From assembly GCF_003664645.1 (NCBI RefSeq), contig NZ_RCHC01000001.1, positions 124,001 through 188,000 of the forward strand: a stretch of 64,000 nucleotides of DNA. Reading direction: 5' to 3'. The notes under the pieces are model-generated. The model was not told the DNA's origin. It did not search any database and saw only the letters and a program-made list of their open reading frames with translations. Of this stretch, positions 1 to 64,000 are shown piece after piece. The stretch is from Acinetobacter chengduensis (GTDB taxonomy: Bacteria; Pseudomonadota; Gammaproteobacteria; Pseudomonadales; Moraxellaceae). The translations under genes and the position numbers were made by a program. Position 1 is the stretch's first letter. Each line of letters starts with the position of its first letter.

Positions 1-503
1 ACAGATTTCACACCATCTGCACCAATTAAAGCTTGGCCAGTATATGAATGACCTTTATGGTCGGTAATGGTCACACTATTGGCATCTTGTTCTACGTTTA
101 CAATTTTGCAATCTGTAATGATTTCAATATCACCACTTTCTTGCGCGCCTTCAACCAAAGACGTATGAATATCTGCACGATGAATCACGGCATAGGGGTT
201 ACCAAAACGTTTTAAAAATGCTTCACCCGTTTCAATACGCCCGACCTGATATTCATTCAAGGCATCATGCATCACCATGTAATCAGTATAAACTGCTCGA
301 GCGCGAGCTCGATCACCAATGCCTAGCGCATCAAATGCGTTAAATGCATTTGGCCCCAATTGAATACCTGCACCAATTTCACCAATTTCTGGCGCTTGCT
401 CAAAAACTTGTACTTTGAAACCACGTTTTGCTAAAGCTAATGCTGCAGCAAAACCACCAATACCACCACCGGCAACCAAAATAGGCATTGTTTGATTTGA
501 CAT
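1..503 (-). CDS. FAD-dependent 3-hydroxybenzoate 6-monooxygenase, partial (C-terminus outside window)
   Basis: N-terminal 167 codons of a group A flavoprotein aromatic hydroxylase; the rest lies beyond the left edge. The start is the ATG at 503-501, preceded by an AGGATGAAG ribosome site. Residues 8-13 form the Rossmann dinucleotide motif (GGGIGG), followed by a typical EIGAGIQLGPNA segment after the second strand, and GADG is seen near the break. The family hydroxylates 3-hydroxybenzoate (or a related aromatic acid) to gentisate using NADH and O2. Its product would feed the gentisate dioxygenase encoded just upstream in the same direction (gap 22 bp), so the two are probably one operon. Substrate is inferred from that neighbour; salicylate-type hydroxylases share the fold. 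Confidence 0.82.
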   Translation of the reverse strand, partial: MSNQTMPILVAGGGIGGFAAALALAKRGFKVQVFEQAPEIGEIGAGIQLGPNAFNAFDALGIGDRARARAVYTDYMVMHDALNEYQVGRIETGEAFLKRFGNPYAVIHRADIHTSLVEGAQESGDIEIITDCKIVNVEQDANSVTITDHKGHSYTGQALIGADGVKS

Positions 504-525
504 GTTCTTCATCCTTTAAAAACGA

Positions 526-1563
526 TTATTCACTGCGAGCACGAACTGAATACAAACCTAGTTTTTTCTGAATTGGTGCTTCATCAGCTATAAAAATAAA
601 GCAAGGTCTATTAGACTTATTGATTAAATCAATATTTGCAAAACAAGGTGCGCAAGCTGTATCTGATTGGTCAATTACAAAAGTTTTTTCATCAATTGTA
701 ATTTCAGCCTCGCCCTCAATTACATGAAATACCATCGCAGCTGAGCGAGGTTGTAATTGAATTTTTTCACCTGGTCTTACCATAAGTGCTGAATAACCAA
801 TAATTTTTTGACAATCTTCACCAGTTTCAGGGTTCACGTAAGCGACTTGAATTGGACCTTCAGACTGTTTTTCTGATAAATCAATCAATAGCTGTTTTGC
901 ATCTTTCCATGGGTAGCGAAGCATCGGATAATTTTTTTCGGCACGAATATGGTGCTGTACAGGGACCAAACCTGCTGCATAACTTGTTTTATTTTCTACA
1001 GTTTTTATCGCTTGCGACTCACCGCCTTCTACAAATGATGCTTCCATGTAGTACACCAATGGTAGGTCGAGCACATCTAACCAAATCACAGGTTTATCAC
1101 CATCATGACCATGTTCATGCCATAACCCAGATGGTGTTAAAATTAAATCACCATGTTCCATTGGGCATTTCACACCTTCAACGGTGGTATAAGCTTTTTC
1201 ACCTTCTACAATAAGACGGACTGCATTAGGTGTATGGCGATGCGCCGGAGCCCATTCATTTGGAAGAAGCAATTGCATACCAAGGTAAATCACTGAAGTT
1301 GCACGCATATTCTCTAAACTATGCCCTGGGTTTGCGAGCACTAAAACACGTCTTTCAGCTTTTTCAATAGGAGTTAACTCACCTGCTTCTAATAGTAATG
1401 GTTTAATTTCACTATATTTCCACACCAAACTTTGTGTGTGTGGAAGCGGTTTTACAGGTGGTAAAACATTGCGAAGACTTGGCCAGAGTGGGACTAAATT
1501 GCTTTGTTCTAGATGTGCTAAATAGCTTTCCGGCAGATCTGCTAATGTTGCAAGCTGCTCCAT
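526..1563 (-). CDS. gentisate 1,2-dioxygenase
   Basis: Non-haem Fe(II) ring-cleavage enzyme that opens gentisate to maleylpyruvate. The 345-residue protein is a double cupin: the first barrel carries the metal motif HRHTPNAVR (His108, His110) and a third likely ligand at His149 in GLWHEHGHD; the second barrel (about 260-330) has lost the metal histidines, as is usual in this family. Length matches known gentisate dioxygenases. It is first in a leftward operon with the FAD monooxygenase and is transcribed divergently from a LysR gene, the usual arrangement for a LysR-controlled catabolic operon. The genes for maleylpyruvate isomerase and fumarylpyruvate hydrolase are not in the window. Confidence 0.92.
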   Translation of the reverse strand: MEQLATLADLPESYLAHLEQSNLVPLWPSLRNVLPPVKPLPHTQSLVWKYSEIKPLLLEAGELTPIEKAERRVLVLANPGHSLENMRATSVIYLGMQLLLPNEWAPAHRHTPNAVRLIVEGEKAYTTVEGVKCPMEHGDLILTPSGLWHEHGHDGDKPVIWLDVLDLPLVYYMEASFVEGGESQAIKTVENKTSYAAGLVPVQHHIRAEKNYPMLRYPWKDAKQLLIDLSEKQSEGPIQVAYVNPETGEDCQKIIGYSALMVRPGEKIQLQPRSAAMVFHVIEGEAEITIDEKTFVIDQSDTACAPCFANIDLINKSNRPCFIFIADEAPIQKKLGLYSVRARSE

Positions 1564-1647
1564 AACTTACCCTCTTCCATTGATGAATAATGCAACCGAA
1601 GTTCGCATTTAATATTTGTTGTTTTTTAATCTATCAACCGAAATTAC

Positions 1648-1670
1648 TTGAATCTATTCGCTAGATTCAA
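1648..1670. promoter_or_regulatory. inverted repeat, candidate LysR operator (distal)
   Basis: TTGAATCTA, 5-bp spacer, TAGATTCAA: a perfect 9-bp inverted repeat between the divergent gentisate operon and the LysR gene. It shares two bases with the longer palindrome next to it. Its position in the 152-bp divergent promoter suggests a regulator binding site. Confidence 0.6.
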
Positions 1671-1703
1671 TAGTCTGTATTGATATAATCAATACAGACT
1701 ATT
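1669..1703. promoter_or_regulatory. 35-bp perfect palindrome, candidate autoregulatory operator
   Basis: Two 16-bp arms starting AATAGTCTG and ending CAGACTATT are exact reverse complements around a 3-bp ATA spacer. The palindrome ends 12 bp before the LysR start codon and covers the place where a Shine-Dalgarno sequence would be. It could bind the LysR protein as an autorepression site; as RNA it would form a hairpin in the leader. Confidence 0.65.
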
Positions 1704-1715
1704 TTTGTATACTTT

Positions 1716-2615
1716 ATGAGCATTGATACCCGTTTATTAAATATTTTTGATGCTATTTTTAAGCATCGTAGTGTTTCAAGAGCTTCGGAAGAACTTGGAA
1801 TTGGACAACCAACAGTTAGTATTGGTTTAAATAAATTAAGGGAACATTATCATGACCCTTTATTTATTCGTGTAGGAAATGAGATGCAACCAACTGATTT
1901 ATCAGTTAATTTATCAAAAGGAGTTCAAAGTGTATTAGCACAAATTCAAAGCATTAATGATTTTAATATGGAATTTGACCCCAAAACTTCAAATCAACAA
2001 TTTAATATCAGTATGACGGACATTAGTCATTTAGTCTTATTGCCAAAGCTGATTAACTATTTACAAATCCATTCACCCAATATTCGTATAAATATTATCC
2101 CGATTGACAATAATACCCAGCGTTTAATGGAGTCTGGTGATATTGATTTAGCGATTGGCTTTTTACCCCAGTTAGAAGCAGGTTTTTACCAACAAACACT
2201 CTTTAAACAGCATTATGTGGTGATTGCAAATACAGAACACCCTCGTTTACAAAGGGAACAGATCACTGTGGATGAATATCGCCAAGAATTGCACGTCGAT
2301 ATTTTAGCTACAGGTGGACATTATGTCGTTGAACATGAACTACAAAAGCTCAATATTAAGCGTAATACCTTAGTAACGTTACCAAGCTATCTGGGTATTG
2401 GCTTAGTGATTCAAGAAACCAATGCGATTGCCACAATTCCCAACTATTTAAGCCATGTTTTACTCTCTAGGGGAAGCTTAAAAATTATGGATTTACCATT
2501 TAACTTGCCTAAATATGAAGTAAAACAACATTGGCATTCACTTGTGAATAACAATCCAAGTAATCAATGGTTACGTCGAATTTGTTTCTCATTATTTTCT
2601 GGTACAAATATTTAA
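1716..2615 (+). CDS. LysR-family transcriptional regulator, probable gentisate pathway activator
   Basis: 299-residue LysR-type regulator. Residues about 5-62 form the winged helix-turn-helix (RSVSRASEELGIGQPTVSIGLNKLREHYHDPLFIR), and residues about 90-290 the periplasmic-binding-protein-like effector domain. It is divergent from the gentisate operon with 152 bp between starts, so that operon is the likely target and gentisate or its precursor the likely inducer (inference). The ATG at 1716 has no recognisable Shine-Dalgarno sequence; a long palindrome ends 12 bp upstream, so translation may be leaderless or weak and autoregulated. Confidence 0.88.
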   Translation: MSIDTRLLNIFDAIFKHRSVSRASEELGIGQPTVSIGLNKLREHYHDPLFIRVGNEMQPTDLSVNLSKGVQSVLAQIQSINDFNMEFDPKTSNQQFNISMTDISHLVLLPKLINYLQIHSPNIRINIIPIDNNTQRLMESGDIDLAIGFLPQLEAGFYQQTLFKQHYVVIANTEHPRLQREQITVDEYRQELHVDILATGGHYVVEHELQKLNIKRNTLVTLPSYLGIGLVIQETNAIATIPNYLSHVLLSRGSLKIMDLPFNLPKYEVKQHWHSLVNNNPSNQWLRRICFSLFSGTNI

Positions 2616-3182
2616 GCCAAAATATATGCAAGCTGTAAAACAGATTTTAATAGTATTTTTTCTTAATTAGATCATGCATTTAGTATTTAAGGCATTACTG
2701 TCCTGCTGTGTTATTGCCTTAAAACAGATTTATGGAATAAAGAGGTCTCATGCCAGCGCCAAGTGACGCCTTAAATTTAGCCAATTCAAGCTAAATCCAG
2801 TCTCTCTGAAGCTATGACATAGAGCGACACACCGCTATTAAAAAAACAAATGCGCCACAAATCTGCTCAAAATAGAGTAGCAATCTTAACAACCTACGCT
2901 TCATGATCAGCACCATAAAATCTAGGTATGAACCAAATAACATTGAAAGGAATCATATCCTTACACCAATTTTATGATTTTAGATAAAAATTCTAATCCT
3001 TGATTGGAGCGCCCTAATATGACCTGTCAACATTTCAGAATCCAGTGTGAAAACATGCGTAAAACATAAAACTTGTGCAGATATTAAACTTTCGCCCAAA
3101 GCATAGACAAAACACCCACAGCTTGAGTTTTTTGCCTTATAATTTAGCCCGCTAGCTATCAGCCCGCTCAAGAGATTTTTGT
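2616..3182. other. gene-free stretch before fumarase
   Basis: 567 bp with no credible gene. A 9-bp inverted repeat (TTTAAGGCA at 2686 with its complement ending at 2723, 20-nt loop) may be a weak end of the LysR transcript, and a smaller repeat (ATTTAGC/GCTAAAT) lies at 2775-2796. The right half must hold the fumarase promoter. A 69-codon reverse frame at 2980-3189 has no family resemblance and overlaps the fumarase start, so I do not call it. Confidence 0.5.
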
Positions 3183-4709
3183 ATGACAACTATTATCAAG
3201 CAAGATGACTTGATCACATCGGTTAAAGATGCGCTTCAGTTCATTTCTTACTATCACCCACAAGACTTCATCCAAGCGATGAGCCGTGCGTATGACCGTG
3301 AAGAAAACAAAGCCGCAAAAGATGCGATCGCTCAAATCTTAATTAACTCTCGTATGTGTGCAGAAGGCCACCGCCCAATCTGTCAAGATACGGGTATTGT
3401 TAACGTATTCGTTGAAGTGGGCATGGACGTTAAATTTGATTTAACGATGAGCTTAGACGATGCAATTAACGAAGGTGTACGCCAAGGTTACCTAGAAAAT
3501 TCTAACGTACTTCGTGCTTCTGTACTTGCTGACCCAGCATTTGGTCGTAAGAATACTAAAGACAACACCCCTGCTGTGATCTACCACAAGCTTGTTCCTG
3601 GTAACAAAGTCGATATTACTGTAGCAGCCAAGGGTGGCGGTTCAGAAAACAAATCTAAACTTGCAATGTTGAACCCATCTGATTCAATCGTAGATTGGGT
3701 ACTTAAAACTGTTCCAACTATGGGTGCAGGCTGGTGTCCTCCTGGTATGTTGGGTATTGGTATTGGTGGTACTGCAGAGAAAGCCATGATGCTTGCAAAA
3801 GAAGCACTTATGGAAGAACTCGACATGGACGAATTACTTCGTCGTGGCCCACAAAGCAAACTTGAAGAACTTCGTATCGAAATCTTCGAAAAAGTAAATG
3901 CTTTGGGTATTGGTGCACAAGGTCTTGGTGGTTTAACAACTGTTCTCGACATCAAAATTAAAGACTACCCATGTCACGCTGCAGGCAAACCAGTGGGTAT
4001 GATTCCGAACTGTGCTGCAACTCGTCATGCACACTTCACGCTTGATGGTTCTGGTATTGCGCATATCATGGCGCCAAAACTTGAAGATTACCCAGAAGTT
4101 ACTTGGGATTCATCAACGTCTAAACGTGTTGACTTAGACAACATCACACAAGAAGAAATGAACTCATGGCAACCGGGTGACACACTTCTGTTGAACGGTA
4201 CAATCTATACAGGTCGTGACGCTGCGCACAAACGTATGGTTGATATGCTCAACAATGGAGAAGAACTTCCTGTAGACCTTAAAGGTAAGTTCATTTACTA
4301 CGTTGGCCCTGTAGATCCTGTGGGTGATGAAGTCGTTGGTCCTGCTGGCCCTACAACTGCAACACGTATGGACAAATTCACACGTCAAGTGCTTGAAGCA
4401 ACTGGCATGTTCGGTATGATTGGTAAAGCGGATCGTGGTCCTGCTGCTGTTGAAGCGATTAAAGATAACAAAGCAACTTACTTAATGGCTGTTGGCGGTG
4501 CTGCATACTTAGTATCTAAAGCAATCCGTGAAGCTGAAGTGGTTGCATTTGCTGACCTTGGCATGGAAGCGATCTACAAATTTGTAGTGAAAGATATGCC
4601 TGTATCTGTAGCGGTTGACGTAAACGGTACTTCTGTACATGCAACTGCACCAAAAATCTGGCAAGCTAAAATTGGTAAAATTCCAGTAGTTGACGCTGCT
4701 GCAAAATAA
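3183..4709 (+). CDS. fumA: fumarate hydratase, class I (iron-sulfur)
   Basis: Reversible hydration of fumarate to L-malate in the TCA cycle, cytoplasmic. The 508-residue length fits the fused two-domain class I fumarases (about 510-550). Residues 1-290 correspond to the N-terminal domain with conserved GHRPICQDTG (Cys67), GAGWCPPG and PNCAATRH motifs that hold the likely [4Fe-4S] ligands; residues about 330-500 are the C-terminal swivelling domain (GRDAAHKR, GPTTATRMD, IGKADRG). Single gene ending in a clear terminator. Class I enzymes are oxygen- and iron-sensitive, unlike FumC. Confidence 0.94.
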   Translation: MTTIIKQDDLITSVKDALQFISYYHPQDFIQAMSRAYDREENKAAKDAIAQILINSRMCAEGHRPICQDTGIVNVFVEVGMDVKFDLTMSLDDAINEGVRQGYLENSNVLRASVLADPAFGRKNTKDNTPAVIYHKLVPGNKVDITVAAKGGGSENKSKLAMLNPSDSIVDWVLKTVPTMGAGWCPPGMLGIGIGGTAEKAMMLAKEALMEELDMDELLRRGPQSKLEELRIEIFEKVNALGIGAQGLGGLTTVLDIKIKDYPCHAAGKPVGMIPNCAATRHAHFTLDGSGIAHIMAPKLEDYPEVTWDSSTSKRVDLDNITQEEMNSWQPGDTLLLNGTIYTGRDAAHKRMVDMLNNGEELPVDLKGKFIYYVGPVDPVGDEVVGPAGPTTATRMDKFTRQVLEATGMFGMIGKADRGPAAVEAIKDNKATYLMAVGGAAYLVSKAIREAEVVAFADLGMEAIYKFVVKDMPVSVAVDVNGTSVHATAPKIWQAKIGKIPVVDAAAK

Positions 4710-4723
4710 TTTTGCCCATCAAG

Positions 4724-4749
4724 AAAGCACCCTACTGGGTGCTTTTTTT
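4724..4749 (+). terminator. rho-independent terminator of fumA
   Basis: AAAGCACCC, loop TACT, GGGTGCTTT followed by T residues, 15 bp after the fumarase stop. It also overlaps the open frame upstream of the next gene, arguing for that gene's later start. Confidence 0.85.
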
Positions 4750-4861
4750 AGGTCTGCTGTTTTTATTGCCTTATATCGCTAAACCCTTTGTGCTGTATTT
4801 AAGACCTGTTATGCTTTTTAGCTTAATAAAAGATAATGCAGATAAAAAGATAAGCCGGAAG

Positions 4862-5434
4862 ATGAATAAGATGCGATGGAAATTTAAGATAAAACCCTCG
4901 ATCTATCGCGCTCTGCTTCTCAGCACGAGTGTATTGATGAGTTCTGCCTTAATGGCTCAACCTGTTCAAGAAAAAACCTTAGATCATTTAATCGAACTTT
5001 CTAATTTTACGGGAATGATTGCTCAGTCCAATCAGAATATGCGCCCAATGTTTGATGCACAAGCCGAAGACATTTTGAAAAATAATTTAGGTGTACTTGA
5101 GCTTTCGACTGAGCAAAAACTGGTGGCTCAAAAAATCAGTTTACTGCTACAAAAGACCAATGAAGCCATCATTAGTAATCCTAAATTTTTACACATGATT
5201 CGCAAGAACTTTCAACAAACCTATACAGAAGAAGAAGCACAAGCTTATATTCAATTTCTCAGCACACCGATGGGACAATCGATTAATCGTAAAAGCAGTG
5301 TCATGACCAACAATATTCTGCAAGAAACCTTAGCCATTAGTAACGAAATTCTGAACCAACCCCTACAAATGCAGAGATTTAATGAGCAATTAACTAGCCT
5401 CATTCAGCCCCTGCTTTTAAAAACCAAAAGCTAA
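4862..5434 (+). CDS. DUF2059-type exported protein
   Basis: 190-residue protein of unknown function. The frame is open from 4712, but that part runs through the fumA terminator; the ATG at 4862 follows a GGAAG ribosome site and gives a normal export signal (basic MNKMRWKFKIK, then a hydrophobic stretch ending in SSALMAQ). The rest is helical and resembles DUF2059 (residues about 70-140, with a YTEEEAQAYIQFLSTPMGQS segment). An ATG at 4871 is an alternative start. Probably periplasmic. Converges with the lipoprotein gene downstream. Confidence 0.75.
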   Translation: MNKMRWKFKIKPSIYRALLLSTSVLMSSALMAQPVQEKTLDHLIELSNFTGMIAQSNQNMRPMFDAQAEDILKNNLGVLELSTEQKLVAQKISLLLQKTNEAIISNPKFLHMIRKNFQQTYTEEEAQAYIQFLSTPMGQSINRKSSVMTNNILQETLAISNEILNQPLQMQRFNEQLTSLIQPLLLKTKS

Positions 5435-5468
5435 CCTCTCCTCACAGCCCGAAGTAATCCACTGCGCC

Positions 5469-6185
5469 TCACCAGGTCAGTGGATTCCATAATTTGAATG
5501 GCTTCACCAGCTGAACATCCGTTTTAGGATCATACTTTTCAGCTTTTAATTTTTGAGCACTATGTCGTACTTTGCCTCGTTGTTCATCTTGCGCCACAAA
5601 GTTATAACTGGCCGATTTTCTTTCAGTAAATGCAATTTCACTGCGCCCTGTCTGATCTGGCATTAACATTAAAGCACCGCTGACCGAGCGACGCGTCGCC
5701 ATATTTTCTTCATCATATTTAATAAAATAGGACTGCCCTGCCTCTACAGTAAAGTCGAGGTATTTAGGTTTTTGAAAATGATTGACACCTAATGGTCGAC
5801 TCGTAGATAAACGATAGCTTCCAGCAGGCAATTCCACCCAATAATAGTGATTATTTAATAAACTAGGGATACGTTCACTATTGAGAAATAAGCTACTGGC
5901 AACAATTTCTTGGCGATTCCATTTACTATCTGGGCGGTATAAATACACAATGGCAGCTTGAGAATGCTGAGGTTCTACGGTCTGAAAATGACGTCCTTGC
6001 TTTTGATTGACCCAACCACCAATGGTAAACATCCCTAGACGGTATTGCTCCATAATGCCTGGGGCTTGTTCTGGGTCCACAGATTTTAAAGTTGAACTTA
6101 ATGCTGGTTGTTGTTCAACACTGGTTTTTCCATGACAGCCTAACAACACTAAGCTACTTAATATCGTAATATATACAACACGCAT
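5469..6185 (-). CDS. putative lipoprotein, DUF2846-like
   Basis: 238-residue predicted lipoprotein: signal MRVVYITILSSLVLLGC with a lipobox Cys at residue 17. The middle (about 75-170) has the pattern of DUF2846-type proteins: a YLYRPDS strand, a 'hydrophobic-Y-W-V-ELPAGSYRL' segment and 'VEAGQSYFIKY'. Function unknown; family members sit in the cell envelope. I start at 6185 because the GAGGG ribosome site lies 7 nt upstream of it; the ATG at 6191 is only one base from that site. Alone on its strand, with clpX upstream behind its own terminator. Confidence 0.72.
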   Translation of the reverse strand: MRVVYITILSSLVLLGCHGKTSVEQQPALSSTLKSVDPEQAPGIMEQYRLGMFTIGGWVNQKQGRHFQTVEPQHSQAAIVYLYRPDSKWNRQEIVASSLFLNSERIPSLLNNHYYWVELPAGSYRLSTSRPLGVNHFQKPKYLDFTVEAGQSYFIKYDEENMATRRSVSGALMLMPDQTGRSEIAFTERKSASYNFVAQDEQRGKVRHSAQKLKAEKYDPKTDVQLVKPFKLWNPLTW

Positions 6186-6317
6186 GATCATCCCTCACTG
6201 CGTTTTTTCTTATTTTCGGCAAATTTTGTTTTAAAACTTCGACTTTTAAAATTATGGTGTTTAGGCATCCGCGCCAATTATCTGAGAGTAACATTCAGTT
6301 TTTATTTTTTAAATAAA

Positions 6318-6350
6318 AAACGTGTGAAAAACAGCGTTTTCCACACGTTT
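6318..6350 (-). terminator. terminator downstream of clpX
   Basis: Hairpin with arms AAACGTGTG/CACACGTTT plus an inner GTTTT/AAAAC stem (one mismatch), followed on the minus strand by TTTTTTATTT. Confidence 0.7.
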
Positions 6351-6359
6351 CTGACGAAT

Positions 6360-6385
6360 AGCAGGCTTGAAATTTCAAGCCTGCT
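6360..6385. repeat. 26-bp perfect palindrome after clpX
   Basis: AGCAGGCTTGAAA followed directly by its exact reverse complement, 14 bp beyond the clpX stop. No T tract follows on the minus strand, so it is an mRNA 3' stem or protein site placed before the true terminator. Confidence 0.7.
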
Positions 6386-6399
6386 CGGCCAGCTATCCA

Positions 6400-7716
6400 T
6401 TAAGCAGATTTTGAATCAATCACTTTCAGGTCTGCTTTTGGTGCCAATTCTTCTTGAGTTTTTGGCTGACGTTCAGCTTTAAACTCAGGCTTCTCTTCAC
6501 CATTAATGACAGCTTCATTTACCACAACCGTGCCAACGTCTGTGCGACTTGGCAAGTCATACATGGTTTCAAGCAGTGAATTTTCCAAAATAGAACGCAA
6601 ACCACGCGCACCCGTATTACGGTCTAATGCTTTTTTTGCCACAGCGCGTAATGCAGAATCTTCAAACACTAAGTCCACATTTTCCATATCAAATAAATAT
6701 TGATACTGACGTGTTAACGCATTTTTAGGTTCTGTCAGAATTTGCATCAGCGCTTCTTCATCCAACTCGTCCAAAGTTGCGATCACTGGCAAACGGCCAA
6801 TAAATTCAGGAATTAACCCAAATTTAACCAAGTCAGTGGCTTCAACTTGACGGAACAAGTCAGACAGCTTTTTAGATTCGTCTTTTTTACGAACTTCAGC
6901 CGTAAAGCCAATACCGCCTTTTTCTTGACGTTGTTGCACAATTTTCTCTAAGCCAGAGAACGCACCACCACAAATAAACAAGATATTCGACGTATCAATT
7001 TGAATAAACTCTTGCTGTGGGTGCTTACGACCACCTTGTGGTGGAATTGATGCTACAGTACCTTCAATCATTTTCAGCAAAGCTTGCTGTACACCTTCAC
7101 CCGATACATCACGGGTAATTGAAGGGTTTTCAGATTTACGAGTAATTTTGTCAATTTCATCAATATAGATAATGCCTTTTTGGGCTTTTTCTACATCGTA
7201 ATCGGCTTTTTGCAAAAGCTTTTGAACAATGTTCTCTACGTCTTCGCCGACATAACCTGCTTCCGTTAGTGTTGTTGCATCTGCCATGGCAAATGGAACA
7301 TCTAACAAACGTGCAAGTGTTTGTGCAAGTAAAGTTTTACCAGAACCTGTTGGGCCAACCAGCATGATATTACTTTTTGAAAGTTCAACACCATCTTCAG
7401 GCTTTTTACCGCTCGTCGAAACTTTTAAACGCTTGTAATGGTTATATACCGCTACAGACAAGGTCTTTTTCGCAACGTCTTGACCAATCACATATTGGTC
7501 TAAGGCAGCACGGATCTCATGCGGTTTTGGTAATGGCTTAGAAGCCCAATCACTCGAATCAACTTGTTGACTGGTTTGTACTAAGTCTAAGCATACGTCC
7601 ACACATTCATTACAGATATATGCGTCCTCGCCTGCAATCAGTTTCCCGACTTCAGACTGCGTTTTACCGCAAAATGAACAATGCTTTTGTCCTTGAGGAT
7701 GTTCGGACATATTCAC
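6400..7716 (-). CDS. clpX: ATP-dependent Clp protease ATP-binding subunit ClpX
   Basis: AAA+ unfoldase that feeds tagged proteins to ClpP. The 438-residue protein has the N-terminal zinc-binding domain (CSFCGKTQ ... YICNECV, four Cys, residues about 13-40), Walker A GPTGSGKT, Walker [11 protein letters not shown], the [23 protein letters not shown] pore region split over the next segment, and the sensor [11 protein letters not shown] near residue 370. Starts 23 bp after the clpP stop in the same direction, so clpP-clpX is one operon, with tig behind its own terminator upstream. Confidence 0.97.
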
Positions 7717-7739
7717 TCCAATATAAAAATCTTTAAATT

Positions 7740-8345
7740 TTATGGACGTTTAGATAAAACTTCGTCCACAAGACCATATTCTTTTGCCTGCTGTGCAGTC
7801 ATAAAGTTATCACGGTCAGTATCTTTCGCTAAACGCTCGTAGTCTTGACCGCTGTGTTCGGCCATTAAACGGTTCAAACGTTCTTTAATAAATAGGATTT
7901 CACGTGCATGAATCTCGATATCAGATGCTTGACCACGGAAACCACCAAGTGGCTGGTGAATCATTACGCGTGCATTTTCAAGGCAATAGCGCTTACCTTT
8001 TGCACCAGCATTCAGTAAGAATGCACCCATAGATGCCGCTTGACCCATACAGTAAGTCACAACGTCTGGCTTAATAAACTGCATGGTGTCATAAATCGCC
8101 ATACCTGCAGTGACTGAACCGCCCGGTGAGTTGATATATAAGTGGATATCTTTATCTGGGTTTTCAGCTTCTAAAAATAACATTTGCGCAACGATTAAGT
8201 TCGCCATGTTATCTTCCACTTCACCTGTTAAAAAGATGACGCGTTCGCGTAAAAGGCGCGAGTAAATATCGAAAGAACGTTCGCCGCGTGATGACTGTTC
8301 AACCACCATTGGCACAAGTGCGTTTTCAATTGTTGGAACATACAT
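7740..8345 (-). CDS. clpP: ATP-dependent Clp protease proteolytic subunit ClpP
   Basis: Serine peptidase forming the 14-subunit proteolytic chamber used by ClpX. From the ATG at 8345 ([17 protein letters not shown]) it has 201 residues, close to the 200-207 of the family; an open frame continues upstream to 8429 but that extension has no family resemblance. The catalytic triad is visible as Ser105 (GQAASMGAF), His130 (MIHQPLGG) and Asp179 (DTDRDN). Followed by clpX after 23 bp. A loose AGGA lies 12 bp before the start. Confidence 0.96.
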
Positions 8346-8495
8346 ACGTTTATTTATTCCTGAATTTTTCTGAGTTGACCCATATTCACAATATGAGGGA
8401 TATTTTTCGAAAATGCAAAAGTTTCCCAATTAAATAACAGATATTTTTTGCATAAGCATTGTGAATTTAGGCCATATTCCATTGCGCTTCGGCGA

Positions 8496-8526
8496 TAAAA
8501 AAAGGCGCTCTAAGCGCCTTTTTTTA
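8496..8526 (-). terminator. terminator between tig and clpP
   Basis: AAAGGCGCT, loop CTA, AGCGCCTTT with A and T runs on either side; works in either direction. It separates tig from clpPX, which therefore needs a promoter in 8346-8495. Confidence 0.85.
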
Positions 8527-8538
8527 TTGAGCTAAGAA

Positions 8539-9870
8539 TTAGCCTTGTTGACGAGCTTGTTGCTCTTTCAATAAGTCTTCATAGCTAACTTTTGTATCTG
8601 TTACTTTAGCAGAAGCTAAGATGTGATCTACAACTTGGTCTTCAAGAATAACAGCTTCGATTTGAGCGCGTTGTTGCTTATCGTTGTTGAAGTATTCGAT
8701 CACTTCTTTTGGATCTTCGTAAGAAGAAGCCATGTCTTCGATGTACGCATCTACACGTGCAGCATCAACTTCGATTTTAGCATCAGCTAAAACTTTGCTT
8801 ACCAATACGCCAAGTTTAACTGCTTTTTCAGCTTGTTCTTTGAACAATTCGTCTGGAAGCATGCTTGAATCAAACGCTTTCGCGCCTTGAGCACCAAACT
8901 GTTGAGTGAATTGTTGAATCATTTGTTGACGTTGACGGTCAATTTCTTGAACCAACATCGCTTCTGGAAGTTCAACTTCGTTTGCAGCTACAAGCGCATC
9001 AAAAGTTGCACCTTTCACTTGGTTGCGAAGACCGTTTTTCACTTCACGTTCCATGTTTTTACGAACGTCAGCTTTAAGTTTTTCAACGCCTTCTTCTTCA
9101 GTTAGACCAAAGATTTTAAGGAATTCAGCATCAATTTCTGGAAGTTTTTGTTTTTCAACAAGCTTAACAGTGATTTTGAATTGAGCAGCTTTGCCCGCTA
9201 AGTTTTCAGCTTGGTAGTCAGCAGGGAACGTTACATCGATAACTTTCTCTTCGCCTTTCTTCATACCAACGATGCCGTCTTCGAAGCCAGGAATCATGCG
9301 ACCAGAACCTAAAACAAGTTTAAAGTCTTCCGCAGAACCGCCTTCAAATTTTTCGCCATCTACTGAACCTTCGAAATCAAAAGTAACTTGCATGTCTTTT
9401 TTAGCCATGCCTTTTGTTTCAGTCCAAGCAGCACGTTGTTTTTGAAGATTTTCAATCATCTTCTCAACGTCTTTGTCATTTACTTCAGTTGCTTTACGTT
9501 CAACAGCTAAACCGTCAAATTTAACGCTAACTTCTGGGTAAACTTCTACAGTTGCTTCATAAACTAAAGCATCATCTTTAAGTTCAGATTTTTCGATATT
9601 CGGCATGCCAACAGCGTTGATTTTTTCTTGTTGAATTGCTTCAAACACAGTGTCACGAATGATGTCGTTCACTACTTCTTGGTAAATGCCCGCGCCGTAT
9701 TCACGACGAACAACGTTTACAGGCACTTTACCTTGACGGAAGCCGTTGATCTTCACAGTTTTGGCAGTGCGTTTCAAGCGAGCTTCAAATTGCTCGTTAA
9801 TACGGCTCGTCGGTACAGATACATTTAAACGACGGGCAACGCCCGAAACCGCTTCAGAAGTTACTTGCAT
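8539..9870 (-). CDS. tig: trigger factor (ribosome-associated chaperone and peptidyl-prolyl isomerase)
   Basis: First chaperone met by nascent chains at the ribosome exit. The 443-residue protein has the three expected parts: ribosome-binding N-domain with the signature GFRQGKVP at residues 43-50, an FKBP-type isomerase domain (about 155-245, [14 protein letters not shown] ... [15 protein letters not shown]), and the long helical C-terminal arms. Transcribed toward clpPX, the classic tig-clpP-clpX order, though a terminator separates it here. Length is slightly above the 432 of E. coli. Confidence 0.96.
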
Positions 9871-10054
9871 GGCTTCCTCGATATTTTGTTAGTAAAAACA
9901 GTTTTTAAAAAAGTGCCACATTATATGACAACATTTAAAGATATACAAAAGCGGATTATAACACCATACATATCAACATGAAGGATGAAGTTTCAGTTTA
10001 AGTAGAATCTAAAAATTACATTTTAATTTGGTTATTTTTTAATTAATTGTTGCA

Positions 10055-10073
10055 AATGATAAACTTTCTCATT
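10055..10073. promoter_or_regulatory. candidate Fur box for first TonB receptor
   Basis: AATGATAAACTTTCTCATT matches 16 of 19 positions of the AATGATAATNATTATCATT Fur palindrome (counting N). It lies 63 bp before the receptor start and just after TTGCAA (10050-10055), a possible -35. A near-identical TTGCAAATGA...TCTCATT block precedes tonB. Confidence 0.68.
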
Positions 10074-10135
10074 ATTATTAGCATGAAACTTCTTAACTGA
10101 TTGTTTTTTTTTATTTTATTTAGCGGATTTTTACC

Positions 10136-12352
10136 ATGGGATATATTAAAAATCATAAAAGGCGTGCACATTTAGCAGCCGCTTCTCTTATTAGCATTTC
10201 ATCCCCATTAGCTTTTGCTAGCGATGATAAAAATGTGCATCAGCTGGATAAAATCACTGTTGTTAGTGAACAACAAGATGGCTATTACATTAAAGAATCT
10301 AGTAATGCCAAAATAACCACGCCTTTATTAGATACTGCACGTACCATCAATATTATTTCTAAAAAAGAAATTGATGAACGTGGTGCAACGTCTTTACAAG
10401 ATATTCTACGCACGACCCCAGGTGTCACTTTAGGTGCCGGCGAAGGTGGTACACCTATGGGTGACCGTCCATTTATTCGTGGCTATGAGGCGAGTACTGA
10501 CATTTTAATTGATGGTATGCGTGATTTTGCCCGTGGTTCGCACGAAGCATTTAATCTCGAAGCTGTCGAAGTGACTAAAGGACCAGGTTCTGTATATTCA
10601 GGTCGTGGCTCTACAGGCGGTACAATTAACCTTATTACTAAAAAACCTAAAGATCGTACTGAATCTGAAGTGACGTCTGAATATCAAAATTCAGGTAAGG
10701 GACAAACTAAATACCGCTTTACGACCGATAACAATGTGGTTTTAACTGATCATATTGCATTGCGTTTAAATGCGATGCTGGATCAAGGCGAAATTGCCCG
10801 CCGTGATGATGTTGATGTAGACCGTTGGGGGATTGCACCAACCATTACATTTGGCATGAATACCCCTACACGCCTCACCGTTGGCTACAGTCGTTTAGAG
10901 TTCAATGATACCCCAGATATGGGTTTACCATTTAGCAATGCTAAAAACCCTGATCGTAAGACCCCAATTGAAACTATGCCATTTGAGACTAACTTTGGCC
11001 GTCCAGACATCGATTTTAGAAACTATACATCTGAAAGTTTCGACTTAAGTCTGCAACATGATTTCAATGAAAAATTTAAACTAAATTTCGTTGCTCGTGA
11101 TTTAGAAACTATCCAAGATTATTTCTTTACACGTTTAAGTTTTGGTTGTGCAGCCAGCAGTGGTACAGCATGTCAAACTGAAACCAATGGTTTAACTTAT
11201 GAACGTAATGACCGTACGTCTTACCGTACCAGTCATGTCAATAGTGCACAAATTAATTTACAAGGTGAGTTCAATACTGGGCCGATTAAGCATAATTTGG
11301 TCACAGGAGTTGATTACAGCAAAGAGCGTATTGGTAATAAGGCAATGACGGTCACTGGAGCAGGTCGTGAGGTTACTGATTTCTATAACCCAACCAATCC
11401 AGCACACCCCAATTTTAACATTGACTATGGTAACCATGAAAAAGCTGGTGAAATTAAAAACTTAGGTGTTTACGTCACAGATACTATTGGTCTCAATGAT
11501 AAATTGGACTTAAATCTTGGTATTCGTTTTGATGATTATGAATCAACTAACTTTAAAGATACTGTTTCCGACAACCTAGTGAGCTATCAAGTTGGTTCAA
11601 TTTTCAAAATTACACCAAATGGTCGTTTATATGCTAACTATGCAACATCATTGAATCCTAGTGGTGATAACTTAGGTCAAGCTGGCGGTGCAGATGGTGT
11701 CGCAAGTGGTAACCGCTTAGCAGACAATATTGATCCTGAGAAAAGTCGTAGTATTGAAATCGGTACGAAGTGGGAATTGCTGGATCAACGCTTAGGCTTA
11801 AATGCAGCTCTATTTGAAACGCGTAAAACCAATGCCAGATCAACGGATCCACACGGCATCGTCACCATTGATGGCGAAAACAGTGTTCGTGGTATTGAAT
11901 TGAGTGCAATAGGTAAACTTACACCACGTTGGAATATTTCCGCAGGTTATAGCTATTTAGATAGTGAGCTATTGGATGGGGGTTATGTGAATGCAGGAAC
12001 AAGTGCTGCACCTAACTATGTGGCTAATCCCTCTAATGGCAACCAGTTAAAATTTATTGCTAAACACAATGCAAATTTGTGGACGACCTACCAATGGACG
12101 GACAAATTTACTTTAGGCGGTGGTGCAACTTACATGGGTAAACGCTTCGTTGATGATAGTAATGACTACTACCTACCCGATCACCTACGCTTAGATGCTT
12201 TTGCTAGTTATCAAGTTATGCCTGAATTTGGTCTGCAATTTAATGTCAACAATATTACCAATGAACGTATTTATGATGCGTCTCACGTGGGCGTTTTCTC
12301 AACAGTCGCACCAGGCCGTGCATTCTCTGTAAAAGGTACATATCGTTTTTAA
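10136..12352 (+). CDS. TonB-dependent catecholate siderophore receptor, Fiu/PiuA-like (copy 1)
   Basis: 738-residue outer-membrane gated barrel importing a ferric siderophore with TonB energy. It has a signal peptide (basic KNHKRRAH, cut near LAFAS), a TonB box-like DKITVVS, a plug domain (about 55-170, with LGAGEGGTPMGDRPFIRGYEA and ITKKP) and a C-terminal beta-barrel ending in the aromatic GTYRF. The GAGEGG.P.GDRPFIRG signature is typical of Fiu/PiuA-type monocatechol receptors. The next gene is a paralogue, and a PiuC-type protein follows, the same neighbourhood as fiu-ybiX. Likely Fur-repressed. The exact ligand cannot be read from sequence. Confidence 0.9.
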   Translation: MGYIKNHKRRAHLAAASLISISSPLAFASDDKNVHQLDKITVVSEQQDGYYIKESSNAKITTPLLDTARTINIISKKEIDERGATSLQDILRTTPGVTLGAGEGGTPMGDRPFIRGYEASTDILIDGMRDFARGSHEAFNLEAVEVTKGPGSVYSGRGSTGGTINLITKKPKDRTESEVTSEYQNSGKGQTKYRFTTDNNVVLTDHIALRLNAMLDQGEIARRDDVDVDRWGIAPTITFGMNTPTRLTVGYSRLEFNDTPDMGLPFSNAKNPDRKTPIETMPFETNFGRPDIDFRNYTSESFDLSLQHDFNEKFKLNFVARDLETIQDYFFTRLSFGCAASSGTACQTETNGLTYERNDRTSYRTSHVNSAQINLQGEFNTGPIKHNLVTGVDYSKERIGNKAMTVTGAGREVTDFYNPTNPAHPNFNIDYGNHEKAGEIKNLGVYVTDTIGLNDKLDLNLGIRFDDYESTNFKDTVSDNLVSYQVGSIFKITPNGRLYANYATSLNPSGDNLGQAGGADGVASGNRLADNIDPEKSRSIEIGTKWELLDQRLGLNAALFETRKTNARSTDPHGIVTIDGENSVRGIELSAIGKLTPRWNISAGYSYLDSELLDGGYVNAGTSAAPNYVANPSNGNQLKFIAKHNANLWTTYQWTDKFTLGGGATYMGKRFVDDSNDYYLPDHLRLDAFASYQVMPEFGLQFNVNNITNERIYDASHVGVFSTVAPGRAFSVKGTYRF

Positions 12353-12372
12353 AAACCTGTACTAAACTCACA

Positions 12373-12404
12373 AAAGGATGCTCATTTTAGGTTGAGCATC
12401 CTTT
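12373..12404 (+). terminator. terminator after first TonB receptor
   Basis: 12-bp stem AAAGGATGCTCA/TGAGCATCCTTT with an 8-nt loop, ending in CTTTCTT; the T tract is imperfect. Confidence 0.75.
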
Positions 12405-12635
12405 CTTCATACCACATCTCAAATTTTATATTGTTCAATACGTTCCAAACTTACGCTTTGCGCTGAAGATCACACTGCAAATCATTCATAATTAATTTCA
12501 ATAAATAGCTTGTTTTTTAATCTAAATAATCAATATCTATTAAAATCAGTAAATTGTTTACATATTGTTACACTATTTCATCTTATATATAGATTATATA
12601 TTATTAATCTATTGTCAAAATCAATAGTAAAAATA

Positions 12636-12654
12636 AATAAGAATTATTATTATT
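12636..12654. promoter_or_regulatory. candidate Fur box for second TonB receptor
   Basis: AATAAGAATTATTATTATT matches 16 of 19 positions of the Fur palindrome; it ends 35 bp before the chosen start. In such A/T-rich DNA chance matches are easier, so this is the weakest of the four Fur calls. Confidence 0.5.
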
Positions 12655-12689
12655 CGCAAACTAATTCACAACAACCGTTCGGGTTCGAA

Positions 12690-14918
12690 ATGGCCTTCAT
12701 CAAAACACGTAAGAAAATTGTTTCTTCTGCAATTGCTTCGTCTCTCTCTGTTATTGCAATGAATGCTGTTGCACAAGAACAAATCACTACACTTGATACA
12801 ATTCATCAAGACGTGCAAACAGAACAAAAACAAAGCTTAAAAGTAGATAAATCAGCCAACACAAAATATGTTGCGCCATTACTTGATACACCAAAATCAG
12901 TATCAGTGATTTCTAAGCAATTAATTGAAGACACTCAAGTTACGACTTTAAGTGATGCTTTACGTAATGTTCCTGGTATTACACTAGGTGCAGGTGAAGG
13001 TGGCAACCCAAACGGTGACCGTCCATTTATTCGTGGTTATAGTTCTGAAAGTTCAATGTATGTCGATGGCGTACGTAGCGCAACTTCTCAAAACCGTGAA
13101 ATGTTTGCCGTTGAGCAAGTTGAAGTCACTAAAGGTTCTGCATCTGCTCTTGGTGGTGCTGGTGCCGCTGGTGGTAGTGTCAATATGATTTCTAAAGTTG
13201 CTAAAAAAGGTGACTTTTTAGAAGGTTCTGTTGGTGCAGGTACAGATAACTACCAACGTATTACCTTAGATGGCAACAAAGACTTTGGTAATGGTATTGC
13301 TGCACGTGTTGCATTAATGGGCCACCACAACGAAAAAGCAGGTCAAGCTGATGGTGCTGAATACGCACGTGTTGGTATTGCACCAAGTATTACGTTTGGC
13401 TTAGACACCCCTACTCGTACAACTTTAAGCTACTACTACTTAAAATCTGATGATACGCCAGATTCAGGTGTACCGTATTGGACAGATGGTAAATCGGCAG
13501 GTAAACCGCTTAATGTAAAACAAGGTGTTTACTATGGCATGCTAAACCGTGATTTCCAAAAACAAGAAAATCACATTGGTACAGTTAAAATTGAACATGA
13601 CCTAACGGATAATCTAACGCTGAGCAATACAGCAGTGTATAGCAAGTCTAAAAATGATTATCTATGGACACAGCCTGATGACTCTAAGGGTAACATTGCT
13701 CAAGATAAAGTATGGCGCCGTGTAAACTCGCGTATTACTGATACATCTACTTTTACAGACCAATTAGCGTTAACTGGTAAATTAAACACTGGTGCTCTTA
13801 AACATAGCTTTAATATTGGTGCTGAGTACTCAGATCAAGAATCTGATAAAGGTAACTACAACATTACCGACCCTCAATACCCTGGCCAAAATACAACCAC
13901 AGGCTTCAATAGCAACTGTAAAGATATCAATACATGGTGTACTGATGCTTATAACCCAAATTCACGAGATCCATGGTTAGGTAGCATTAGTGCAAAAAAA
14001 GCAAATACAACCACAACAGCACAAACCACTTCAGTTTACCTTTTAGACAGCATCGAGTTTAGCCCTCAATGGTTATTAGATTTAGGTCTACGCTGGGATA
14101 AATTTGAATCTGAGCTGAAAGACAATACTACTGTAGCTACACCGTTAAAAAGTGATACAGACTTCTTCTCATACCAAGCTGGTTTAACCTTTAAGCCTGC
14201 ACCAAATGGTAGTATTTATGCGAGCTTTGCAACTTCTGCAAACCCTGTAGGTATTGATGCTGGTGATGGTTCTGAATCAACAATTAGCACCAACATTAAA
14301 GATCTAGATCCAGAAGAAAGCCGTACTTTTGAAATTGGTACCAAATGGGATCTGTTAGATGACAAATTAAATCTAACAGCTGCAATTTTCCGTACCGAAA
14401 AACAAAATACACGTATCGCACTTGATTCAAATACATCAACAAATGGTGGTGCAAGTAAAGTTGATGGTATCGAACTTGGCCTAAACGGCAACATTACTGA
14501 TAAATGGGCTGTTTCTGCGGGTTATACCTATCTTGATAGCGAATCGACCAAAAATGGTGTGAGCTGCCGTGGTACCAACTGTACAGACCAAACCATCTAC
14601 AATGGCAACCAAATGCCAAACGTAGCGAAAAACTCAGCAACACTTTGGACAACTTACCAAGTGATGCCTCAGCTGACTTTAGGTGCTGGTGCAATCGCTA
14701 TGGATAAAGTCTATGGTGACCTAGCGAACACTAAATATGTAAATGGTTATGTACGCTACGATGCAATGGCTCGTTATAATGTAAACAAAAATGTTGATTT
14801 ACAATTGAACGTAAATAACCTTTCTGACAAACGTTACTTCACTAAAGCATACGCATCTCACTATGCAACAGAAGCTGAAGGCCGTAGTGCTGTTCTTTCT
14901 GTGAACTTCAAATACTAA
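12690..14918 (+). CDS. TonB-dependent siderophore receptor, Fiu/PiuA-like (copy 2)
   Basis: 742-residue receptor from the ATG at 12690, which begins a proper signal peptide (MAFIKTRKKIVSSAIASSLSV then AMNAVAQ). The upstream 60-codon extension is A/T-rich and crosses a Fur-like site, so I exclude it. The plug (about 55-175) has LGAGEGGNPNGDRPFIRGY and VEVTKGSASALGG; the barrel ends in VNFKY. It shares the plug signature and the GTKWDLLDDKLNL/GTKWELLDQRLGL barrel strand with the preceding gene, so the pair arose by duplication. It has extra Cys residues (NCKDINTWC; SCRGTNC) likely forming loop disulfides absent from copy 1, hinting at different ligands. Confidence 0.9.
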   Translation: MAFIKTRKKIVSSAIASSLSVIAMNAVAQEQITTLDTIHQDVQTEQKQSLKVDKSANTKYVAPLLDTPKSVSVISKQLIEDTQVTTLSDALRNVPGITLGAGEGGNPNGDRPFIRGYSSESSMYVDGVRSATSQNREMFAVEQVEVTKGSASALGGAGAAGGSVNMISKVAKKGDFLEGSVGAGTDNYQRITLDGNKDFGNGIAARVALMGHHNEKAGQADGAEYARVGIAPSITFGLDTPTRTTLSYYYLKSDDTPDSGVPYWTDGKSAGKPLNVKQGVYYGMLNRDFQKQENHIGTVKIEHDLTDNLTLSNTAVYSKSKNDYLWTQPDDSKGNIAQDKVWRRVNSRITDTSTFTDQLALTGKLNTGALKHSFNIGAEYSDQESDKGNYNITDPQYPGQNTTTGFNSNCKDINTWCTDAYNPNSRDPWLGSISAKKANTTTTAQTTSVYLLDSIEFSPQWLLDLGLRWDKFESELKDNTTVATPLKSDTDFFSYQAGLTFKPAPNGSIYASFATSANPVGIDAGDGSESTISTNIKDLDPEESRTFEIGTKWDLLDDKLNLTAAIFRTEKQNTRIALDSNTSTNGGASKVDGIELGLNGNITDKWAVSAGYTYLDSESTKNGVSCRGTNCTDQTIYNGNQMPNVAKNSATLWTTYQVMPQLTLGAGAIAMDKVYGDLANTKYVNGYVRYDAMARYNVNKNVDLQLNVNNLSDKRYFTKAYASHYATEAEGRSAVLSVNFKY

Positions 14919-14954
14919 TCTGAAAAATAAAATCCTATAAAAATTTATGGGATT

Positions 14955-14987
14955 TAAAAAAGCCTCCGCAAAGGGGCTTTTTTTATT
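14955..14987 (+). terminator. terminator after second TonB receptor
   Basis: AAAAAAGCCTCC, loop, GGGGCTTTTTTT; one G-T pair in the stem, strong T tract. Confidence 0.75.
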
Positions 14988-15030
14988 TATGCTTATCCTT
15001 AACCAACAAATTATATGCTAGGTACTTGCC

Positions 15031-15714
15031 ATGCTGCTTCATGTTCCCAATGTTCTTTCTAAAGTACAAGTCCAATCCATTCGCCAAGCCATGGAACAAG
15101 ACAATCAATGGGTATCAGGCAAAAAAACAGCAGGTGGACAAGCACAACTCATCAAAGACAACTTACAAATCAATACCAGTAGCGAGCTGTATCAAGAACT
15201 GAGTACATTTGTTCAACAGCAAATTCAAAGTAGTTTATTAGTACAATCCTTTGCGCTTCCTCAAGACATTCTCCCCCCGATGTTCAACCGCTATGAAAAT
15301 ACGGGGCATTACGGCAACCATGTTGATAATGCTGTACATTTTTATGCTGAAAAAAATAAATCGGTACGCACAGATGTCTCTATGACCGTCTTTCTATCTG
15401 AACCAGATGAATATGAAGGTGGCGAACTCATCATTGAAGATACTTACGGCGCACATGAGGTCAAACTCGATGCGGGCGATGCGATTGTGTATCCAGCTAC
15501 CAGCCTGCACCGTGTGGAACCAGTGACACAAGGCGCACGGATTGCCGCCTTTACATGGGTACAAAGTATGGTGAAAGACGACTGGCAACGTGCGATGTTA
15601 TTCAATTTGGATATGACCATTATTCAATTGCGCCAAAAGCTCGGCGACTGTGAAGAAACGGTGCAATTAACCAGTCATTATCACAACCTAATTCGTCAAT
15701 GGGCGGTACTATGA
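15031..15714 (+). CDS. piuC: Fe(II)/2-oxoglutarate-dependent PKHD-type dioxygenase, PiuC family
   Basis: 227-residue member of the PiuC/YbiX family, double-stranded beta-helix oxygenases found beside Fiu/PiuA receptors. The iron facial triad is visible: His97 and Asp99 (GNHVDN) and His160 (TSLHRV), with Arg170 to bind 2-oxoglutarate. The family's substrate is not established; a role in modifying siderophores or their breakdown products is inferred from the constant link to iron receptors. It follows the two receptors behind a terminator and overlaps the next gene by ATGA, so those two are translationally coupled. Confidence 0.88.
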   Translation: MLLHVPNVLSKVQVQSIRQAMEQDNQWVSGKKTAGGQAQLIKDNLQINTSSELYQELSTFVQQQIQSSLLVQSFALPQDILPPMFNRYENTGHYGNHVDNAVHFYAEKNKSVRTDVSMTVFLSEPDEYEGGELIIEDTYGAHEVKLDAGDAIVYPATSLHRVEPVTQGARIAAFTWVQSMVKDDWQRAMLFNLDMTIIQLRQKLGDCEETVQLTSHYHNLIRQWAVL

Positions 15715-16811
15715 GCCAAGCTATTTTGCCCCCACTGACCCAAATTCCACCATATCTACAGACTGTTGCAGACTATGAGCGTGAAACACCGCAGCATTTA
15801 TCTGATATGGTTTGGCAATATCTGCAAGGCGGTGCAATGGATGAGGTGAATGTACGCTCAAATCTTTCAGAATTTGAAAACATTCAACTCCTCCCTCGCC
15901 TACTACAAGACCTGACCCACGGGCATACCGAATGTGAAATATTCGGGCAACGCTATGCGCACCCAATTTTTGTTGCACCGATTGGACACCAACAACAATT
16001 TCACCCCGAAGCTGAGGCCGCTACAGCACTCGCTGCAGAAGTTCTAGGTAGCAATATGGTCCTTAGCACCTTTAGCAATACAGACATGCGTGCGCTCAAT
16101 GCCGATAATCCGCGCAAATGGTTTCAGCTTTATTGGCAAGGTGAACGTACCAAGTCACTTAACTTAGTAAAAATGGCCGAAGCACACAACTATAGCGCCA
16201 TTGTGGTTACGGTAGACTCACCACACACGGGGATTCGTGACCGTGAGCGTCGCGTATTTTTCCATTTGCCTGAGGGTATGCAACATCCACATACCCCTGC
16301 ACATATTCCACTTCCAGAATTACAAGACGGTGATCACCCTGTATTTCAAGGGTTAATGAAAATTGCTCCGACTTGGGAAGACATTGCTTGGTTGGTTCAA
16401 CAAACCCACCTCCCTATTGTTTTAAAAGGCGTACTCAATCCAATGGATGCCAAACTGGCAATTCAGCACGGGGTACAAGGATTGATTGTATCGAATCATG
16501 GTGGCCGTGTTTTAGACACCAGTATTACACCACTAACAGCGCTCAAACTAATCAAGCAAGTCGTGCCTGCGGATTTCCCACTACTCTATGATGGTGGAAT
16601 CCGTCGCGGTTCTGACGTATTTAAAGCGATTGCACTTGGTGCATCCGCAGTATTAGTCGGACGGCCTGTAATTTATGGTTTAGCGACTGCTGGGGCTTTA
16701 GGTGTGGCGCATGTGCTCAAAATATTGAAAGAAGAATTTGAAATTACCATGGCCTTAATGGGAACTGCCCGCATAGACGAGATTAATCAAGATTTTATTT
16801 TTCAAAAATAA
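15711..16811 (+). CDS. FMN-dependent alpha-hydroxy-acid dehydrogenase/oxidase
   Basis: 366-residue TIM-barrel flavoprotein of the LldD/glycolate oxidase family, which oxidises 2-hydroxy acids to 2-keto acids. Visible family features are the N-terminal LSDMVWQYLQGGAMDEV, the WFQLYWQ strand (Tyr141), the catalytic base His263 in SNHGGR, and the FMN phosphate-binding DGGIRRGSDVFKA and GRPVIYG. The usual SNHGGRQLD reads SNHGGRVLD. I start at 15711 because that ATG overlaps the piuC stop (ATGA) and has GGCGG upstream; an ATG at 15699 would add four residues. Its substrate is unknown; tight coupling to piuC suggests an iron-starvation role rather than plain lactate use. Confidence 0.85.
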   Translation: MSQAILPPLTQIPPYLQTVADYERETPQHLSDMVWQYLQGGAMDEVNVRSNLSEFENIQLLPRLLQDLTHGHTECEIFGQRYAHPIFVAPIGHQQQFHPEAEAATALAAEVLGSNMVLSTFSNTDMRALNADNPRKWFQLYWQGERTKSLNLVKMAEAHNYSAIVVTVDSPHTGIRDRERRVFFHLPEGMQHPHTPAHIPLPELQDGDHPVFQGLMKIAPTWEDIAWLVQQTHLPIVLKGVLNPMDAKLAIQHGVQGLIVSNHGGRVLDTSITPLTALKLIKQVVPADFPLLYDGGIRRGSDVFKAIALGASAVLVGRPVIYGLATAGALGVAHVLKILKEEFEITMALMGTARIDEINQDFIFQK

Positions 16812-17079
16812 CCAATTTATAGATAATTTTTCTCTATAAATATGTTCTCATTGCAAAAATAGGAAAATATTTTCGGAATAAGTGGATTAATATTTATTTA
16901 TAAATTTACATGATCTACGGTAAATCTAAGTCAACGTAATTTCACATGAAATTTTGATACTTTTGGCTAAATCTTCCGACTTCACACTTGTAAATTGATA
17001 CCATAGACACAATCTATATTAGTAGTACCTAATGTTATCTACGCCCTAACATATAGTGGCTACGACAAGGAGTTACCTC

Positions 17080-18777
17080 ATGATGTTGGCTGATCCAAGT
17101 AAAAAATATCGTCGCATGTATCAACGTGTTGACTTACCAGACCGTCAATGGCCGAATAACGAAATTACAAAAGCGCCAATTTGGATGAGTACCGACCTGC
17201 GTGACGGTAACCAAGCAATTTTTGAACCGATGAATATGGAACAAAAATTTAAAATGTTCCAAATGTTGGTGAAAATTGGTTTCAAACATATTGAAATCGG
17301 CTTCCCTTCTGCATCTCAAATCGATTTCGATTTCACCCGTAAATTGATTGAAGAAAACCATATTCCAGACGACGTTTACATCGAAGTTTTGGTTCAAGCA
17401 CGTGATCATTTGATTCAACGTACCTTCGAATCTTTACAAGGTGCAAAACGCGCAATTGTGCATATCTATAACTCAAACTCTCCAACATTCCGCAATAAAG
17501 TGTTAAATGTGGACGTTGAGGGCGCGAAACAATTGGCCATCAATGCCGCAACCAAAGTGAAAGAATACGCAGCAAAACAACCTGAAACTGAATTCGTGTT
17601 CCAATACAGCCCAGAGTGTTTTACGGCAACTGAATTAGAAGTCGCTAAAGATGTTTGCGATGCTGTCACTGAAATTTGGGAAGCATCTCCAACAAATAAA
17701 GTGATTTTGAACTTACCTGCAACAGTTGAAGTCTCTGGTCCAAACGTCTACGCAGACCAAGTCGAATGGATGCACCGTAACATTCAGCGCCGTGATGGTG
17801 TGATTATTTCTGTTCACTGCCATAACGACCGTGGCTGTGGTATTGCAGCCTCTGAACTTGCCATTATGGCTGGTGCTGACCGCGTAGAAGGCTGTGTATT
17901 TGGGAATGGTGAACGTACAGGTAACGTCGATGTAGCAGCGATTGCATTGAATATGTATACCCAAGGTGTTGCACCAAACCTAGATTTTTCAAATATTAAC
18001 GAAGTGATTGCAACTGTAGAAGAATGTACAGGCTTGCCAGTACACCCACGTCATCCTTATGCAGGTGACTTGGTGTTCACTGCATTCTCTGGATCGCACC
18101 AAGATGCAATCAAAAAAGGTTTCGAGTTCCAAAAGAACGAAGAAATTTGGGACATGCCGTACTTACCAATCGATCCAAAAGATTTAGGTCGTGACTATGA
18201 TGCAGTGATTCGCGTGAACTCACAATCAGGTAAAGGTGGTATTGCTTACTTGTTAGAATCTAATTACAACGTGGTCTTGCCACGCCGTTTACAAATTGAA
18301 TTCTCGCAAGTGGTACAACAAAAAACTGATGAAGATGGTACTGAGATTTCAGCACAAGCCATTTGGTCATTGTTTAAAGATACCTATGTCGCACCTGCAG
18401 ATGCACATTATGTGGCTCAAAATTACCGCTTACATGACAATAACGGTAAGCAAGTGATTGAGCTAGATATTGAAGTGAATGGTGAAACGCAGCAATTACG
18501 CGGTGAAGGCAACGGCCCTATTTCTGCAATCTTGAATGCATTGCAATTACCAATTGATGTGTTGAACTATGAAGAACGGAGTATCAGCTCTGGCGCACAT
18601 GCAAAAGCATTGGCATTAATTGAGCTTCAAGTGAAAGGTTCTGGTAAGGCTGCTTTTGGTGCAGGGGTACATGACAACATCGTGACTGCGTCAATCGAAG
18701 CGATTATTGCCAGCACCAACCGCTTAATTGATCAAGGTGTATTGAGCTTAGATCAAGTGATAGCTGCTACTGCTTAA
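17080..18777 (+). CDS. leuA: 2-isopropylmalate synthase
   Basis: First committed step of leucine synthesis: acetyl-CoA plus 2-oxoisovalerate to 2-isopropylmalate. 565 residues, the size of the LeuA type 2 subfamily. The catalytic HMGL-like barrel (about 30-310) has the DLRDGNQA metal/active-site motif and HCHNDRGCG; the C-terminal half carries the LeuA dimer regulatory domain (about 430-560, GEGNGPISA ... [11 protein letters not shown]) for leucine feedback. The ATG at 17080 has AAGGAG 7 nt upstream; a GTG at 17056 is open but lies ahead of that site. The 268-bp leader has no obvious leucine-rich leader peptide. Confidence 0.95.
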
Positions 18778-18786
18778 GCGCTCATC

Positions 18787-18837
18787 ATATATAGGCTAGG
18801 CTTAGACGATGTGTCGAGACCTAGCCTGTATATTTTT
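18787..18837 (+). terminator. terminator after leuA
   Basis: 12-bp stem ATATAGGCTAGG/CCTAGCCTGTAT (one G-T pair) with a 19-nt loop, followed by ATTTTTATC. Confidence 0.7.
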
Positions 18838-18855
18838 ATCACATAAAACAATTTT

Positions 18856-18884
18856 AAAAGGATACCCCCAAGTGGTATCCTTTT
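18856..18884 (+). terminator. second perfect hairpin in the leuA-metX gap
   Basis: AAAAGGATACC, loop CCCAAGT, GGTATCCTTTT: a perfect 11-bp stem 37 bp before the metX start codon. It may be a second terminator for leuA or part of the metX leader. Confidence 0.6.
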
Positions 18885-18921
18885 AGTTATTGATCCTCAA
18901 GGTTTAAGGCGAACATTTACA

Positions 18922-20082
18922 GTGTCCTTTCCAGCTGACTCAGTGGGTTTAGTTACCCCACAAAAGTTCTCATTTGAAGAGCCTCTAGAGCTCGAATGCG
19001 GTCGAATTCTGCCCCGTTTTGAAATCATGGTTGAAACCTATGGCGAACTGAATGCAGATAAATCCAATGCGATTTTGATTTGTCATGCATTGTCAGGACA
19101 TCATCATGCAGCAGGTTATCATCATGCAGATGATAAAAAAGCAGGATGGTGGGATTCATGTATCGGACCAGGTAAAGCCATTGATACATCAAAGTTTTTT
19201 GTTGTTTCTTTAAATAATATTGGTGGTTGTAATGGCTCTACAGGCCCAACATCACCAAACCCTGAAAATGAAAACCGTCCATACGGTCCAGACTTTCCAC
19301 TGGTGACAGTGCGTGACTGGGTTAAAACTCAAGCCATGTTATCCGATCGTTTAGGCATCGATACGTGGGATGCTGTTGTGGGTGGCTCTCTAGGCGGTAT
19401 GCAAGCGCTACAGTGGTCTGTCGACTTCCCAGATCGTTTACGCAAATGTGTGATTATTGCCAGCGCACCCAAACTGTCTGCACAAAACATTGCTTTTAAC
19501 GAAGTCGCACGTCAGTCTATTTTATCTGACCCAGATTTCCATAATGGTCGCTATTTAGAAAATGACAGCTATCCAAAACGTGGGCTTATTTTAGCCCGTA
19601 TGGTCGGTCATATTACTTATCTTTCAGAAGAAGCCATGAAGCAAAAATTTGGCCGTGACTTAAAGTCTGGCAAATTTATGTATGGTTTTGATGTCGAATT
19701 CCAAGTCGAAAGCTATTTGCGTTATCAAGGTGAGCAATTTAGCCGTAACTTTGATGCCAATACGTATTTAATTATGACTAAGGCATTGGATTACTTTGAT
19801 CCTTCACGTGAATACGAACAGTCTTTAGTGAAGGCAATGGCCAATCCAAAATGCAAATTCTTGGTGGTTTCATTTACCACAGACTGGCGTTTCTCACCTT
19901 CGCGCTCACAAGAAATTGTAGATGCTTTAATTACAAATAATAAGCATGTCAGCTACTTAGATATTGATGCAGAACAGGGTCACGATTCCTTCTTATTCCC
20001 AATTCCGTTGTACGTAAAATCTTTACGTGCCTTCTTAGGTGGCGAACAACACCTCAAAGAAACCACTCTGGAGGCCGTATAA
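18922..20082 (+). CDS. metX: homoserine O-acyltransferase (MetX family; probably succinyl-CoA dependent)
   Basis: Activates homoserine for methionine synthesis. 386-residue alpha/beta hydrolase: [11 protein letters not shown] oxyanion region, nucleophile Ser156 in the GGSLGGMQ elbow, and catalytic Asp/His near the C-terminus ([11 protein letters not shown]). MetX enzymes use acetyl-CoA or succinyl-CoA; those paired with MetW in proteobacteria, including Acinetobacter, have been assigned succinyl-CoA (metXS), so I favour that, without proof from sequence. The start is a GTG with AAGG about 12 bp upstream. Its stop shares one base with the metW ATG (TAATG), giving translational coupling. Confidence 0.92.
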
Positions 20083-20675
20083 TGCGTATCGATCAACAAT
20101 TGGCAGAAAAGTGGATTAATCCAGGTTCTCGTGTACTTGATTTGGGTTGTGGCGATGGTGAACTGCTCGCGCACATGAGCAAAAAACACAATATTCGGGC
20201 ATACGGCCTCGAAATTGATCAAGAAAAGATTGCAATTGCCGTCAGTCGCGGGTTAAATATCATCCAGCAGGACTTAAATTTAGGTTTAAGTCGCTTTGCC
20301 GACCAATCATTTGACTATGTGGTTATGGCACAGGCTTTGCAAGCTGTAGATGCACCAGATGTTTTATTACGTGACATGGTGCGTGTGGGGAAACAAGCCA
20401 TTATTACATTTCCTAACTTTGCGCATTGGAAGACTCGTTCATTCCTTGCCTTAAAAGGAAAGATGCCTGTTTCAGAGGCTTTACCATATATGTGGTATAA
20501 CACGCCTAATATTCATTTATGTACTTTCCGAGATTTTGAAGCACTCTGTGCAGAAAATAATATTCGGATTATTAACCGACTTGCCGTAAATGGGGATCAA
20601 CAAGACAGTTTACTCAGTAAACATCTCCCTAATCTGTTTGGTGAAGTCGCAATATATCGAGTGAGCGCTCTATGA
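20082..20675 (+). CDS. metW: methionine biosynthesis protein MetW
   Basis: 197-residue class I SAM-methyltransferase-like protein with the nucleotide-binding VLDLGCGDGELL (residues 19-30). MetW is always found with MetX in this branch of proteobacteria and is thought to work with it in methionine synthesis; its chemical role is not settled. Coupled to metX by a one-base stop/start overlap and to the following Sel1 gene by an ATGA overlap. Confidence 0.92.
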   Translation: MRIDQQLAEKWINPGSRVLDLGCGDGELLAHMSKKHNIRAYGLEIDQEKIAIAVSRGLNIIQQDLNLGLSRFADQSFDYVVMAQALQAVDAPDVLLRDMVRVGKQAIITFPNFAHWKTRSFLALKGKMPVSEALPYMWYNTPNIHLCTFRDFEALCAENNIRIINRLAVNGDQQDSLLSKHLPNLFGEVAIYRVSAL

Positions 20676-21262
20676 AAAAATTATTACTCAGCACGACGCT
20701 ACTGGTTGGACTTTTTAGTATTCAAGCCCATGCAGACTATGTTGCTCCTGCCCCTTCTGTTGCGATGCAAGCTGCACAGTATTCAGTCATGGATATTCAC
20801 AGCTTAGCCAAAGCGGCTAAAGCTGGCCAAGCAGGTGCACAATTTTACTTAGCGACCAAATACCAAAATGGTAAAGACGTTGCAAAAGACGAGCGTCAAG
20901 CTTTCGCTTGGTATAAAGCCGCTGCAGATCAAGGTATTTCTTCAGCACAGCTCAATGTAGGTCGTATGCTTGCAGATGGTATTGGCACCAAAAAAGATGA
21001 AGTTCTTGCGCGCCAATACTTTGAAAAAGCCGCTAGCCGTGGCGATAACCGTGCCAGCTTTAATTTAGCTGTGATGGAAGAGCAAAAGAAAAACTACATT
21101 GGTGCATACCAGTGGTATGAACTTTCTACCCGTGATGGCATGCTCGATAACAAAGTTATTTCTTTATCTGAAGGCAAAAAAACTGCTTTGGCAGCTAACC
21201 TTTCACCTGAACAAATTCGTCAAGCACGTGACCGTGCAGACAAATGGATTCAAGCGCAATAA
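20672..21262 (+). CDS. exported Sel1-repeat protein
   Basis: 196-residue protein with a clear signal peptide (MKKLLLSTTLLVGLFSIQAHA, cut before Asp22). Residues about 45-170 contain three Sel1/TPR-like repeats (AQFYLATKYQNGKDVAKDE; AQLNVGRMLADGIGTKKDE; ASFNLAVMEEQKKN), alpha-solenoid scaffolds for protein binding. Its ATG overlaps the metW stop (ATGA), so it is translated from the met operon although its role is presumably in the periplasm; the functional link is unexplained. Confidence 0.85.
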   Translation: MKKLLLSTTLLVGLFSIQAHADYVAPAPSVAMQAAQYSVMDIHSLAKAAKAGQAGAQFYLATKYQNGKDVAKDERQAFAWYKAAADQGISSAQLNVGRMLADGIGTKKDEVLARQYFEKAASRGDNRASFNLAVMEEQKKNYIGAYQWYELSTRDGMLDNKVISLSEGKKTALAANLSPEQIRQARDRADKWIQAQ

Positions 21263-21277
21263 TTTCACTTGAATTGT

Positions 21278-21304
21278 AAAAAAGTGCCTTTCGGCACTTT
21301 TTTT
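21278..21304 (+). terminator. terminator of metX-metW-Sel1 operon
   Basis: AAAAGTGCC, loop TTTC, GGCACTTTTTTT. Confidence 0.85.
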
Positions 21305-21319
21305 ATGTTCAATATTTCA

Positions 21320-21829
21320 TTAACGCGCACGAGATAGATCTTTGCGCATTTGAATAAAACGCAAACCGCTGGCTTCAATTACAGATGACACCGTATAAAA
21401 ACCAAATGCTTCATACACTCCCTGTGCGTCACAGCTGGAGTTGACACTTATATGTTCATTACCCTGTGCCAGCATAGAGGCTTCTGCATACTGCCATAAA
21501 AGACGACCTAGGCCCTGCCGAAGAAAAGATTGTGCCGTAAAAAAGTGAATCAGATGCCCAGCTGAATTAAATGCAATCACAGCACGAATATGCTGATCAG
21601 GTGCATAAACATAGTAATGCACAGTCGCATGATTAAGTAATGCCTCTATTACGGGTTGCTGAAGTTTTTGCGCTCCCTGCTCATTAAGCACAAACTGTGG
21701 AATATACGGCGCAATCAACGCTGCTATTTGTACTGCATCCTCATGCACAGCCAAACGAATATTCTTTAACTTTTCTGCTCTATTCATTTTATTGCTCTTT
21801 TCTTTAACTTTTTCACTCAAATCTACCAT
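21320..21829 (-). CDS. GNAT-family N-acetyltransferase
   Basis: Up to 169 residues with the GNAT fold: an N-terminal IRLAVHEDAVQIAALI strand-helix, central AVIAFNSAGHLIHFFTAQSFLRQGLGRLLWQYAEA containing the acetyl-CoA pyrophosphate loop (RQGLGR, Q/RxxGxG/A), and a C-terminal VYEAFGFYTV. The substrate is unknown. The start is uncertain: the ATG at 21829 has AAGGGA 10 nt upstream, while the ATG at 21787 (MNRAEKLKN) gives a more usual N-terminus but a weaker ribosome site. Confidence 0.8.
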   Translation of the reverse strand: MVDLSEKVKEKSNKMNRAEKLKNIRLAVHEDAVQIAALIAPYIPQFVLNEQGAQKLQQPVIEALLNHATVHYYVYAPDQHIRAVIAFNSAGHLIHFFTAQSFLRQGLGRLLWQYAEASMLAQGNEHISVNSSCDAQGVYEAFGFYTVSSVIEASGLRFIQMRKDLSRAR

Positions 21830-21903
21830 GCAGATTCAATCCCTTCGCGCATGAGAAATACGCTAAAATAATGCATTATTTTTCTATCCATGAGCACAAT
21901 ACA

Positions 21904-22530
21904 ATGTCTGCTACTGATTGGCTATCTCAAGGCACACTGGTTCTCGCAAGCAATAACAAAGGTAAAATTGCAGAATTTGAAAAAATGTTTGCCGAATTAA
22001 ACCTACCCGTGGACGTGGTTGCTCAAGGTCAACTCAATATTGAAGATGCTATCGAAGACGGTTTAAGTTTTATTGAAAATGCCATTATTAAGGCACGTCA
22101 TGCTTCACGTATTTCCGGTAAACCGGCGATTGCAGATGATTCAGGTATTTGTGTGCCAGCATTAGGTGGTGCACCTGGTATCTATTCAGCGCGTTATGCG
22201 GGTGAACATGGTAATGATGCAGCTAACAATACAAAGCTTTTGGCAGAGTTAAAACCACTGCGCCAAGAAGGTAAAACCATTGAAGGCATGTTTGTGTGCG
22301 TATTGGCTTTGGTCCAGCATGCAGAAGATCCATTACCACAAATCTTCCAAGGAATTTGGACAGGTGAAATTTTAGAGCAAGCCCAAGGCGAAAATGGTTT
22401 TGGCTATGATCCGTTGTTTTGGTTACCAGAACTCAATGTTGCTAGTGCTGAACTGAGTAAAGAAGAAAAAAATAAAATTAGCCATCGTGGTCAAGCAATG
22501 CGCTTATTTAAAGCCAGCCTTGCACAATAA
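21904..22530 (+). CDS. rdgB: XTP/dITP pyrophosphatase (RdgB/HAM1 family)
   Basis: Removes dITP, ITP and XTP from nucleotide pools so that they are not built into DNA or RNA. 208 residues from the ATG at 21904 (MSATDWLSQG); an in-frame ATG at 21871 would add 11 residues. Motifs: SNNKGKIAEF near residue 18 (phosphate contacts), ADDSGICVPALGGAPGIYSARYAG in the middle, GFGYDPLFWLPE, and the C-terminal SHRGQAM. Slightly longer than E. coli RdgB (197). Confidence 0.93.
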   Translation: MSATDWLSQGTLVLASNNKGKIAEFEKMFAELNLPVDVVAQGQLNIEDAIEDGLSFIENAIIKARHASRISGKPAIADDSGICVPALGGAPGIYSARYAGEHGNDAANNTKLLAELKPLRQEGKTIEGMFVCVLALVQHAEDPLPQIFQGIWTGEILEQAQGENGFGYDPLFWLPELNVASAELSKEEKNKISHRGQAMRLFKASLAQ

Positions 22531-22541
22531 AAGTAAAGCCA

Positions 22542-22569
22542 AAAAACTCCCTGCTGCCAGGGAGTTTTT
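22542..22569 (+). terminator. terminator after rdgB
   Basis: AAAAACTCCCTG, loop CTGC, CAGGGAGTTTTT, a perfect 12-bp stem. Confidence 0.85.
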
Positions 22570-22649
22570 GTTTTTGATGAAAACTACGCTTAGCGCTAGT
22601 CATCAAAGCTGTTGTGCCATAAGACCAATCTTCTCACGTCTAAATTTGC

Positions 22650-23534
22650 TTAAAATAAATTGGGTAAACACACATGCAGTGTTAAGCCGTAAATTGAAAT
22701 AATCCCAGCACTGATAATCGTGCCAGACGCAATATATTTTGCAGAATGCCCAGTTCCTTGATAATGCGTTTCCAAGGCCACAATATTGGCGGCTGGAGGC
22801 AAACAAAAAAACATAAAAATGACAGCATAAATGAATAGATGATGTGGAATTGGTAACAGCAAATAAGCCCCTATGCAAATCAACACAGCTAAGCACATAC
22901 GGGCAATCATTATGATAAGACTACGTTGTAAATCACGCCAACCAATTCGAACCTTGCTTAGCCACATGCCCAGTACACACATCCCTGCAAAAGTGACCAA
23001 TATTTTATTCATTTGATAAACCCACTGCACCATTGGATGGTATTCGTATGCGCTCAAATCCCAAATAGAAAGTATGGCAACAATACTTAAAGCAATAACA
23101 GGTGGTGAAATCAGCACTTTTTTTAGAATAAAACTAACTTCTTTGGGAGCATCACTCACGGCCATGATGGCGCAAATATTACCAAACAGTGAGCCACCAA
23201 TATAAAGTGCAACAATGGTACTGCTGGCATTGGGCCCAAAAATGGCTAAGGCAAAAGGAAAGCCCAGCCATGCCCCATTTAAATAGCTAAAACACAATGC
23301 ACGTAGCTTGTCGCGTTGTAGCGCATAAAACACGGCAAAGAAAATAATTGAACTCACAAAGCTCAAACCAATCAACCAGATACTTCCGGGTTTATAAAAC
23401 ACCATGTTGTATACGATTAGTGCTGGTATGAACAATTTTGCCAGTGAGGCTGCCAATAATGCTCGTATGGCGTAGAGTCGATTTACGCCCCAGTAGCCCA
23501 CTAGAAATGACAGCAGTGGCAGTATAAGCACCAT
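22650..23534 (-). CDS. AEC-family (auxin efflux carrier type) transporter
   Basis: 294-residue inner-membrane protein with about ten hydrophobic segments, starting MVLILPLLSFLVGYWGVNRLY. The layout (two five-helix halves around a charged middle, with PALIVYNMVFYK in the first half and PPAANIVALETHYQ in the second, where the transport site lies) fits the bile/arsenite/riboflavin transporter-like AEC family. Bacterial members carry malate or other carboxylates; the substrate here is unknown. Divergent from tatA, with the tat Pho box in the shared 180-bp gap. Confidence 0.8.
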   Translation of the reverse strand: MVLILPLLSFLVGYWGVNRLYAIRALLAASLAKLFIPALIVYNMVFYKPGSIWLIGLSFVSSIIFFAVFYALQRDKLRALCFSYLNGAWLGFPFALAIFGPNASSTIVALYIGGSLFGNICAIMAVSDAPKEVSFILKKVLISPPVIALSIVAILSIWDLSAYEYHPMVQWVYQMNKILVTFAGMCVLGMWLSKVRIGWRDLQRSLIIMIARMCLAVLICIGAYLLLPIPHHLFIYAVIFMFFCLPPAANIVALETHYQGTGHSAKYIASGTIISAGIISIYGLTLHVCLPNLF

Positions 23535-23653
23535 AAATCAGCTATTTAAATCGGTCTAAAACCCTATGCTAGCACAAACATTCCATCGTGCTGCGCTTAT
23601 CCAGCCTATCTCTCTCATTCGCGTCCGCGCTGTTTCTTTGAACTGAAACCCAA

Positions 23654-23687
23654 CTGTCACATCTTTGTCATGCAGAACTGTTGCAAT
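23654..23687 (+). promoter_or_regulatory. PhoB box and promoter for tatABC
   Basis: CTGTCAC (23654-23660), 4 bp, TTGTCAT (23665-23671): two half-sites of the CTGTCAT Pho box at the required 11-bp period. Exactly 10 bp further is TGCAAT (23682-23687), a fair -10 with no -35, the layout of PhoB-activated promoters. It lies 28 bp before the tatA start. Confidence 0.72.
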
Positions 23688-23714
23688 GTTTAAAAATTAT
23701 ATGAGGAAGAAGAA

Positions 23715-23933
23715 ATGGCTGGATTATCAATTTGGCATGTACTGATATTTGCTATTGTCGTGATTTTATTATTTGGTACATCTAAATTAAAAAACCTAGG
23801 TAAAGACGTCGGCGGTGCAGTGAAAGACTTTAAAAAATCGGTCCGTGATGATGAAGCCGAACAGTCTAAACTACAAGAACCACGCACGATTGATGCCCAA
23901 GTTAAAACGACTGAAAGTTCTATCAAAAGCTAA
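23715..23933 (+). CDS. tatA: Sec-independent (twin-arginine) translocase subunit TatA
   Basis: 72-residue pore-forming subunit of the Tat system, which exports folded proteins. Structure is classic: one N-terminal membrane helix ([16 protein letters not shown]), the hinge [10 protein letters not shown], an amphipathic helix ([14 protein letters not shown]) and a charged tail. It has a good GAGGAAG ribosome site 7 nt upstream. First gene of tatABC, with 12 bp to tatB. Confidence 0.95.
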
Positions 23934-23945
23934 GAGAAATTCACT

Positions 23946-24386
23946 ATGCTCAATATTGGATTCACTGAGCTACTGTGCTTTGCCATTATTGCGCTTTTGG
24001 TTTTAGGCCCAGAAAAGCTTCCTGAAGGTGCGCGTTTTGCCGCCAAATGGTACGGCAAAATAAAGCGCTTTATTAGCAATGTGCAAAATGAGATTGATCA
24101 AGAATTAAAACTGTCTGAGTTTCGAGCCGAAGTGCAAAAAGAAATCGAACGCATGACTGAGTTAGAAAAACGCATGCAACAACAAATTGATGCACTGCGA
24201 CAAAACACCAACACCTCAGCCTTAGCTCAACAGACTCATCCCACGATTCAATCTACACCATATCACCTGCTCAACACACAGATTCCGAGTCCTTATTCAC
24301 GTTTACATCTGCAACAGCATTTTAAAGCCTTAGTTCAGATGCTTGAGGCTCAAACCACTGCCATTGAATTGAAGATTGCTGTATGA
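23946..24386 (+). CDS. tatB: Sec-independent translocase subunit TatB
   Basis: 146-residue receptor subunit that joins TatC to bind twin-arginine signals. The N-terminus (MLNIGFTELLCFAIIALLVLGPEKLPEGARFAAKWYGKIKR, read in two parts) has the glutamate in the helix and the LGPEKLP hinge that distinguish TatB from TatA, followed by a long amphipathic helix and coiled-coil to about residue 90. The tail is variable. Its stop overlaps the tatC ATG (ATGA). Confidence 0.94.
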   Translation: MLNIGFTELLCFAIIALLVLGPEKLPEGARFAAKWYGKIKRFISNVQNEIDQELKLSEFRAEVQKEIERMTELEKRMQQQIDALRQNTNTSALAQQTHPTIQSTPYHLLNTQIPSPYSRLHLQQHFKALVQMLEAQTTAIELKIAV

Positions 24387-25153
24387 ACGAATTGCCCGCG
24401 ACCTCAGTGAAAACTGAACACGAACAACTGGATCAAATGCCAGTCATGCAGCATTTAATTATTCTGCGCAAATATCTCTTTAAAATAGTGGCAGTCACAC
24501 TTTTTTTATTTTTTTGTTTATTGCCCTTTCGCAATTTTACATATCAATTGATGTCTGAGCCTTTGCGTCAACAACTGCCTGCATCATCGACCATGATTGC
24601 AACTGATGTCACCGCAACATTTATGGCACCATTTAAATTGAATTTATTTGTGGCACTCATGTTGGCCATGCCCTTTATTATTTATCAATTGTGGTCTTTT
24701 GTTCGCCCTGCACTCTATGAAAAAGAACGGCATTTAGCTATGCCCTTATTAATTGGCAGTATTGCTTTATTTTATCTGGGCATTGCCTTTGCCTATTTCA
24801 TTACCTTACCTGCAATTTTGCATTTTTTTATCAGTGTTTCACCTGAGTCGGTCGCACCCATGACCGACATTAATAGCTACTTAAGTTTCTGTTTAAAGCT
24901 GTTTTTGGTGTTTGGTCTCACCTTTGAAATTCCAATTATTACTTTGGTCCTGATATTAATTGGTGTGGTCAGCACACAAAGTTTAGTGGAAAAACGACGC
25001 TTTATTGTGGTGGGCTGTTTCTTTGTGGCAATGTTTGCGACACCGCCCGATGCGCTCTCGATGGTCATGTTGGCCGTGCCGATGTGGATGCTTTTTGAGC
25101 TTGGGCTTTTATTGGGTAAATTCCTAGAAAAACCGCAAAGTACAAACTCATAA
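24383..25153 (+). CDS. tatC: Sec-independent translocase subunit TatC
   Basis: 256-residue polytopic core of the Tat translocase, which recognises the twin-arginine signal. It has six predicted membrane segments, the N-terminal MQHLIILRKYLFK and first-loop P segment, and the FVRPALYEKER motif before the third helix with the conserved Glu. Last gene of the operon; the next gene on the strand encodes a Tat-signal phosphatase. Confidence 0.95.
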   Translation: MNELPATSVKTEHEQLDQMPVMQHLIILRKYLFKIVAVTLFLFFCLLPFRNFTYQLMSEPLRQQLPASSTMIATDVTATFMAPFKLNLFVALMLAMPFIIYQLWSFVRPALYEKERHLAMPLLIGSIALFYLGIAFAYFITLPAILHFFISVSPESVAPMTDINSYLSFCLKLFLVFGLTFEIPIITLVLILIGVVSTQSLVEKRRFIVVGCFFVAMFATPPDALSMVMLAVPMWMLFELGLLLGKFLEKPQSTNS

Positions 25154-25250
25154 TCCGTGCACTTACACGTTTTAATATTCAATTTATCTTGGCTGAATAC
25201 GCTCTTTATTTAAAGGGCGTATTTTTTTATCTTCAGCACTCATCTTTAAA

Positions 25251-25295
25251 CTGTCTTCATTTGGTCAAAAAACTGTCATTTCCCCTTTCTACAAT
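25251..25295 (+). promoter_or_regulatory. triple PhoB box and promoter for phoX
   Basis: Three half-sites at exact 11-bp steps: CTGTCTT (25251), TGGTCAA (25262), CTGTCAT (25273). TACAAT (25290-25295) follows 10 bp after the last. This is the spacing of PhoB-dependent promoters such as phoA. It lies 56 bp before the phosphatase start. Confidence 0.78.
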
Positions 25296-25351
25296 CATAA
25301 GCGATTTATAGACCGACTTTTATTTAAAAAAACATTGTTTACGGACGTACT

Positions 25352-27322
25352 ATGACAGCCAATACACAACAGCCAAGCCGCCGTGATTTATTAAAATGGT
25401 TTGCAGGGATTCCCTTTTTACCTTTGGGTGCAATGAGCACAGCAGCAGCCCTATCAGGCTGTAACAGCAGTGATGACAGCACAGTGGTAACTCCACCTGT
25501 TAAACCTGCGAATTTGAAGTCAGCGACATTTATTAAAATGGATGCGCCAACCACAACAGCAGAACGTGCAAAAACAACAGTAGGTTCAAAGCTCAAAATT
25601 GAGTGGGATGATGCAACCTCTTCTGAATATAAATTGGGCTATGAAAGCTTTTTTGAAACGGGTGCTAAAGTCCCTAAATGGGGTGGCGGTGAAATTATTG
25701 CCGGTGGCTACTTTGATGCCAAAGGTCAGCCAATTATGGATGTCTCAGTACCTACATCTCCACGCCAATATTTTTCAGACTGTCCAGATGGTTCATCTTT
25801 AATTCAATTGGCAGATGCAAAAGTTGATGGTGTGAGTAATCCTGTATTCCACGTAGTGCAGTTTGAATATGCAACACAAAACCAAGCTGGCAAAAGTGAA
25901 TACGGCAACCTGCCATCCCCAATTGCAATTTTGACTTTAGATCAAGACCAAAAAACGGGTCATTTAGCACTGAAAAAGTACTATAACGTCGATACCTCAT
26001 CAGTACATGGTTTATGGATTACCTGTGGCGCAAGCATGTCGCCGTGGAATACGCATTTATCGAGCGAAGAATATGAGCCCGATGCTTTCGAACAAGACAT
26101 TGGTGGTCCAAGTCCAAAAGGAATTGGTAAAAACTTCTTTGGTGATGAAACAGCAGCCAAGCCTTATAACTATGGTCACTTGCCTGAAGTCATTGTGAAC
26201 AAAGACGGTAGCGGTACAATCATTAAACATTACTGCCTAGGCCGTATTTCACATGAACTTGTGCACGTAATGCCTGATAACCGTACTGTGATTATGGGTG
26301 ATGACTACACCAATGGCGGTTTCTTCATGTTTATTGCAGACAAAGAAAAAGACCTGTCTGCTGGTACATTATATGTCGCTAAGTACACCTCTGTTTTAAC
26401 CGAAACGACCACGGCACAAATCAAGTGGATTGAACTCGGCCACGCAACCAGTAAAGAAATTAAAGATATGGTGAATGTACAGAACATTCAACCAAGCGAC
26501 ATTATGGAAAGCTATCTTGATACTGACACCAACAAACCTGCGGATCTCAGTAGCTTTACCCCGATTATTTTAGCCAAGAAAAAGCTTTGGGTAAAAGTCA
26601 AACCAGGCATGGAAAAAGCAGCTGCCTTCTTAGAAACACATCGTTATGCCGCATTAAAAGGCGCAAGTATGGCCTTTACCAAAATGGAAGGCACAACAAT
26701 CAACATCAAAGATAAAGTCGCTTATTCAGCATTGGCCAATATCCAAGATTCAATGATTAAAGATGATGCTTCATGGGTTGCAGCGCATAATGTATCGTTC
26801 ACTAGTAAAATTACAGCAGGCGGTGTGCTAGCTCATGACCTTGCTGCTGCACAATACACTTTGGCTGGTCAGCCGATGAATAGTGAATGGGTACCGTATC
26901 AATCAAAAATGCTCTTAATTGGCGAAGATATTAAAGTGGACAGCTTAGGTAACACAGCAAATCCAGATAAAATTGCCAGCCCTGACAATTTAAAATTCTC
27001 TGAAACACTGCGTACGCTGTTTATTGGTGAAGATAGTGGCAACCATCCGAATAACTTCTTATGGGCCTACAATGTTGATACCAAAGTAGCACCCGTGCGC
27101 TTACTTTCAACACCAGCAGGTGCTGAATCTACAGGTTTACATGCGGTCGATTCTGTCAATGGTTGGACGTACATTATGAGTAATTTCCAGCACGCTGGTG
27201 ATATGAAGAGTTTATCTGCAGAGCTTAAAGCAGCCACTTTAGCCAATTACAACAATGGTTTTAGTGCAAGCGTAGGTTACTTAACTGCTGATTTAATTAT
27301 GCCATCGGTACAAAAGAAATAA
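25352..27322 (+). CDS. phoX: PhoX-type (DUF839) phosphatase with Tat lipoprotein signal
   Basis: 656-residue exported protein of the PhoX/DUF839 family, Ca/Fe-dependent phosphomonoesterases that release phosphate from organic esters. The N-terminus is a twin-arginine signal (SRRDLLKWF, Arg10-Arg11) leading to a lipobox-like ALSGC with Cys37, so it may be exported folded by Tat and then lipidated. The body has family-like segments such as GLWITCGASMSPWNTHLSSEEYEPD, RISHELVHVMPDNRTVIMGDD and FIGEDSGNHPNNFLWAYN near the C-terminus. It directly follows tatABC and has its own triple Pho box. Catalytic residues were matched only by eye. Confidence 0.88.
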   Translation: MTANTQQPSRRDLLKWFAGIPFLPLGAMSTAAALSGCNSSDDSTVVTPPVKPANLKSATFIKMDAPTTTAERAKTTVGSKLKIEWDDATSSEYKLGYESFFETGAKVPKWGGGEIIAGGYFDAKGQPIMDVSVPTSPRQYFSDCPDGSSLIQLADAKVDGVSNPVFHVVQFEYATQNQAGKSEYGNLPSPIAILTLDQDQKTGHLALKKYYNVDTSSVHGLWITCGASMSPWNTHLSSEEYEPDAFEQDIGGPSPKGIGKNFFGDETAAKPYNYGHLPEVIVNKDGSGTIIKHYCLGRISHELVHVMPDNRTVIMGDDYTNGGFFMFIADKEKDLSAGTLYVAKYTSVLTETTTAQIKWIELGHATSKEIKDMVNVQNIQPSDIMESYLDTDTNKPADLSSFTPIILAKKKLWVKVKPGMEKAAAFLETHRYAALKGASMAFTKMEGTTINIKDKVAYSALANIQDSMIKDDASWVAAHNVSFTSKITAGGVLAHDLAAAQYTLAGQPMNSEWVPYQSKMLLIGEDIKVDSLGNTANPDKIASPDNLKFSETLRTLFIGEDSGNHPNNFLWAYNVDTKVAPVRLLSTPAGAESTGLHAVDSVNGWTYIMSNFQHAGDMKSLSAELKAATLANYNNGFSASVGYLTADLIMPSVQKK

Positions 27323-27360
27323 GTCGAAGAATCATGAATTCCTAAGTCGAATAGATACAA

Positions 27361-27388
27361 AAAAATGCCAGCTTAAGCTGGCATTTTT
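27361..27388. terminator. bidirectional terminator between phoX and the NRDE gene
   Basis: AAAAATGCCAGC, TTAA, GCTGGCATTTTT: a perfect palindrome serving both converging genes. Confidence 0.87.
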
Positions 27389-27402
27389 CATTACTGTTTT
27401 TA

Positions 27403-28182
27403 TTATTTCAGCGCTAGCATTATCTCATTCATCTGTCCTTTCTGTTCCCCCTGCTGTGTTTTCTCCAGCCAGCGCCAGCGTTGATGATGCAAAGTTAAAT
27501 AATTTGAACAACGCGTGCCATAAACTGGACTTTGAATAAATGTAGACGATAACAATGCTTCCATCTCAGGTTGAATGCCTGTATTGGGGAGTTGCTCAAG
27601 CACAACTTTACGTTCATCTTCTAAAATATCCCACACCGCATACTCAATATCCTCAGATGGAACCTGTGGCTGTTGTAACATAGGAAGTAATTCTTGGGTA
27701 AAGCGTTTACGTAAATGTCGTGTTTTCACCCAATCTTCCGACATCAACCCATTAGAAACTACATATACCCCTTTGGCTAAAACTTGTGGTGCTTCGCCTC
27801 GGTTACTCATATAAACAGCTTGCTGAGTATCTCCCAAAAACAAATTAAAGCCAGCATAGTCACACTGACGCTTTTCTAAAGCTTGTGCAAAGCGAATTGG
27901 GGTTTCATTAGAGGCCAGAAATGTTTGTATAAGATGACCACGTGAGGTCGTATATTGAGTTTTGTCTGTGCCATCTCTGAAGTTGGTAATAATGGCCCAG
28001 CGTCCTGTTGCGGTCACACCCATCCATGTACCACCCGATTGCAGGTCTTGTCCTGCAATAATGTCGCTGTTTGGCCATACATGTAATGGTGCGGTAGGAC
28101 GATGGTAAAATTCATCGCGATTGGAAATTAAACAGAGTGGCAAATCATCCAATACTTGCCAAGCAAAGGCCACAATACACAT
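27403..28182 (-). CDS. NRDE-family (TANGO2-like) protein
   Basis: 259-residue member of the NRDE/DUF833 family, related to animal TANGO2. It starts MCIVAFAWQ, with the family's Cys2, and carries the name-giving SNRDEFYHRP near residue 20, then GGTWMGVTATGRWA and ITNFRD. The N-terminal Cys and fold suggest an Ntn-hydrolase-like protein; its function is poorly known (haem handling has been proposed for TANGO2 relatives). The ATG at 28182 is used; an upstream in-frame TTG is unlikely. Divergent from lgt. Confidence 0.82.
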   Translation of the reverse strand: MCIVAFAWQVLDDLPLCLISNRDEFYHRPTAPLHVWPNSDIIAGQDLQSGGTWMGVTATGRWAIITNFRDGTDKTQYTTSRGHLIQTFLASNETPIRFAQALEKRQCDYAGFNLFLGDTQQAVYMSNRGEAPQVLAKGVYVVSNGLMSEDWVKTRHLRKRFTQELLPMLQQPQVPSEDIEYAVWDILEDERKVVLEQLPNTGIQPEMEALLSSTFIQSPVYGTRCSNYLTLHHQRWRWLEKTQQGEQKGQMNEIMLALK

Positions 28183-28275
28183 AGTCAAAGTTCATTATCT
28201 TTACACATTGAATATACAACATATTTCTATAGATTCCGTTAAAATCTGTGCAAAACAAAATGCTAAGGAGCAGCA

Positions 28276-29088
28276 ATGCTGACCTACCCAAATATCGACC
28301 CAGTGGCCGTGTCGCTGGGCCCATTACAAGTCCATTGGTATGGACTGATGTATTTATTGGCCTTTTTATTTGCTTGGGGCCTTGCCACTCATCGTGCTAA
28401 ACAACGTGATGGTTGGACTTCAGATATGGTGTCTGATCTGATCTTTTACGGCGCACTCGGTGTTGTTGTAGGTGGCCGTGTAGGTTATGTCTTCTTTTAT
28501 GGTTTTGATCAGTTTCTTGCGAATCCACTTTGGCTGTTCCAAGTCTGGACAGGAGGCATGAGCTTTCATGGTGGCTTCTTGGGCGTAATGGTGGCCATGC
28601 TCCTTTGGTGCAAAAAGTACAAAATGACATGGTTCCAAACCCTCGACTTTATTGCGCCCTGCGTGCCGACAGGTCTGATGTTTGGCCGTATTGGCAACTT
28701 TATTGGCGGTGAACTCTATGGTCGCCCAGTACATGATCCAAACTTTGCTTTGGGCATGATCTTTCCAACAGATCCATTACAGTTAGTGCGTCATCCTTCA
28801 CAACTGTATCAAGCGCTTTGTGAAGGTCTAATTTTATTCATCGTGCTTTGGTGGTTTAGCTCTAAGCCACGCCCACGCTTTGCTGTTTCTGCACTATTTC
28901 TGATTGGCTATGGTATTGCACGCTTTGTGGTCGAGTTCTTCCGTGAACCTGATAATGGCCAACTCTTTATTGGCTGGATGAGCAAAGGACAATTCCTGAC
29001 TGTACCAATGATTCTGATTGGCCTATGGATGCTGTGGTATGCCTACCAGAAAAAAATCTATGATTGGGGTCCACTCAAAAATAAATAA
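28276..29088 (+). CDS. lgt: prolipoprotein diacylglyceryl transferase
   Basis: Inner-membrane enzyme adding diacylglycerol to the lipobox Cys of prolipoproteins, the first step of lipoprotein maturation. 270 residues with seven membrane segments. Family markers are the N-terminal VHWYGLMYLLAFLF, GGRVGYVFFY, the Lgt signature GRIGNFIGGELYGRP, HPSQLYQA and a C-terminal EFFREPD. It has an AAGGAG ribosome site 7 bp upstream. Several predicted lipoproteins in this window would be its substrates. Confidence 0.96.
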   Translation: MLTYPNIDPVAVSLGPLQVHWYGLMYLLAFLFAWGLATHRAKQRDGWTSDMVSDLIFYGALGVVVGGRVGYVFFYGFDQFLANPLWLFQVWTGGMSFHGGFLGVMVAMLLWCKKYKMTWFQTLDFIAPCVPTGLMFGRIGNFIGGELYGRPVHDPNFALGMIFPTDPLQLVRHPSQLYQALCEGLILFIVLWWFSSKPRPRFAVSALFLIGYGIARFVVEFFREPDNGQLFIGWMSKGQFLTVPMILIGLWMLWYAYQKKIYDWGPLKNK

Positions 29089-29107
29089 CATCATGATTTA
29101 GCATTTT

Positions 29108-29132
29108 AGCGGAGCCTCAGCTCCGCTTTTTT
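29108..29132 (+). terminator. terminator after lgt
   Basis: AGCGGAGC, loop CTCA, GCTCCGCT followed by TTTTT. Confidence 0.87.
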
Positions 29133-29198
29133 GTACTGCATTTTTAAGCACATTTTATGCTACAGTCTTAGTCTTTCTATCAATAGACATACGACAAC

Positions 29199-29582
29199 AT
29201 GCTTGAGTTTTGGTTTAATCCACAAATTTCGGTGGTCAAAAAATTCCTGATCTTTGCCCTCATTGCCATAGCCACTGCTGTGCTTTATTGGATGGAACCG
29301 CTCAAACTTGATGCCATTTTAATGTTCTTGGGCACAGGCATTATTTTTCTGATTTGTCGCTATTGTAAAATTCACTTCGCCAGTAAAAACCCAACGGGTT
29401 TGTTGTACCGTGTACTGACCTGGATTCCGATTGCACTGTTATTAGCACTCATTTTTATGCACATGAAAGATGGTGAAATTTTAATTCCAGGCGCACAAGG
29501 GATTGGCTTTATGGCTTTGGCGATCTGCATTTTTTCACCGCTATCGCTACTGAATCAGCATTCATCTGCTGAAAAGGGATAA
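29199..29582 (+). CDS. small membrane protein of unknown function (paralogue 1)
   Basis: 127 residues with four predicted membrane segments (about 13-31, 39-54, 68-86, 96-113). It begins MLEFWFNPQISVVKK and resembles the next gene, which begins MLDFWYSDRCSREMK, in length, helix layout and the GAQGIGF/AVQALGF segment in the last helix. The two are 5 bp apart and surely co-transcribed. I recognise no family. They face the two amidase-like genes on the opposite strand. Confidence 0.65.
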   Translation: MLEFWFNPQISVVKKFLIFALIAIATAVLYWMEPLKLDAILMFLGTGIIFLICRYCKIHFASKNPTGLLYRVLTWIPIALLLALIFMHMKDGEILIPGAQGIGFMALAICIFSPLSLLNQHSSAEKG

Positions 29583-29587
29583 ATACC

Positions 29588-29959
29588 ATGCTGGATTTTT
29601 GGTATTCCGACCGCTGTAGCCGAGAAATGAAACTAGGAGCATGTGTCGTCACCTGTTTAATCATTTATGCATGCTCATCCTTTGAAAGATTAAGTACCAC
29701 CTTAACCTTATTTTGCTTAGCCACAGGAGCAGGTCTTCATTTTATAAGAATATTAAAAAATAAACTCACAGCAAATCATCCTTATGCCGAAGGCTTTCAC
29801 ATTCTATTTTTTGTATTGCCTATCATTTGCATGCTCGCAGTTATCACTAACCTACCAGACAATCACAAACTGCTCAGCGCAGTACAAGCGCTCGGCTTTG
29901 GCTTACTCGGTATATTTATAACATCTATCTATGCAAACCGCGCCAAACGCTTCGATTAG
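29588..29959 (+). CDS. small membrane protein of unknown function (paralogue 2)
   Basis: 123 residues with four predicted membrane segments, a diverged copy of the preceding gene (shared ML-[ED]-FW start, similar helix spacing, Q-[AG]-[LI]-GFG in the last helix). The identity is low outside these points, so the duplication is old. No known domain. Ends 55 bp before the convergent amidase-like gene, with no clear terminator between. Confidence 0.63.
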   Translation: MLDFWYSDRCSREMKLGACVVTCLIIYACSSFERLSTTLTLFCLATGAGLHFIRILKNKLTANHPYAEGFHILFFVLPIICMLAVITNLPDNHKLLSAVQALGFGLLGIFITSIYANRAKRFD

Positions 29960-30014
29960 CGTGACACGGTGAAATAAGAGACTTGATAAAGTTTGCGGAA
30001 CTACTGAGATTATT

Positions 30015-30542
30015 TTATTTGTTTAAACGGTAGTATTCATAACGTACATTTGGATCTTTATACACGGCATAACCACTTTGCTGAAAATCAGATACCCAAT
30101 TTGAGCCTGTATAGGCTGCAATATGCCCATACACATGCTTTTGAGTGCGATTAATAATATAAATATCGCCTTTTTTCGGACGGTCAAAAGACTGATTAAT
30201 CCGCTCATAGCCAATTTTTTGTAAGGTATTGCCCCAATCTGCTGCCGCCACAGGATGGTTATTAAATTTAGCACCCGCAGACTCTAAAGCAATACGGACA
30301 CTCTTGGCGCATTTTTGCGAGCTGGTTTGTGCTGTCACACCACGAAGCTTTTGCGCAAATTTATCGATATCAATACGCTGACCGTTGTTCGCACCAAAAA
30401 TTCTACGTGGGGCATCTTCTTGTACATTTACACGGCTGTTATTACGACTAGAACGTTTCGTAGCTTGTTGGGATCGGATCACAATTTCTGCTTTGACTGG
30501 GCCATTTATACTTTGTAAGTCAACGCCTTGATCATAAACCAT
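30015..30542 (-). CDS. papain/CHAP-like amidase protein, putative peptidoglycan hydrolase (copy 1)
   Basis: 175 residues from the ATG at 30542 (MVYDQGVDLQ); this start is supported by alignment with its neighbour (MLVDSQYIEI) and an AAGAGG 12 bp upstream, while in-frame TTG codons reach 30566. The C-terminal 110 residues have the order of NlpC/P60-CHAP cysteine amidases: Cys78 at the start of a helix (SSQKCAKSVRIALESAG), KKGDIYII, His140 (VYGHIAAYTG) and Asp152 (WVSDFQQ). It has no signal peptide or membrane segment. Such signal-less amidases are known as type VI secretion or phage lytic effectors, but nothing of either lies nearby. Function is inferred from motifs. Confidence 0.7.
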   Translation of the reverse strand: MVYDQGVDLQSINGPVKAEIVIRSQQATKRSSRNNSRVNVQEDAPRRIFGANNGQRIDIDKFAQKLRGVTAQTSSQKCAKSVRIALESAGAKFNNHPVAAADWGNTLQKIGYERINQSFDRPKKGDIYIINRTQKHVYGHIAAYTGSNWVSDFQQSGYAVYKDPNVRYEYYRLNK

Positions 30543-30566
30543 CTGAAACAACAACCTCTTTTTCAA

Positions 30567-30723
30567 TCCGCATTGATTGAATTTAATGCCCTAAACAGCG
30601 GCCGATACTACGCCCCTAAACTTAAAATATCATGCCCAAAATGTAAGAAAATTTAAGAAAAGGACTTTACCATTCACTATTTGGATGGTTTTTAATCAAT
30701 TAAAAATTTAAAACTTTCAGCAA
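30567..30723. other. gap between amidase-like paralogues
   Basis: 157 A/T-rich bp with no ORF. An immunity gene, expected next to a toxic amidase effector, is not found here. Confidence 0.5.
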
Positions 30724-31275
30724 CTACAATGCCAAACGATAATATTCATATTGAACACCATCATCTTTATACACGTCATAACTTTTTTGCTTAAAATCCG
30801 ACACCCACTCTGAACCCGTAAAGCCCGCAATATGGCCATACACATGTTTAGAGGTACGATGAATGATATAAATATCCCCCTCTTGTGGTCGGTCAAACTC
30901 AGGTTGAATATGCTTATAGCCTAGCTTCATTAAGGTATCGCCCCAATCAGATGCTGCTATAGGATGAGCACCAATAACCGCTCCAGCACTTTCTAGAGCA
31001 ATTCGAATACTACGCGCACAGCGCTGTGAACTGACATGAGATTTAATGCTATCTAATTTTTGAATAAATTTTTCAACTTCAATTCTAGAAGCATTTTCCA
31101 TATTAAAAGTGTTAAATACATCACGGTTTTTTAAATACTCCGCCGTTAAATTTGAATTCACTTTAGGGTCTAGACTCGCCCGCTGAGAATATTGATTTGT
31201 GTTTTGCACTATTTCCTGTGCTTGTGCCTGAGTATAAGTATTATGTATTTCAATGTATTGGCTATCAACTAACAT
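30724..31275 (-). CDS. papain/CHAP-like amidase protein, putative peptidoglycan hydrolase (copy 2)
   Basis: 183-residue paralogue of the downstream gene. The match is high over the catalytic half: SSQRCARSIRIALESAG (Cys86), HPIAASDWGDTLMKLGY, EGDIYIIHRTSKHVYGHIAGFTG (His148) and EWVSDFKQ (Asp160), ending YEYYRLAL. The N-terminal 70 residues differ, as in proteins that share an enzyme domain but carry different targeting parts. GAGGAC lies 5 bp before the start. No signal peptide. The two genes point the same way, 181 bp apart. Confidence 0.7.
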   Translation of the reverse strand: MLVDSQYIEIHNTYTQAQAQEIVQNTNQYSQRASLDPKVNSNLTAEYLKNRDVFNTFNMENASRIEVEKFIQKLDSIKSHVSSQRCARSIRIALESAGAVIGAHPIAASDWGDTLMKLGYKHIQPEFDRPQEGDIYIIHRTSKHVYGHIAGFTGSEWVSDFKQKSYDVYKDDGVQYEYYRLAL

Positions 31276-31516
31276 CCGTTGTCCTCAATGACTCATTTTA
31301 AGCTTGCAGTCCTTTGCAAAAGACCAGACTATTTTTCATGCAGACGATAGTAAAAACCCAAACTTAAATCTTCTTTATAAATTTGTAAGTACGCGACATA
31401 AAGTTCATCTCAAAACGTAACAAATTGCAAAAACAGTACCCTGTTCACAATAGTTTGCTCAGCACCGAAAACAGGCTAAAATACCCCGCAAAATTTATTT
31501 AGATGATGAGAGCGAT

Positions 31517-32359
31517 ATGCGCCAATACCTCGACCTTTTACAGCACATTCTCGACAACGGTGGCGATAAAGGCGACCGTACAGGTACGGGAACGCGTTCT
31601 GTATTTGGTCATCAAATGCGCTTTGACCTTTCAAAAGGCTTTCCTTTACTCACCACAAAAAAAGTGCACTTTCGCTCGATTGTGATTGAACTACTGTGGT
31701 TTCTTAAAGGCGATACCAATGTTCAATACTTAAAAGACCACAAAGTGAGTATCTGGGATGAATGGGCAACAGCAGAGCAAACTGCGCGTTTTGGTCGCCC
31801 TGAAGGTGAGCTAGGGCCTGTATATGGTCATCAATGGCGTAACTTTGGCGCGACTCAAAATGCCGATGGTTCATTTAATGCTGATGGTTTTGACCAAATT
31901 AAATGGCTCATTAATGAGATTAAAACCAATCCAAACTCACGCCGCCTTATTGTTTCTGGCTGGAACCCAAATGAAGCTGGTCATGTTGCATTGCCTCCGT
32001 GCCACACCTTGTTCCAGTTTTTTGTACAAGATGGCAAATTATCTTGCCAGCTTTACCAGCGTAGTGCTGATGTATTTTTGGGCGTACCTTTTAATATTGC
32101 CAGCTATGCGCTTCTCACTCACATGATTGCGCAAGTGTGTGGGCTCGGCGTGGGCGATTTCGTTTGGACAGGTGGTGATACGCACCTTTATACCAACCAC
32201 TTTGAGCAAGCAAAATTACAACTTAGCCGTGAGCCAATGACACTATGTCAGCTCAAACTTAATCCAGAGATTAAAGACTTATTCGACTTCAAATTTGAAG
32301 ATATCGAAATCGTTGGATACGAATCTCATCCTGGTATTAAAGCGCCAGTTGCAGTCTAA
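31517..32359 (+). CDS. thyA: thymidylate synthase
   Basis: Converts dUMP to dTMP with methylene-tetrahydrofolate, yielding dihydrofolate. 280 residues, a little above the 264 of E. coli. Motifs: [18 protein letters not shown] at the N-terminus, catalytic Cys162 in [10 protein letters not shown], the dUMP-binding [12 protein letters not shown], and HLYTNH near the end. Followed, after a terminator, by folA, which recycles the dihydrofolate it makes. Confidence 0.97.
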
Positions 32360-32381
32360 ACCGACTGAATTGCACAAAAAT

Positions 32382-32413
32382 CAAAATCCTGCTTTGCGAA
32401 AAGCGGGATTTTG
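32382..32413 (+). terminator. terminator between thyA and folA
   Basis: CAAAATCCTGCTTT/AAAGCGGGATTTTG, a 14-bp stem with one G-T pair; the T tract is in the stem. Confidence 0.75.
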
Positions 32414-32456
32414 CATTTTAATAGGGTCAATTTTTATTGTGTTTGAGTAGTTCGCT

Positions 32457-32969
32457 ATGGCGTTCCAAAATTTAGAAGTTGTTCATGTAGTCGCAATGGA
32501 CCAACAACACTGTATTGGCAAAGGCAATGAGCTACCTTGGCATATCTCTGCTGACCTTAAACACTTTAAAGAAATTACCCAAGGTGGTGTTGTACTGATG
32601 GGCCGTAAAACTTTAGAGTCTATGGGACGCACTCTGCCCAAGCGCGTGAACTGGGTAATTACCCGTGACAACAACTGGCAATTTGAAGGCACTAAAGTTG
32701 CTTATAGTATTGAAGATGCCCTAAAACAGGCGGTTTCCGATGTAAAAGCATCAGAAAAACCGAATACGATTTTTATTATTGGTGGCGGTGAAATCTTTAA
32801 ACAAACCTTAGAGATTGCTGATCGCTTAGAGCTCACGCATGTGGAACTTGATGTGCAAGGCGATGCCCACTATCCAGCCATTCCATCTAGCTTCCAAAAA
32901 GTTGCCTCTGAACAACATATTGACGACAAAACTGGGATTGCTTTTGAGTTCGCAACTTACCAAAAATAA
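32457..32969 (+). CDS. folA: dihydrofolate reductase
   Basis: Reduces dihydrofolate to tetrahydrofolate with NADPH; the target of trimethoprim. 170 residues with VVAMDQQHCIGKGNELPWHISADLKHF split over the N-terminal strand and Met20-type loop (IGKGNELPW), GRKTLESMGR, and IIGGGEIF for the cofactor. Follows thyA in the same direction, the usual folate pairing. Confidence 0.95.
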   Translation: MAFQNLEVVHVVAMDQQHCIGKGNELPWHISADLKHFKEITQGGVVLMGRKTLESMGRTLPKRVNWVITRDNNWQFEGTKVAYSIEDALKQAVSDVKASEKPNTIFIIGGGEIFKQTLEIADRLELTHVELDVQGDAHYPAIPSSFQKVASEQHIDDKTGIAFEFATYQK

Positions 32970-32999
32970 AGGTAAATTATTGCAACAAAGCATGGACTT

Positions 33000-34067
33000 A
33001 TGCAGCAGCCTTCTCAACCCAATACCGCTATGAAATCTATTGCACTGAAACTCTTACATGGAGTTTTTAGCTTATTTGTGGTACTGAGTTCAGCTTGGCT
33101 CTGTATGGCCATTTGGATACAGCAACCTATTAATCACATTGTTAGCTATGCGATTATCGGTATTTGGATTGCCTTTGCGCTCAGTATCTTAGGCATCTAT
33201 TTTTCATACGTATTCAGTCGGCGCAAAGATATACTAATTTACTGTCTGGCCTTTTTGTTTGCCTTAATTTGGTACTTTAGCCTACCAGCACGACAAGACC
33301 GTGACTGGAACCCTGAAGTGGCTAAAATGCTGAACTACGAAAAACATGGTGACCAAATTACCCTACATAATGTCCGTAATTTTGATTGGCATGCTGATGG
33401 GAGTTATACCGAACGCTGGGAAACACGCCACTATAATCTGAACGAGATCACTGGCGTCAATATCATTACCTCTTATTGGATGGGGCCTCAAATTGCGCAT
33501 ACCTTGGTTAGCTTTGACTTTGCCCACAGCGCACCACTCACCTTCTCCATTGAAATTCGTAAAGAAAAAACTGAAGACTTTTCTGCAATAGGTGGCTTCT
33601 TCCGTCAGTTTGAGGTTAGCCTGATTGCAGCAGATGAAAAAGATATTATTTATACACGTAGTAATGTGCGTGGCGAACAGGTGTATTTTTTTCCCATCAA
33701 AATGGGCATGGCTGAACGTAAAGCATTATTTGAAGAATACCTGTCTAAGTCCGATGACTTAGCTGAACATGCCAAGTGGTATAACACCCTCACCAGTAAC
33801 TGCACCACGCTGGTATTTGACATGGTGCAAGCCGTCAGCAAAAAACAACTGCCTGTAGACTACCGCCTACTCGCTTCTGGCTACCTCCCAAACTATCTGT
33901 ATGACTTAAATGCCATTTCCCATCAATGGTCTATACAAACATGGTATCAGCGCGCGCACGTGAATCCACGCGTATCTAACAAGCAATATTTAAGCAGTGA
34001 ACAATATTCTAAACTGCTCCGTCAAGGTTTACCTCTTCATACCCATAACGCACCAAGCGAGCTATAA
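33000..34067 (+). CDS. DUF4105-type membrane protein
   Basis: 355-residue protein with three N-terminal membrane segments (about 15-38, 48-68, 78-95) followed by a periplasmic-looking DUF4105/Lnb-like domain: RNFDWHADGSYTERWETRHYNL, SFDFAHSAPLTFSIEIRKE and YNTLTSNCTTLVFDM with a conserved Cys. Related domains occur in envelope proteins of unknown role. It begins 30 bp after folA; the start has no clear ribosome site, and ATG at 33030 (MKSIALKLL) is the alternative. Confidence 0.78.
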   Translation: MQQPSQPNTAMKSIALKLLHGVFSLFVVLSSAWLCMAIWIQQPINHIVSYAIIGIWIAFALSILGIYFSYVFSRRKDILIYCLAFLFALIWYFSLPARQDRDWNPEVAKMLNYEKHGDQITLHNVRNFDWHADGSYTERWETRHYNLNEITGVNIITSYWMGPQIAHTLVSFDFAHSAPLTFSIEIRKEKTEDFSAIGGFFRQFEVSLIAADEKDIIYTRSNVRGEQVYFFPIKMGMAERKALFEEYLSKSDDLAEHAKWYNTLTSNCTTLVFDMVQAVSKKQLPVDYRLLASGYLPNYLYDLNAISHQWSIQTWYQRAHVNPRVSNKQYLSSEQYSKLLRQGLPLHTHNAPSEL

Positions 34068-34149
34068 AACAAACCTACAAATTGTAATAGAGTTATTTTT
34101 AAATATTTGTTTATATAGAGATAAGCCTATTACAAAAGAGTATAACCCC

Positions 34150-34608
34150 ATGCTAAAACAGCTCGTTCTTATAACTGCTTTGGGTACTGCAGCAATTCTT
34201 TCTGGATGTGAAAGCATGCCATCATCTTCGGCAACATCAACACAGAATCCACAGTTACTCCAAAATCGTACTTGGGTTGCCACTCATATTGGCAACACAG
34301 CCATTCAAACCTCACCTCAAGCGCGTAATATTCCGAGCATTCAATTTGATGAAGCAACTAAGCGTGTTTCTGGTGCTGATGGCTGTAACCGCATTATGGG
34401 AAGCTATAGCGTGAACCGCGATACACTACAACTAAGCCAAATGGCAGGTACGCGTATGGCCTGCCTCAATAACAATAATATTGACCGTGACTTTAATGAT
34501 GCTTTGGCTAAAGTTACTCATTACAAAACCATTGGTAAAACACTGCAACTACTCGACCGTTATGGCAACCCCGTTTTAAAATTTGAATCGGCAGTACAAC
34601 CTCGCTAA
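34150..34608 (+). CDS. META-domain lipoprotein (HslJ-like)
   Basis: 152 residues from the ATG at 34150: lipoprotein signal MLKQLVLITALGTAAILSGC with the lipid Cys at residue 20. The mature part is a META domain (about 40-145) with the signature PSIQFDEATKRVSGADGCNRIMGSY and TRMACLN. E. coli HslJ of this type is linked to heat shock and novobiocin tolerance; the molecular role is unknown. AAGAG lies 10 bp upstream. Frames open further upstream overlap the DUF4105 gene and are not used. Confidence 0.85.
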   Translation: MLKQLVLITALGTAAILSGCESMPSSSATSTQNPQLLQNRTWVATHIGNTAIQTSPQARNIPSIQFDEATKRVSGADGCNRIMGSYSVNRDTLQLSQMAGTRMACLNNNNIDRDFNDALAKVTHYKTIGKTLQLLDRYGNPVLKFESAVQPR

Positions 34609-34620
34609 ATCATTACCATC

Positions 34621-34642
34621 AGCCTGCATCTGCAGGCTTTTT
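34621..34642 (+). terminator. terminator after META lipoprotein
   Basis: AGCCTGCATCTGCAGGCT followed by TTTT; compact hairpin. Confidence 0.8.
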
Positions 34643-34726
34643 AATGCGATTTGGCACAGTAGCATTGTAGCTTTGAAAATTGCCCCGATATAAAAATACA
34701 ATTCAGACATTAATTAGGTTTAACTT

Positions 34727-35245
34727 ATGCAAAAAGCATTATTTGGTGGAGGTTGCTTCTGGTGTACAGAGGCTGTATTTCTACAATTACGTGGTGTTCA
34801 TGCTGTAACAAGTGGCTACGCTGGTGGCATAAGCCAAAATCCTAGCTATGAAGATATTTGTACAGGAACAACGCAACATGCAGAAGTCATTTTGATTGAT
34901 TTTGATGAATCGCTGATTAGTTTTTCCCAATTGCTTGATGTGTTTTTTGGAACCCATGATGCAACGACACTCAACCGTCAAGGCAATGACATTGGAACTC
35001 AATATCGTTCTGTAATTTACTTTATGGATGATGCACAAAAGGCGCAGGCCATTGAAGCAATAAATTCATTAAAATCCGAAGGATTAAATATTGTGACTGA
35101 GCTCAGCCCTTGCCCTGAGTTTTATCCAGCTGAAGACTATCATCAAAACTTTTTTGCCCGTAACCCAACCCAAGGTTACTGCAATTTTGCTATTCCACCG
35201 AAATTAGTAAAATTACAAAGCAAATTTAAAGACTTAATGAAATAG
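34727..35245 (+). CDS. msrA: peptide-methionine (S)-S-oxide reductase
   Basis: Repairs oxidised methionine (S epimer) in proteins. 172 residues with the MsrA active site [12 protein letters not shown] (catalytic Cys10), SGYAGG, and the YRSVIYF and DYHQNFF motifs. There is no signal peptide, so it acts in the cytoplasm. A second Cys in the C-terminal half ([14 protein letters not shown]) may be the resolving residue. Confidence 0.95.
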
Positions 35246-35291
35246 TTGATTGCATAGCGGTTTGAATCTCATGCTATTGATCCAAACCAGA

Positions 35292-35330
35292 AGCATAAAA
35301 AAAGCAACCTATTGGTTGCTTTTTTATGCT
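35292..35330. terminator. bidirectional terminator between msrA and exbD
   Basis: AAAAAGCAACC/GGTTGCTTTTT around TATT, with flanking AGCAT/ATGCT that also pair; serves both converging genes. Confidence 0.88.
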
Positions 35331-35340
35331 TAACAGCAGA

Positions 35341-35745
35341 TTAATTATCTGTTGCAAAGGCAATATCACTGAGTCCGGCTCCACTCGCACGTGACATTAC
35401 TTGCGCAACAGTATCATAACGCGATTCTTTATCTGCTTTGAGTACAATCGTCGGCTTACGTTCAGCCTGACTTGCTGTATTAAAGCGTGTTTCCAGCTCT
35501 TCAATTGATACAACATTGCCATTCCATGCAATATCACCATTCGCATTAATGCTAATTGTGACATTTTCTGGTGGCAGATCAATAACTTCAGCAGTAGTTT
35601 GTGGCAAGGTTAATGGAATTGATGGGTTGGCAACGGTCGCTGTCACCAAAAAGATGATCATCAATACCAGCATAATATCGATGAGCGGAATGAGGTTCAT
35701 CTCATTCATGCCTGCATCGTTGTCTTCACCCAATTGAAAAGCCAT
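35341..35745 (-). CDS. exbD: ExbD-family biopolymer transport protein
   Basis: 134-residue partner of ExbB in the proton-driven motor that energises TonB. One N-terminal membrane helix (IPLIDIMLVLMIIFLVTATV) with the essential Asp in PLIDIMLVL, then a periplasmic domain. The start ATG shares one base with the exbB stop (TAATG), coupling the two. Third gene of tonB-exbB-exbD. Confidence 0.93.
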   Translation of the reverse strand: MAFQLGEDNDAGMNEMNLIPLIDIMLVLMIIFLVTATVANPSIPLTLPQTTAEVIDLPPENVTISINANGDIAWNGNVVSIEELETRFNTASQAERKPTIVLKADKESRYDTVAQVMSRASGAGLSDIAFATDN

Positions 35746-36365
35746 TAAGCTTGACCTCCAACTAAACCTTCTTGCGCAGGTGCTACTTCAGTCTTTTTTA
35801 CAGATTCTTGCTGTAACATGGTATCAATTAATAAGCCATGCGCTTGATCTTGTAACTCATTGGTTAGCGTACGGTTGAAACGCACACAAATGTTATAAGC
35901 CAATACCGCAGGAATTGCGACTGCCAAACCTAAACCAGTCATGATCAGCGCTTCACCTACGGGTGTAGCCACTTGTGCTAAACCTGCTTGACCGCTCTTA
36001 CCTACAGCAACCAAAGCATGGAAAATACCCCACACTGTACCAAACAAACCTACGAATGGTGCAAGTGATGCGATCGTACCTAGTACAGAAACGCCTTTTT
36101 CTGCATTGGCTTTTTCTACTGCAATTTGACGAAGCAATGCTTGCTCAGCCACAGCTTTACGTTGGTCAAAATTCAGCGGTGCAAATTTTGCTTTTAATGC
36201 TGTTAAAGCATCAGAAAGATGAGCATAAGCTACTTGTTTCAGCTGACGTGTACCCATAATACGTAAAACGAAAATAGTCCATGTCGCAATCGACATTGCC
36301 AACAACACAAAGTACAGCGTTTTGCTGACTGCATCTGCATGTTGCCAATAAACTGAAAAGTTCAT
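35745..36365 (-). CDS. exbB: ExbB-family proton channel protein
   Basis: 206-residue MotA/TolQ/ExbB-type channel with three membrane helices (about 15-35, 105-130, 145-170). The family pore motif GLFGTVWGIFHAL and TPVGEALIMTGLGLAVAIPAVLAYN are present. Forms the stator with ExbD for TonB. Starts 26 bp after tonB. Confidence 0.94.
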   Translation of the reverse strand: MNFSVYWQHADAVSKTLYFVLLAMSIATWTIFVLRIMGTRQLKQVAYAHLSDALTALKAKFAPLNFDQRKAVAEQALLRQIAVEKANAEKGVSVLGTIASLAPFVGLFGTVWGIFHALVAVGKSGQAGLAQVATPVGEALIMTGLGLAVAIPAVLAYNICVRFNRTLTNELQDQAHGLLIDTMLQQESVKKTEVAPAQEGLVGGQA

Positions 36366-36391
36366 ACTCGAACTCCTAATGGGTTAGCCGG

Positions 36392-37156
36392 TTATTTAAG
36401 TTGAAAATCGAATGGTTGTTCCACACGTGTTGGATATGCCACACCATTTTCAATATATTTGGTGAGTTGAGCCCGTTTAACTGCCGCCGTTACTTTACGG
36501 TTTACAGCTGGGCTACAGCTCGAATTCCTCGCATCTGCAGAAATGACTTTACCTTGTTCATTGGCTGAAATAGCAACCACTAATGAACATGAGTCTTTTA
36601 ACTCCCCGCCCTCAAAGCTCACTTTCGGTGAACGTAACCATGATACACCGCCACCTAAAGAAACACTTTTTGGTGCAGGTGGAGATGGCGGTGCTGGAGG
36701 CGCAGGCGGTGCCGGAGGCGCAACTGGAGCAGGCGTAGGTACAGGTGTTTTTGTTTCTGACACGACTGTGCTAACGACTGGCGTTGGCTTCACTGGAGTT
36801 TCTACTGGTTTTACAACTGGTTTTGGTGTTTCAGCCTTTTTCACCTGTTGTACTTTTTCAACTTTTTTTGGCGGTGGTGGTAAAGGCTTGTCTACAATTT
36901 TAACTTCTTTCGGCTTTGGCGGCTCTTTTTTAGGCTCTGGCTTCGGCTTAGGAGGCAACGGTTTAGGTGCTTCCTGAAGTTTCACAAAACGGACTTTTAA
37001 CGGTTCTTTATCAATGGGTTTTAATTCTGGGGTTTTCATTTGACCCACAGCCCACAACACTCCTGCGTGCCCAATAACCACTGCAACAAGCGCAGTAAGG
37101 ACTTTCTTTTTCATCGCATTCGGATCTGGCATCATCGGAGTAGAAGAAGGAGTCAT
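36392..37156 (-). CDS. tonB: TonB energy transducer
   Basis: 254 residues from the ATG at 37156 (MTPSSTPMMPDP); an in-frame TTG upstream is unlikely and the ATG 8 codons on (MPDPNAMKKK) is a possible alternative. Single membrane anchor about 16-34 (VLTALVAVVIGHAGVLWAV, with the functional His), then a long Pro/Lys-rich spacer spanning the periplasm (about 55-165, PKPLPPKPKPEPKKEPPKPK) and a C-terminal TonB domain (SYSLVVAI-like fold, PTRVEQPFDFQLK). It would serve the three receptors in this window. A Fur-like site lies upstream. Confidence 0.93.
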   Translation of the reverse strand: MTPSSTPMMPDPNAMKKKVLTALVAVVIGHAGVLWAVGQMKTPELKPIDKEPLKVRFVKLQEAPKPLPPKPKPEPKKEPPKPKEVKIVDKPLPPPPKKVEKVQQVKKAETPKPVVKPVETPVKPTPVVSTVVSETKTPVPTPAPVAPPAPPAPPAPPSPPAPKSVSLGGGVSWLRSPKVSFEGGELKDSCSLVVAISANEQGKVISADARNSSCSPAVNRKVTAAVKRAQLTKYIENGVAYPTRVEQPFDFQLK

Positions 37157-37248
37157 TAAAATCAATATACCTTAAACAAGTGACTGCGCTTAAAATGAAA
37201 ATTGCAATCAAACTCATCGGTTCGAACAATTAAAGTGGCATAATGATA

Positions 37249-37267
37249 AATGAGAAGTGTTTTCATT
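37249..37267. promoter_or_regulatory. candidate Fur box for tonB-exbBD
   Basis: On the minus strand AATGAAAACACTTCTCATT, 15 of 19 matches to the Fur palindrome (counting N). It sits between TTGCAA and TATCAT (18-bp spacing), a plausible promoter facing tonB, and closely resembles the block before the receptor at 10136. Confidence 0.62.
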
Positions 37268-37325
37268 TGCAACTATTAATTCGGTTATTTTTATGGCTTT
37301 TTTGAATAATGAATAAGCTCAAAAC

Positions 37326-37356
37326 AAAAAAGGCATACTTAAAGTATGCCTTTTTT
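37326..37356. terminator. terminator after purU
   Basis: AAAAAAGGCATACTT/AAGTATGCCTTTTTT, a 15-bp stem with a 1-nt turn region; strong T tracts on both strands. Confidence 0.87.
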
Positions 37357-37375
37357 AAACGCTATATTCAAAGCA

Positions 37376-38242
37376 TTATTGGAATACAACTGTTTTATTG
37401 CCATGCACAATAATACGATCTTCCAAGTGCCATTTTACAGCGCGTGCAAGTACATTTCGCTCAACATCTTGACCTAATTCACGTAGTTGCTCTACGGTAA
37501 AGTCATGATTCACACGCTCAACATCTTGCTCGATGATTGGACCTTGGTCCAAATCAGCAGTCACATAATGTGCTGTTGCACCAATTAATTTCACACCTTT
37601 TTCATACGCTTGTTTGTATGGGTTTGCGCCCACAAATGCTGGTAAGAACGAATGGTGAATATTGATGATTTTCATTTCCCATTTTTGTACAAATTCTTCA
37701 TCCAGAATTTGCATATAACGCGCTAAAACAAGTAAATCATTGCCTTGCATCAGCTCATCAATTTGCGCATAGGCTTCACGTTTGTTTTCTTTATTCACAG
37801 GAACAACTTCAAACGGAATACCAAAGTTTTCGACTGCTTCACGTAAAGAGTCATGGTTAGACACTACTTTGGTAATTTCACATGGCAAACCGCCACGTGC
37901 ATGACGCCATAAAAGTTCAAGTAATGCATGGTCAACTTTTGAAACCAAAATACCCACTTTCTTCACATCACTTACTAAGGCTAAGCGCCAGTGCATTTCA
38001 TAACGCGCAGCCACGTTATTATCAAATGTCTGTAATAAGTTATCTTTACGGCTTTGTAAATTATCAAGCTCAAATTCAACACGCATGAAATAACGTCCGC
38101 CTTGAGCTTCCGTTGCGTATTGATCAAGTGCGGTAATATTTGCTCCATGATGATACAAAAAGCTCGATACAGCTTGCACAATACCTGGCTTATCTTCACA
38201 GGTAATGAGCAAGCGCGCAGTATTTGCAGTCGACATATTCAT
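37376..38242 (-). CDS. purU: formyltetrahydrofolate deformylase
   Basis: Hydrolyses 10-formyl-THF to THF and formate, balancing one-carbon pools and supplying formate for purine synthesis. 288 residues from the ATG at 38242 (MNMSTANTARLL); the ATG at 38236 is equally possible. An N-terminal ACT domain (about 8-85, LITCEDKPGIVQAVSSFLYHHGANI) is followed by the formyl-transferase fold with the catalytic IINIHHSFLPAF (Asn-His) and GATAHYVTADLDQGPIIEQ. Single gene. Confidence 0.94.
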   Translation of the reverse strand: MNMSTANTARLLITCEDKPGIVQAVSSFLYHHGANITALDQYATEAQGGRYFMRVEFELDNLQSRKDNLLQTFDNNVAARYEMHWRLALVSDVKKVGILVSKVDHALLELLWRHARGGLPCEITKVVSNHDSLREAVENFGIPFEVVPVNKENKREAYAQIDELMQGNDLLVLARYMQILDEEFVQKWEMKIINIHHSFLPAFVGANPYKQAYEKGVKLIGATAHYVTADLDQGPIIEQDVERVNHDFTVEQLRELGQDVERNVLARAVKWHLEDRIIVHGNKTVVFQ

Positions 38243-38399
38243 TTTGGTGTGTATCGCTAAAATCAATTAATAAAATTAAGCCGAGTATTCTAACGCGTTT
38301 TAAAGACAGACTAAATAGGTAGCATCGAACATTCCATCTGTTCGAATAGACCGTCTAGTTTTTATGCAGATAAACTTGCTAGTTTAAGTACAGCTAAAA

Positions 38400-38438
38400 A
38401 ATAAAAAACACGCCTTTGTCGTCACACAAAAGCATGTT
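38400..38438 (-). terminator. terminator of the TetR gene
   Basis: On the minus strand AACATGCTTTTGT pairs with ACAAAGGCGTGTT (two G-U pairs), followed by TTTTATTTTTTAG. Confidence 0.72.
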
Positions 38439-38466
38439 GATTTTAACCCAATAGACTGATTTAAGC

Positions 38467-39174
38467 TTATTTCGCTTCTGTAGTTGTAGGTATTGAGGCA
38501 GCTAAACTTTCAAAAAGCTCTGAATCCCCCATAGTCTCCAGTAAGTGCTCATAAGTCTGACGACTTTCACCACGTAAGTACGCACCTTCCAAGAACACCA
38601 TTTGGCGCAGTGCCTGCCAAACCCATTTCTCTTCCAAATGATTTGAGTCAGTAATATGACCTGACATATACAGAAAGTTAGTCCAGTTCGTCAGTACAAT
38701 CCACAGGTTAATGATTAAGGCCTCAATTTCTGAGTCCGTCATTTCCATTAGGCCTGCATTTACAAAGGCTTTATAAATTTTTTGCCCTTGTTGCATGACC
38801 TGTCCAGCAAAGCGCGGATACATCTTGCGAAAATCTTCATTGTTTTCAACCAAATGATAAACATCACGATGTAAAAAGCGATACGCCCAAAGTTGGCTAC
38901 TTAACACTTGAAAATAACGAATTTTATCGTTGGCATCAAGAGCACGTTCTTCAGGTAACGCAAGCATTTCTAGCGTTTCCTTTTGATACTGCTCCATCAA
39001 TTCTTTAATAATTTCGCTTTTATTGCGAAAATGATAATACAAATTACCTGGGCTCATCCCAAGTTCAGCTGCAATATGGTTGGTCGTAACCGAACGTTCG
39101 CCACGTTCATTAAACAACTGCAAACTCAGCTGTAAAATACGTTCTTTGGTTTTCAACGTTTTTGTTTGGGACAT
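38467..39174 (-). CDS. TetR/AcrR-family transcriptional regulator
   Basis: 235-residue regulator. The N-terminal TetR DNA-binding domain (about 10-60) is clear: RILQLSLQLFNERGERSVTTNHIAAELGMSPGNLYYHFRNKSEII, given here as a helix-turn-helix with the MSPGNLYYHF recognition part. The rest is an all-helical ligand/dimer domain. It is divergent from an aldehyde dehydrogenase gene with 115 bp between starts, the likely target; the inducer would be an aldehyde or lipid-like compound (inference). Confidence 0.86.
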   Translation of the reverse strand: MSQTKTLKTKERILQLSLQLFNERGERSVTTNHIAAELGMSPGNLYYHFRNKSEIIKELMEQYQKETLEMLALPEERALDANDKIRYFQVLSSQLWAYRFLHRDVYHLVENNEDFRKMYPRFAGQVMQQGQKIYKAFVNAGLMEMTDSEIEALIINLWIVLTNWTNFLYMSGHITDSNHLEEKWVWQALRQMVFLEGAYLRGESRQTYEHLLETMGDSELFESLAASIPTTTEAK

Positions 39175-39289
39175 CCTAAAACAACCATAAATTCAATGTA
39201 TTAATTTCATAACACATAAAGTAACTTGACTATTTAGAGCATTTACTCTAAAAATTTAATAAATCGCTCTTTGAAAATGGTCGTGCGAC

Positions 39290-40738
39290 ATGAATAGTCA
39301 AACTAAAACAACATCAATGACACCTCATTCTCTTGATACCCAGCATCTTGAAAATATGTTGGCGCAACAAAAAAATGCATATTTGCGTTACCCGTTGCCT
39401 ACAGCAAAAGAACGCATCGACCGTTTGGCTCGTCTTAAGCGTATCTTAGTTAAGTATCAAGATCAATTTGCTGAAGCAATTAATCAAGACTATGGCAACC
39501 GTTCGATCAGTGAAACCAAAATTGGTGAACTGCTCACTTGCTTAGAACATATTAAATATTACAGCAAAAATTTAACGGGTTGGATGAAACCGTCTAAGCG
39601 TCATATTGGCATCATCCATCAGCCCGCAAAAGGCTGGGTACAATACCAGCCACTAGGTGTGGTCGGTATTATTACGCCTTGGAATTATCCTCTTCTTTTA
39701 TCCATAGGGCCACTCATTTGTGCATTGGCTGCTGGTAACCACGCCATGATCAAAATTTCCAGTGCATCGGCAAATTTTGGTTTTGTGTTAGAAAAAGCCT
39801 TAGCAGAAGCCTTCCCACAAGAGTTGGTTGCTGTAGTCAATGGCGGTGGCGCAATTTCAGATGCTTTTAGTCATTTGGCTTTTGACAAAATGATTTTCAC
39901 AGGTTCAACCAATGTCGGTAAAACCGTAATGGCAGCGGCAGCTGAAAACTTAGTGCCAGTTATTTTAGAACTGGGTGGTAAATCCCCTGTGCTGGTTCAC
40001 CCGTCAATCGATTTACAAGACGTGGCTGAACGTTTAGCTGTGGGTAAACTTTGGAATGCAGGTCAAACCTGTGTTGCACCGGACTATCTATTTTTACCAC
40101 GAGGCAAAACAGCAGAGTTTATTGACCGCTTTAAAGCCTGTGCTGAAAACATGTATCCGCATTTTGCCGATAACCAAGACTACACTTCAATTATTAATGA
40201 TAAACAGTACAACCGCTTGCAAGGCTACTTAGATGATGCCAAAGCATCGGGTGCTCAAATCATTGAAATCAACTCTAAACATGAAAATGTGGCTAGTGTG
40301 CGTAAAATTGCACCAACTTTGCTGACTGGGGTAAGCCCAGATATGCAAATTATGCAGCATGAAATCTTTGGTCCGATTCTTCCAATCATGGAATATGATC
40401 AAATTGACGATGTTATTGAGTTTATTAATAGCCGTCCGCGTCCACTTGCTTTATACTACTTCGACTTTGATCAGGCGCGTGCTGACTATGTCGCACAGCG
40501 TACTCATTCAGGGCATTTTGGACAAAACACGGTTTTAACCCATGTTGCGCAAGACGATTTACCATTTGGTGGCGTTGGTGCATCAGGTATGGGGAAATAC
40601 CATGGTCCGGAAGGTTTCTTTAGTTTGTCGCATGAACGGTCCGTGATGTCGAATCCAAAGCTGTACAGCTTGAAATTCATTCTCCCACCATTCAATAAGC
40701 CGATCCACAAGCTAATTTCGAAGACTCTTCTTCGCTAA
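39290..40738 (+). CDS. aldehyde dehydrogenase, coniferyl-aldehyde dehydrogenase-like
   Basis: 482-residue NAD(P)-dependent aldehyde dehydrogenase of the short, class 3-like branch (CalB/YwdH-type) rather than the 500-residue class. Catalytic Cys261 in NAGQTCVAPDY and general base Glu227 in LELGGKSP; the cofactor fold has VGIITPWNYPLL and FTGSTNVGK. The hydrophobic C-terminal tail (KFILPPFNKPIHKLI) resembles members acting on lipid aldehydes. Annotated relatives are called coniferyl aldehyde dehydrogenase, but the substrate is not shown by sequence. Confidence 0.9.
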   Translation: MNSQTKTTSMTPHSLDTQHLENMLAQQKNAYLRYPLPTAKERIDRLARLKRILVKYQDQFAEAINQDYGNRSISETKIGELLTCLEHIKYYSKNLTGWMKPSKRHIGIIHQPAKGWVQYQPLGVVGIITPWNYPLLLSIGPLICALAAGNHAMIKISSASANFGFVLEKALAEAFPQELVAVVNGGGAISDAFSHLAFDKMIFTGSTNVGKTVMAAAAENLVPVILELGGKSPVLVHPSIDLQDVAERLAVGKLWNAGQTCVAPDYLFLPRGKTAEFIDRFKACAENMYPHFADNQDYTSIINDKQYNRLQGYLDDAKASGAQIIEINSKHENVASVRKIAPTLLTGVSPDMQIMQHEIFGPILPIMEYDQIDDVIEFINSRPRPLALYYFDFDQARADYVAQRTHSGHFGQNTVLTHVAQDDLPFGGVGASGMGKYHGPEGFFSLSHERSVMSNPKLYSLKFILPPFNKPIHKLISKTLLR

Positions 40739-40793
40739 CTGATCAAGGCATGAGCTATCGCACATAGTCATGCCGTGTTTTATTGAAAATCGC

Positions 40794-40822
40794 TTGTCTT
40801 TTAAGCGTATTTTTGATATAAA
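40794..40822 (+). promoter_or_regulatory. sigma-70 type promoter for rpmB-rpmG
   Basis: TTGTCT (40794-40799), 17-bp spacer, TATAAA (40817-40822), about 78 bp before rpmB. Good match for a housekeeping promoter. Confidence 0.55.
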
Positions 40823-40900
40823 ACGCCCCTTGAATGATTTCATCCGTTTACTTTTTATGACTAGGCGCACAATCGGTGCTGTCTAGCAATGGAGTTCACC

Positions 40901-41137
40901 ATGTCTAAGGTTTGCCAAGTTACCGGCAAGCGTCCAGTCGTTGGCAACAACGTCTCGCACGCCAATAACAAAACCAAACGCCGGTTCGAGCCGAACCTGC
41001 ACCACCACCGTTTCTGGTTAGAAAGCGAAAAACGTTTCGTACGTCTTCGTCTAACCACTAAAGGTATGCGTATTATCGACAAATTGGGTATCGAGAAGGT
41101 TGTTGCTGACCTACGTGCTCAAGGTCAAAAGATCTAA
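40901..41137 (+). CDS. rpmB: 50S ribosomal protein L28
   Basis: 78-residue ribosomal protein from the ATG at 40901 ([12 protein letters not shown]), with GGAG 6 bp upstream; an ATG four codons earlier is not used. Signature [28 protein letters not shown] in the N-terminal half, and the basic, Trp-containing middle. Followed by rpmG after 12 bp, the usual rpmB-rpmG pair. Confidence 0.97.
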
Positions 41138-41149
41138 GGAGTCTGAACC

Positions 41150-41305
41150 ATGCGTGATAAAATTCGCTTAGTTTCTTCTGCTGGTACTGGTTATTTCTAT
41201 ACCACAACTAAGAACAAACGTACTATGCCGGAAAAAATGGAAATCAAAAAATTTGATCCAAAAATCCGTCAACACGTAATCTTCAAAGAAGCTAAAATTA
41301 AATAA
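41150..41305 (+). CDS. rpmG: 50S ribosomal protein L33
   Basis: 51-residue ribosomal protein starting [20 protein letters not shown] and ending KEAKIK. It has the KNKR...[11 protein letters not shown] core of L33. No cysteines are present, so it is the zinc-independent form. An AAGGAG site precedes the ATG by 8 bp, just after the rpmB stop. Confidence 0.97.
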
Positions 41306-41316
41306 TTTTAGATTCT

Positions 41317-41346
41317 AAAAAAAGCGGCCTTATGGCCGTTTTTTTT
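41317..41346 (+). terminator. terminator of rpmB-rpmG
   Basis: CGGCC, loop TTAT, GGCCG with A run before and TTTTTTTT after. Confidence 0.87.
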
Positions 41347-41440
41347 GCATTTTTTTTATTCGACTTGCTACACTTTAAGCATAATTGGCATTTCTTATGC
41401 TTTGTATTTCTCTCATACATACTGACTTCAGGAGGTTTTA

Positions 41441-43159
41441 GTGCCACATGATGTAGAACTTATTATCCTACTTGCAGTCGGGTTTGGTGTTGCGTTGTTT
41501 TTTGGTTATATCGCCGCACGTTTACGCCTTCCCCCACTTATTGGCTATTTAGTCGCGGGCATTATCATTAGCCCAAACACCCCAGGTGTTGTCGGTGATA
41601 TTCATTTGGCCAATCAGCTGGCCGAGCTTGGTGTCATGTTCCTCATGTTTGGGGTTGGCATGCACTTTTCACTCAATGACTTAATGCAAGTTCGACGTAT
41701 TGCCCTCCCAGGCGCAGTTTTACAAATTGCTGTAGCCACACTCTTAGGTGTTGGTATTTCTATGCTCTGGGGCTGGAATTTTGGTTCTGCACTCATTTTT
41801 GGTTTAAGCCTCTCTTGTGCTAGTACGGTTGTGTTGCTCAAAGCACTCGGTGATCGAGGTTTGCTTGAATCGGTCAATGGTAAAATTGCAGTAGGCTGGC
41901 TGTTGGTCGAAGACTTAGTCATGGTGCTTGCCTTAGTCCTTTTACCCGCAACTGCGGTGTTATTGGGTGGCCAAGCGATTGAAGGCGCCAATGCAGACGA
42001 TAGTATCTGGTTTACTCTAGGTATTACCCTACTCAAAGTTGCTGGCTTTATTGCCTTTATGCTTATTGTAGGTAAGCGTTTAGTGCCTAAAATTATGCAA
42101 ATTGTGGCACGTCTTGGCTCTCGTGAACTCTTTACCTTAACTGTTGTAGCAGCAGCGGTATCTATTGCCTTTGGCGCCTATAAAATCTTTGGCGTTTCCA
42201 TGGCCTTGGGGGCATTCTTCGCAGGGATGGTGGTAAAAGAATCTGACTTTAGTCATCGTGCCGAAGAAGAAACCCTGCCTTTACGTGAAATTTTTGCCAT
42301 CCTGTTCTTTGTTTCAGTTGGTATGCTGTTTGACCCACGCATTTTGCTCGAACAGCCACTACATGTATTGGCCGTGGTTGGTATTATCATGATAGGTAAA
42401 ACCATTGCGGCTATGGCCTTGGTGTTATTCTTCCGCTATCCATTAAATACAGCTCTGACTGTCGGTGCGAGTTTGGCACAAATTGGCGAATTCTCCTTTA
42501 TTTTGGCTGCACTTGGGGTTTCACTGAAGTTGCTTTCGATTGAAGGTCAAAACTTAATTTTGGCTGGTGCACTCATCTCCATTACCCTAAACTCCTTTGT
42601 ATTTTCAGCCGTTGAACCCTTACAAAGATGGATTCGTGAGCGCTCGTCTTTGGCTCGCTTACTTGAGCGCAGTGGTGACCCCTTGGCTATGCTTCCAGAC
42701 GAAGTCTCACAAGACTACCTACGCGATCAGGTAGTGATTGTCGGCCACGGTGAAGTTGGCCGTCGTATTACACGCACGCTCATGGAACAAAATATTAAGG
42801 TCGTGATCGCAGAAGAAAATCGTGAGATTGTAGAAAACTTACGAGAAAAAGGCATCGCTGCTGTTTCTGGTATGGCGACTGAACCAAGCGTACTCATTCA
42901 AGCTCACATTCAACATGCACGCTTATTGGTGCTGTCCCCTATGGATATTTTAGACATTCATAAAATTGTGGATATTGCCAAAACTTTGAATCCACAAATT
43001 CAGGTCTTGGTCTGTGCCGAAAGTAAGCAAGAAGCGGAAGTGATTCGCAACGACAATATTGGCGAAGTGTATTTTGCCAAAGAGGAAATGGCGAAAAATA
43101 TGAGCAATCATATTTTAAATCAAATCCAAATTGCGCATCATGAAGCCCCAACACACTAG
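41441..43159 (+). CDS. monovalent cation:proton antiporter-2, Kef/YbaL type
   Basis: 572-residue CPA2 transporter. The first 390 residues hold about 12 membrane segments with family motifs (LIGYLVAGIIISP, GVMFLMFGVGMHFSLNDL, LSLSCASTVVLLKAL, ALGAFFAGMVV); residues about 425-545 form a cytoplasmic RCK/TrkA-N Rossmann domain (VVIVGHGEVGRRI) that senses nucleotides. YbaL-like by length and by the absence of the KefC C-terminal tail. Likely K+/H+ exchange. The start is a GTG with AGGAGG 5 bp before it. Confidence 0.88.
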   Translation: MPHDVELIILLAVGFGVALFFGYIAARLRLPPLIGYLVAGIIISPNTPGVVGDIHLANQLAELGVMFLMFGVGMHFSLNDLMQVRRIALPGAVLQIAVATLLGVGISMLWGWNFGSALIFGLSLSCASTVVLLKALGDRGLLESVNGKIAVGWLLVEDLVMVLALVLLPATAVLLGGQAIEGANADDSIWFTLGITLLKVAGFIAFMLIVGKRLVPKIMQIVARLGSRELFTLTVVAAAVSIAFGAYKIFGVSMALGAFFAGMVVKESDFSHRAEEETLPLREIFAILFFVSVGMLFDPRILLEQPLHVLAVVGIIMIGKTIAAMALVLFFRYPLNTALTVGASLAQIGEFSFILAALGVSLKLLSIEGQNLILAGALISITLNSFVFSAVEPLQRWIRERSSLARLLERSGDPLAMLPDEVSQDYLRDQVVIVGHGEVGRRITRTLMEQNIKVVIAEENREIVENLREKGIAAVSGMATEPSVLIQAHIQHARLLVLSPMDILDIHKIVDIAKTLNPQIQVLVCAESKQEAEVIRNDNIGEVYFAKEEMAKNMSNHILNQIQIAHHEAPTH

Positions 43160-43172
43160 CCTGACTAGGCTG

Positions 43173-43201
43173 TAAAAAACGCACGCTTCTGTGCGTTTTT
43201 T
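43173..43201 (+). terminator. terminator after the antiporter gene
   Basis: AAAAACGCAC, loop GCTTCT, GTGCGTTTTT. Confidence 0.85.
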
Positions 43202-43302
43202 ATTTTCCATTTTTCAACACGCGCTAGTCAAAACAAATCAAAACCGATAAGCTTCAAATACTTAATAAGACATATTTAAATATAATTTTTTTCGAGGGCA
43301 AT

Positions 43303-43920
43303 ATGCATTCAAAAGGCACACTCACCACATGGAAAGACGAGCAAGGCTTTGGGTTTGCAACAACAGAACATCAAGCCGATAAAGTCTTTGTGCATATTAA
43401 AAACTTTAGCTATAAAACACGGCGCCCATGCGAAGGCGATCAACTGGTCTATGACATTAAAATGGATGCCAATCAGCGCCCTCAAGCCGTCAATATTCAA
43501 TTTTTACATGACTTTGAACGAAAAAAATTACGCAATCAACGTCATCACCAAGCTGAAGAAGGCAAGCAATTGCTGTCTAAAATAGCAGCCTATCCATTTA
43601 TTTTAGTGTTATTGGCCTTATGTTTTTGGGGGAAAATCAGTATTTGGGTTATTGGCTACTATACTGTGCTGAGCCTACTGACCTTCTTTTTGTATTGGAA
43701 AGATAAAAATGCAGCGCAAAACAATCAACGTCGTACACCAGAAAAAACGCTTCATCAATGGAGCTTTTTGGGAGGCTGGATTGGCGCACTGATTGCTCAA
43801 TTGAGCTTACGCCATAAATCACAAAAGAAAGAATTTCGTGAAACCTTTTGGCTTACTGTGTTTGGAAATATTGTGCTGTTTGCGCTATTTGTCTATTTCA
43901 CTTGGCAAACACCACTTTAA
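43303..43920 (+). CDS. cold-shock domain / DUF1294 membrane protein
   Basis: 205-residue two-part protein. Residues 1-68 are a cold-shock, nucleic-acid-binding fold (GTLTTWKDEQGFGFATTEHQADKVFVHIKNF, with the FGFAT and VFVHI RNP-like strands). Residues about 95-203 are a DUF1294 membrane domain with four hydrophobic segments and the conserved RTPEKTLHQWSFLGGWIGALIAQ and HKSQKKEFRETFW. This fusion is known in proteobacteria, but its job is not; it may bind RNA at the inner membrane (inference). Confidence 0.87.
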   Translation: MHSKGTLTTWKDEQGFGFATTEHQADKVFVHIKNFSYKTRRPCEGDQLVYDIKMDANQRPQAVNIQFLHDFERKKLRNQRHHQAEEGKQLLSKIAAYPFILVLLALCFWGKISIWVIGYYTVLSLLTFFLYWKDKNAAQNNQRRTPEKTLHQWSFLGGWIGALIAQLSLRHKSQKKEFRETFWLTVFGNIVLFALFVYFTWQTPL

Positions 43921-43946
43921 AGTAAACTGAATACAGACACGCATAA

Positions 43947-43970
43947 AAAACGCACCACAAGGTGCGTTTT
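43947..43970. terminator. bidirectional terminator after the CSD/DUF1294 gene
   Basis: AAAACGCACC, loop ACAA, GGTGCGTTTT; also 14 bp from the stop of the converging small gene. Confidence 0.83.
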
Positions 43971-43983
43971 AATTTTTAAATCA

Positions 43984-44262
43984 TTAACTCATATATTGTG
44001 GTTTTTCATCCACAACATCTGCTTGCCATTCATTAACTTGTTTTTCTAGCAAACCATAGAGTGCAGCCTGAATCATCTGCTGCGCAATCGCAGGTGTTTG
44101 ATCCCCAAGTAAGGCTCGAACTTCTTCATTAAATTGAATTGTCACCAAAGGCTCTTGCTCTGAACCTGCATTACGCAAGGCCAGCTCACCACCTTCAAGT
44201 TGCACAAGTTCTAAAATTGCGTCTTGATTTCCAAATAATTCTTTCAACTGTTCTATAGACAT
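43984..44262 (-). CDS. small conserved-looking protein of unknown function
   Basis: 92 acidic residues from the ATG at 44262 (MSIEQLKELFG), chosen for its GGAGG site 4 bp upstream; the frame is open for five more codons. Strands with alternating charges (ELVQLEGGELALRN, PLVTIQFNEEV) and a helix (AIAQQMIQAALYGLLEKQV) suggest a small folded cytoplasmic domain. No known family or motif recognised. Downstream of the DUF6586 gene on the same strand, 108 bp away. Confidence 0.68.
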   Translation of the reverse strand: MSIEQLKELFGNQDAILELVQLEGGELALRNAGSEQEPLVTIQFNEEVRALLGDQTPAIAQQMIQAALYGLLEKQVNEWQADVVDEKPQYMS

Positions 44263-44370
44263 ATATCCTCCATGCACAACATGGTGGCAAAGGCAGTTGC
44301 ACTTTGCTCGGCTTAGATGATTAATATCGGGTTGAAATGGGTAATTTCAAGTAGTGCGCATTAAATCAAA

Positions 44371-44874
44371 TTAGAACTCGACCATTTCATTACGAAAACC
44401 ATCAATCAACTGTGTCAACTCACGATGCCATTCCCGTAAGATTTTAGTATCTGGCAACCATGCTTGAGGCGACTGCGTCACTTTAATAATTAAATTTGAC
44501 GAGGTTTCTGCCTCAGGTTCAGGTGCACTAGGTTCTGGCGCATACTGACACATCCGATAAGCACACTTTAATTCAGCAATAAATCCATCCTTGGCCAATT
44601 TTTGCATGACGGATATTTCAGGAGACACCTGACCTTTAGCCGCCATGTGCTCTTCTACAGATTTTAAAGTTGGACTCAAGTCATTTAAACGATAATAACG
44701 CACCAGCTCCTGTAAGAATGCCAATACCGCACCGTGTAAGTGAAATACCGCAGCCTCTCGATGTGCTTGTGCTTGCTGAACATGATCTATTTGCTCAGCT
44801 TGCTGACAAGCCAGTCGGGCAAAATAGAGTTTTTGATTGGTGCGGTCGGCATGGAAACGGGCTACACGAGACAT
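44371..44874 (-). CDS. DUF6586-type protein
   Basis: 167-residue cytoplasmic protein, mostly helical. The N-terminal 75 residues (RFHADRTNQKLYFARLACQQAEQ; HREAAVFHLHGAVLAFLQELVRYY) match the pattern of DUF6586, found in Acinetobacter and Pseudomonas. A Pro/Glu-rich linker near residue 112-122 leads to a short C-terminal part. Function unknown. Confidence 0.68.
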   Translation of the reverse strand: MSRVARFHADRTNQKLYFARLACQQAEQIDHVQQAQAHREAAVFHLHGAVLAFLQELVRYYRLNDLSPTLKSVEEHMAAKGQVSPEISVMQKLAKDGFIAELKCAYRMCQYAPEPSAPEPEAETSSNLIIKVTQSPQAWLPDTKILREWHRELTQLIDGFRNEMVEF

Positions 44875-45098
44875 AAGGATGATTTCCTGAGCTTTGACAA
44901 ATTTTGGCCCTTATAAAGTAATTCCGACAGATGCTTTTTACAATCAGATTTGCTTAAGCTTCACAATTATTTTGAGATTCCGTATATAAAAAATTAATTT
45001 TTCTGATATATCACATTGAGAATAGTAATTGATTTTTCACATATTTAAGCTTGCTGGTCAATACATGCAGGCGTATGATTTGCGCAAAATTATCTAAT

Positions 45099-45117
45099 AA
45101 TGATAATTATTTACATT
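45099..45117. promoter_or_regulatory. Fur box for the CirA/FepA-like receptor
   Basis: AATGATAATTATTTACATT matches 17 of 19 positions of the Fur palindrome (counting N), the best of the four in the window. It lies 29 bp before the receptor start. Confidence 0.78.
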
Positions 45118-45146
45118 TTTATTATTGATTATGACCGGGGTTTATC

Positions 45147-47087
45147 ATGTTTTCACGTTCAACTTTAGCCATCTGCCTTGGGCTAATTAGCTTACAAACC
45201 TTTGCTAATACGCCTAACGAAACCTCTTCGCAACGCTTAGAAACCATCGTTGTGACGGCAGCTTTAGCTGAACAAAATATTGAAAAAGCACCTGCTTCAA
45301 TCAGTGTAGTGACTGCAGAAGATATTGAACGTAATGCTGCGACTAGTATTGCAGAAGTGCTACAACAAGAAGCTGGCTTGATTAACTACAGCACTGGTCA
45401 AGATAAAGTGATTATCCGAGGTATGCGTGATACATCAGGGTCATACACTTTAATTCTGCTCAATGGCAAGCGCATGTCATCAAATACGGCTATGTGGCGA
45501 GGCAACGATTTCGACTGGAGCGCTATTCCTTTAAACAGCATTGAGCGCATTGAAGTGATCCGTGGTCCAATGTCGTCATTGTATGGCTCAGAAGCCATGG
45601 GTGGCGTGATCAACATCATCACCAAAAACGGGAAAACAGGTGAAGTTGAAGGCTCTGTTTTTGCTCAATACAACCGTGTAGATAGTGGTGAAGGTAAAAA
45701 CCAAACCCGCTATGGCTTTAATCTACGTGGCGGTTTAACCGACGATTTAAGTTTTAACTTATCTGGTGATACTTACCACCGTGATGCATGGTATTTAGAA
45801 AATGCCCAAGGCGCACGTGAAGCGTATTTCATGGAAAAGGAAACTCAGAATATTGCAGCTAACCTGAACTGGGATGTCACAGCCAATCAAAGTTTAGATT
45901 TAGATTTGGCCTATAACCATGACGAACGTCCATTTTTATATGATAGCCCTACCACTTATGCAGAAATGGAAATGGAACGTTGGAATGTCGGCCTGACCCA
46001 TCGTGGCGATTGGAACTGGGGTAAAACAGAAGTTTACATCGGCAAAGAAAACAGTGACATTTTTGACAATGACTCTGAATACGATGCGCCCCAAGCACGT
46101 AACTATAAGCAAGAGAATCTCATCGGCCGTGCATTTACGAACTTTGACTGGCTCATGAACAACACAACTGCGGGTGTCGACTATAAAGATCAAAAAATTT
46201 CAGACACAGCAGGCTATGAAAGTGGTGGCAGTCAGCAAAAAAGCTATGGTGTATTCGTGCAAAATGCCACAGATTTGACAGACAAACTAACCTTAACTTT
46301 GGGCGGGCGATATGATGACTTTGATAATTTTGAAGGGAAAATGACGGGCAAAGCTTACCTTGCTTATGAATTTGCCGACGGAATTGTACTGAAAGGTGGC
46401 TGGGGCCAAGCCTATAAAGCGCCATCACCTTACCACTTAAACAAAGATTACAGCATGATCAGTTGCCGAGGCAGTTGTTATGTTGAAGGTAATCCGAATC
46501 TAAAAGCAGAAGAAAGCAATAACTATGAAATTTCATTTATCATGAATCAAGATAAATGGAATTTTGGCTTAACTGCATTTAAAAATGATGTCGACAACTT
46601 AATTGAAGTTATCCAAAAGACAACCATCGACCCGAATCGCCCATTGCATAAACGCTCTTGGAACAACATTGCCAAAGCCGAATTGAAAGGCGCAGAGTTG
46701 ACATTAGGCTATCATTTCAGTGATCAGCTTTCAGTGAAAAGTAATACTGCATACCTTGAAGCCAAAGATGCAAAAAATAATGTCGATTTGACTGAACGTC
46801 CAGAATGGACCAGTAACTTGATTCTAAACTGGGAGCCTGTAGATAACTTCCGTATTGCAGCAGATGCCAACTACATTGGTAAGCAAACGATCAACTCATC
46901 TACAGGTAAAAAACTAGATGCTTACACCACTTACAATCTCGGTTTTTCTTCAGACTTAACATCGAACTTAAAACTTGATTATGGTGTGAAAAACTTAACT
47001 GATGTGAATTTAGAAGATGAAGATTCAGACTTCAATACTAAACTCTATGGTCGTAACTACTTTGCTAAACTGACTTATAGCTTCTAA
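45147..47087 (+). CDS. TonB-dependent receptor, CirA/FepA-like
   Basis: 646-residue outer-membrane receptor for a ferric (probably catecholate) siderophore. Signal peptide (MFSRSTLAICLGLISLQTFA), TonB box ETIVVTA near residue 32, plug domain (about 45-155, with VIIRGMRDTSGSYTLILLNGKR and ERIEVIRGPMSSLYGSEAMGGVINIITK), and a beta-barrel ending in KLTYSF. Shorter than the two receptors at 10-15 kb and of a different branch. It has a Cys pair in an outer loop (SCRGSC). Preceded by a strong Fur box; single gene. Confidence 0.91.
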   Translation: MFSRSTLAICLGLISLQTFANTPNETSSQRLETIVVTAALAEQNIEKAPASISVVTAEDIERNAATSIAEVLQQEAGLINYSTGQDKVIIRGMRDTSGSYTLILLNGKRMSSNTAMWRGNDFDWSAIPLNSIERIEVIRGPMSSLYGSEAMGGVINIITKNGKTGEVEGSVFAQYNRVDSGEGKNQTRYGFNLRGGLTDDLSFNLSGDTYHRDAWYLENAQGAREAYFMEKETQNIAANLNWDVTANQSLDLDLAYNHDERPFLYDSPTTYAEMEMERWNVGLTHRGDWNWGKTEVYIGKENSDIFDNDSEYDAPQARNYKQENLIGRAFTNFDWLMNNTTAGVDYKDQKISDTAGYESGGSQQKSYGVFVQNATDLTDKLTLTLGGRYDDFDNFEGKMTGKAYLAYEFADGIVLKGGWGQAYKAPSPYHLNKDYSMISCRGSCYVEGNPNLKAEESNNYEISFIMNQDKWNFGLTAFKNDVDNLIEVIQKTTIDPNRPLHKRSWNNIAKAELKGAELTLGYHFSDQLSVKSNTAYLEAKDAKNNVDLTERPEWTSNLILNWEPVDNFRIAADANYIGKQTINSSTGKKLDAYTTYNLGFSSDLTSNLKLDYGVKNLTDVNLEDEDSDFNTKLYGRNYFAKLTYSF

Positions 47088-47106
47088 TCAGGCAAAATAC
47101 CCCTAT

Positions 47107-47140
47107 ATAAAAAATGAGCGCTAAAGCGCTCATTTTTTAT
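47107..47140. terminator. bidirectional terminator after the CirA-like receptor
   Basis: ATAAAAAATGAGCGCT, AA, AGCGCTCATTTTTTAT, a 16-bp perfect stem overlapping the stop of the converging ASCH gene. Confidence 0.88.
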
Positions 47141-47514
47141 AACTGCAATTCAAGATTCAGCCTGTAAATTTTACGTTTTGCTGGTATAATTAACTGCTGC
47201 TGAATCGGTCTAACATTCTCTAGAACCCAAGCAAAATAGCCTTCGGCCCAATAACTTGCACATGCCGCTTCAAATTCATCTTCACGCCAAGGATGTACAT
47301 CCATCACATCGACCAATGCAACTGCACGACCGACGGACTCGTCACCATCGTGATTTAAATATTGGACATTTTCAACGATCAATAAATCTTTGAGTGGCCA
47401 CTCAGGTGGTTGCCAAGTCCGAATCTCAAGCGTCTTCATACCTTGTGCAATACGCTCACCAGCTGGACTAACAATGGATAAAGCCACGTAGGTTTTTAAC
47501 ATGAGATTTCGCAT
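47137..47514 (-). CDS. ASCH-domain protein
   Basis: 125-residue PUA-like ASCH protein. The core GERIAQGMKTLEIRTWQPPEWPLKDLLIVEN (a GxKxxExR-type motif, Lys and Arg expected to contact RNA) and the EGYFAWVLENVRPI strand are typical. Some ASCH proteins bind RNA or hydrolyse N4-acetylcytidine; which applies here is unknown. The start is uncertain: ATG at 47514 or at 47502 (MLKTYVALSIV), neither with a good ribosome site. Confidence 0.78.
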   Translation of the reverse strand: MRNLMLKTYVALSIVSPAGERIAQGMKTLEIRTWQPPEWPLKDLLIVENVQYLNHDGDESVGRAVALVDVMDVHPWREDEFEAACASYWAEGYFAWVLENVRPIQQQLIIPAKRKIYRLNLELQL

Positions 47515-47535
47515 CACTCAGCCATAAAATAATCC

Positions 47536-47566
47536 AATAAAAAGGGAGCTTTATCGCTCCCCTTTT
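47536..47566 (-). terminator. terminator after the RRM gene
   Basis: GGGAGC/GCTCCC stem with loop GATAAA, followed on the minus strand by TTTTTATT. Confidence 0.75.
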
Positions 47567-47567
47567 A

Positions 47568-47822
47568 TTATTTCTGTGCCGGTTTATCTTCTACAGATTT
47601 AACGCGGATACCCATACCTTTCACTTTGAGCGTATTTAAGCCTTTAATCGCTTTAATTGCTTCACGGCCATTTGGCATTTCTACAAAACCAAAACCTTTC
47701 GATTTGCCTGTTTCAGCATCCATTACAACTACTGCTGATTCAACCTTACCAAAAGGTTTAAACAATTCCAGTAATTCAGCTTCTGTTACCGAGCGCTCTA
47801 AGTTACGTACTAAAATATTCAT
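47568..47822 (-). CDS. RNA-recognition-motif (RRM) RNA-binding protein
   Basis: 84 residues forming a single RRM: RNP2 as ILVRNL (residues 3-8) and RNP1 as KGFGFVEM (about 42-49), with no extra domain. Bacterial proteins of this type (cyanobacterial Rbp-like) bind single-stranded RNA and are often cold-induced. The gene has a long-looking leader with a 10-bp hairpin; that could be regulatory. Its neighbour upstream is a helicase on the same strand. Confidence 0.9.
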   Translation of the reverse strand: MNILVRNLERSVTEAELLELFKPFGKVESAVVVMDAETGKSKGFGFVEMPNGREAIKAIKGLNTLKVKGMGIRVKSVEDKPAQK

Positions 47823-47847
47823 TCAATTTTCCAAATAGGCAGCGTTC

Positions 47848-47879
47848 TCAAAAAGCATTTGCCTATGGTTGCTTTTTGA
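47848..47879 (-). terminator. hairpin between helicase and RRM gene
   Basis: TCAAAAAGCA/TGCTTTTTGA, 10-bp stem with a 12-nt loop, in the 89-bp gap; either a weak helicase terminator or a structured RRM leader. Confidence 0.45.
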
Positions 47880-47911
47880 ACTTGCGTGCTCAATCACGTC
47901 AATGTGCTATT

Positions 47912-49900
47912 TTAATCGAGATCGATGCCAAAATCTAAATTAATCGACTTCCGCTCAATTAAAGCTGTTTTTACCGTTTGTTCACGTTGTTTATAATGCG
48001 TTTCCAGCGTACACAAATTTCGGGTGAGATCATTCAAAAAGTAGCTTTGTACTTTACGCCCTTGCTCGTCCACCGTTTCACGCGCCCAATGACTTAAGTT
48101 TTGCTTGGTTAAAATCAATTCGTTTTGTGCGCGAGTTAAAGCCACATACAGTACACGTCGCTCTTCCTCTACGGCGTCAAAATCCCCGGATGCACGTGAA
48201 TTTGGATATTGCCCAGGACTGACATTGGCCACATAACAGACTTTTTGCTCGGTGCCTTTGGCAGAATGAATGGTAATTAATGTGACGACATCAGTATCAG
48301 ATTGGCGTTCTATTTCTGAAATAGACACAGGATCTAATACATAAGCTTCTAAAAATTCTGCCAATTGATCATGCTTAGAAGCCAATTGTTTGACCAACTC
48401 AAAATCACCTTGGCGACGTGACCAGTCCTTTTTATAATTCTCAGCCAACTGTGTTTCAATCGCTTGAATTGCTAAGCTCACACATTCTTTGACATGACCT
48501 TTTAGCACAGACATTTGCTTCATTATCAAGATGGCTTCAGCAGGCACCTTGCCAAATTTCTCTAATTGCTTGGCGATACCATCCATATCATGCTCAAGTA
48601 ATAATTGCTGTGAAAGCTTACTTGCTCCGACATCGCCTACACCATTCCACAAAGTTAAAAAGCGCATCCAAGCAATATCATCTAATGGATTCGACATGAG
48701 GCGCAGTAAGCTCATCAGATCTTTGACATGTGCTGTTTCTAGCAGTTTCATGCCCCCAATAAAACGGTATGGAACATTGGCTGCAATACAGGCCGCTTCA
48801 ATACTGCGGGCCGCAAAGCTCGAACGAACCAAAACCATGTGATCTGACCATTTATTGCCTTGCAAATAATGTCGCTCTTTAATATCAATGGCAATCCATT
48901 TGGCTTCATCAAACTCATTCGGGAAAATATGCATTTTGGGTTTAATGCCTTCCCCACGATGTGCATCGAGTCGCTTGTCGTATTTAATTTCTGATTCATC
49001 TAATAACCAATTGGATAAATCTAAAATCTCTTGGGTAGAACGATAGTTTTTTTCGAGTTTAAATATTTCTGCATTGGGTACTCGCTCTTTAAAATGATGA
49101 ATATTTTCAAAGTCCGCACCACGAAAACCATAAATTGATTGTGCATCATCTCCCACACAAAATAGCCCTACGCGCTCTTTCAATGGCTCTAACAGCGCCC
49201 ATTGCAATGGATTGGTGTCCTGCATTTCATCAACCAACATATAACGGCAGATTGATGCTACATAATCCACCAAACCATCAGACTCAGCCAAAGCTTTCGC
49301 AACGATTGCTAAAATATCGTCGTAATCTAAAAATGCGCGTGCACGTTTGCGGACTTCATATTCTTTCATAATGTCTGCAATTTGGTCTTTAAGTGCCATG
49401 TGCTCAGGCATTTGTTTTTCTAAAGCATCACTGAGTTTTTGGCGGGTATTACACGCATAAGAATATAAATCGCATAGTTCAGCTGGCTTGGGTAAAAAGT
49501 TAGGATTCTTTTTATCATCACGTCCACGAATCAGGCGGAACATCATGTTCTGATCGTCACGATCAATAATTGAAAACTGCTCTAAACCAAATGCTTTAGG
49601 AATACGGCGCAGTAAATACATACAAAAGGTATGAAACGTTGAAGCACGTAAACCCTGTGCTTGATCCCCCAATGCCAATTCAACGCGTGCCACAATTTCA
49701 CTGGCTGCACGGCGGGTAAAGGTCAAAATTTGAATTTGATTGGCAGGTACGCCTTGATCGATTAAGTATGCTGCTCGCGCTACGATAGTTTTGGTCTTAC
49801 CACAACCTGCACCTGCCAAAACCAAACTATGCTGGGTTGCTGTAGTTGCGGCTTGTTTTTGTTGAAGGTTTAATTCATCAATCAGGTTGGCTAAACTCAT
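47912..49900 (-). CDS. UvrD/Rep-family superfamily 1 DNA helicase
   Basis: 662-residue SF1A helicase, near the size of Rep (673). Visible motifs are Q-motif LNLQQKQAA, motif I LVLAGAGCGKTKT (residues 28-38, with Cys33 where most have Ser or Pro-adjacent Ser), Ia TFTRRAASEI, II LVDEMQDTNPLQW, III VGDDAQSIYGFRGAD, IV KNYRSTQEIL, V TIHSAKGTEQ and VI YVALTRAQNEL. Functions in 3'-5' unwinding for repair or replication restart. It lacks a UvrD Tudor tail. Rep-like by size, but I do not assign rep. Confidence 0.87.
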   Translation of the reverse strand: MSLANLIDELNLQQKQAATTATQHSLVLAGAGCGKTKTIVARAAYLIDQGVPANQIQILTFTRRAASEIVARVELALGDQAQGLRASTFHTFCMYLLRRIPKAFGLEQFSIIDRDDQNMMFRLIRGRDDKKNPNFLPKPAELCDLYSYACNTRQKLSDALEKQMPEHMALKDQIADIMKEYEVRKRARAFLDYDDILAIVAKALAESDGLVDYVASICRYMLVDEMQDTNPLQWALLEPLKERVGLFCVGDDAQSIYGFRGADFENIHHFKERVPNAEIFKLEKNYRSTQEILDLSNWLLDESEIKYDKRLDAHRGEGIKPKMHIFPNEFDEAKWIAIDIKERHYLQGNKWSDHMVLVRSSFAARSIEAACIAANVPYRFIGGMKLLETAHVKDLMSLLRLMSNPLDDIAWMRFLTLWNGVGDVGASKLSQQLLLEHDMDGIAKQLEKFGKVPAEAILIMKQMSVLKGHVKECVSLAIQAIETQLAENYKKDWSRRQGDFELVKQLASKHDQLAEFLEAYVLDPVSISEIERQSDTDVVTLITIHSAKGTEQKVCYVANVSPGQYPNSRASGDFDAVEEERRVLYVALTRAQNELILTKQNLSHWARETVDEQGRKVQSYFLNDLTRNLCTLETHYKQREQTVKTALIERKSINLDFGIDLD

Positions 49901-49944
49901 GGTGTCTCATCGTACATATTGAAGATATAGTTTAACAGAGGCAC

Positions 49945-50334
49945 CTACCAAAACTTGAATAATTCAAATTTATTCATTTTGAGCTTTCCAACCATATCTT
50001 GGAAATCAGAAATTATCTGTAGACTTCTAATATTTTTGTCAGACTTTTCCTGAATATCTTTGAGCAAAATATCGTATTGATTTATTACTAATCTAGCAGC
50101 CTCTTTTTGCTTCATGGTTAACAAATCTCTAGTTACTAGCCATATTCGATTTAATTCTTTTTCCTCATGCCCCTGTATATATTTTTCGTCCCAGTGAATA
50201 CTTCTTAAAACTTTCAAAATTTCTCTTTTACTTTCTTGGAAAGCTGTATATTTAGCACCAATTATCGCTGTATAAAGTCCCGAAATAATCCCAGATACAA
50301 CCCCTGTGACTAAGCTCGATAATATGTCAATCAT
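49945..50334 (-). CDS. hypothetical protein with N-terminal membrane segment
   Basis: 129 residues. Residues about 5-27 are hydrophobic and glycine-rich (LVTGVVSGIISGLYTAIIGA), the rest helical and Lys/Glu/Ile-rich, probably cytoplasmic (ESKREILKVLRSIHWDEKY ... DILLKDIQEKSDKNI). It is clearly richer in A/T and in Ile/Lys/Asn codons than its neighbours, hinting at recent acquisition. No family recognised. It ends 44 bp from the helicase start and its upstream side carries two strong hairpins. Confidence 0.6.
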   Translation of the reverse strand: MIDILSSLVTGVVSGIISGLYTAIIGAKYTAFQESKREILKVLRSIHWDEKYIQGHEEKELNRIWLVTRDLLTMKQKEAARLVINQYDILLKDIQEKSDKNIRSLQIISDFQDMVGKLKMNKFELFKFW

Positions 50335-50382
50335 TTAAATATCTACCACTTTTTATGATTTTCCAAAAAATAGATACACGAT

Positions 50383-50437
50383 AGCGACATGGATGTCGCT
50401 TTTTGCGCTGAGGTATATGGATATACCTTCAGCGCAA
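50383..50437. repeat. two adjacent strong hairpins
   Basis: First: AGCGACAT, GG, ATGTCGCT then TTTT (50383-50404). Second: TTGCGCTGAGGTATAT pairs with ATATACCTTCAGCGCAA across GG, with one bulged base (50403-50437). Only the first has a T tract, and only on the plus strand, where no gene needs it. They lie between glycerate kinase and the A/T-rich gene. Confidence 0.6.
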
Positions 50438-50450
50438 TTAAAGATTTTTG

Positions 50451-51590
50451 TTACTTTTGATCTTTCAAAAGTAAAGTGAATAGAGCAACAGATTCCTCTA
50501 AGTTTTTTTCAGCATTGCCCAAAGCATCTTCCAAGGAAAAATTGGGAGGATTAATCCCAACAATTTGCGTAAACCCTAAATCGTAAAGTTCAGCAATTCC
50601 CTCACCCAGCACACCAGCAAAAGCAATTACAGGCTTATTGAAATGCTTCGCCACCTGTGCCACACCATACGGCGTTTTACCTAACTTGGTTTGATGATCA
50701 ATTTTACCTTCACCTGTCAGTACATAATCTGCCTGAGCAATTTTTTGCACCAGTTGAGTCTGCTCAATCATCAGCTCTACACCAGATTGAATAGATGCAC
50801 CTGCAAAAGCCATAAGACCAAAACCGAGTCCACCTGCAGCGCCTGCACCTTTAACATCACTTAAAGTACAACCTAATGTCGCTTCAACAACATCAGCATA
50901 GTGGCTGAGGTTCTGGTCTAGCTGTTGTACCATCTCCTGTGTCGCACCTTTTTGAGGAGCAAAGATATAGGATGCGCCATTTGCACCACACAGCGGGTTA
51001 TTGACATCACTGGCAATAATGATTTCAGCCTGTGCTAAACGCGGATCGAGTTGGGTAACATTGACCTGTACAATTTGATGTAGATTTCCGCCACAGACAT
51101 CAATTTCTTCACCTTGATGATTTGAAAATCGAACCCCGAGTGCCTGTGCCATACCTGCACCACCATCATTGGTTACACTCCCGCCTAAGCCAATGATCAT
51201 TTTATTTACGCCTAAGTCTAAAGCTACCTTAATCATTTCTCCCGTACCATAGGTCGATGTCAGTAAAGGATTTCGAGCAGTCGGTGTCAAAAGATGAATA
51301 CCATTGGCTTTTGCCATTTCAATGACTGCTGTTTTCCCACCATCGATAAGGCCTAAATACGTATGAATACATTGATTGGGCAAAGGGCCTCTCACGGCTA
51401 TTGCAAATTTTTTCCCCTGGCAAACACTAAGTAATGCATCCACAGTACCTTCACCACCATCGGCCATTGGAACAGCGATAACATGCACATGTGGCATGAC
51501 GTTTAAGATGGCACGTTGCATCGCATCACACGCTTGCTGTGCACTCATACTTTCTTTAAATGAATCAGGAGCAAGAACAAAAGTGGTCAT
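50451..51590 (-). CDS. glycerate kinase (type I, GarK/GlxK family)
   Basis: 379-residue kinase phosphorylating D-glycerate (2-phosphoglycerate for this family). Family motifs: the N-terminal LAPDSFKESMSAQQACDAM, VPMADGGEGTVDALL, IGLGGSVTNDGGAGMAQALGVRF, the DVNNPLCGANGASYIFAPQKGA segment, and GEGKIDHQT near residue 290. No glyoxylate or tartronate semialdehyde genes lie next to it, so the source of glycerate is not shown. Confidence 0.92.
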   Translation of the reverse strand: MTTFVLAPDSFKESMSAQQACDAMQRAILNVMPHVHVIAVPMADGGEGTVDALLSVCQGKKFAIAVRGPLPNQCIHTYLGLIDGGKTAVIEMAKANGIHLLTPTARNPLLTSTYGTGEMIKVALDLGVNKMIIGLGGSVTNDGGAGMAQALGVRFSNHQGEEIDVCGGNLHQIVQVNVTQLDPRLAQAEIIIASDVNNPLCGANGASYIFAPQKGATQEMVQQLDQNLSHYADVVEATLGCTLSDVKGAGAAGGLGFGLMAFAGASIQSGVELMIEQTQLVQKIAQADYVLTGEGKIDHQTKLGKTPYGVAQVAKHFNKPVIAFAGVLGEGIAELYDLGFTQIVGINPPNFSLEDALGNAEKNLEESVALFTLLLKDQK

Positions 51591-51671
51591 CTACATGCTC
51601 AAAATATACCTTGTCCTAAACCATAACCGTTTTAAAATAATAGGTATATCTAAATATCAAAAAGGCTAGAA

Positions 51672-52121
51672 ATGTCTCGAATTAACTTAGGTCAGTCTGC
51701 GCCTGAACTGTATAAAAAAGTTGCTGAACTCGATGCGTTGGTCATGCAAAAAATCCAAGAAGCACAGCTGAATGAAGGCTTTGCACATTTACTCAAGCTA
51801 CGTGCCTCGCAAATTAACCAATGTGCGTTTTGTATTCGCCTGCATAGTCAAGATGCGCTCAAAAGTGGAGAAAGTCTTGAGCGTATTACTTTGCTCAATG
51901 CATGGCGCGAGACTGAATATTATGATCAAGCAGAGCAAGCAGCCTTAAGCTTAATAGAGGCAATCACCCAAATCTCTGCTGATCAGGTGCCCGATGCTGT
52001 GTATGAAGATGCCTTACCTTTTCTCACTGATGCACAAATTAGTGCCATTGAATGGTTAGCAATCGTGATTAATACATGGAATCGAATTGCAATCAGTAGT
52101 CGCTATCAGGTCAAACCTTAA
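51672..52121 (+). CDS. carboxymuconolactone decarboxylase/AhpD-family protein
   Basis: 149-residue all-helical protein with the redox CxxC of AhpD-like proteins (NQCAFCIRLHSQDALKSGES, Cys51 and Cys54, followed by the conserved His). Such proteins act as alkylhydroperoxidase-like reductases; the muconolactone decarboxylase members lack this CxxC, so a redox role is favoured. Divergent from glycerate kinase with 81 bp between starts. Confidence 0.88.
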   Translation: MSRINLGQSAPELYKKVAELDALVMQKIQEAQLNEGFAHLLKLRASQINQCAFCIRLHSQDALKSGESLERITLLNAWRETEYYDQAEQAALSLIEAITQISADQVPDAVYEDALPFLTDAQISAIEWLAIVINTWNRIAISSRYQVKP

Positions 52122-52136
52122 TTTTAAGCTAAACAA

Positions 52137-52160
52137 AAAAGAGCGCTAAAGCGCTCTTTT
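52137..52160. terminator. bidirectional terminator after the AhpD-like gene
   Basis: AAAAGAGCGCT, AA, AGCGCTCTTTT, perfect 11-bp stem. Confidence 0.85.
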
Positions 52161-52199
52161 CATTGGATATGCACATGGCATAACCATGGCAATATCAGC

Positions 52200-52409
52200 T
52201 TATTTATATTCCATATCCGATGCTGGATTCTTTTTCTCCTTCGCATCTTGCGAACGAAGATACCCCCAGCAAAACAAAGCAATACTCCCTAAGATCACAC
52301 TCATACCAGCATCTAAAGCAATGCCTTTTTCTTTCAGCTCCTGTAGCAGAAAATAGAGAATGCTACCAAGCGATAAGACTAAAAAAGCAATTTTTTCAAT
52401 TCGGTTCAT
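52200..52409 (-). CDS. small two-helix membrane protein
   Basis: 69 residues from the ATG at 52409 (MNRIEKIAFLVLSL), which has GAAGG 6 bp upstream; ATGs at 52412 and 52427 are less well placed. Two hydrophobic segments (about 6-22 and 37-53) around a charged loop, and a Lys/Glu-rich tail. Unknown function. Follows the HdeD-like gene by 41 bp and is probably co-transcribed with it. Confidence 0.6.
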   Translation of the reverse strand: MNRIEKIAFLVLSLGSILYFLLQELKEKGIALDAGMSVILGSIALFCWGYLRSQDAKEKKNPASDMEYK

Positions 52410-52450
52410 CATTGGCCTTCTCATCATTTAGCCCTAAGATTAGGGTCCAC

Positions 52451-53026
52451 TTATTGTCCATCAGCCGAGCTCTTGGGAACTTCACGGCGGATATAAGAGG
52501 CTAAAGTCAGGTAGTTAATGCCTTGGAATAAAATATCCACAGCTAAAAATAATCCCAATACCCAAAATGGCGCATCAGGAGACATCAAAATAATAATACC
52601 AGTCACTAAAGTGAGTAGGCCTGAGAATAAAGTCCATCCCCAACCTTGAAAGGCACGAAATAATACAGCATTAAAGACACGAATCACGCCTGCAACAATT
52701 AACACTATAGCCAGAAGATTGGTCAATATGATGGCGGTTTTTACAGGCGTGCTAAATGCATAATAACCTGCGACCACGTATAACACCCCAAATAGTGCCC
52801 AAAGCCAGCGAAAGCCACCCTCAAAAATTTTAAAAGCGGCTACAAAATGAAGCAGACCGCCAATCATCATGAGTACCCCAAAAATGAACACGACAGACAG
52901 TGTCGCAAAGGGTAAAGAAGCCAATAAAACAACACCAAAAAGGGTCAGTAAAATACCCAAACCTAAGTACCATTTACGATTTTCATGTAGTTGATGGCGA
53001 ACTAAATCATTTCCTACTGTTCTCAT
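52451..53026 (-). CDS. HdeD/DUF308-family membrane protein
   Basis: 191 residues with six membrane segments in three paired units, the layout of DUF308/HdeD proteins (LGILLTLFGVVLLASLPFATL; FGVLMMIGGLLHFVAAFKI; FSGLLTLVTGIIILMSPDAP). HdeD in E. coli helps acid resistance at high cell density. Here the role is only inferred from the family. Confidence 0.86.
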   Translation of the reverse strand: MRTVGNDLVRHQLHENRKWYLGLGILLTLFGVVLLASLPFATLSVVFIFGVLMMIGGLLHFVAAFKIFEGGFRWLWALFGVLYVVAGYYAFSTPVKTAIILTNLLAIVLIVAGVIRVFNAVLFRAFQGWGWTLFSGLLTLVTGIIILMSPDAPFWVLGLFLAVDILFQGINYLTLASYIRREVPKSSADGQ

Positions 53027-53155
53027 ATTCTTCTCAAGTCAGATGGTTTTACTTAGTTGTAGCACGTTCTGATCACAAGCTAAAGACTAAAAGCTATACA
53101 CAGCTTTAACCTATTTGTAGCCAATAACTGTGGATAAATTTTGAGTTATCCATAA

Positions 53156-53917
53156 CTAAGGTTTAAGCCAACCGACTTCTTTTGCCGTTTGTGCATTAAT
53201 GCGTGTTTGCGTTAGGCGCTCTGGCATTTTACTTTGTGTCGCAGAAACAGGAATATGGCCTGCCATTAATTCAGCCTTTGCCTGCGGATAGAGGGGCAAT
53301 TGATCTGGATCAGCATAACCATCAGGATAAATCGGTTGACCTGTAGTTAAATCATATTTATCCGTCGCGCCAAAGGCATGTAAAAGCTCATGCACCAATA
53401 CCACCTTGTTTTGCTCACTTTGCTTTTTAGATGCAAATAGATTGACTGAACCAATACGTCCATTTTCCAGTGCCGTAGAGTGCTTCAATTCCCGTGTTTT
53501 GGCAGGATCATAATAATTTAAATACAACGTTAAACTGGTTGGGCCATCGCTCTTTTGTTGCTGTTGCCATGCATAAAAACGAAATTTTAAACTCCACAAC
53601 ATCACATTCCAAATATTGGCTTGATCTGGTACTTTGGGTGGAAGTTGTTGTATTTGACGACCTACGCGATAATAGAAATAGGTCGGTTTTCCACGAAATT
53701 GCTGCGCATAATTTTGTAAATACTGCTGTGCGCCATCAAAATCTCGCTGTGAAAGTTGTTGTATATAATTTTGGGTATTCGCTAGACCATCAGCATTAAT
53801 CGGATGAAGCAACACAAAAACAGGTTGATTCCAATCTTGGTTTTTATCTTTCCATGCATTTATAGCCACAATCAGGAGCACGACAAGCAAGCACAGAATT
53901 CTTATTTTTTTCCACAT
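53156..53917 (-). CDS. membrane-anchored or exported zinc metallopeptidase-like protein
   Basis: 253 residues: a signal anchor at about 5-20 (IRILCLLVVLLIVAINA) and an extracytoplasmic domain with the zinc motif HELLHAFGATDKYD (HExxH at 176-180, Asp186 or the following region as third ligand). The tail (INAQTAKEVGW) is conserved in related Acinetobacter-like sequences as I remember them. The peptidase family is not identified. Only 9 bp follow the Nudix gene, so the two are likely co-transcribed. Confidence 0.72.
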   Translation of the reverse strand: MWKKIRILCLLVVLLIVAINAWKDKNQDWNQPVFVLLHPINADGLANTQNYIQQLSQRDFDGAQQYLQNYAQQFRGKPTYFYYRVGRQIQQLPPKVPDQANIWNVMLWSLKFRFYAWQQQQKSDGPTSLTLYLNYYDPAKTRELKHSTALENGRIGSVNLFASKKQSEQNKVVLVHELLHAFGATDKYDLTTGQPIYPDGYADPDQLPLYPQAKAELMAGHIPVSATQSKMPERLTQTRINAQTAKEVGWLKP

Positions 53918-53926
53918 AGCAGAGGC

Positions 53927-54379
53927 TCAATGTATTTTGATTTTTAGCAAATCCGAGGGTTTTCTATAAATAAAGTTGTCCCACAAATATTGATAAAGCA
54001 AACGTTGACCACCAAATTCAGCCATCTCGAGCGCCTCTGCTAAACTGTACCAGCCATATTCTGTATGTTCATGATTTAAAATAATCTCTTGCTGTGGCTC
54101 ACAATACACCACAAAGGCAGGAATCATCTCAATCACATTTGAACTGGCTTCATAAAATTGTTCCAAATAGTCTGCACTATATAAAATCTGTACCTGAACG
54201 CCTGTTTCTTCACGCACCTCGCGTACAATAGCCTGAATGGCTGTTTCGCCCTGTTCGATTTTGCCTGCCACATGACTCCAAAACAGTTCTTTCACACGCT
54301 TCATCAGCAATATTTTTACTTGTCCGTCCTGTTTTGAAAGCAAGACAGCAGACACAATCACGGATCGAATTGGAATCAT
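53927..54379 (-). CDS. Nudix hydrolase
   Basis: 150 residues from the ATG at 54379 (MIPIRSVIVSAVLL; AAAGG 10 bp upstream), rather than the ATG at 54397. A perfect Nudix box, GKIEQGETAIQAIVREVREETGV (GX5EX7REUXEEXGU), holds the metal-binding glutamates. It resembles the dATP/NTP-cleaving NudB-like branch (KRVKELFWSHVAGKIEQGE), but the substrate is not set. Behind the topA terminator, ahead of the metallopeptidase. Confidence 0.88.
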   Translation of the reverse strand: MIPIRSVIVSAVLLSKQDGQVKILLMKRVKELFWSHVAGKIEQGETAIQAIVREVREETGVQVQILYSADYLEQFYEASSNVIEMIPAFVVYCEPQQEIILNHEHTEYGWYSLAEALEMAEFGGQRLLYQYLWDNFIYRKPSDLLKIKIH

Positions 54380-54420
54380 TAGGCTAGTGCCTTTCATATC
54401 ATCAAGATGTTCATAGTATA

Positions 54421-54449
54421 AAAAATGCCGGCTATCGCCAGCATTTTTT
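54421..54449 (-). terminator. terminator of topA
   Basis: AAAAATGC...GCATTTTT with an inner GGC/GCC, one mismatch; T run on the minus strand. Confidence 0.82.
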
Positions 54450-54461
54450 ACATCTTAAAAT

Positions 54462-57104
54462 TTACGCTTCTGTCCACTTACCATCTTGGTAAACCAATGA
54501 CCATTTGGTTTGTTTACCTTCAGCAGTTTCCGAACCCACATATTGTGCTTGGTTCTTACGGCTAAATTTCACCAATGTCGGGTTACCCTCAGGGTCAACA
54601 TCTGGTGCTTGCAAAATAAATTGATATTTTGGATCAAGCTGGTCTGCCACACTTCGTAGTTCAGATACTTTCGGCGCACGTGTTTCACGAATTTTCGGAA
54701 ACTTGCTTGCTGCCAAGAACAAACCTGCTGCACCATCACGAAGTACAAAGAAGTCATCGTGTTTTACAGAACGAAGATGTTCCATCTTAATTGGATCTAC
54801 GCGCGGTGGTGCAGGTTGGCCACTCTTTAGTACTTTACGGGTGTTGTCACAGCTCGTACACGCGAAATAAGGGCCAAAACGACCTGTTTTCAGTTGCATC
54901 TCGCCATCACATTTGTCACATGGAATGGTTGGGCCATCATAACCCTTAATTTTGAACTCACCTTCTTCAAGCTCAAAACCATTACAGTCTGGGTTATTAC
55001 CACAAATATGTAACTTACGACCGCCGTCAATCACATAGCTGTCCATCGCAGTTTCACAGATTGGACAACGCTTTTTCGACATTAAATCTGCAGTTTCCGC
55101 CGCATCATCATCAGATAATGCTGCTAAAGATTCGACAGGTGTTAGGTTTAATGTGCCCTTGCAACGCTCTTTCGGTGGCAAGTTATAACCTGAACATCCT
55201 AAAAATACGCCTGTTGTTCCTGTACGAATCTGCATTGGGCGTTCACATTCTTTACAGTGAACAGCTTCAACTTCTACAGGAAGATTACGGCGCATACCGT
55301 TCTCACCTTGCGCATTGGTCAAACGTGTTTTGAAATCGCCATAAAAGCTATTCAGTAACTCTTTCCAATTACGCTCACCATCAGCAACTTTATCCAGCTG
55401 ACCTTCTAAGTCTGCGGTAAAGTCATAGTTCATCAGGTTATTAAAACTTTCATCCAAACGATCTGTCACGATCTCACCCATCTTCTCTGCAAAGAGACGA
55501 CGGTTTTCAAGTTTCACATAACCACGATCTTGAATAGTTGAAATAATTGCCGCATAAGTCGATGGACGACCAATGCCTTTTTTCTCTAATTCTTTCACCA
55601 ATGAGGCTTCGGTAAAGCGTGCTGGTGGCTTAGTAAAGTGCTGTGATGGATCTAATTTTTCCAATTTCAGCACTTCACCCACTTTCACAGCAGGCAATAA
55701 CACATCATCATCAGACTTGTTTTGACCACGTACTTTGGTGAAACCATCAAACACTAAGGTACGACCTTTAGCCTTGAGTTCTACACCATTGGCATCCACT
55801 AAAATAGTCGATGACAAATATTCAGCAGGTGTCATTTGGCAAGCCACAAACTGACGCCAAATTAGGTCATATAAACGCTGTGCATCGCGTTCTACGCCCA
55901 CCAAGCTATCGCCTTTTAAACCGACAGTTGAAGGACGAATCGCTTCATGGGCTTCTTGCGCACCCGCTTTGTTGCCATAACGGTTTGGCTTCGCAGGTAA
56001 ATACTTTTCACCAAACTCAGACTCAATATGACCACGGACCATATTGACCGCATCATCACTCAAGAACGTTGAGTCTGTACGCATGTAGGTAATAAAACCT
56101 GCCTCATACAAACGCTGTGCAAGCATCATGGTTTTCTTTACAGAAAAACCTAAACGTGTACTGGCCGCTTGTTGCAAGGTCGATGTGATATACGGCGCAC
56201 TTGGATTAACCTTGGTTGGCTTATCTTCACGTGCAGAAACTGTATAGTTGGCATCTTTAATCAGACTTAATAAAGCATCTGTTTGCGCTTTGTTCTGTAG
56301 TTTTAAGGTTTTGCCATTTTGCTTTACAGCTTCTAAGCGAATGTCATCTTTAGCAGATTTAGTATCTGCAAAAACTTGCCAATATTCTTCTGGAATAAAC
56401 GCACGGATATCTCGTTCACGCTCCACCACAAGCTTTACAGCCACAGACTGTACACGACCTGCCGATAAACCACGGGCAATTTTTTCCCACAGTAATGGCG
56501 AAATCATAAAGCCAACAACACGGTCTAAAAAGCGACGTGCTTGCTGTGCATTGACTTTATTCGTATCTAAGCGCGATGGATGCTTAAAGGCTTCTTGGAT
56601 GGCATTTTTGGTAATTTCGTTAAATACTACACGTTGATAACGTGAGTCATCACCACCAATCACTTCTTTTAAATGCCAAGCAATCGCTTCCCCTTCACGG
56701 TCCAAGTCCGTTGCGAGATAAACCTCGTCAACCTGCGAAGCAAGCTTTTTCAGTTCTGAAACGACATTTTCTTTACCTGGAAGCACTTCGTAATGTGCTT
56801 TCCAATCATGTTCTGGGTCAACCCCCATACGATTAACCAAAGCATTTTGAGCTTTTTCAGCCTTCTGTTCATCGGTTAATTTGGTACGAGTTGCAGGTTT
56901 TTTTTCTGCAGTTTTGGCCGAACCACCTGTAGGTAAGTCACGCACGTGACCCACAGATGATTTAACAATGTAATCCGAACCTAAATATTTATTGATTGTT
57001 TTCGCTTTTGCAGGCGACTCCACAATCACCAAGGCACGCTTCTTACCAGCTTCGGGAGATTGCGCTGTGCTGCTTTTTGATGTGGACCGAGGAGCGTTCG
57101 CCAT
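54462..57104 (-). CDS. topA: DNA topoisomerase I
   Basis: 880-residue type IA topoisomerase that relaxes negative supercoils. After a basic, Ser-rich N-tail ([19 protein letters not shown]), the TOPRIM domain ([36 protein letters not shown] with the DxDxE metal residues) is followed by the cleavage domain with active Tyr in [10 protein letters not shown]. Three zinc ribbons follow (CKEC...C; CPIC...CGNNPDC; CDKC...CTSC) and a basic C-terminal tail ending in a TOPRIM-C repeat-like part. Preceded by a small membrane protein gene 32 bp away. Confidence 0.97.
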
Positions 57105-57136
57105 AATTAACCATTAATCCTGTTTTATTTAAATAA

Positions 57137-57586
57137 TTAAAGTTCAGCCAAAGAATGTAGATATGCTTTCATATCTTCAAGCTGTGTTGCTCTGAGGTCT
57201 GATTCTTCATCCCAGAATATACCCACACAGTTTGCCTGCATATCAATAGCATAAATGCCCTTTAATGCAACGGGTAAATCCTTAAACTTGTCGTCGCCAT
57301 ACACCAATTCTAGCTTTTGATCGACTACACGGGCACGCATGAGGGGCAAACGTGCATCTGGAATTAAAACACTGTAGTACGCCACCATGCTGGCACGCTT
57401 TTCAGATGCCATTGGGATTTTTGTCCATTCTGGTGCAGCCACCAAACGCGGGTGCAAAGACATTTTTCGCGCCTTGTCACGCATAATGCCCAAAGCCTTT
57501 TCACGAGGATTGACCCGAAGTCCAAAAATAGACCCTAACACAAACACAACAATGAAGACTGTAATCCAAATACCAGTATTTTCCAT
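57137..57586 (-). CDS. membrane-anchored protein of unknown function
   Basis: 149 residues: one N-terminal membrane helix (ITVFIVVFVLGSIFGLRV), a short basic juxtamembrane part (NPREKALGIMRDKARKM) and a cytoplasmic domain of mixed strands (YYSVLIPDARLPLMRARVV; GIYAIDMQANCVGIFWDEES). No family recognised. It lies directly upstream of topA on the same strand and is probably transcribed with it. Confidence 0.68.
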   Translation of the reverse strand: MENTGIWITVFIVVFVLGSIFGLRVNPREKALGIMRDKARKMSLHPRLVAAPEWTKIPMASEKRASMVAYYSVLIPDARLPLMRARVVDQKLELVYGDDKFKDLPVALKGIYAIDMQANCVGIFWDEESDLRATQLEDMKAYLHSLAEL

Positions 57587-57919
57587 AGCACAACCTTTAC
57601 GTTCCTTTATTAGAGTTGCACAAGCACAATATAAAAGGCAAGATCAAAATAATTAATGCTCAGCATATTTGTTCATTTTCGATAAAATGAATCCTTTGAT
57701 TTGCACGGCTTTTGTGCCATTTAACCTTTTCTATAAGACCAAGCGCTCTAAAAAGGGTCTGTACTCTACAAAGCTGGCCTATGTTAAAACAAGCTTTTAT
57801 CGCCTTTCTGTGACAATCGCGTAAAGCACCGATGATTTATTCAGCAGCTCAAACAGCACCTTAAAGTTCAGGCACAAAAAAAGGCGATTTGAAAAAACCG
57901 CCTTTGGCATAAATGACTG
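57587..57919. other. intergenic region before the PIN-like gene
   Basis: 333 bp without a gene. It holds the PIN-like gene's terminator at its right end and presumably the promoter for the 57586 gene at its left; the middle shows no structure I can interpret. Confidence 0.5.
57876..57907 (-). terminator. terminator of the PIN-like gene
   Basis: AAAGGCG/CGCCTTT stem with a 12-nt loop, followed on the minus strand by TTTTTTTG. Confidence 0.78.
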
Positions 57920-58912
57920 TTAATTTAAGAACATTTCATGGCTATAAATCACTTCATGACCATTCCAATAAATATAGCCTTTATCTAATAATTCTTTGAG
58001 CAATAAACGAATATCAGACTGCGGAAACATTTCACTTAATACATCACGAAGTTCATAAATATCTTTAGGTTTTTGTGCATTTAAAAGATGAAGCTTTTTG
58101 ATCACTTCCAACTGCACAGGATCAACTTGCGCGAAGTTACGATATAAATCGAATACTTGCGTATTAGAATCACCTATAGATTGTTCTTCACCAGCAGATT
58201 TATTCAACTGGGCCATAGCCTCAGTTAAATTGGCGACAGGTGTAGCAGATTCAGTTTGCTCTAAATCCAGTTTGAGCCATTGTTTCAAAATCTTTTTACG
58301 GAAATTCACCTGCGTATCATAGCGCTTGACAATTTTTAGGTTAATTAACATGCCCACCAAATGTTGCGCTTTTTCAGGTACGACTTGCAGGATGTTTTCT
58401 ACAGAATTACGTAGTGCTTCAACTGTATTCGGCTTACCAGTCATTTTACCTAAAGCATCGCAATACTTTTTCACCAATTGCAAATGTGGCTTCGCCTTAA
58501 TGGTGCTCACACTAGGCAAATGATGCTGTTGGCTGTTATCGGTCGGTGCTTCTTCTTGAATTTGAATTAGGCTACATGAAATATCTGCATTACTCAGCAT
58601 ATCTAAGAGCATTTCGCTACTGTCCATGGCAGAGATAATTTCGATATGACTGTCTGACTCAAGTAAAGCCATCAGTTGACCGACCACAACGGCATACTCA
58701 AATTCTTTTTCTGTCGAATTTGGCGTATCCAGAATGATAATCTTCCCACTGCTCACCCAACTTGAAAATTCTGTTAAATCTTCCAATGAATATTCAAAAT
58801 ATCCTGTGCAATTCAATAGATATAAAACAGGGTAGTGTTCAATAATATCGCGCAACAGGCTAGCCGTTGGCATATTATTTTCTAAATCAAGCAGTACGGC
58901 TTTGGAACTCAT
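57920..58912 (-). CDS. PIN-like domain protein with C-terminal winged-helix-like region
   Basis: 330 residues. The first 110 resemble a PIN-like nuclease fold: KAVLLDLENNMP opens like the metal-binding first strand (Asp9, Glu11), and IIILDTPNS and DSSEMLLDM may supply further acidic residues. Residues about 155-330 are helical with two helix-turn-helix-like stretches (EALRNSVENILQ; PKDIYELRDVLSEMFPQSDIRLLLKELLDKGYI) that look DNA- or RNA-binding. The domain call is from pattern only. No antitoxin gene is next to it, so it is not a typical VapC toxin. Confidence 0.62.
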   Translation of the reverse strand: MSSKAVLLDLENNMPTASLLRDIIEHYPVLYLLNCTGYFEYSLEDLTEFSSWVSSGKIIILDTPNSTEKEFEYAVVVGQLMALLESDSHIEIISAMDSSEMLLDMLSNADISCSLIQIQEEAPTDNSQQHHLPSVSTIKAKPHLQLVKKYCDALGKMTGKPNTVEALRNSVENILQVVPEKAQHLVGMLINLKIVKRYDTQVNFRKKILKQWLKLDLEQTESATPVANLTEAMAQLNKSAGEEQSIGDSNTQVFDLYRNFAQVDPVQLEVIKKLHLLNAQKPKDIYELRDVLSEMFPQSDIRLLLKELLDKGYIYWNGHEVIYSHEMFLN

Positions 58913-59076
58913 AATCAGAAAAATCGTGCAGGAATTTTATTCAGATGCGCATTACAGCGGGACACACGGCAAAGGTCAAGCAATCTTACTTAGGAATTGT
59001 AAATCATCATGAATTTAGGCAATGCCAGTACCGTTAAACAACATAGATTTGATATTTAACAATGTGCATTAAGGCA

Positions 59077-59322
59077 TTAATAATGCGGTGGGCGGTTGGT
59101 CATTGGATCGAAGGCTGCAATTCCTTCCGATAAATCTGCCGATTCAATACGGCTATATAAAAGCTTCATTTGTTTTTGCAAATCAGCAATTTCCAAGTTT
59201 TGTTTCGCCACTTGATCATTTAATTGATCAACTAAATCATCTAAAAATGCAATTCGGACTTGCAAATCTTCAATGGGTGCGGAAAATGACGCCTGATCAT
59301 TTAAATTTTGTTGTTTAGTCAT
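59077..59322 (-). CDS. slyX: SlyX-family protein
   Basis: 81 residues, nearly all coiled coil with heptad hydrophobics (LQVRIAFLDDLVDQLNDQVAKQNLEIADLQKQMKLLYSRIES), ending in the conserved PPHY that marks SlyX. Function unknown. It is divergent from uup with only 33 bp between the two start codons, so their promoters must overlap. Confidence 0.88.
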   Translation of the reverse strand: MTKQQNLNDQASFSAPIEDLQVRIAFLDDLVDQLNDQVAKQNLEIADLQKQMKLLYSRIESADLSEGIAAFDPMTNRPPHY

Positions 59323-59355
59323 TTAAAGTCCTCATTTGGGATTTCAGGAAACATT

Positions 59356-61254
59356 ATGGCCTATATTACCCTAAGGGATGTCCAACTTGCGTTTGGTGGA
59401 CCTGCCTTGCTCGACGGCGCAAATTTCAGTTTAGAACGTGGCGAACGAGTGTGTTTGATCGGCCGTAATGGTGAAGGTAAGTCTACCTTACTTAAACTGA
59501 TTGACGGAAGCTTGTTACCCGATAATGGTGAAGTGTCACTTCAAAATGGCATTACCATTTCCATGCTTGCCCAAGATGTGCCAATGGATTCTGGCAAAGT
59601 GGCCGATATTGTGGCTGACGGTGTCGGTGAAGTAGCACAAGTGCTACGTGACTATCATGCTGCCAGTGATGCTTGTGTGTTAGGTGATATGGATGCCTGT
59701 GAACGCATGGGTAATCTACAACACCAAATGGATCAGCTAGATGGTTGGACACTTGAGACCAAAGTCAATTCAATTTTAAGCAAAATGGGCTTAGACCCTG
59801 AAGCCGATCTTGCCGATTTATCAGGTGGTCGTAAGCGTCGTGTATTGCTGGCACGTGCACTACTCATGCAACCAGATGTACTTTTACTGGACGAACCAAC
59901 AAACCATTTGGACGTTGAAAGTATTGAATGGTTAGAAAAATTCCTACTCGATCAAAATAACTTAACTTTGCTATTCATTTCGCATGACCGTTCATTTGTA
60001 GACAACATTGCAACACGTATTGTAGAGCTTGATCGCGGTGTACTACGTAGCTATGAAGGTAACTATTCACGTTACTTAGACCTAAAAGCACAGCAAATGG
60101 AAGCTGAAGAAAAGCAAAATGCGCTGTTCGACAAACGCCTAGCTGAAGAAGAAGTCTGGATTCGTCAGGGGATTAAAGCGCGTCGTACGCGTAATGAAGG
60201 CCGTGTTCGCGCTTTAAAAGAACTTCGTGAGCAATCAAAAGCACGTCGTTCGCAACAAGGTAAAGTGGCGATGGCGACGCAAGAAGCGAGTCGCTCAGGC
60301 AAAGTAGTATTTGAAATTGAAAACTTAAGCGTAAGCTTTGGTGACAGTGCACCAATCATCAAAGATTTCTCTGCTTTGGTATTGCGTGGCGACCGCATTG
60401 GCTTAGTCGGTGATAATGGTGTAGGTAAAACCACACTGATTAAAGCTATTTTAGGCGAGCAAGAACACACGGGCAAAGTGAAAACAGGTACGCAACTTGA
60501 AGTTGCGTACTTCGACCAGTTACGTAATGCACTCGATCTTGAAAAATCAGTGAAAGATAACGTGTCTGAAGGTTCAGATCACGTTGATGTTAATGGTAGC
60601 CGTCGTCATATTTATAGCTACTTACAAGACTTTTTATTCTCTCCAGAACGTGCACGTACGCCGGTTAAAGCATTGTCTGGTGGTGAACGTAACCGTATTT
60701 TATTGGCTAAGCTACTCCTTAAACCATCAAACTTAATTGTGATGGATGAGCCAACCAACGACTTGGATATGGTAACGCTGGAGCTTCTTGAAGAAATGCT
60801 CGGCAACTACAAAGGCACCCTACTGCTAATTTCGCATGACCGTGCATTTATGGACAACGTTGTGACTTCAACTTGGGTCTTTGATGGTAAAGGTACCATT
60901 GATGAATACGTGGGCGGCTATCAAGATTATTTAGAGCAACGCCCAGACCAAACTGTAGTTGATCAAAAAAGTGCAGTGAAAAAAGCCGTAGCCAAAGCTG
61001 AAGCTGCTGCAACTGCTCCTGCAAAAAAAGTGAAGCTCAGTTATAAAGATCAACGTGAACTTGACCAATTACCCGCTGAAATTGAAGCCCTAGAGCAAGA
61101 GCAAGCAGGTCTTTCTAAACAACTTGCAGATGGCTCTTGGTTTATGAAAGATGCTGATGCCGCGACAAAAGCATCGCAGCGCTTGGCTGAAATTGATGAT
61201 CTGATGTTGGAAAAAATGGAACGCTTAGAAGAATTGGAAAATATGACCAAATAA
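59356..61254 (+). CDS. uup: ABC-F family ATPase Uup
   Basis: 632-residue soluble ABC-F protein, close to E. coli Uup (635), linked to ribosome function and to stability of transposon insertions. Two ATPase domains: Walker A GRNGEGKST and GDNGVGKTT, signatures LSGGRKRRVLLARAL and LSGGERNRILLAKLL, Walker B LLLDEPTNHLD and IVMDEPTNDLD. A basic linker (KARRTRNEGRVRALKEL) sits between, and a Uup-type coiled-coil C-terminus about 555-632. The ATG at 59356 (GGAA upstream) is chosen over an open upstream frame that covers slyX. Confidence 0.95.
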   Translation: MAYITLRDVQLAFGGPALLDGANFSLERGERVCLIGRNGEGKSTLLKLIDGSLLPDNGEVSLQNGITISMLAQDVPMDSGKVADIVADGVGEVAQVLRDYHAASDACVLGDMDACERMGNLQHQMDQLDGWTLETKVNSILSKMGLDPEADLADLSGGRKRRVLLARALLMQPDVLLLDEPTNHLDVESIEWLEKFLLDQNNLTLLFISHDRSFVDNIATRIVELDRGVLRSYEGNYSRYLDLKAQQMEAEEKQNALFDKRLAEEEVWIRQGIKARRTRNEGRVRALKELREQSKARRSQQGKVAMATQEASRSGKVVFEIENLSVSFGDSAPIIKDFSALVLRGDRIGLVGDNGVGKTTLIKAILGEQEHTGKVKTGTQLEVAYFDQLRNALDLEKSVKDNVSEGSDHVDVNGSRRHIYSYLQDFLFSPERARTPVKALSGGERNRILLAKLLLKPSNLIVMDEPTNDLDMVTLELLEEMLGNYKGTLLLISHDRAFMDNVVTSTWVFDGKGTIDEYVGGYQDYLEQRPDQTVVDQKSAVKKAVAKAEAAATAPAKKVKLSYKDQRELDQLPAEIEALEQEQAGLSKQLADGSWFMKDADAATKASQRLAEIDDLMLEKMERLEELENMTK

Positions 61255-61267
61255 TTCTTTGCTCACA

Positions 61268-61298
61268 AAAAAAACGCCACTTCATGTGGCGTTTTTTT
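61268..61298 (+). terminator. terminator after uup
   Basis: AAAAAAACGCCAC, loop TTCAT, GTGGCGTTTTTTT, a 13-bp perfect stem. Confidence 0.9.
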
Positions 61299-61421
61299 GG
61301 CATTAAAAAAGCTATTCTATACCACACATTTTGCTTCAAAATAGATCGAGCGATTCTCATGAATATAGAGCATGACTTCAGCTTTAACTGATCACTCGAG
61401 CGAGCTCAACCCAGGACTCTT

Positions 61422-61940
61422 ATGCACTCAAAAGACCTTGCCAATACCATTTATGTGGTCAAAATTTTATGTTGTGCCATCATAATGGTGCTATTGGCAT
61501 TAATTTTTGATAAAGACAAAGATACGAATTTCTTTTTATGGGGATCATTAACTGCTTTTTTTACCCTGCAATATGACTTCAGACAAAAAATTAACTTTAA
61601 TCAAGTGACGGGTAATTTTATTGGCTCTGTCGTTGGGATTATCATTTGGATTGCGATGTCCAAAGCCAGCTTTTTACATCTCTATTCGGTTAATTTGGAA
61701 TACTTGTTTTTGGTGATTGGCATTACCCTCACCACCATTATTTGCGTGAGCTGTAAGGCTAGCCAATTTACTGGCATTGCCTTATCCAGCTTTCTTATCG
61801 TGACGGTCTATGACGTTGGTCACCACACCATTGATGGCGCATTATTAAGAATTGTCTATTGCCTAATTGGCTGTCTCGTTGCTTTTTTAATTGAAAAAAT
61901 TTACTTAGCAATTTTAAGCAAAACGTCACATCTGAGTTAA
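61422..61940 (+). CDS. FUSC-like membrane protein
   Basis: 172 residues with about five hydrophobic segments (14-30, 37-52, 66-84, 94-112, 142-160). The TGNFIGSVVGIIIWI and LSSFLIVTVYDVGHHTIDGALLRIVYCLIGCLVAFLIEKI features resemble the FUSC/aromatic acid exporter membrane domain, but it is much shorter than full exporters, so it is a minimal or half unit. Transport role is unproven. Confidence 0.65.
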   Translation: MHSKDLANTIYVVKILCCAIIMVLLALIFDKDKDTNFFLWGSLTAFFTLQYDFRQKINFNQVTGNFIGSVVGIIIWIAMSKASFLHLYSVNLEYLFLVIGITLTTIICVSCKASQFTGIALSSFLIVTVYDVGHHTIDGALLRIVYCLIGCLVAFLIEKIYLAILSKTSHLS

Positions 61941-62047
61941 ACACATATTTAAAAACACCGAACTGATTTCACCTGTTTAAATCATTTTTGGCTTTACTCC
62001 CAAAGCTTGCTATGGTGCAGTGCAAAATGCTGAAAAAGGATGAAAAC

Positions 62048-62809
62048 ATGCAAATTCATGATCAAGTTGTGTTAGTCACTGGCGGCGCACGTGGATTAGG
62101 TTTAGCCATTACACAAATGCTCATTGCAGAAGGCGCAAAGGTGGTGGTGAACTATCATTCAAGCCAGCATGCAGCCGATCAGCTCATGACACAGCACCCC
62201 AATCAAGTGTTCGCCGTTCAAGCTGATATAACCAATAAAGCCCAAGTAGAACGTATGTTTGCAGAGGCAAAAGTACATTTTGGTACAGCTATTAATTCAA
62301 TTGTGAACAACGCCTTGGTGCATTTTGAGTTTAATGGCGATGCTCGTCCGAAGGTTGAAGAGTTGAGCGCTGAAACCATGACACGCCAATTTGATGGCGC
62401 AGTATTGGCCACACTTCATACCACCCAAGCGGGCCTCGCCGATATGAAACAAGCAGGCTTTGGTCGTATTGTGAATATTGGAACCAATTTAGTCCAAAAC
62501 CCTGTGGTTCCTTATCATGACTACACCACAGCCAAAGCAGCACTATTGGCATTTACCCGTACCCTAGCACATGACTTAGGCCAATATGGCATTAACGTAA
62601 ACATGCTCTCTGGTGGTTTATTACAAAGTACGGACGCCAGCAAAGCAACACCCGACTTTGTGTTTGACTTGATTGCAACATCTACGCCACTACGCCGTGT
62701 GACCACGCCTGAAGAATTTGCTGCAGCCATTATGATGTTCTTGTCGCCTTATTCACGTGCGGTAACAGGTCAAAACCTGATTGTTGATGGTGGCTTAGTC
62801 AAAGGTTAA
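62048..62809 (+). CDS. short-chain dehydrogenase/reductase, FabG-like
   Basis: 253-residue NAD(P)-dependent reductase similar to 3-oxoacyl-ACP reductases. The start at 62048 has AAAGGA 7 bp upstream; an open extension to 61988 is rejected. Nucleotide motif TGGARGLG (about 11-18), NNAL, and catalytic Tyr/Lys in YTTAK. The residue 13 before the Tyr is Thr (IGTN) where FabG has the catalytic Ser. Ends DGGLVKG. Alone between a FUSC-like protein and an acyltransferase, so substrate is not indicated. Confidence 0.88.
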   Translation: MQIHDQVVLVTGGARGLGLAITQMLIAEGAKVVVNYHSSQHAADQLMTQHPNQVFAVQADITNKAQVERMFAEAKVHFGTAINSIVNNALVHFEFNGDARPKVEELSAETMTRQFDGAVLATLHTTQAGLADMKQAGFGRIVNIGTNLVQNPVVPYHDYTTAKAALLAFTRTLAHDLGQYGINVNMLSGGLLQSTDASKATPDFVFDLIATSTPLRRVTTPEEFAAAIMMFLSPYSRAVTGQNLIVDGGLVKG

Positions 62810-62911
62810 AGCCAGTGGCTGTTTTCAGTCGGGTCTGTAGCTTGAACTTTCTCTTTCAATTCAGCTTCATGTTAAACTGAAAGCTCTATTTAGCCTGCAT
62901 ACCCTTTGTTT

Positions 62912-63847
62912 ATGAGCCAAAAGCCAGATTATCAACCCGGTGAATTTCAGTGGTCATTTTTATTACCCCAATATTGGGGCATTTGGATTGGCATTGTATT
63001 CCTGATGATCTTGGCGATTTTGCCTTGGGCCATTCAGCATCGTTTGGCCAACGTTCTGGGAAATACGGCATTTAAACATTTGAAGTCACGCCGTAAAACA
63101 ACTGTACGTAACCTCGAAGTGTGTTTCCCAGAATGGTCTGTGGCCGAAGTACAAATCAATGCACGTCAGGTTTTTGTCGATCAAATGATTGGCATATTTG
63201 AAACCCTCAATGCATGGTACTGCCCACAATGGTTTAAAAATCGGGTCAGCATTGAAGGCCTAGAACATATTCAACAAGCCCAAGCTGAAGGAAAAGGCGT
63301 CTTACTCTTAGGCACGCACTCGACTTTGCTGGATGCAGGTGGCTATTTATGCTCACAATATTTTGAACCCGATGTGGTGTATCGCCCTCAAAATAATCCC
63401 CTGCTCGACATGCTGATTTACCGTTGCCGTAGCACCATTTATGCCAACCAAATTGACCATGACGATATGCGTGGCCTCATTCGCAACCTAAAAAATGGCC
63501 ATGCGATTTGGTATAGCCCAGACCAAGATTTTGGACTAAAACAAGGCGTGATGGCACCTTTCTTTGGCGTGCCTGCAGCCACTGTAACAGCGCACCGTCG
63601 CTTAATCAAAATTTCAAAATCAGTCGCTATTCCGCTGTATTTTTACCGTACAGGCGATATTAAAGACCCACGCTATCATGTGTTAATAGAGCCTATTGTG
63701 GACAATTTACCAAGTGAAGATGAAGTAGAAGATGCTATTCGCGTCAATAAAATTATTGAGAATCAGCTTCGTATTGCACCCACTCAATATATGTGGTTTC
63801 ACCGTCGCTTTAAAAGTCGTCCAGAAGGCTACGACGAAATTTACTAA
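62912..63847 (+). CDS. LpxL/HtrB-family lipid A acyltransferase
   Basis: 311-residue inner-membrane enzyme that adds a secondary acyl chain to lipid A. An N-terminal membrane helix (about 22-42, WGIWIGIVFLMILAILPWA), the acyl-transfer HX4D motif in GTHSTLLD (His136, Asp141), NNPLLDMLIYRCR and AIWYSPDQDFG. LpxL-type rather than LpxM by likeness, but the two are hard to tell apart. Starts ATG at 62912; the in-frame TTG before it is unlikely. A glycosyltransferase gene follows 30 bp on, fitting an LOS assembly cluster. Confidence 0.9.
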   Translation: MSQKPDYQPGEFQWSFLLPQYWGIWIGIVFLMILAILPWAIQHRLANVLGNTAFKHLKSRRKTTVRNLEVCFPEWSVAEVQINARQVFVDQMIGIFETLNAWYCPQWFKNRVSIEGLEHIQQAQAEGKGVLLLGTHSTLLDAGGYLCSQYFEPDVVYRPQNNPLLDMLIYRCRSTIYANQIDHDDMRGLIRNLKNGHAIWYSPDQDFGLKQGVMAPFFGVPAATVTAHRRLIKISKSVAIPLYFYRTGDIKDPRYHVLIEPIVDNLPSEDEVEDAIRVNKIIENQLRIAPTQYMWFHRRFKSRPEGYDEIY

Positions 63848-63877
63848 AATACTTACCTTGATCAGTAGAGAATCTTC

Positions 63878-64000
63878 ATGAAAGTCATGCAACTTTTACC
63901 CGAATTAAATAGTGGTGGCGTAGAACGTGGTACCTTAGAAATCGCGCGTGCCTTAGTTGCAGACGGTCATGAATCTTTGGTGGTGTCTCATGGTGGTCGT
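63878..64000 (+). CDS. glycosyltransferase, GT4-like, partial (runs off window)
   Basis: First 41 residues only: [20 protein letters not shown] then [20 protein letters not shown]. The glycine-rich GGVERG loop after the first strand and the following ELAR-like helix are typical of the donor-independent N-terminal domain of GT-B, family 4 enzymes. Being 30 bp after an LpxL-type gene suggests lipooligosaccharide core synthesis. No further assignment possible from this fragment. Confidence 0.72.

Follow-up and report, generated by a model that had tools for sequence, protein, structure and literature searches.

The tatABC operon and the adjacent phoX gene of Acinetobacter chengduensis very probably form two separate tandem transcription units, each with its own promoter and each activated by PhoB, with translocase and substrate being raised together in low phosphate, as far as can be judged from the DNA. 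The Tat pathway is usually regarded as a housekeeping one. Extended to the genus, the joint reading that we favor on balance is that the main, and usually the only, TatABC of nearly all Tat-bearing Acinetobacter belongs directly to the PhoB regulon regardless of phoX, that total folded-protein export, including that of phosphate-unrelated substrates, would therefore be set by the phosphate supply, and that this control has a single origin close to the base of the genus, with tatABC leaving a hisE-linked place for a Pho promoter of four half-sites with an extended -10. On exhaustion of phosphate, the cell would then probably step up production of both the Tat machinery and the phosphate-scavenging enzymes exported through it. 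The features concerned are listed below; coordinates are those of the window, i.e., the whole stretch of 64,000 nucleotides that was analyzed.

22650-23534, minus strand: divergent gene upstream of tatA
23632-23638, plus strand: tatA half-site 0, GTTTCTT, degenerate here (genus consensus, TTGTCTT), in the 11-bp register
23643-23649, plus strand: tatA half-site 1, CTGAAAC (genus consensus, YTG[A/C]AAT); pair score of 12 at 23643
23654-23660, plus strand: tatA half-site 2, CTGTCAC, from the half-site score and the alignment of promoters
23665-23671, plus strand: tatA half-site 3, TTGTCAT, from the half-site score and the alignment of promoters
23679-23687, plus strand: tatA extended -10, TG-T-TGCAAT (in the genus, CTGTTGAGAT)
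23715-23933, plus strand: tatA (PF02416; NF002813 equivalog over cut-off)
23946-24386, plus strand: tatB (TIGR01410 over cut-off)
24383-25153, plus strand: tatC (PF00902; TIGR00945 over cut-off)
25195-25234, plus strand: terminator-like hairpin between tatABC and phoX, with a 13-bp stem (25195-25224) and a T-rich tail
25251-25279, plus strand: phoX Pho box, with CTGTCTT (25251-25257), TGGTCAA (25262-25268), and CTGTCAT (25273-25279) at 11-bp steps
25290-25295, plus strand: phoX -10 hexamer TACAAT, 10 bp past the last half-site
25352-27322, plus strand: phoX, encoding a PhoX-family alkaline phosphatase with a twin-arginine signal (PF05787 over cut-off)

The three translocase genes, all scoring over curated cut-offs, adjoin one another on one strand (23715-25153), and the TatC encoded in the window is 97% identical to that of A. 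cumulans. The phoX product, a predicted phosphatase of the family also called DUF839, scored 63.5 bits against PF05787 (cut-off, 24) and had no match in NCBIfam; the twin-arginine signal ascribed to it in the first-pass annotation is indeed carried at its N terminus, as the stretch SRRDLLKWF. Since the strong terminator-like hairpin (fold, -14.8 kcal/mol; z, -5.2) separates tatC from phoX, the possibility that phoX is expressed mainly by read-through from tatABC was rejected. The divergent gene, labeled "AEC" here, had no family in Pfam or NCBIfam at E 0.001.

Upstream of tatA, the box CTGTCAC-atct-TTGTCAT lies at 23654-23671 on the plus strand, and the hexamer TGCAAT (4/6 to TATAAT) lies at 23682-23687, exactly 10 bp past it, just where the first-pass annotation had placed both elements. 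At least two half-sites at 11-bp steps, a -10 about 10 bp on, and no proper -35 are the marks of a PhoB-type promoter, and a promoter scan found no sigma-70 -35/-10 pair on the plus strand upstream of tatA. In view of this absence, TTGTCA in the last half-site was rejected as a conventional -35; in addition, only 11 bp separate its end from the hexamer. The half-site score used throughout was fixed in advance; two perfect half-sites give 14, C is accepted at position 7, and T at position 1 earns half credit. The earlier description of the promoter as two half-sites was correct as to their presence but fell short of the whole, as across Acinetobacter the tatA promoter consists of four half-sites in an 11-bp register, which amount to two Pho boxes in tandem, followed by a conserved extended -10, in the order TTGTCTT-nAAA-YTG[A/C]AAT-ATAA-nTGTCAC-nnnn-YTGTCAT-6 bp-CTGTTGAGAT.

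The conservation of this array was followed in 56 non-redundant tatA promoters (less than 90% mutual identity) taken from 83 flank-defined loci. Half-sites 2 and 3, together with the CTGTTGAGA that lies downstream, served as anchors of the alignment, hence these columns are favored; half-sites 0 and 1 and the spacers lay outside the anchoring objective, and the contrast between them stands. The mean information was 1.2, 1.5, and 1.7 bits per column in half-sites 1, 2, and 3, respectively, and 0.5 and 0.3 bits per column in the 4-bp spacers between them. Several half-site columns turned out to be 100% identical, while the spacers varied. Positions -33 to -27, the region of half-site 0, were strongly conserved, and so was the AAA in the first spacer of the array. 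The TG of the extended -10, an element favored by the anchoring, was found in 83 of 83 aligned loci; the hexamer 10 bp past the box is TGAGAT, a weak -10, in 45 of the 83.

At phoX, the three half-sites at exact 11-bp steps and the -10-like hexamer 10 bp past the last of them are likewise present as had been claimed. Conservation of this motif in orthologous promoters was also borne out: 26 of the 27 phoX loci align with three half-sites and, exactly 10 bp on, a hexamer matching TATAAT at four or more of six positions, the search having used the -10 match and the 10-bp spacing, so that those columns are favored. In the A. calcoaceticus-baumannii complex, the first and middle half-sites of the phoX box are weak, and the two-half-site score is 10.

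We then determined how far the tatA box is kept in the genus. Among 99 Acinetobacter genomes searched, TatA was found in 90, which gave 113 tat loci (112 fetched regions plus the window). Irrespective of whether they had the box, these were classed as main loci (89, one per genome) or as paralogous loci (24). In 83 cases, a main locus was recognized by either of the two flanking genes expected, seen within the stretch covered; for the other six (L047, L048, L060, L061, L106, and L118), whose stretches show neither gene, the assignment rests on their being the sole tatA match of the genome and on their grouping with main loci in the TatC tree. Five loci classed as paralogous (L034, L087, L102, L121, and L125) lie near main loci in that tree, but their genomes have another locus with the expected flanks; in three paralogous loci the TatC match was too short for the tree, and one genome (G093) has paralogous loci only.

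A Pho box, i.e., a score of at least 11 at 55 to 96 bp before the tatA start (threshold and range both chosen after the score table had been viewed), was present in 86 of the 89 main loci and in 0 of the 24 paralogous ones. The test set beforehand, conservation of the tatA motif in orthologous promoters, was thus passed, with the motif kept at a similar distance. The three main loci without a box by the threshold each scored 10.5, and one of them (L120), when inspected by eye, has four half-sites and a CTGTTCAAAT element. A paralogous locus (L136) has a site scoring 11.5, but 177 bp before the start. Among 80 named Acinetobacter loci, whose species overlap with the 99-genome set and which are not independent of it, the box was found in 75 of the 78 that could be assessed, the misses being L220 (a second copy in A. 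guillouiae), L256, and L258; species with the box include A. nosocomialis, A. pittii, A. seifertii, A. baylyi, A. junii, and A. lwoffii. The main locus is the only tatA match in 72 of the 89 genomes, and 70 of these 72 have the box.

The genome of the window itself has a second complete tatABC, on contig C22 (L034, 1-12000), with no Pho box and near a flavoprotein with an RR start; its other neighbors are presumably Dps-like, peroxiredoxin-like, and rhodanese-like genes. The whole resembles an accessory Tat island. A relative of this region is present in another genome (L121 in G088). In 9 of the 99 genomes (G015, G026, G030, G032, G050, G055, G077, G091, and G097), neither TatA nor TatC was found, PhoX also being absent from all nine, and the whole Tat pathway appears to have been lost in them; G030 is 65% complete, and G026 is 9% contaminated.

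The box is kept independently of phoX. A protein related to the PhoX of the window was found in 35 of the 99 genomes, and phoX adjoins tat in 27 of the 89 main loci, within the stretch fetched. In genomes that gave no match to PhoX, the box is retained at 53 of the 54 main loci, and coupling to phoX was therefore rejected as its cause. Because the box persists where phoX is absent, the control belongs to the tatABC operon and not to its neighbor, and coupling of tatABC to the Pho regulon at large, rather than to phoX in particular, is supported.

The cognate regulator is encoded in the same genome: among 21 matches to the PhoB model, a single one exceeded the cut-off (331.8 bits; cut-off, 296.2). 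Its DNA-binding domain aligns without gaps with the E. coli PhoB structures 1gxp and 3t72, and its DNA-reading stretch, EDRTIDVHIRRLRK, differs from that of E. coli PhoB solely by I in place of V. The Pho motif occurs at two places before phoB, as several half-sites at 11-bp steps before pstS (best pair, 12; PstS was found with PF12849, TIGR00975 giving no match), and with a score of 11.5 at an olsB-type gene. Three further sites were observed. A phospholipase-C-like phosphoesterase (L304; PF04185) with the twin-arginine start MNRRDFLVNSS is preceded by four weak half-sites spaced at 11-bp steps, the first of which lies 239 bp ahead of the called start; it could be another Tat substrate of the Pho regulon. 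A gene for a DUF2057 protein (L151; contig C23, near 1011), possibly an unrecognized Pho gene, has 70 bp before its start the site TTGTCAT-aaag-CTGTCAT, which ranks among the best Pho-box matches in the genome. Finally, a Pho-like array of three half-sites, TTGTCAT-ataa-CTGTCAT-aaaa-CTTTCGC, is found about 4 kb upstream of the window (L146; contig C1, 120098-120115), about 261 bp before a methyltransferase-like gene.

The tatA site, scoring 13.5, is the top of all positions on both strands of the 64-kb window, the next scoring 12.5, and in 60 shuffles of the 200 bp upstream, none reached the tatA score and about one reached that of phoX. An upstream score of at least 11.5 was found in 26 of 967 ORFs (2.7%) called mechanically in the 80 named loci (at least 120 aa), a null that includes phoX and that tatA is too short to enter. 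With the plain consensus and up to three mismatches, there were 9 matches in the window against 5.9 expected, and 14 of 100 shuffles reached 9; the whole genome has 44 Pho-box places at up to two mismatches, versus 13 in a reversed-pattern control. Thirty of the 44 were viewed in their loci, and many lie within reading frames or before genes without a known Pho link; no classical Pho gene was recognized behind these 30 except tatA, the phoB boxes being among the 14 other places and having been read from the phoB locus. Loose matches being common, such a match alone proves nothing, and the case must rest on conservation. That the tatA site is a chance match or an ancestral functionless sequence, a notion that draws on this very frequency of loose matches in window and genome, is hardly credible, as it is contradicted by half-site columns identical in all 56 promoters beside variable spacers.

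A genuine box could also serve mainly the divergent upstream gene, or have been inherited with conserved flanks, with tatABC being constitutive. Many loci do have a divergent upstream gene, as here at 22650-23534, so that the sites lie between two starts. Yet the upstream neighbor of the main tatA varies (in some loci a HAM1-type gene, in some the divergent gene, with neither observed in the rest) while the box remains 55 to 96 bp from tatA, and both the orientation of the array and the extended -10 point toward tatA, which makes such an arrangement very unlikely. It is also very unlikely that another response regulator of the OmpR family, and not PhoB, binds the array, with tatABC answering a different signal. 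OmpR-family regulators often bind direct repeats, and only one of the 21 matches to the PhoB model is over the cut-off; however, the array follows the E. coli pattern of CTGTCAT-type half-sites with 4-bp spacers, and its motif recurs before phoB, pstS, and olsB. Pho control likewise fits the finding in PMC11828411 that genes of Tat export are induced in A. baumannii at low phosphate.

For activation by PhoB, a mechanism can be proposed in which, at low phosphate, phosphorylated PhoB would bind the half-site arrays head-to-tail just upstream of the (extended) -10 and substitute for the -35 element, and transcription of translocase and substrate would rise together. Since the box is kept without phoX, the purpose would probably be an increase in Tat capacity that serves a number of Pi scavengers exported by Tat (PhoX in genomes that have it, and perhaps phospholipase C and others). 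Some basal expression of tatA independent of PhoB is suggested by the conserved extended -10. It is PhoB binding, the PhoB dependence of tatA, its basal level, and the physiological purpose that we infer here.

Outside Acinetobacter, TatA was found in 90 genomes of 15 other Moraxellaceae genera, and the outgroup sample comprised 40 tat regions from 35 genomes of 12 genera, hand-picked to spread over genera and mostly with about 400 bp of upstream DNA. A box scoring at least 11 at 55 to 96 bp was absent from 36 of the 40 regions. The four others were three regions sharing one weak site in a single genus (g10) and one region (L270) from a genome with 7% contamination. An ancient, family-wide Pho control of tat was rejected on these counts. 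The box-like site common to the three g10 genomes (L264 to L266) lies 75 bp before tatA and could be an early or a decayed form of the Acinetobacter promoter. Nine further outgroup regions scored at least 11 at other distances, at least L271 to L273, L277, and L300 within the frame of an upstream hisE. A HisE-type motif is encoded upstream of tat in 29 of the 40 outgroup regions versus 0 of the 78 named Acinetobacter loci, three of the HisE-type fragments having been confirmed as PF01503, and in one g10 region (L265), the HisE motif occurs together with the weak site. The simplest history would be that, near the base of Acinetobacter, tatABC moved away from its place beside hisE and its Pho promoter was acquired or strengthened.

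RNA-seq of A. baumannii in low phosphate (PMC11828411), in which 67 genes were upregulated, gave induction of genes of "TAT-dependent proteins export." In the passages considered, that paper describes a Pho box for olsB only, a gene induced by low phosphate whose aminolipid products the authors tie to PhoR. Its main text mentions neither tatA (0 matches) nor phoX. The induced Tat-export genes could be those of Tat substrates and not tatABC; the induction fits the prediction for tatABC and is not proof that tatABC rises. The wiring, in turn, offers a cause for this induction. The earlier proposal that phosphate starvation raises export capacity along with the exported PhoX is accordingly upheld in its Pho link, which is supported by the conservation in 86 of 89 main loci, the PhoB helix, the sites at phoB, pstS, and olsB, and the A. 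baumannii data, but not in its tie to phoX in particular, given the 53 of 54 loci. With the main Tat translocase tied to the phosphate regulator, export capacity would be regulated together with export demand, and it becomes testable whether unrelated Tat substrates are limited under plentiful phosphate.

E. coli PhoB promoters (phoB, pstS, and phoA) have direct repeats of the CTGTCAT type at 11-bp steps and a -10 about 10 bp downstream. The tatA promoter is like them in its half-site repeats and -10 spacing and differs in its target, a translocase, in its four half-sites, and in its extended -10. E. coli tatABC, the same three-gene translocase as that of Acinetobacter, was reportedly described as constitutive by Jack et al. 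in 2001. Titles and abstract openings, mostly of papers outside subscription journals, held no earlier description of Pho-box wiring of tatABC.

Phosphate starvation induces phoD and tatAd-tatCd in B. subtilis (PMC3068169 and PMC3827258), and the latter paper places DUF839 genes at tatCd loci of Bacilli. The two arrangements are alike in that a Tat translocase adjoins a phosphate-scavenging Tat substrate (here phoX, at 25352-27322), with starvation induction being known in B. subtilis and predicted in Acinetobacter. They differ in that the TatAC pair concerned in B. subtilis, as far as these sources go, is a dedicated second one, preceded by the substrate gene and additional to the constitutive TatAyCy, whereas Acinetobacter uses its main TatABC, with its own terminator-like hairpin, a separate phoX promoter, and a PhoB-type box of the proteobacterial kind; a second Tat beside a constitutive one is not the pattern here, 72 of the 89 main loci being in genomes with a single tatA match. 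Two TatC are apparently listed for A. calcoaceticus, A. oleivorans, and strain ADP1 in a table of PMC3827258. Because of the phoD-tatAdCd precedent, a phosphate-inducible Tat is of a known kind, and the first-pass description of Pho control of Tat as a notable wiring holds only insofar as PhoB-type control of the main TatABC is different. Acinetobacter would have reached a B. subtilis-like arrangement by a different route, and what sets it apart is the PhoB-type wiring of the main TatABC across a Gram-negative genus, in another phylum and with another site architecture than in B. subtilis.
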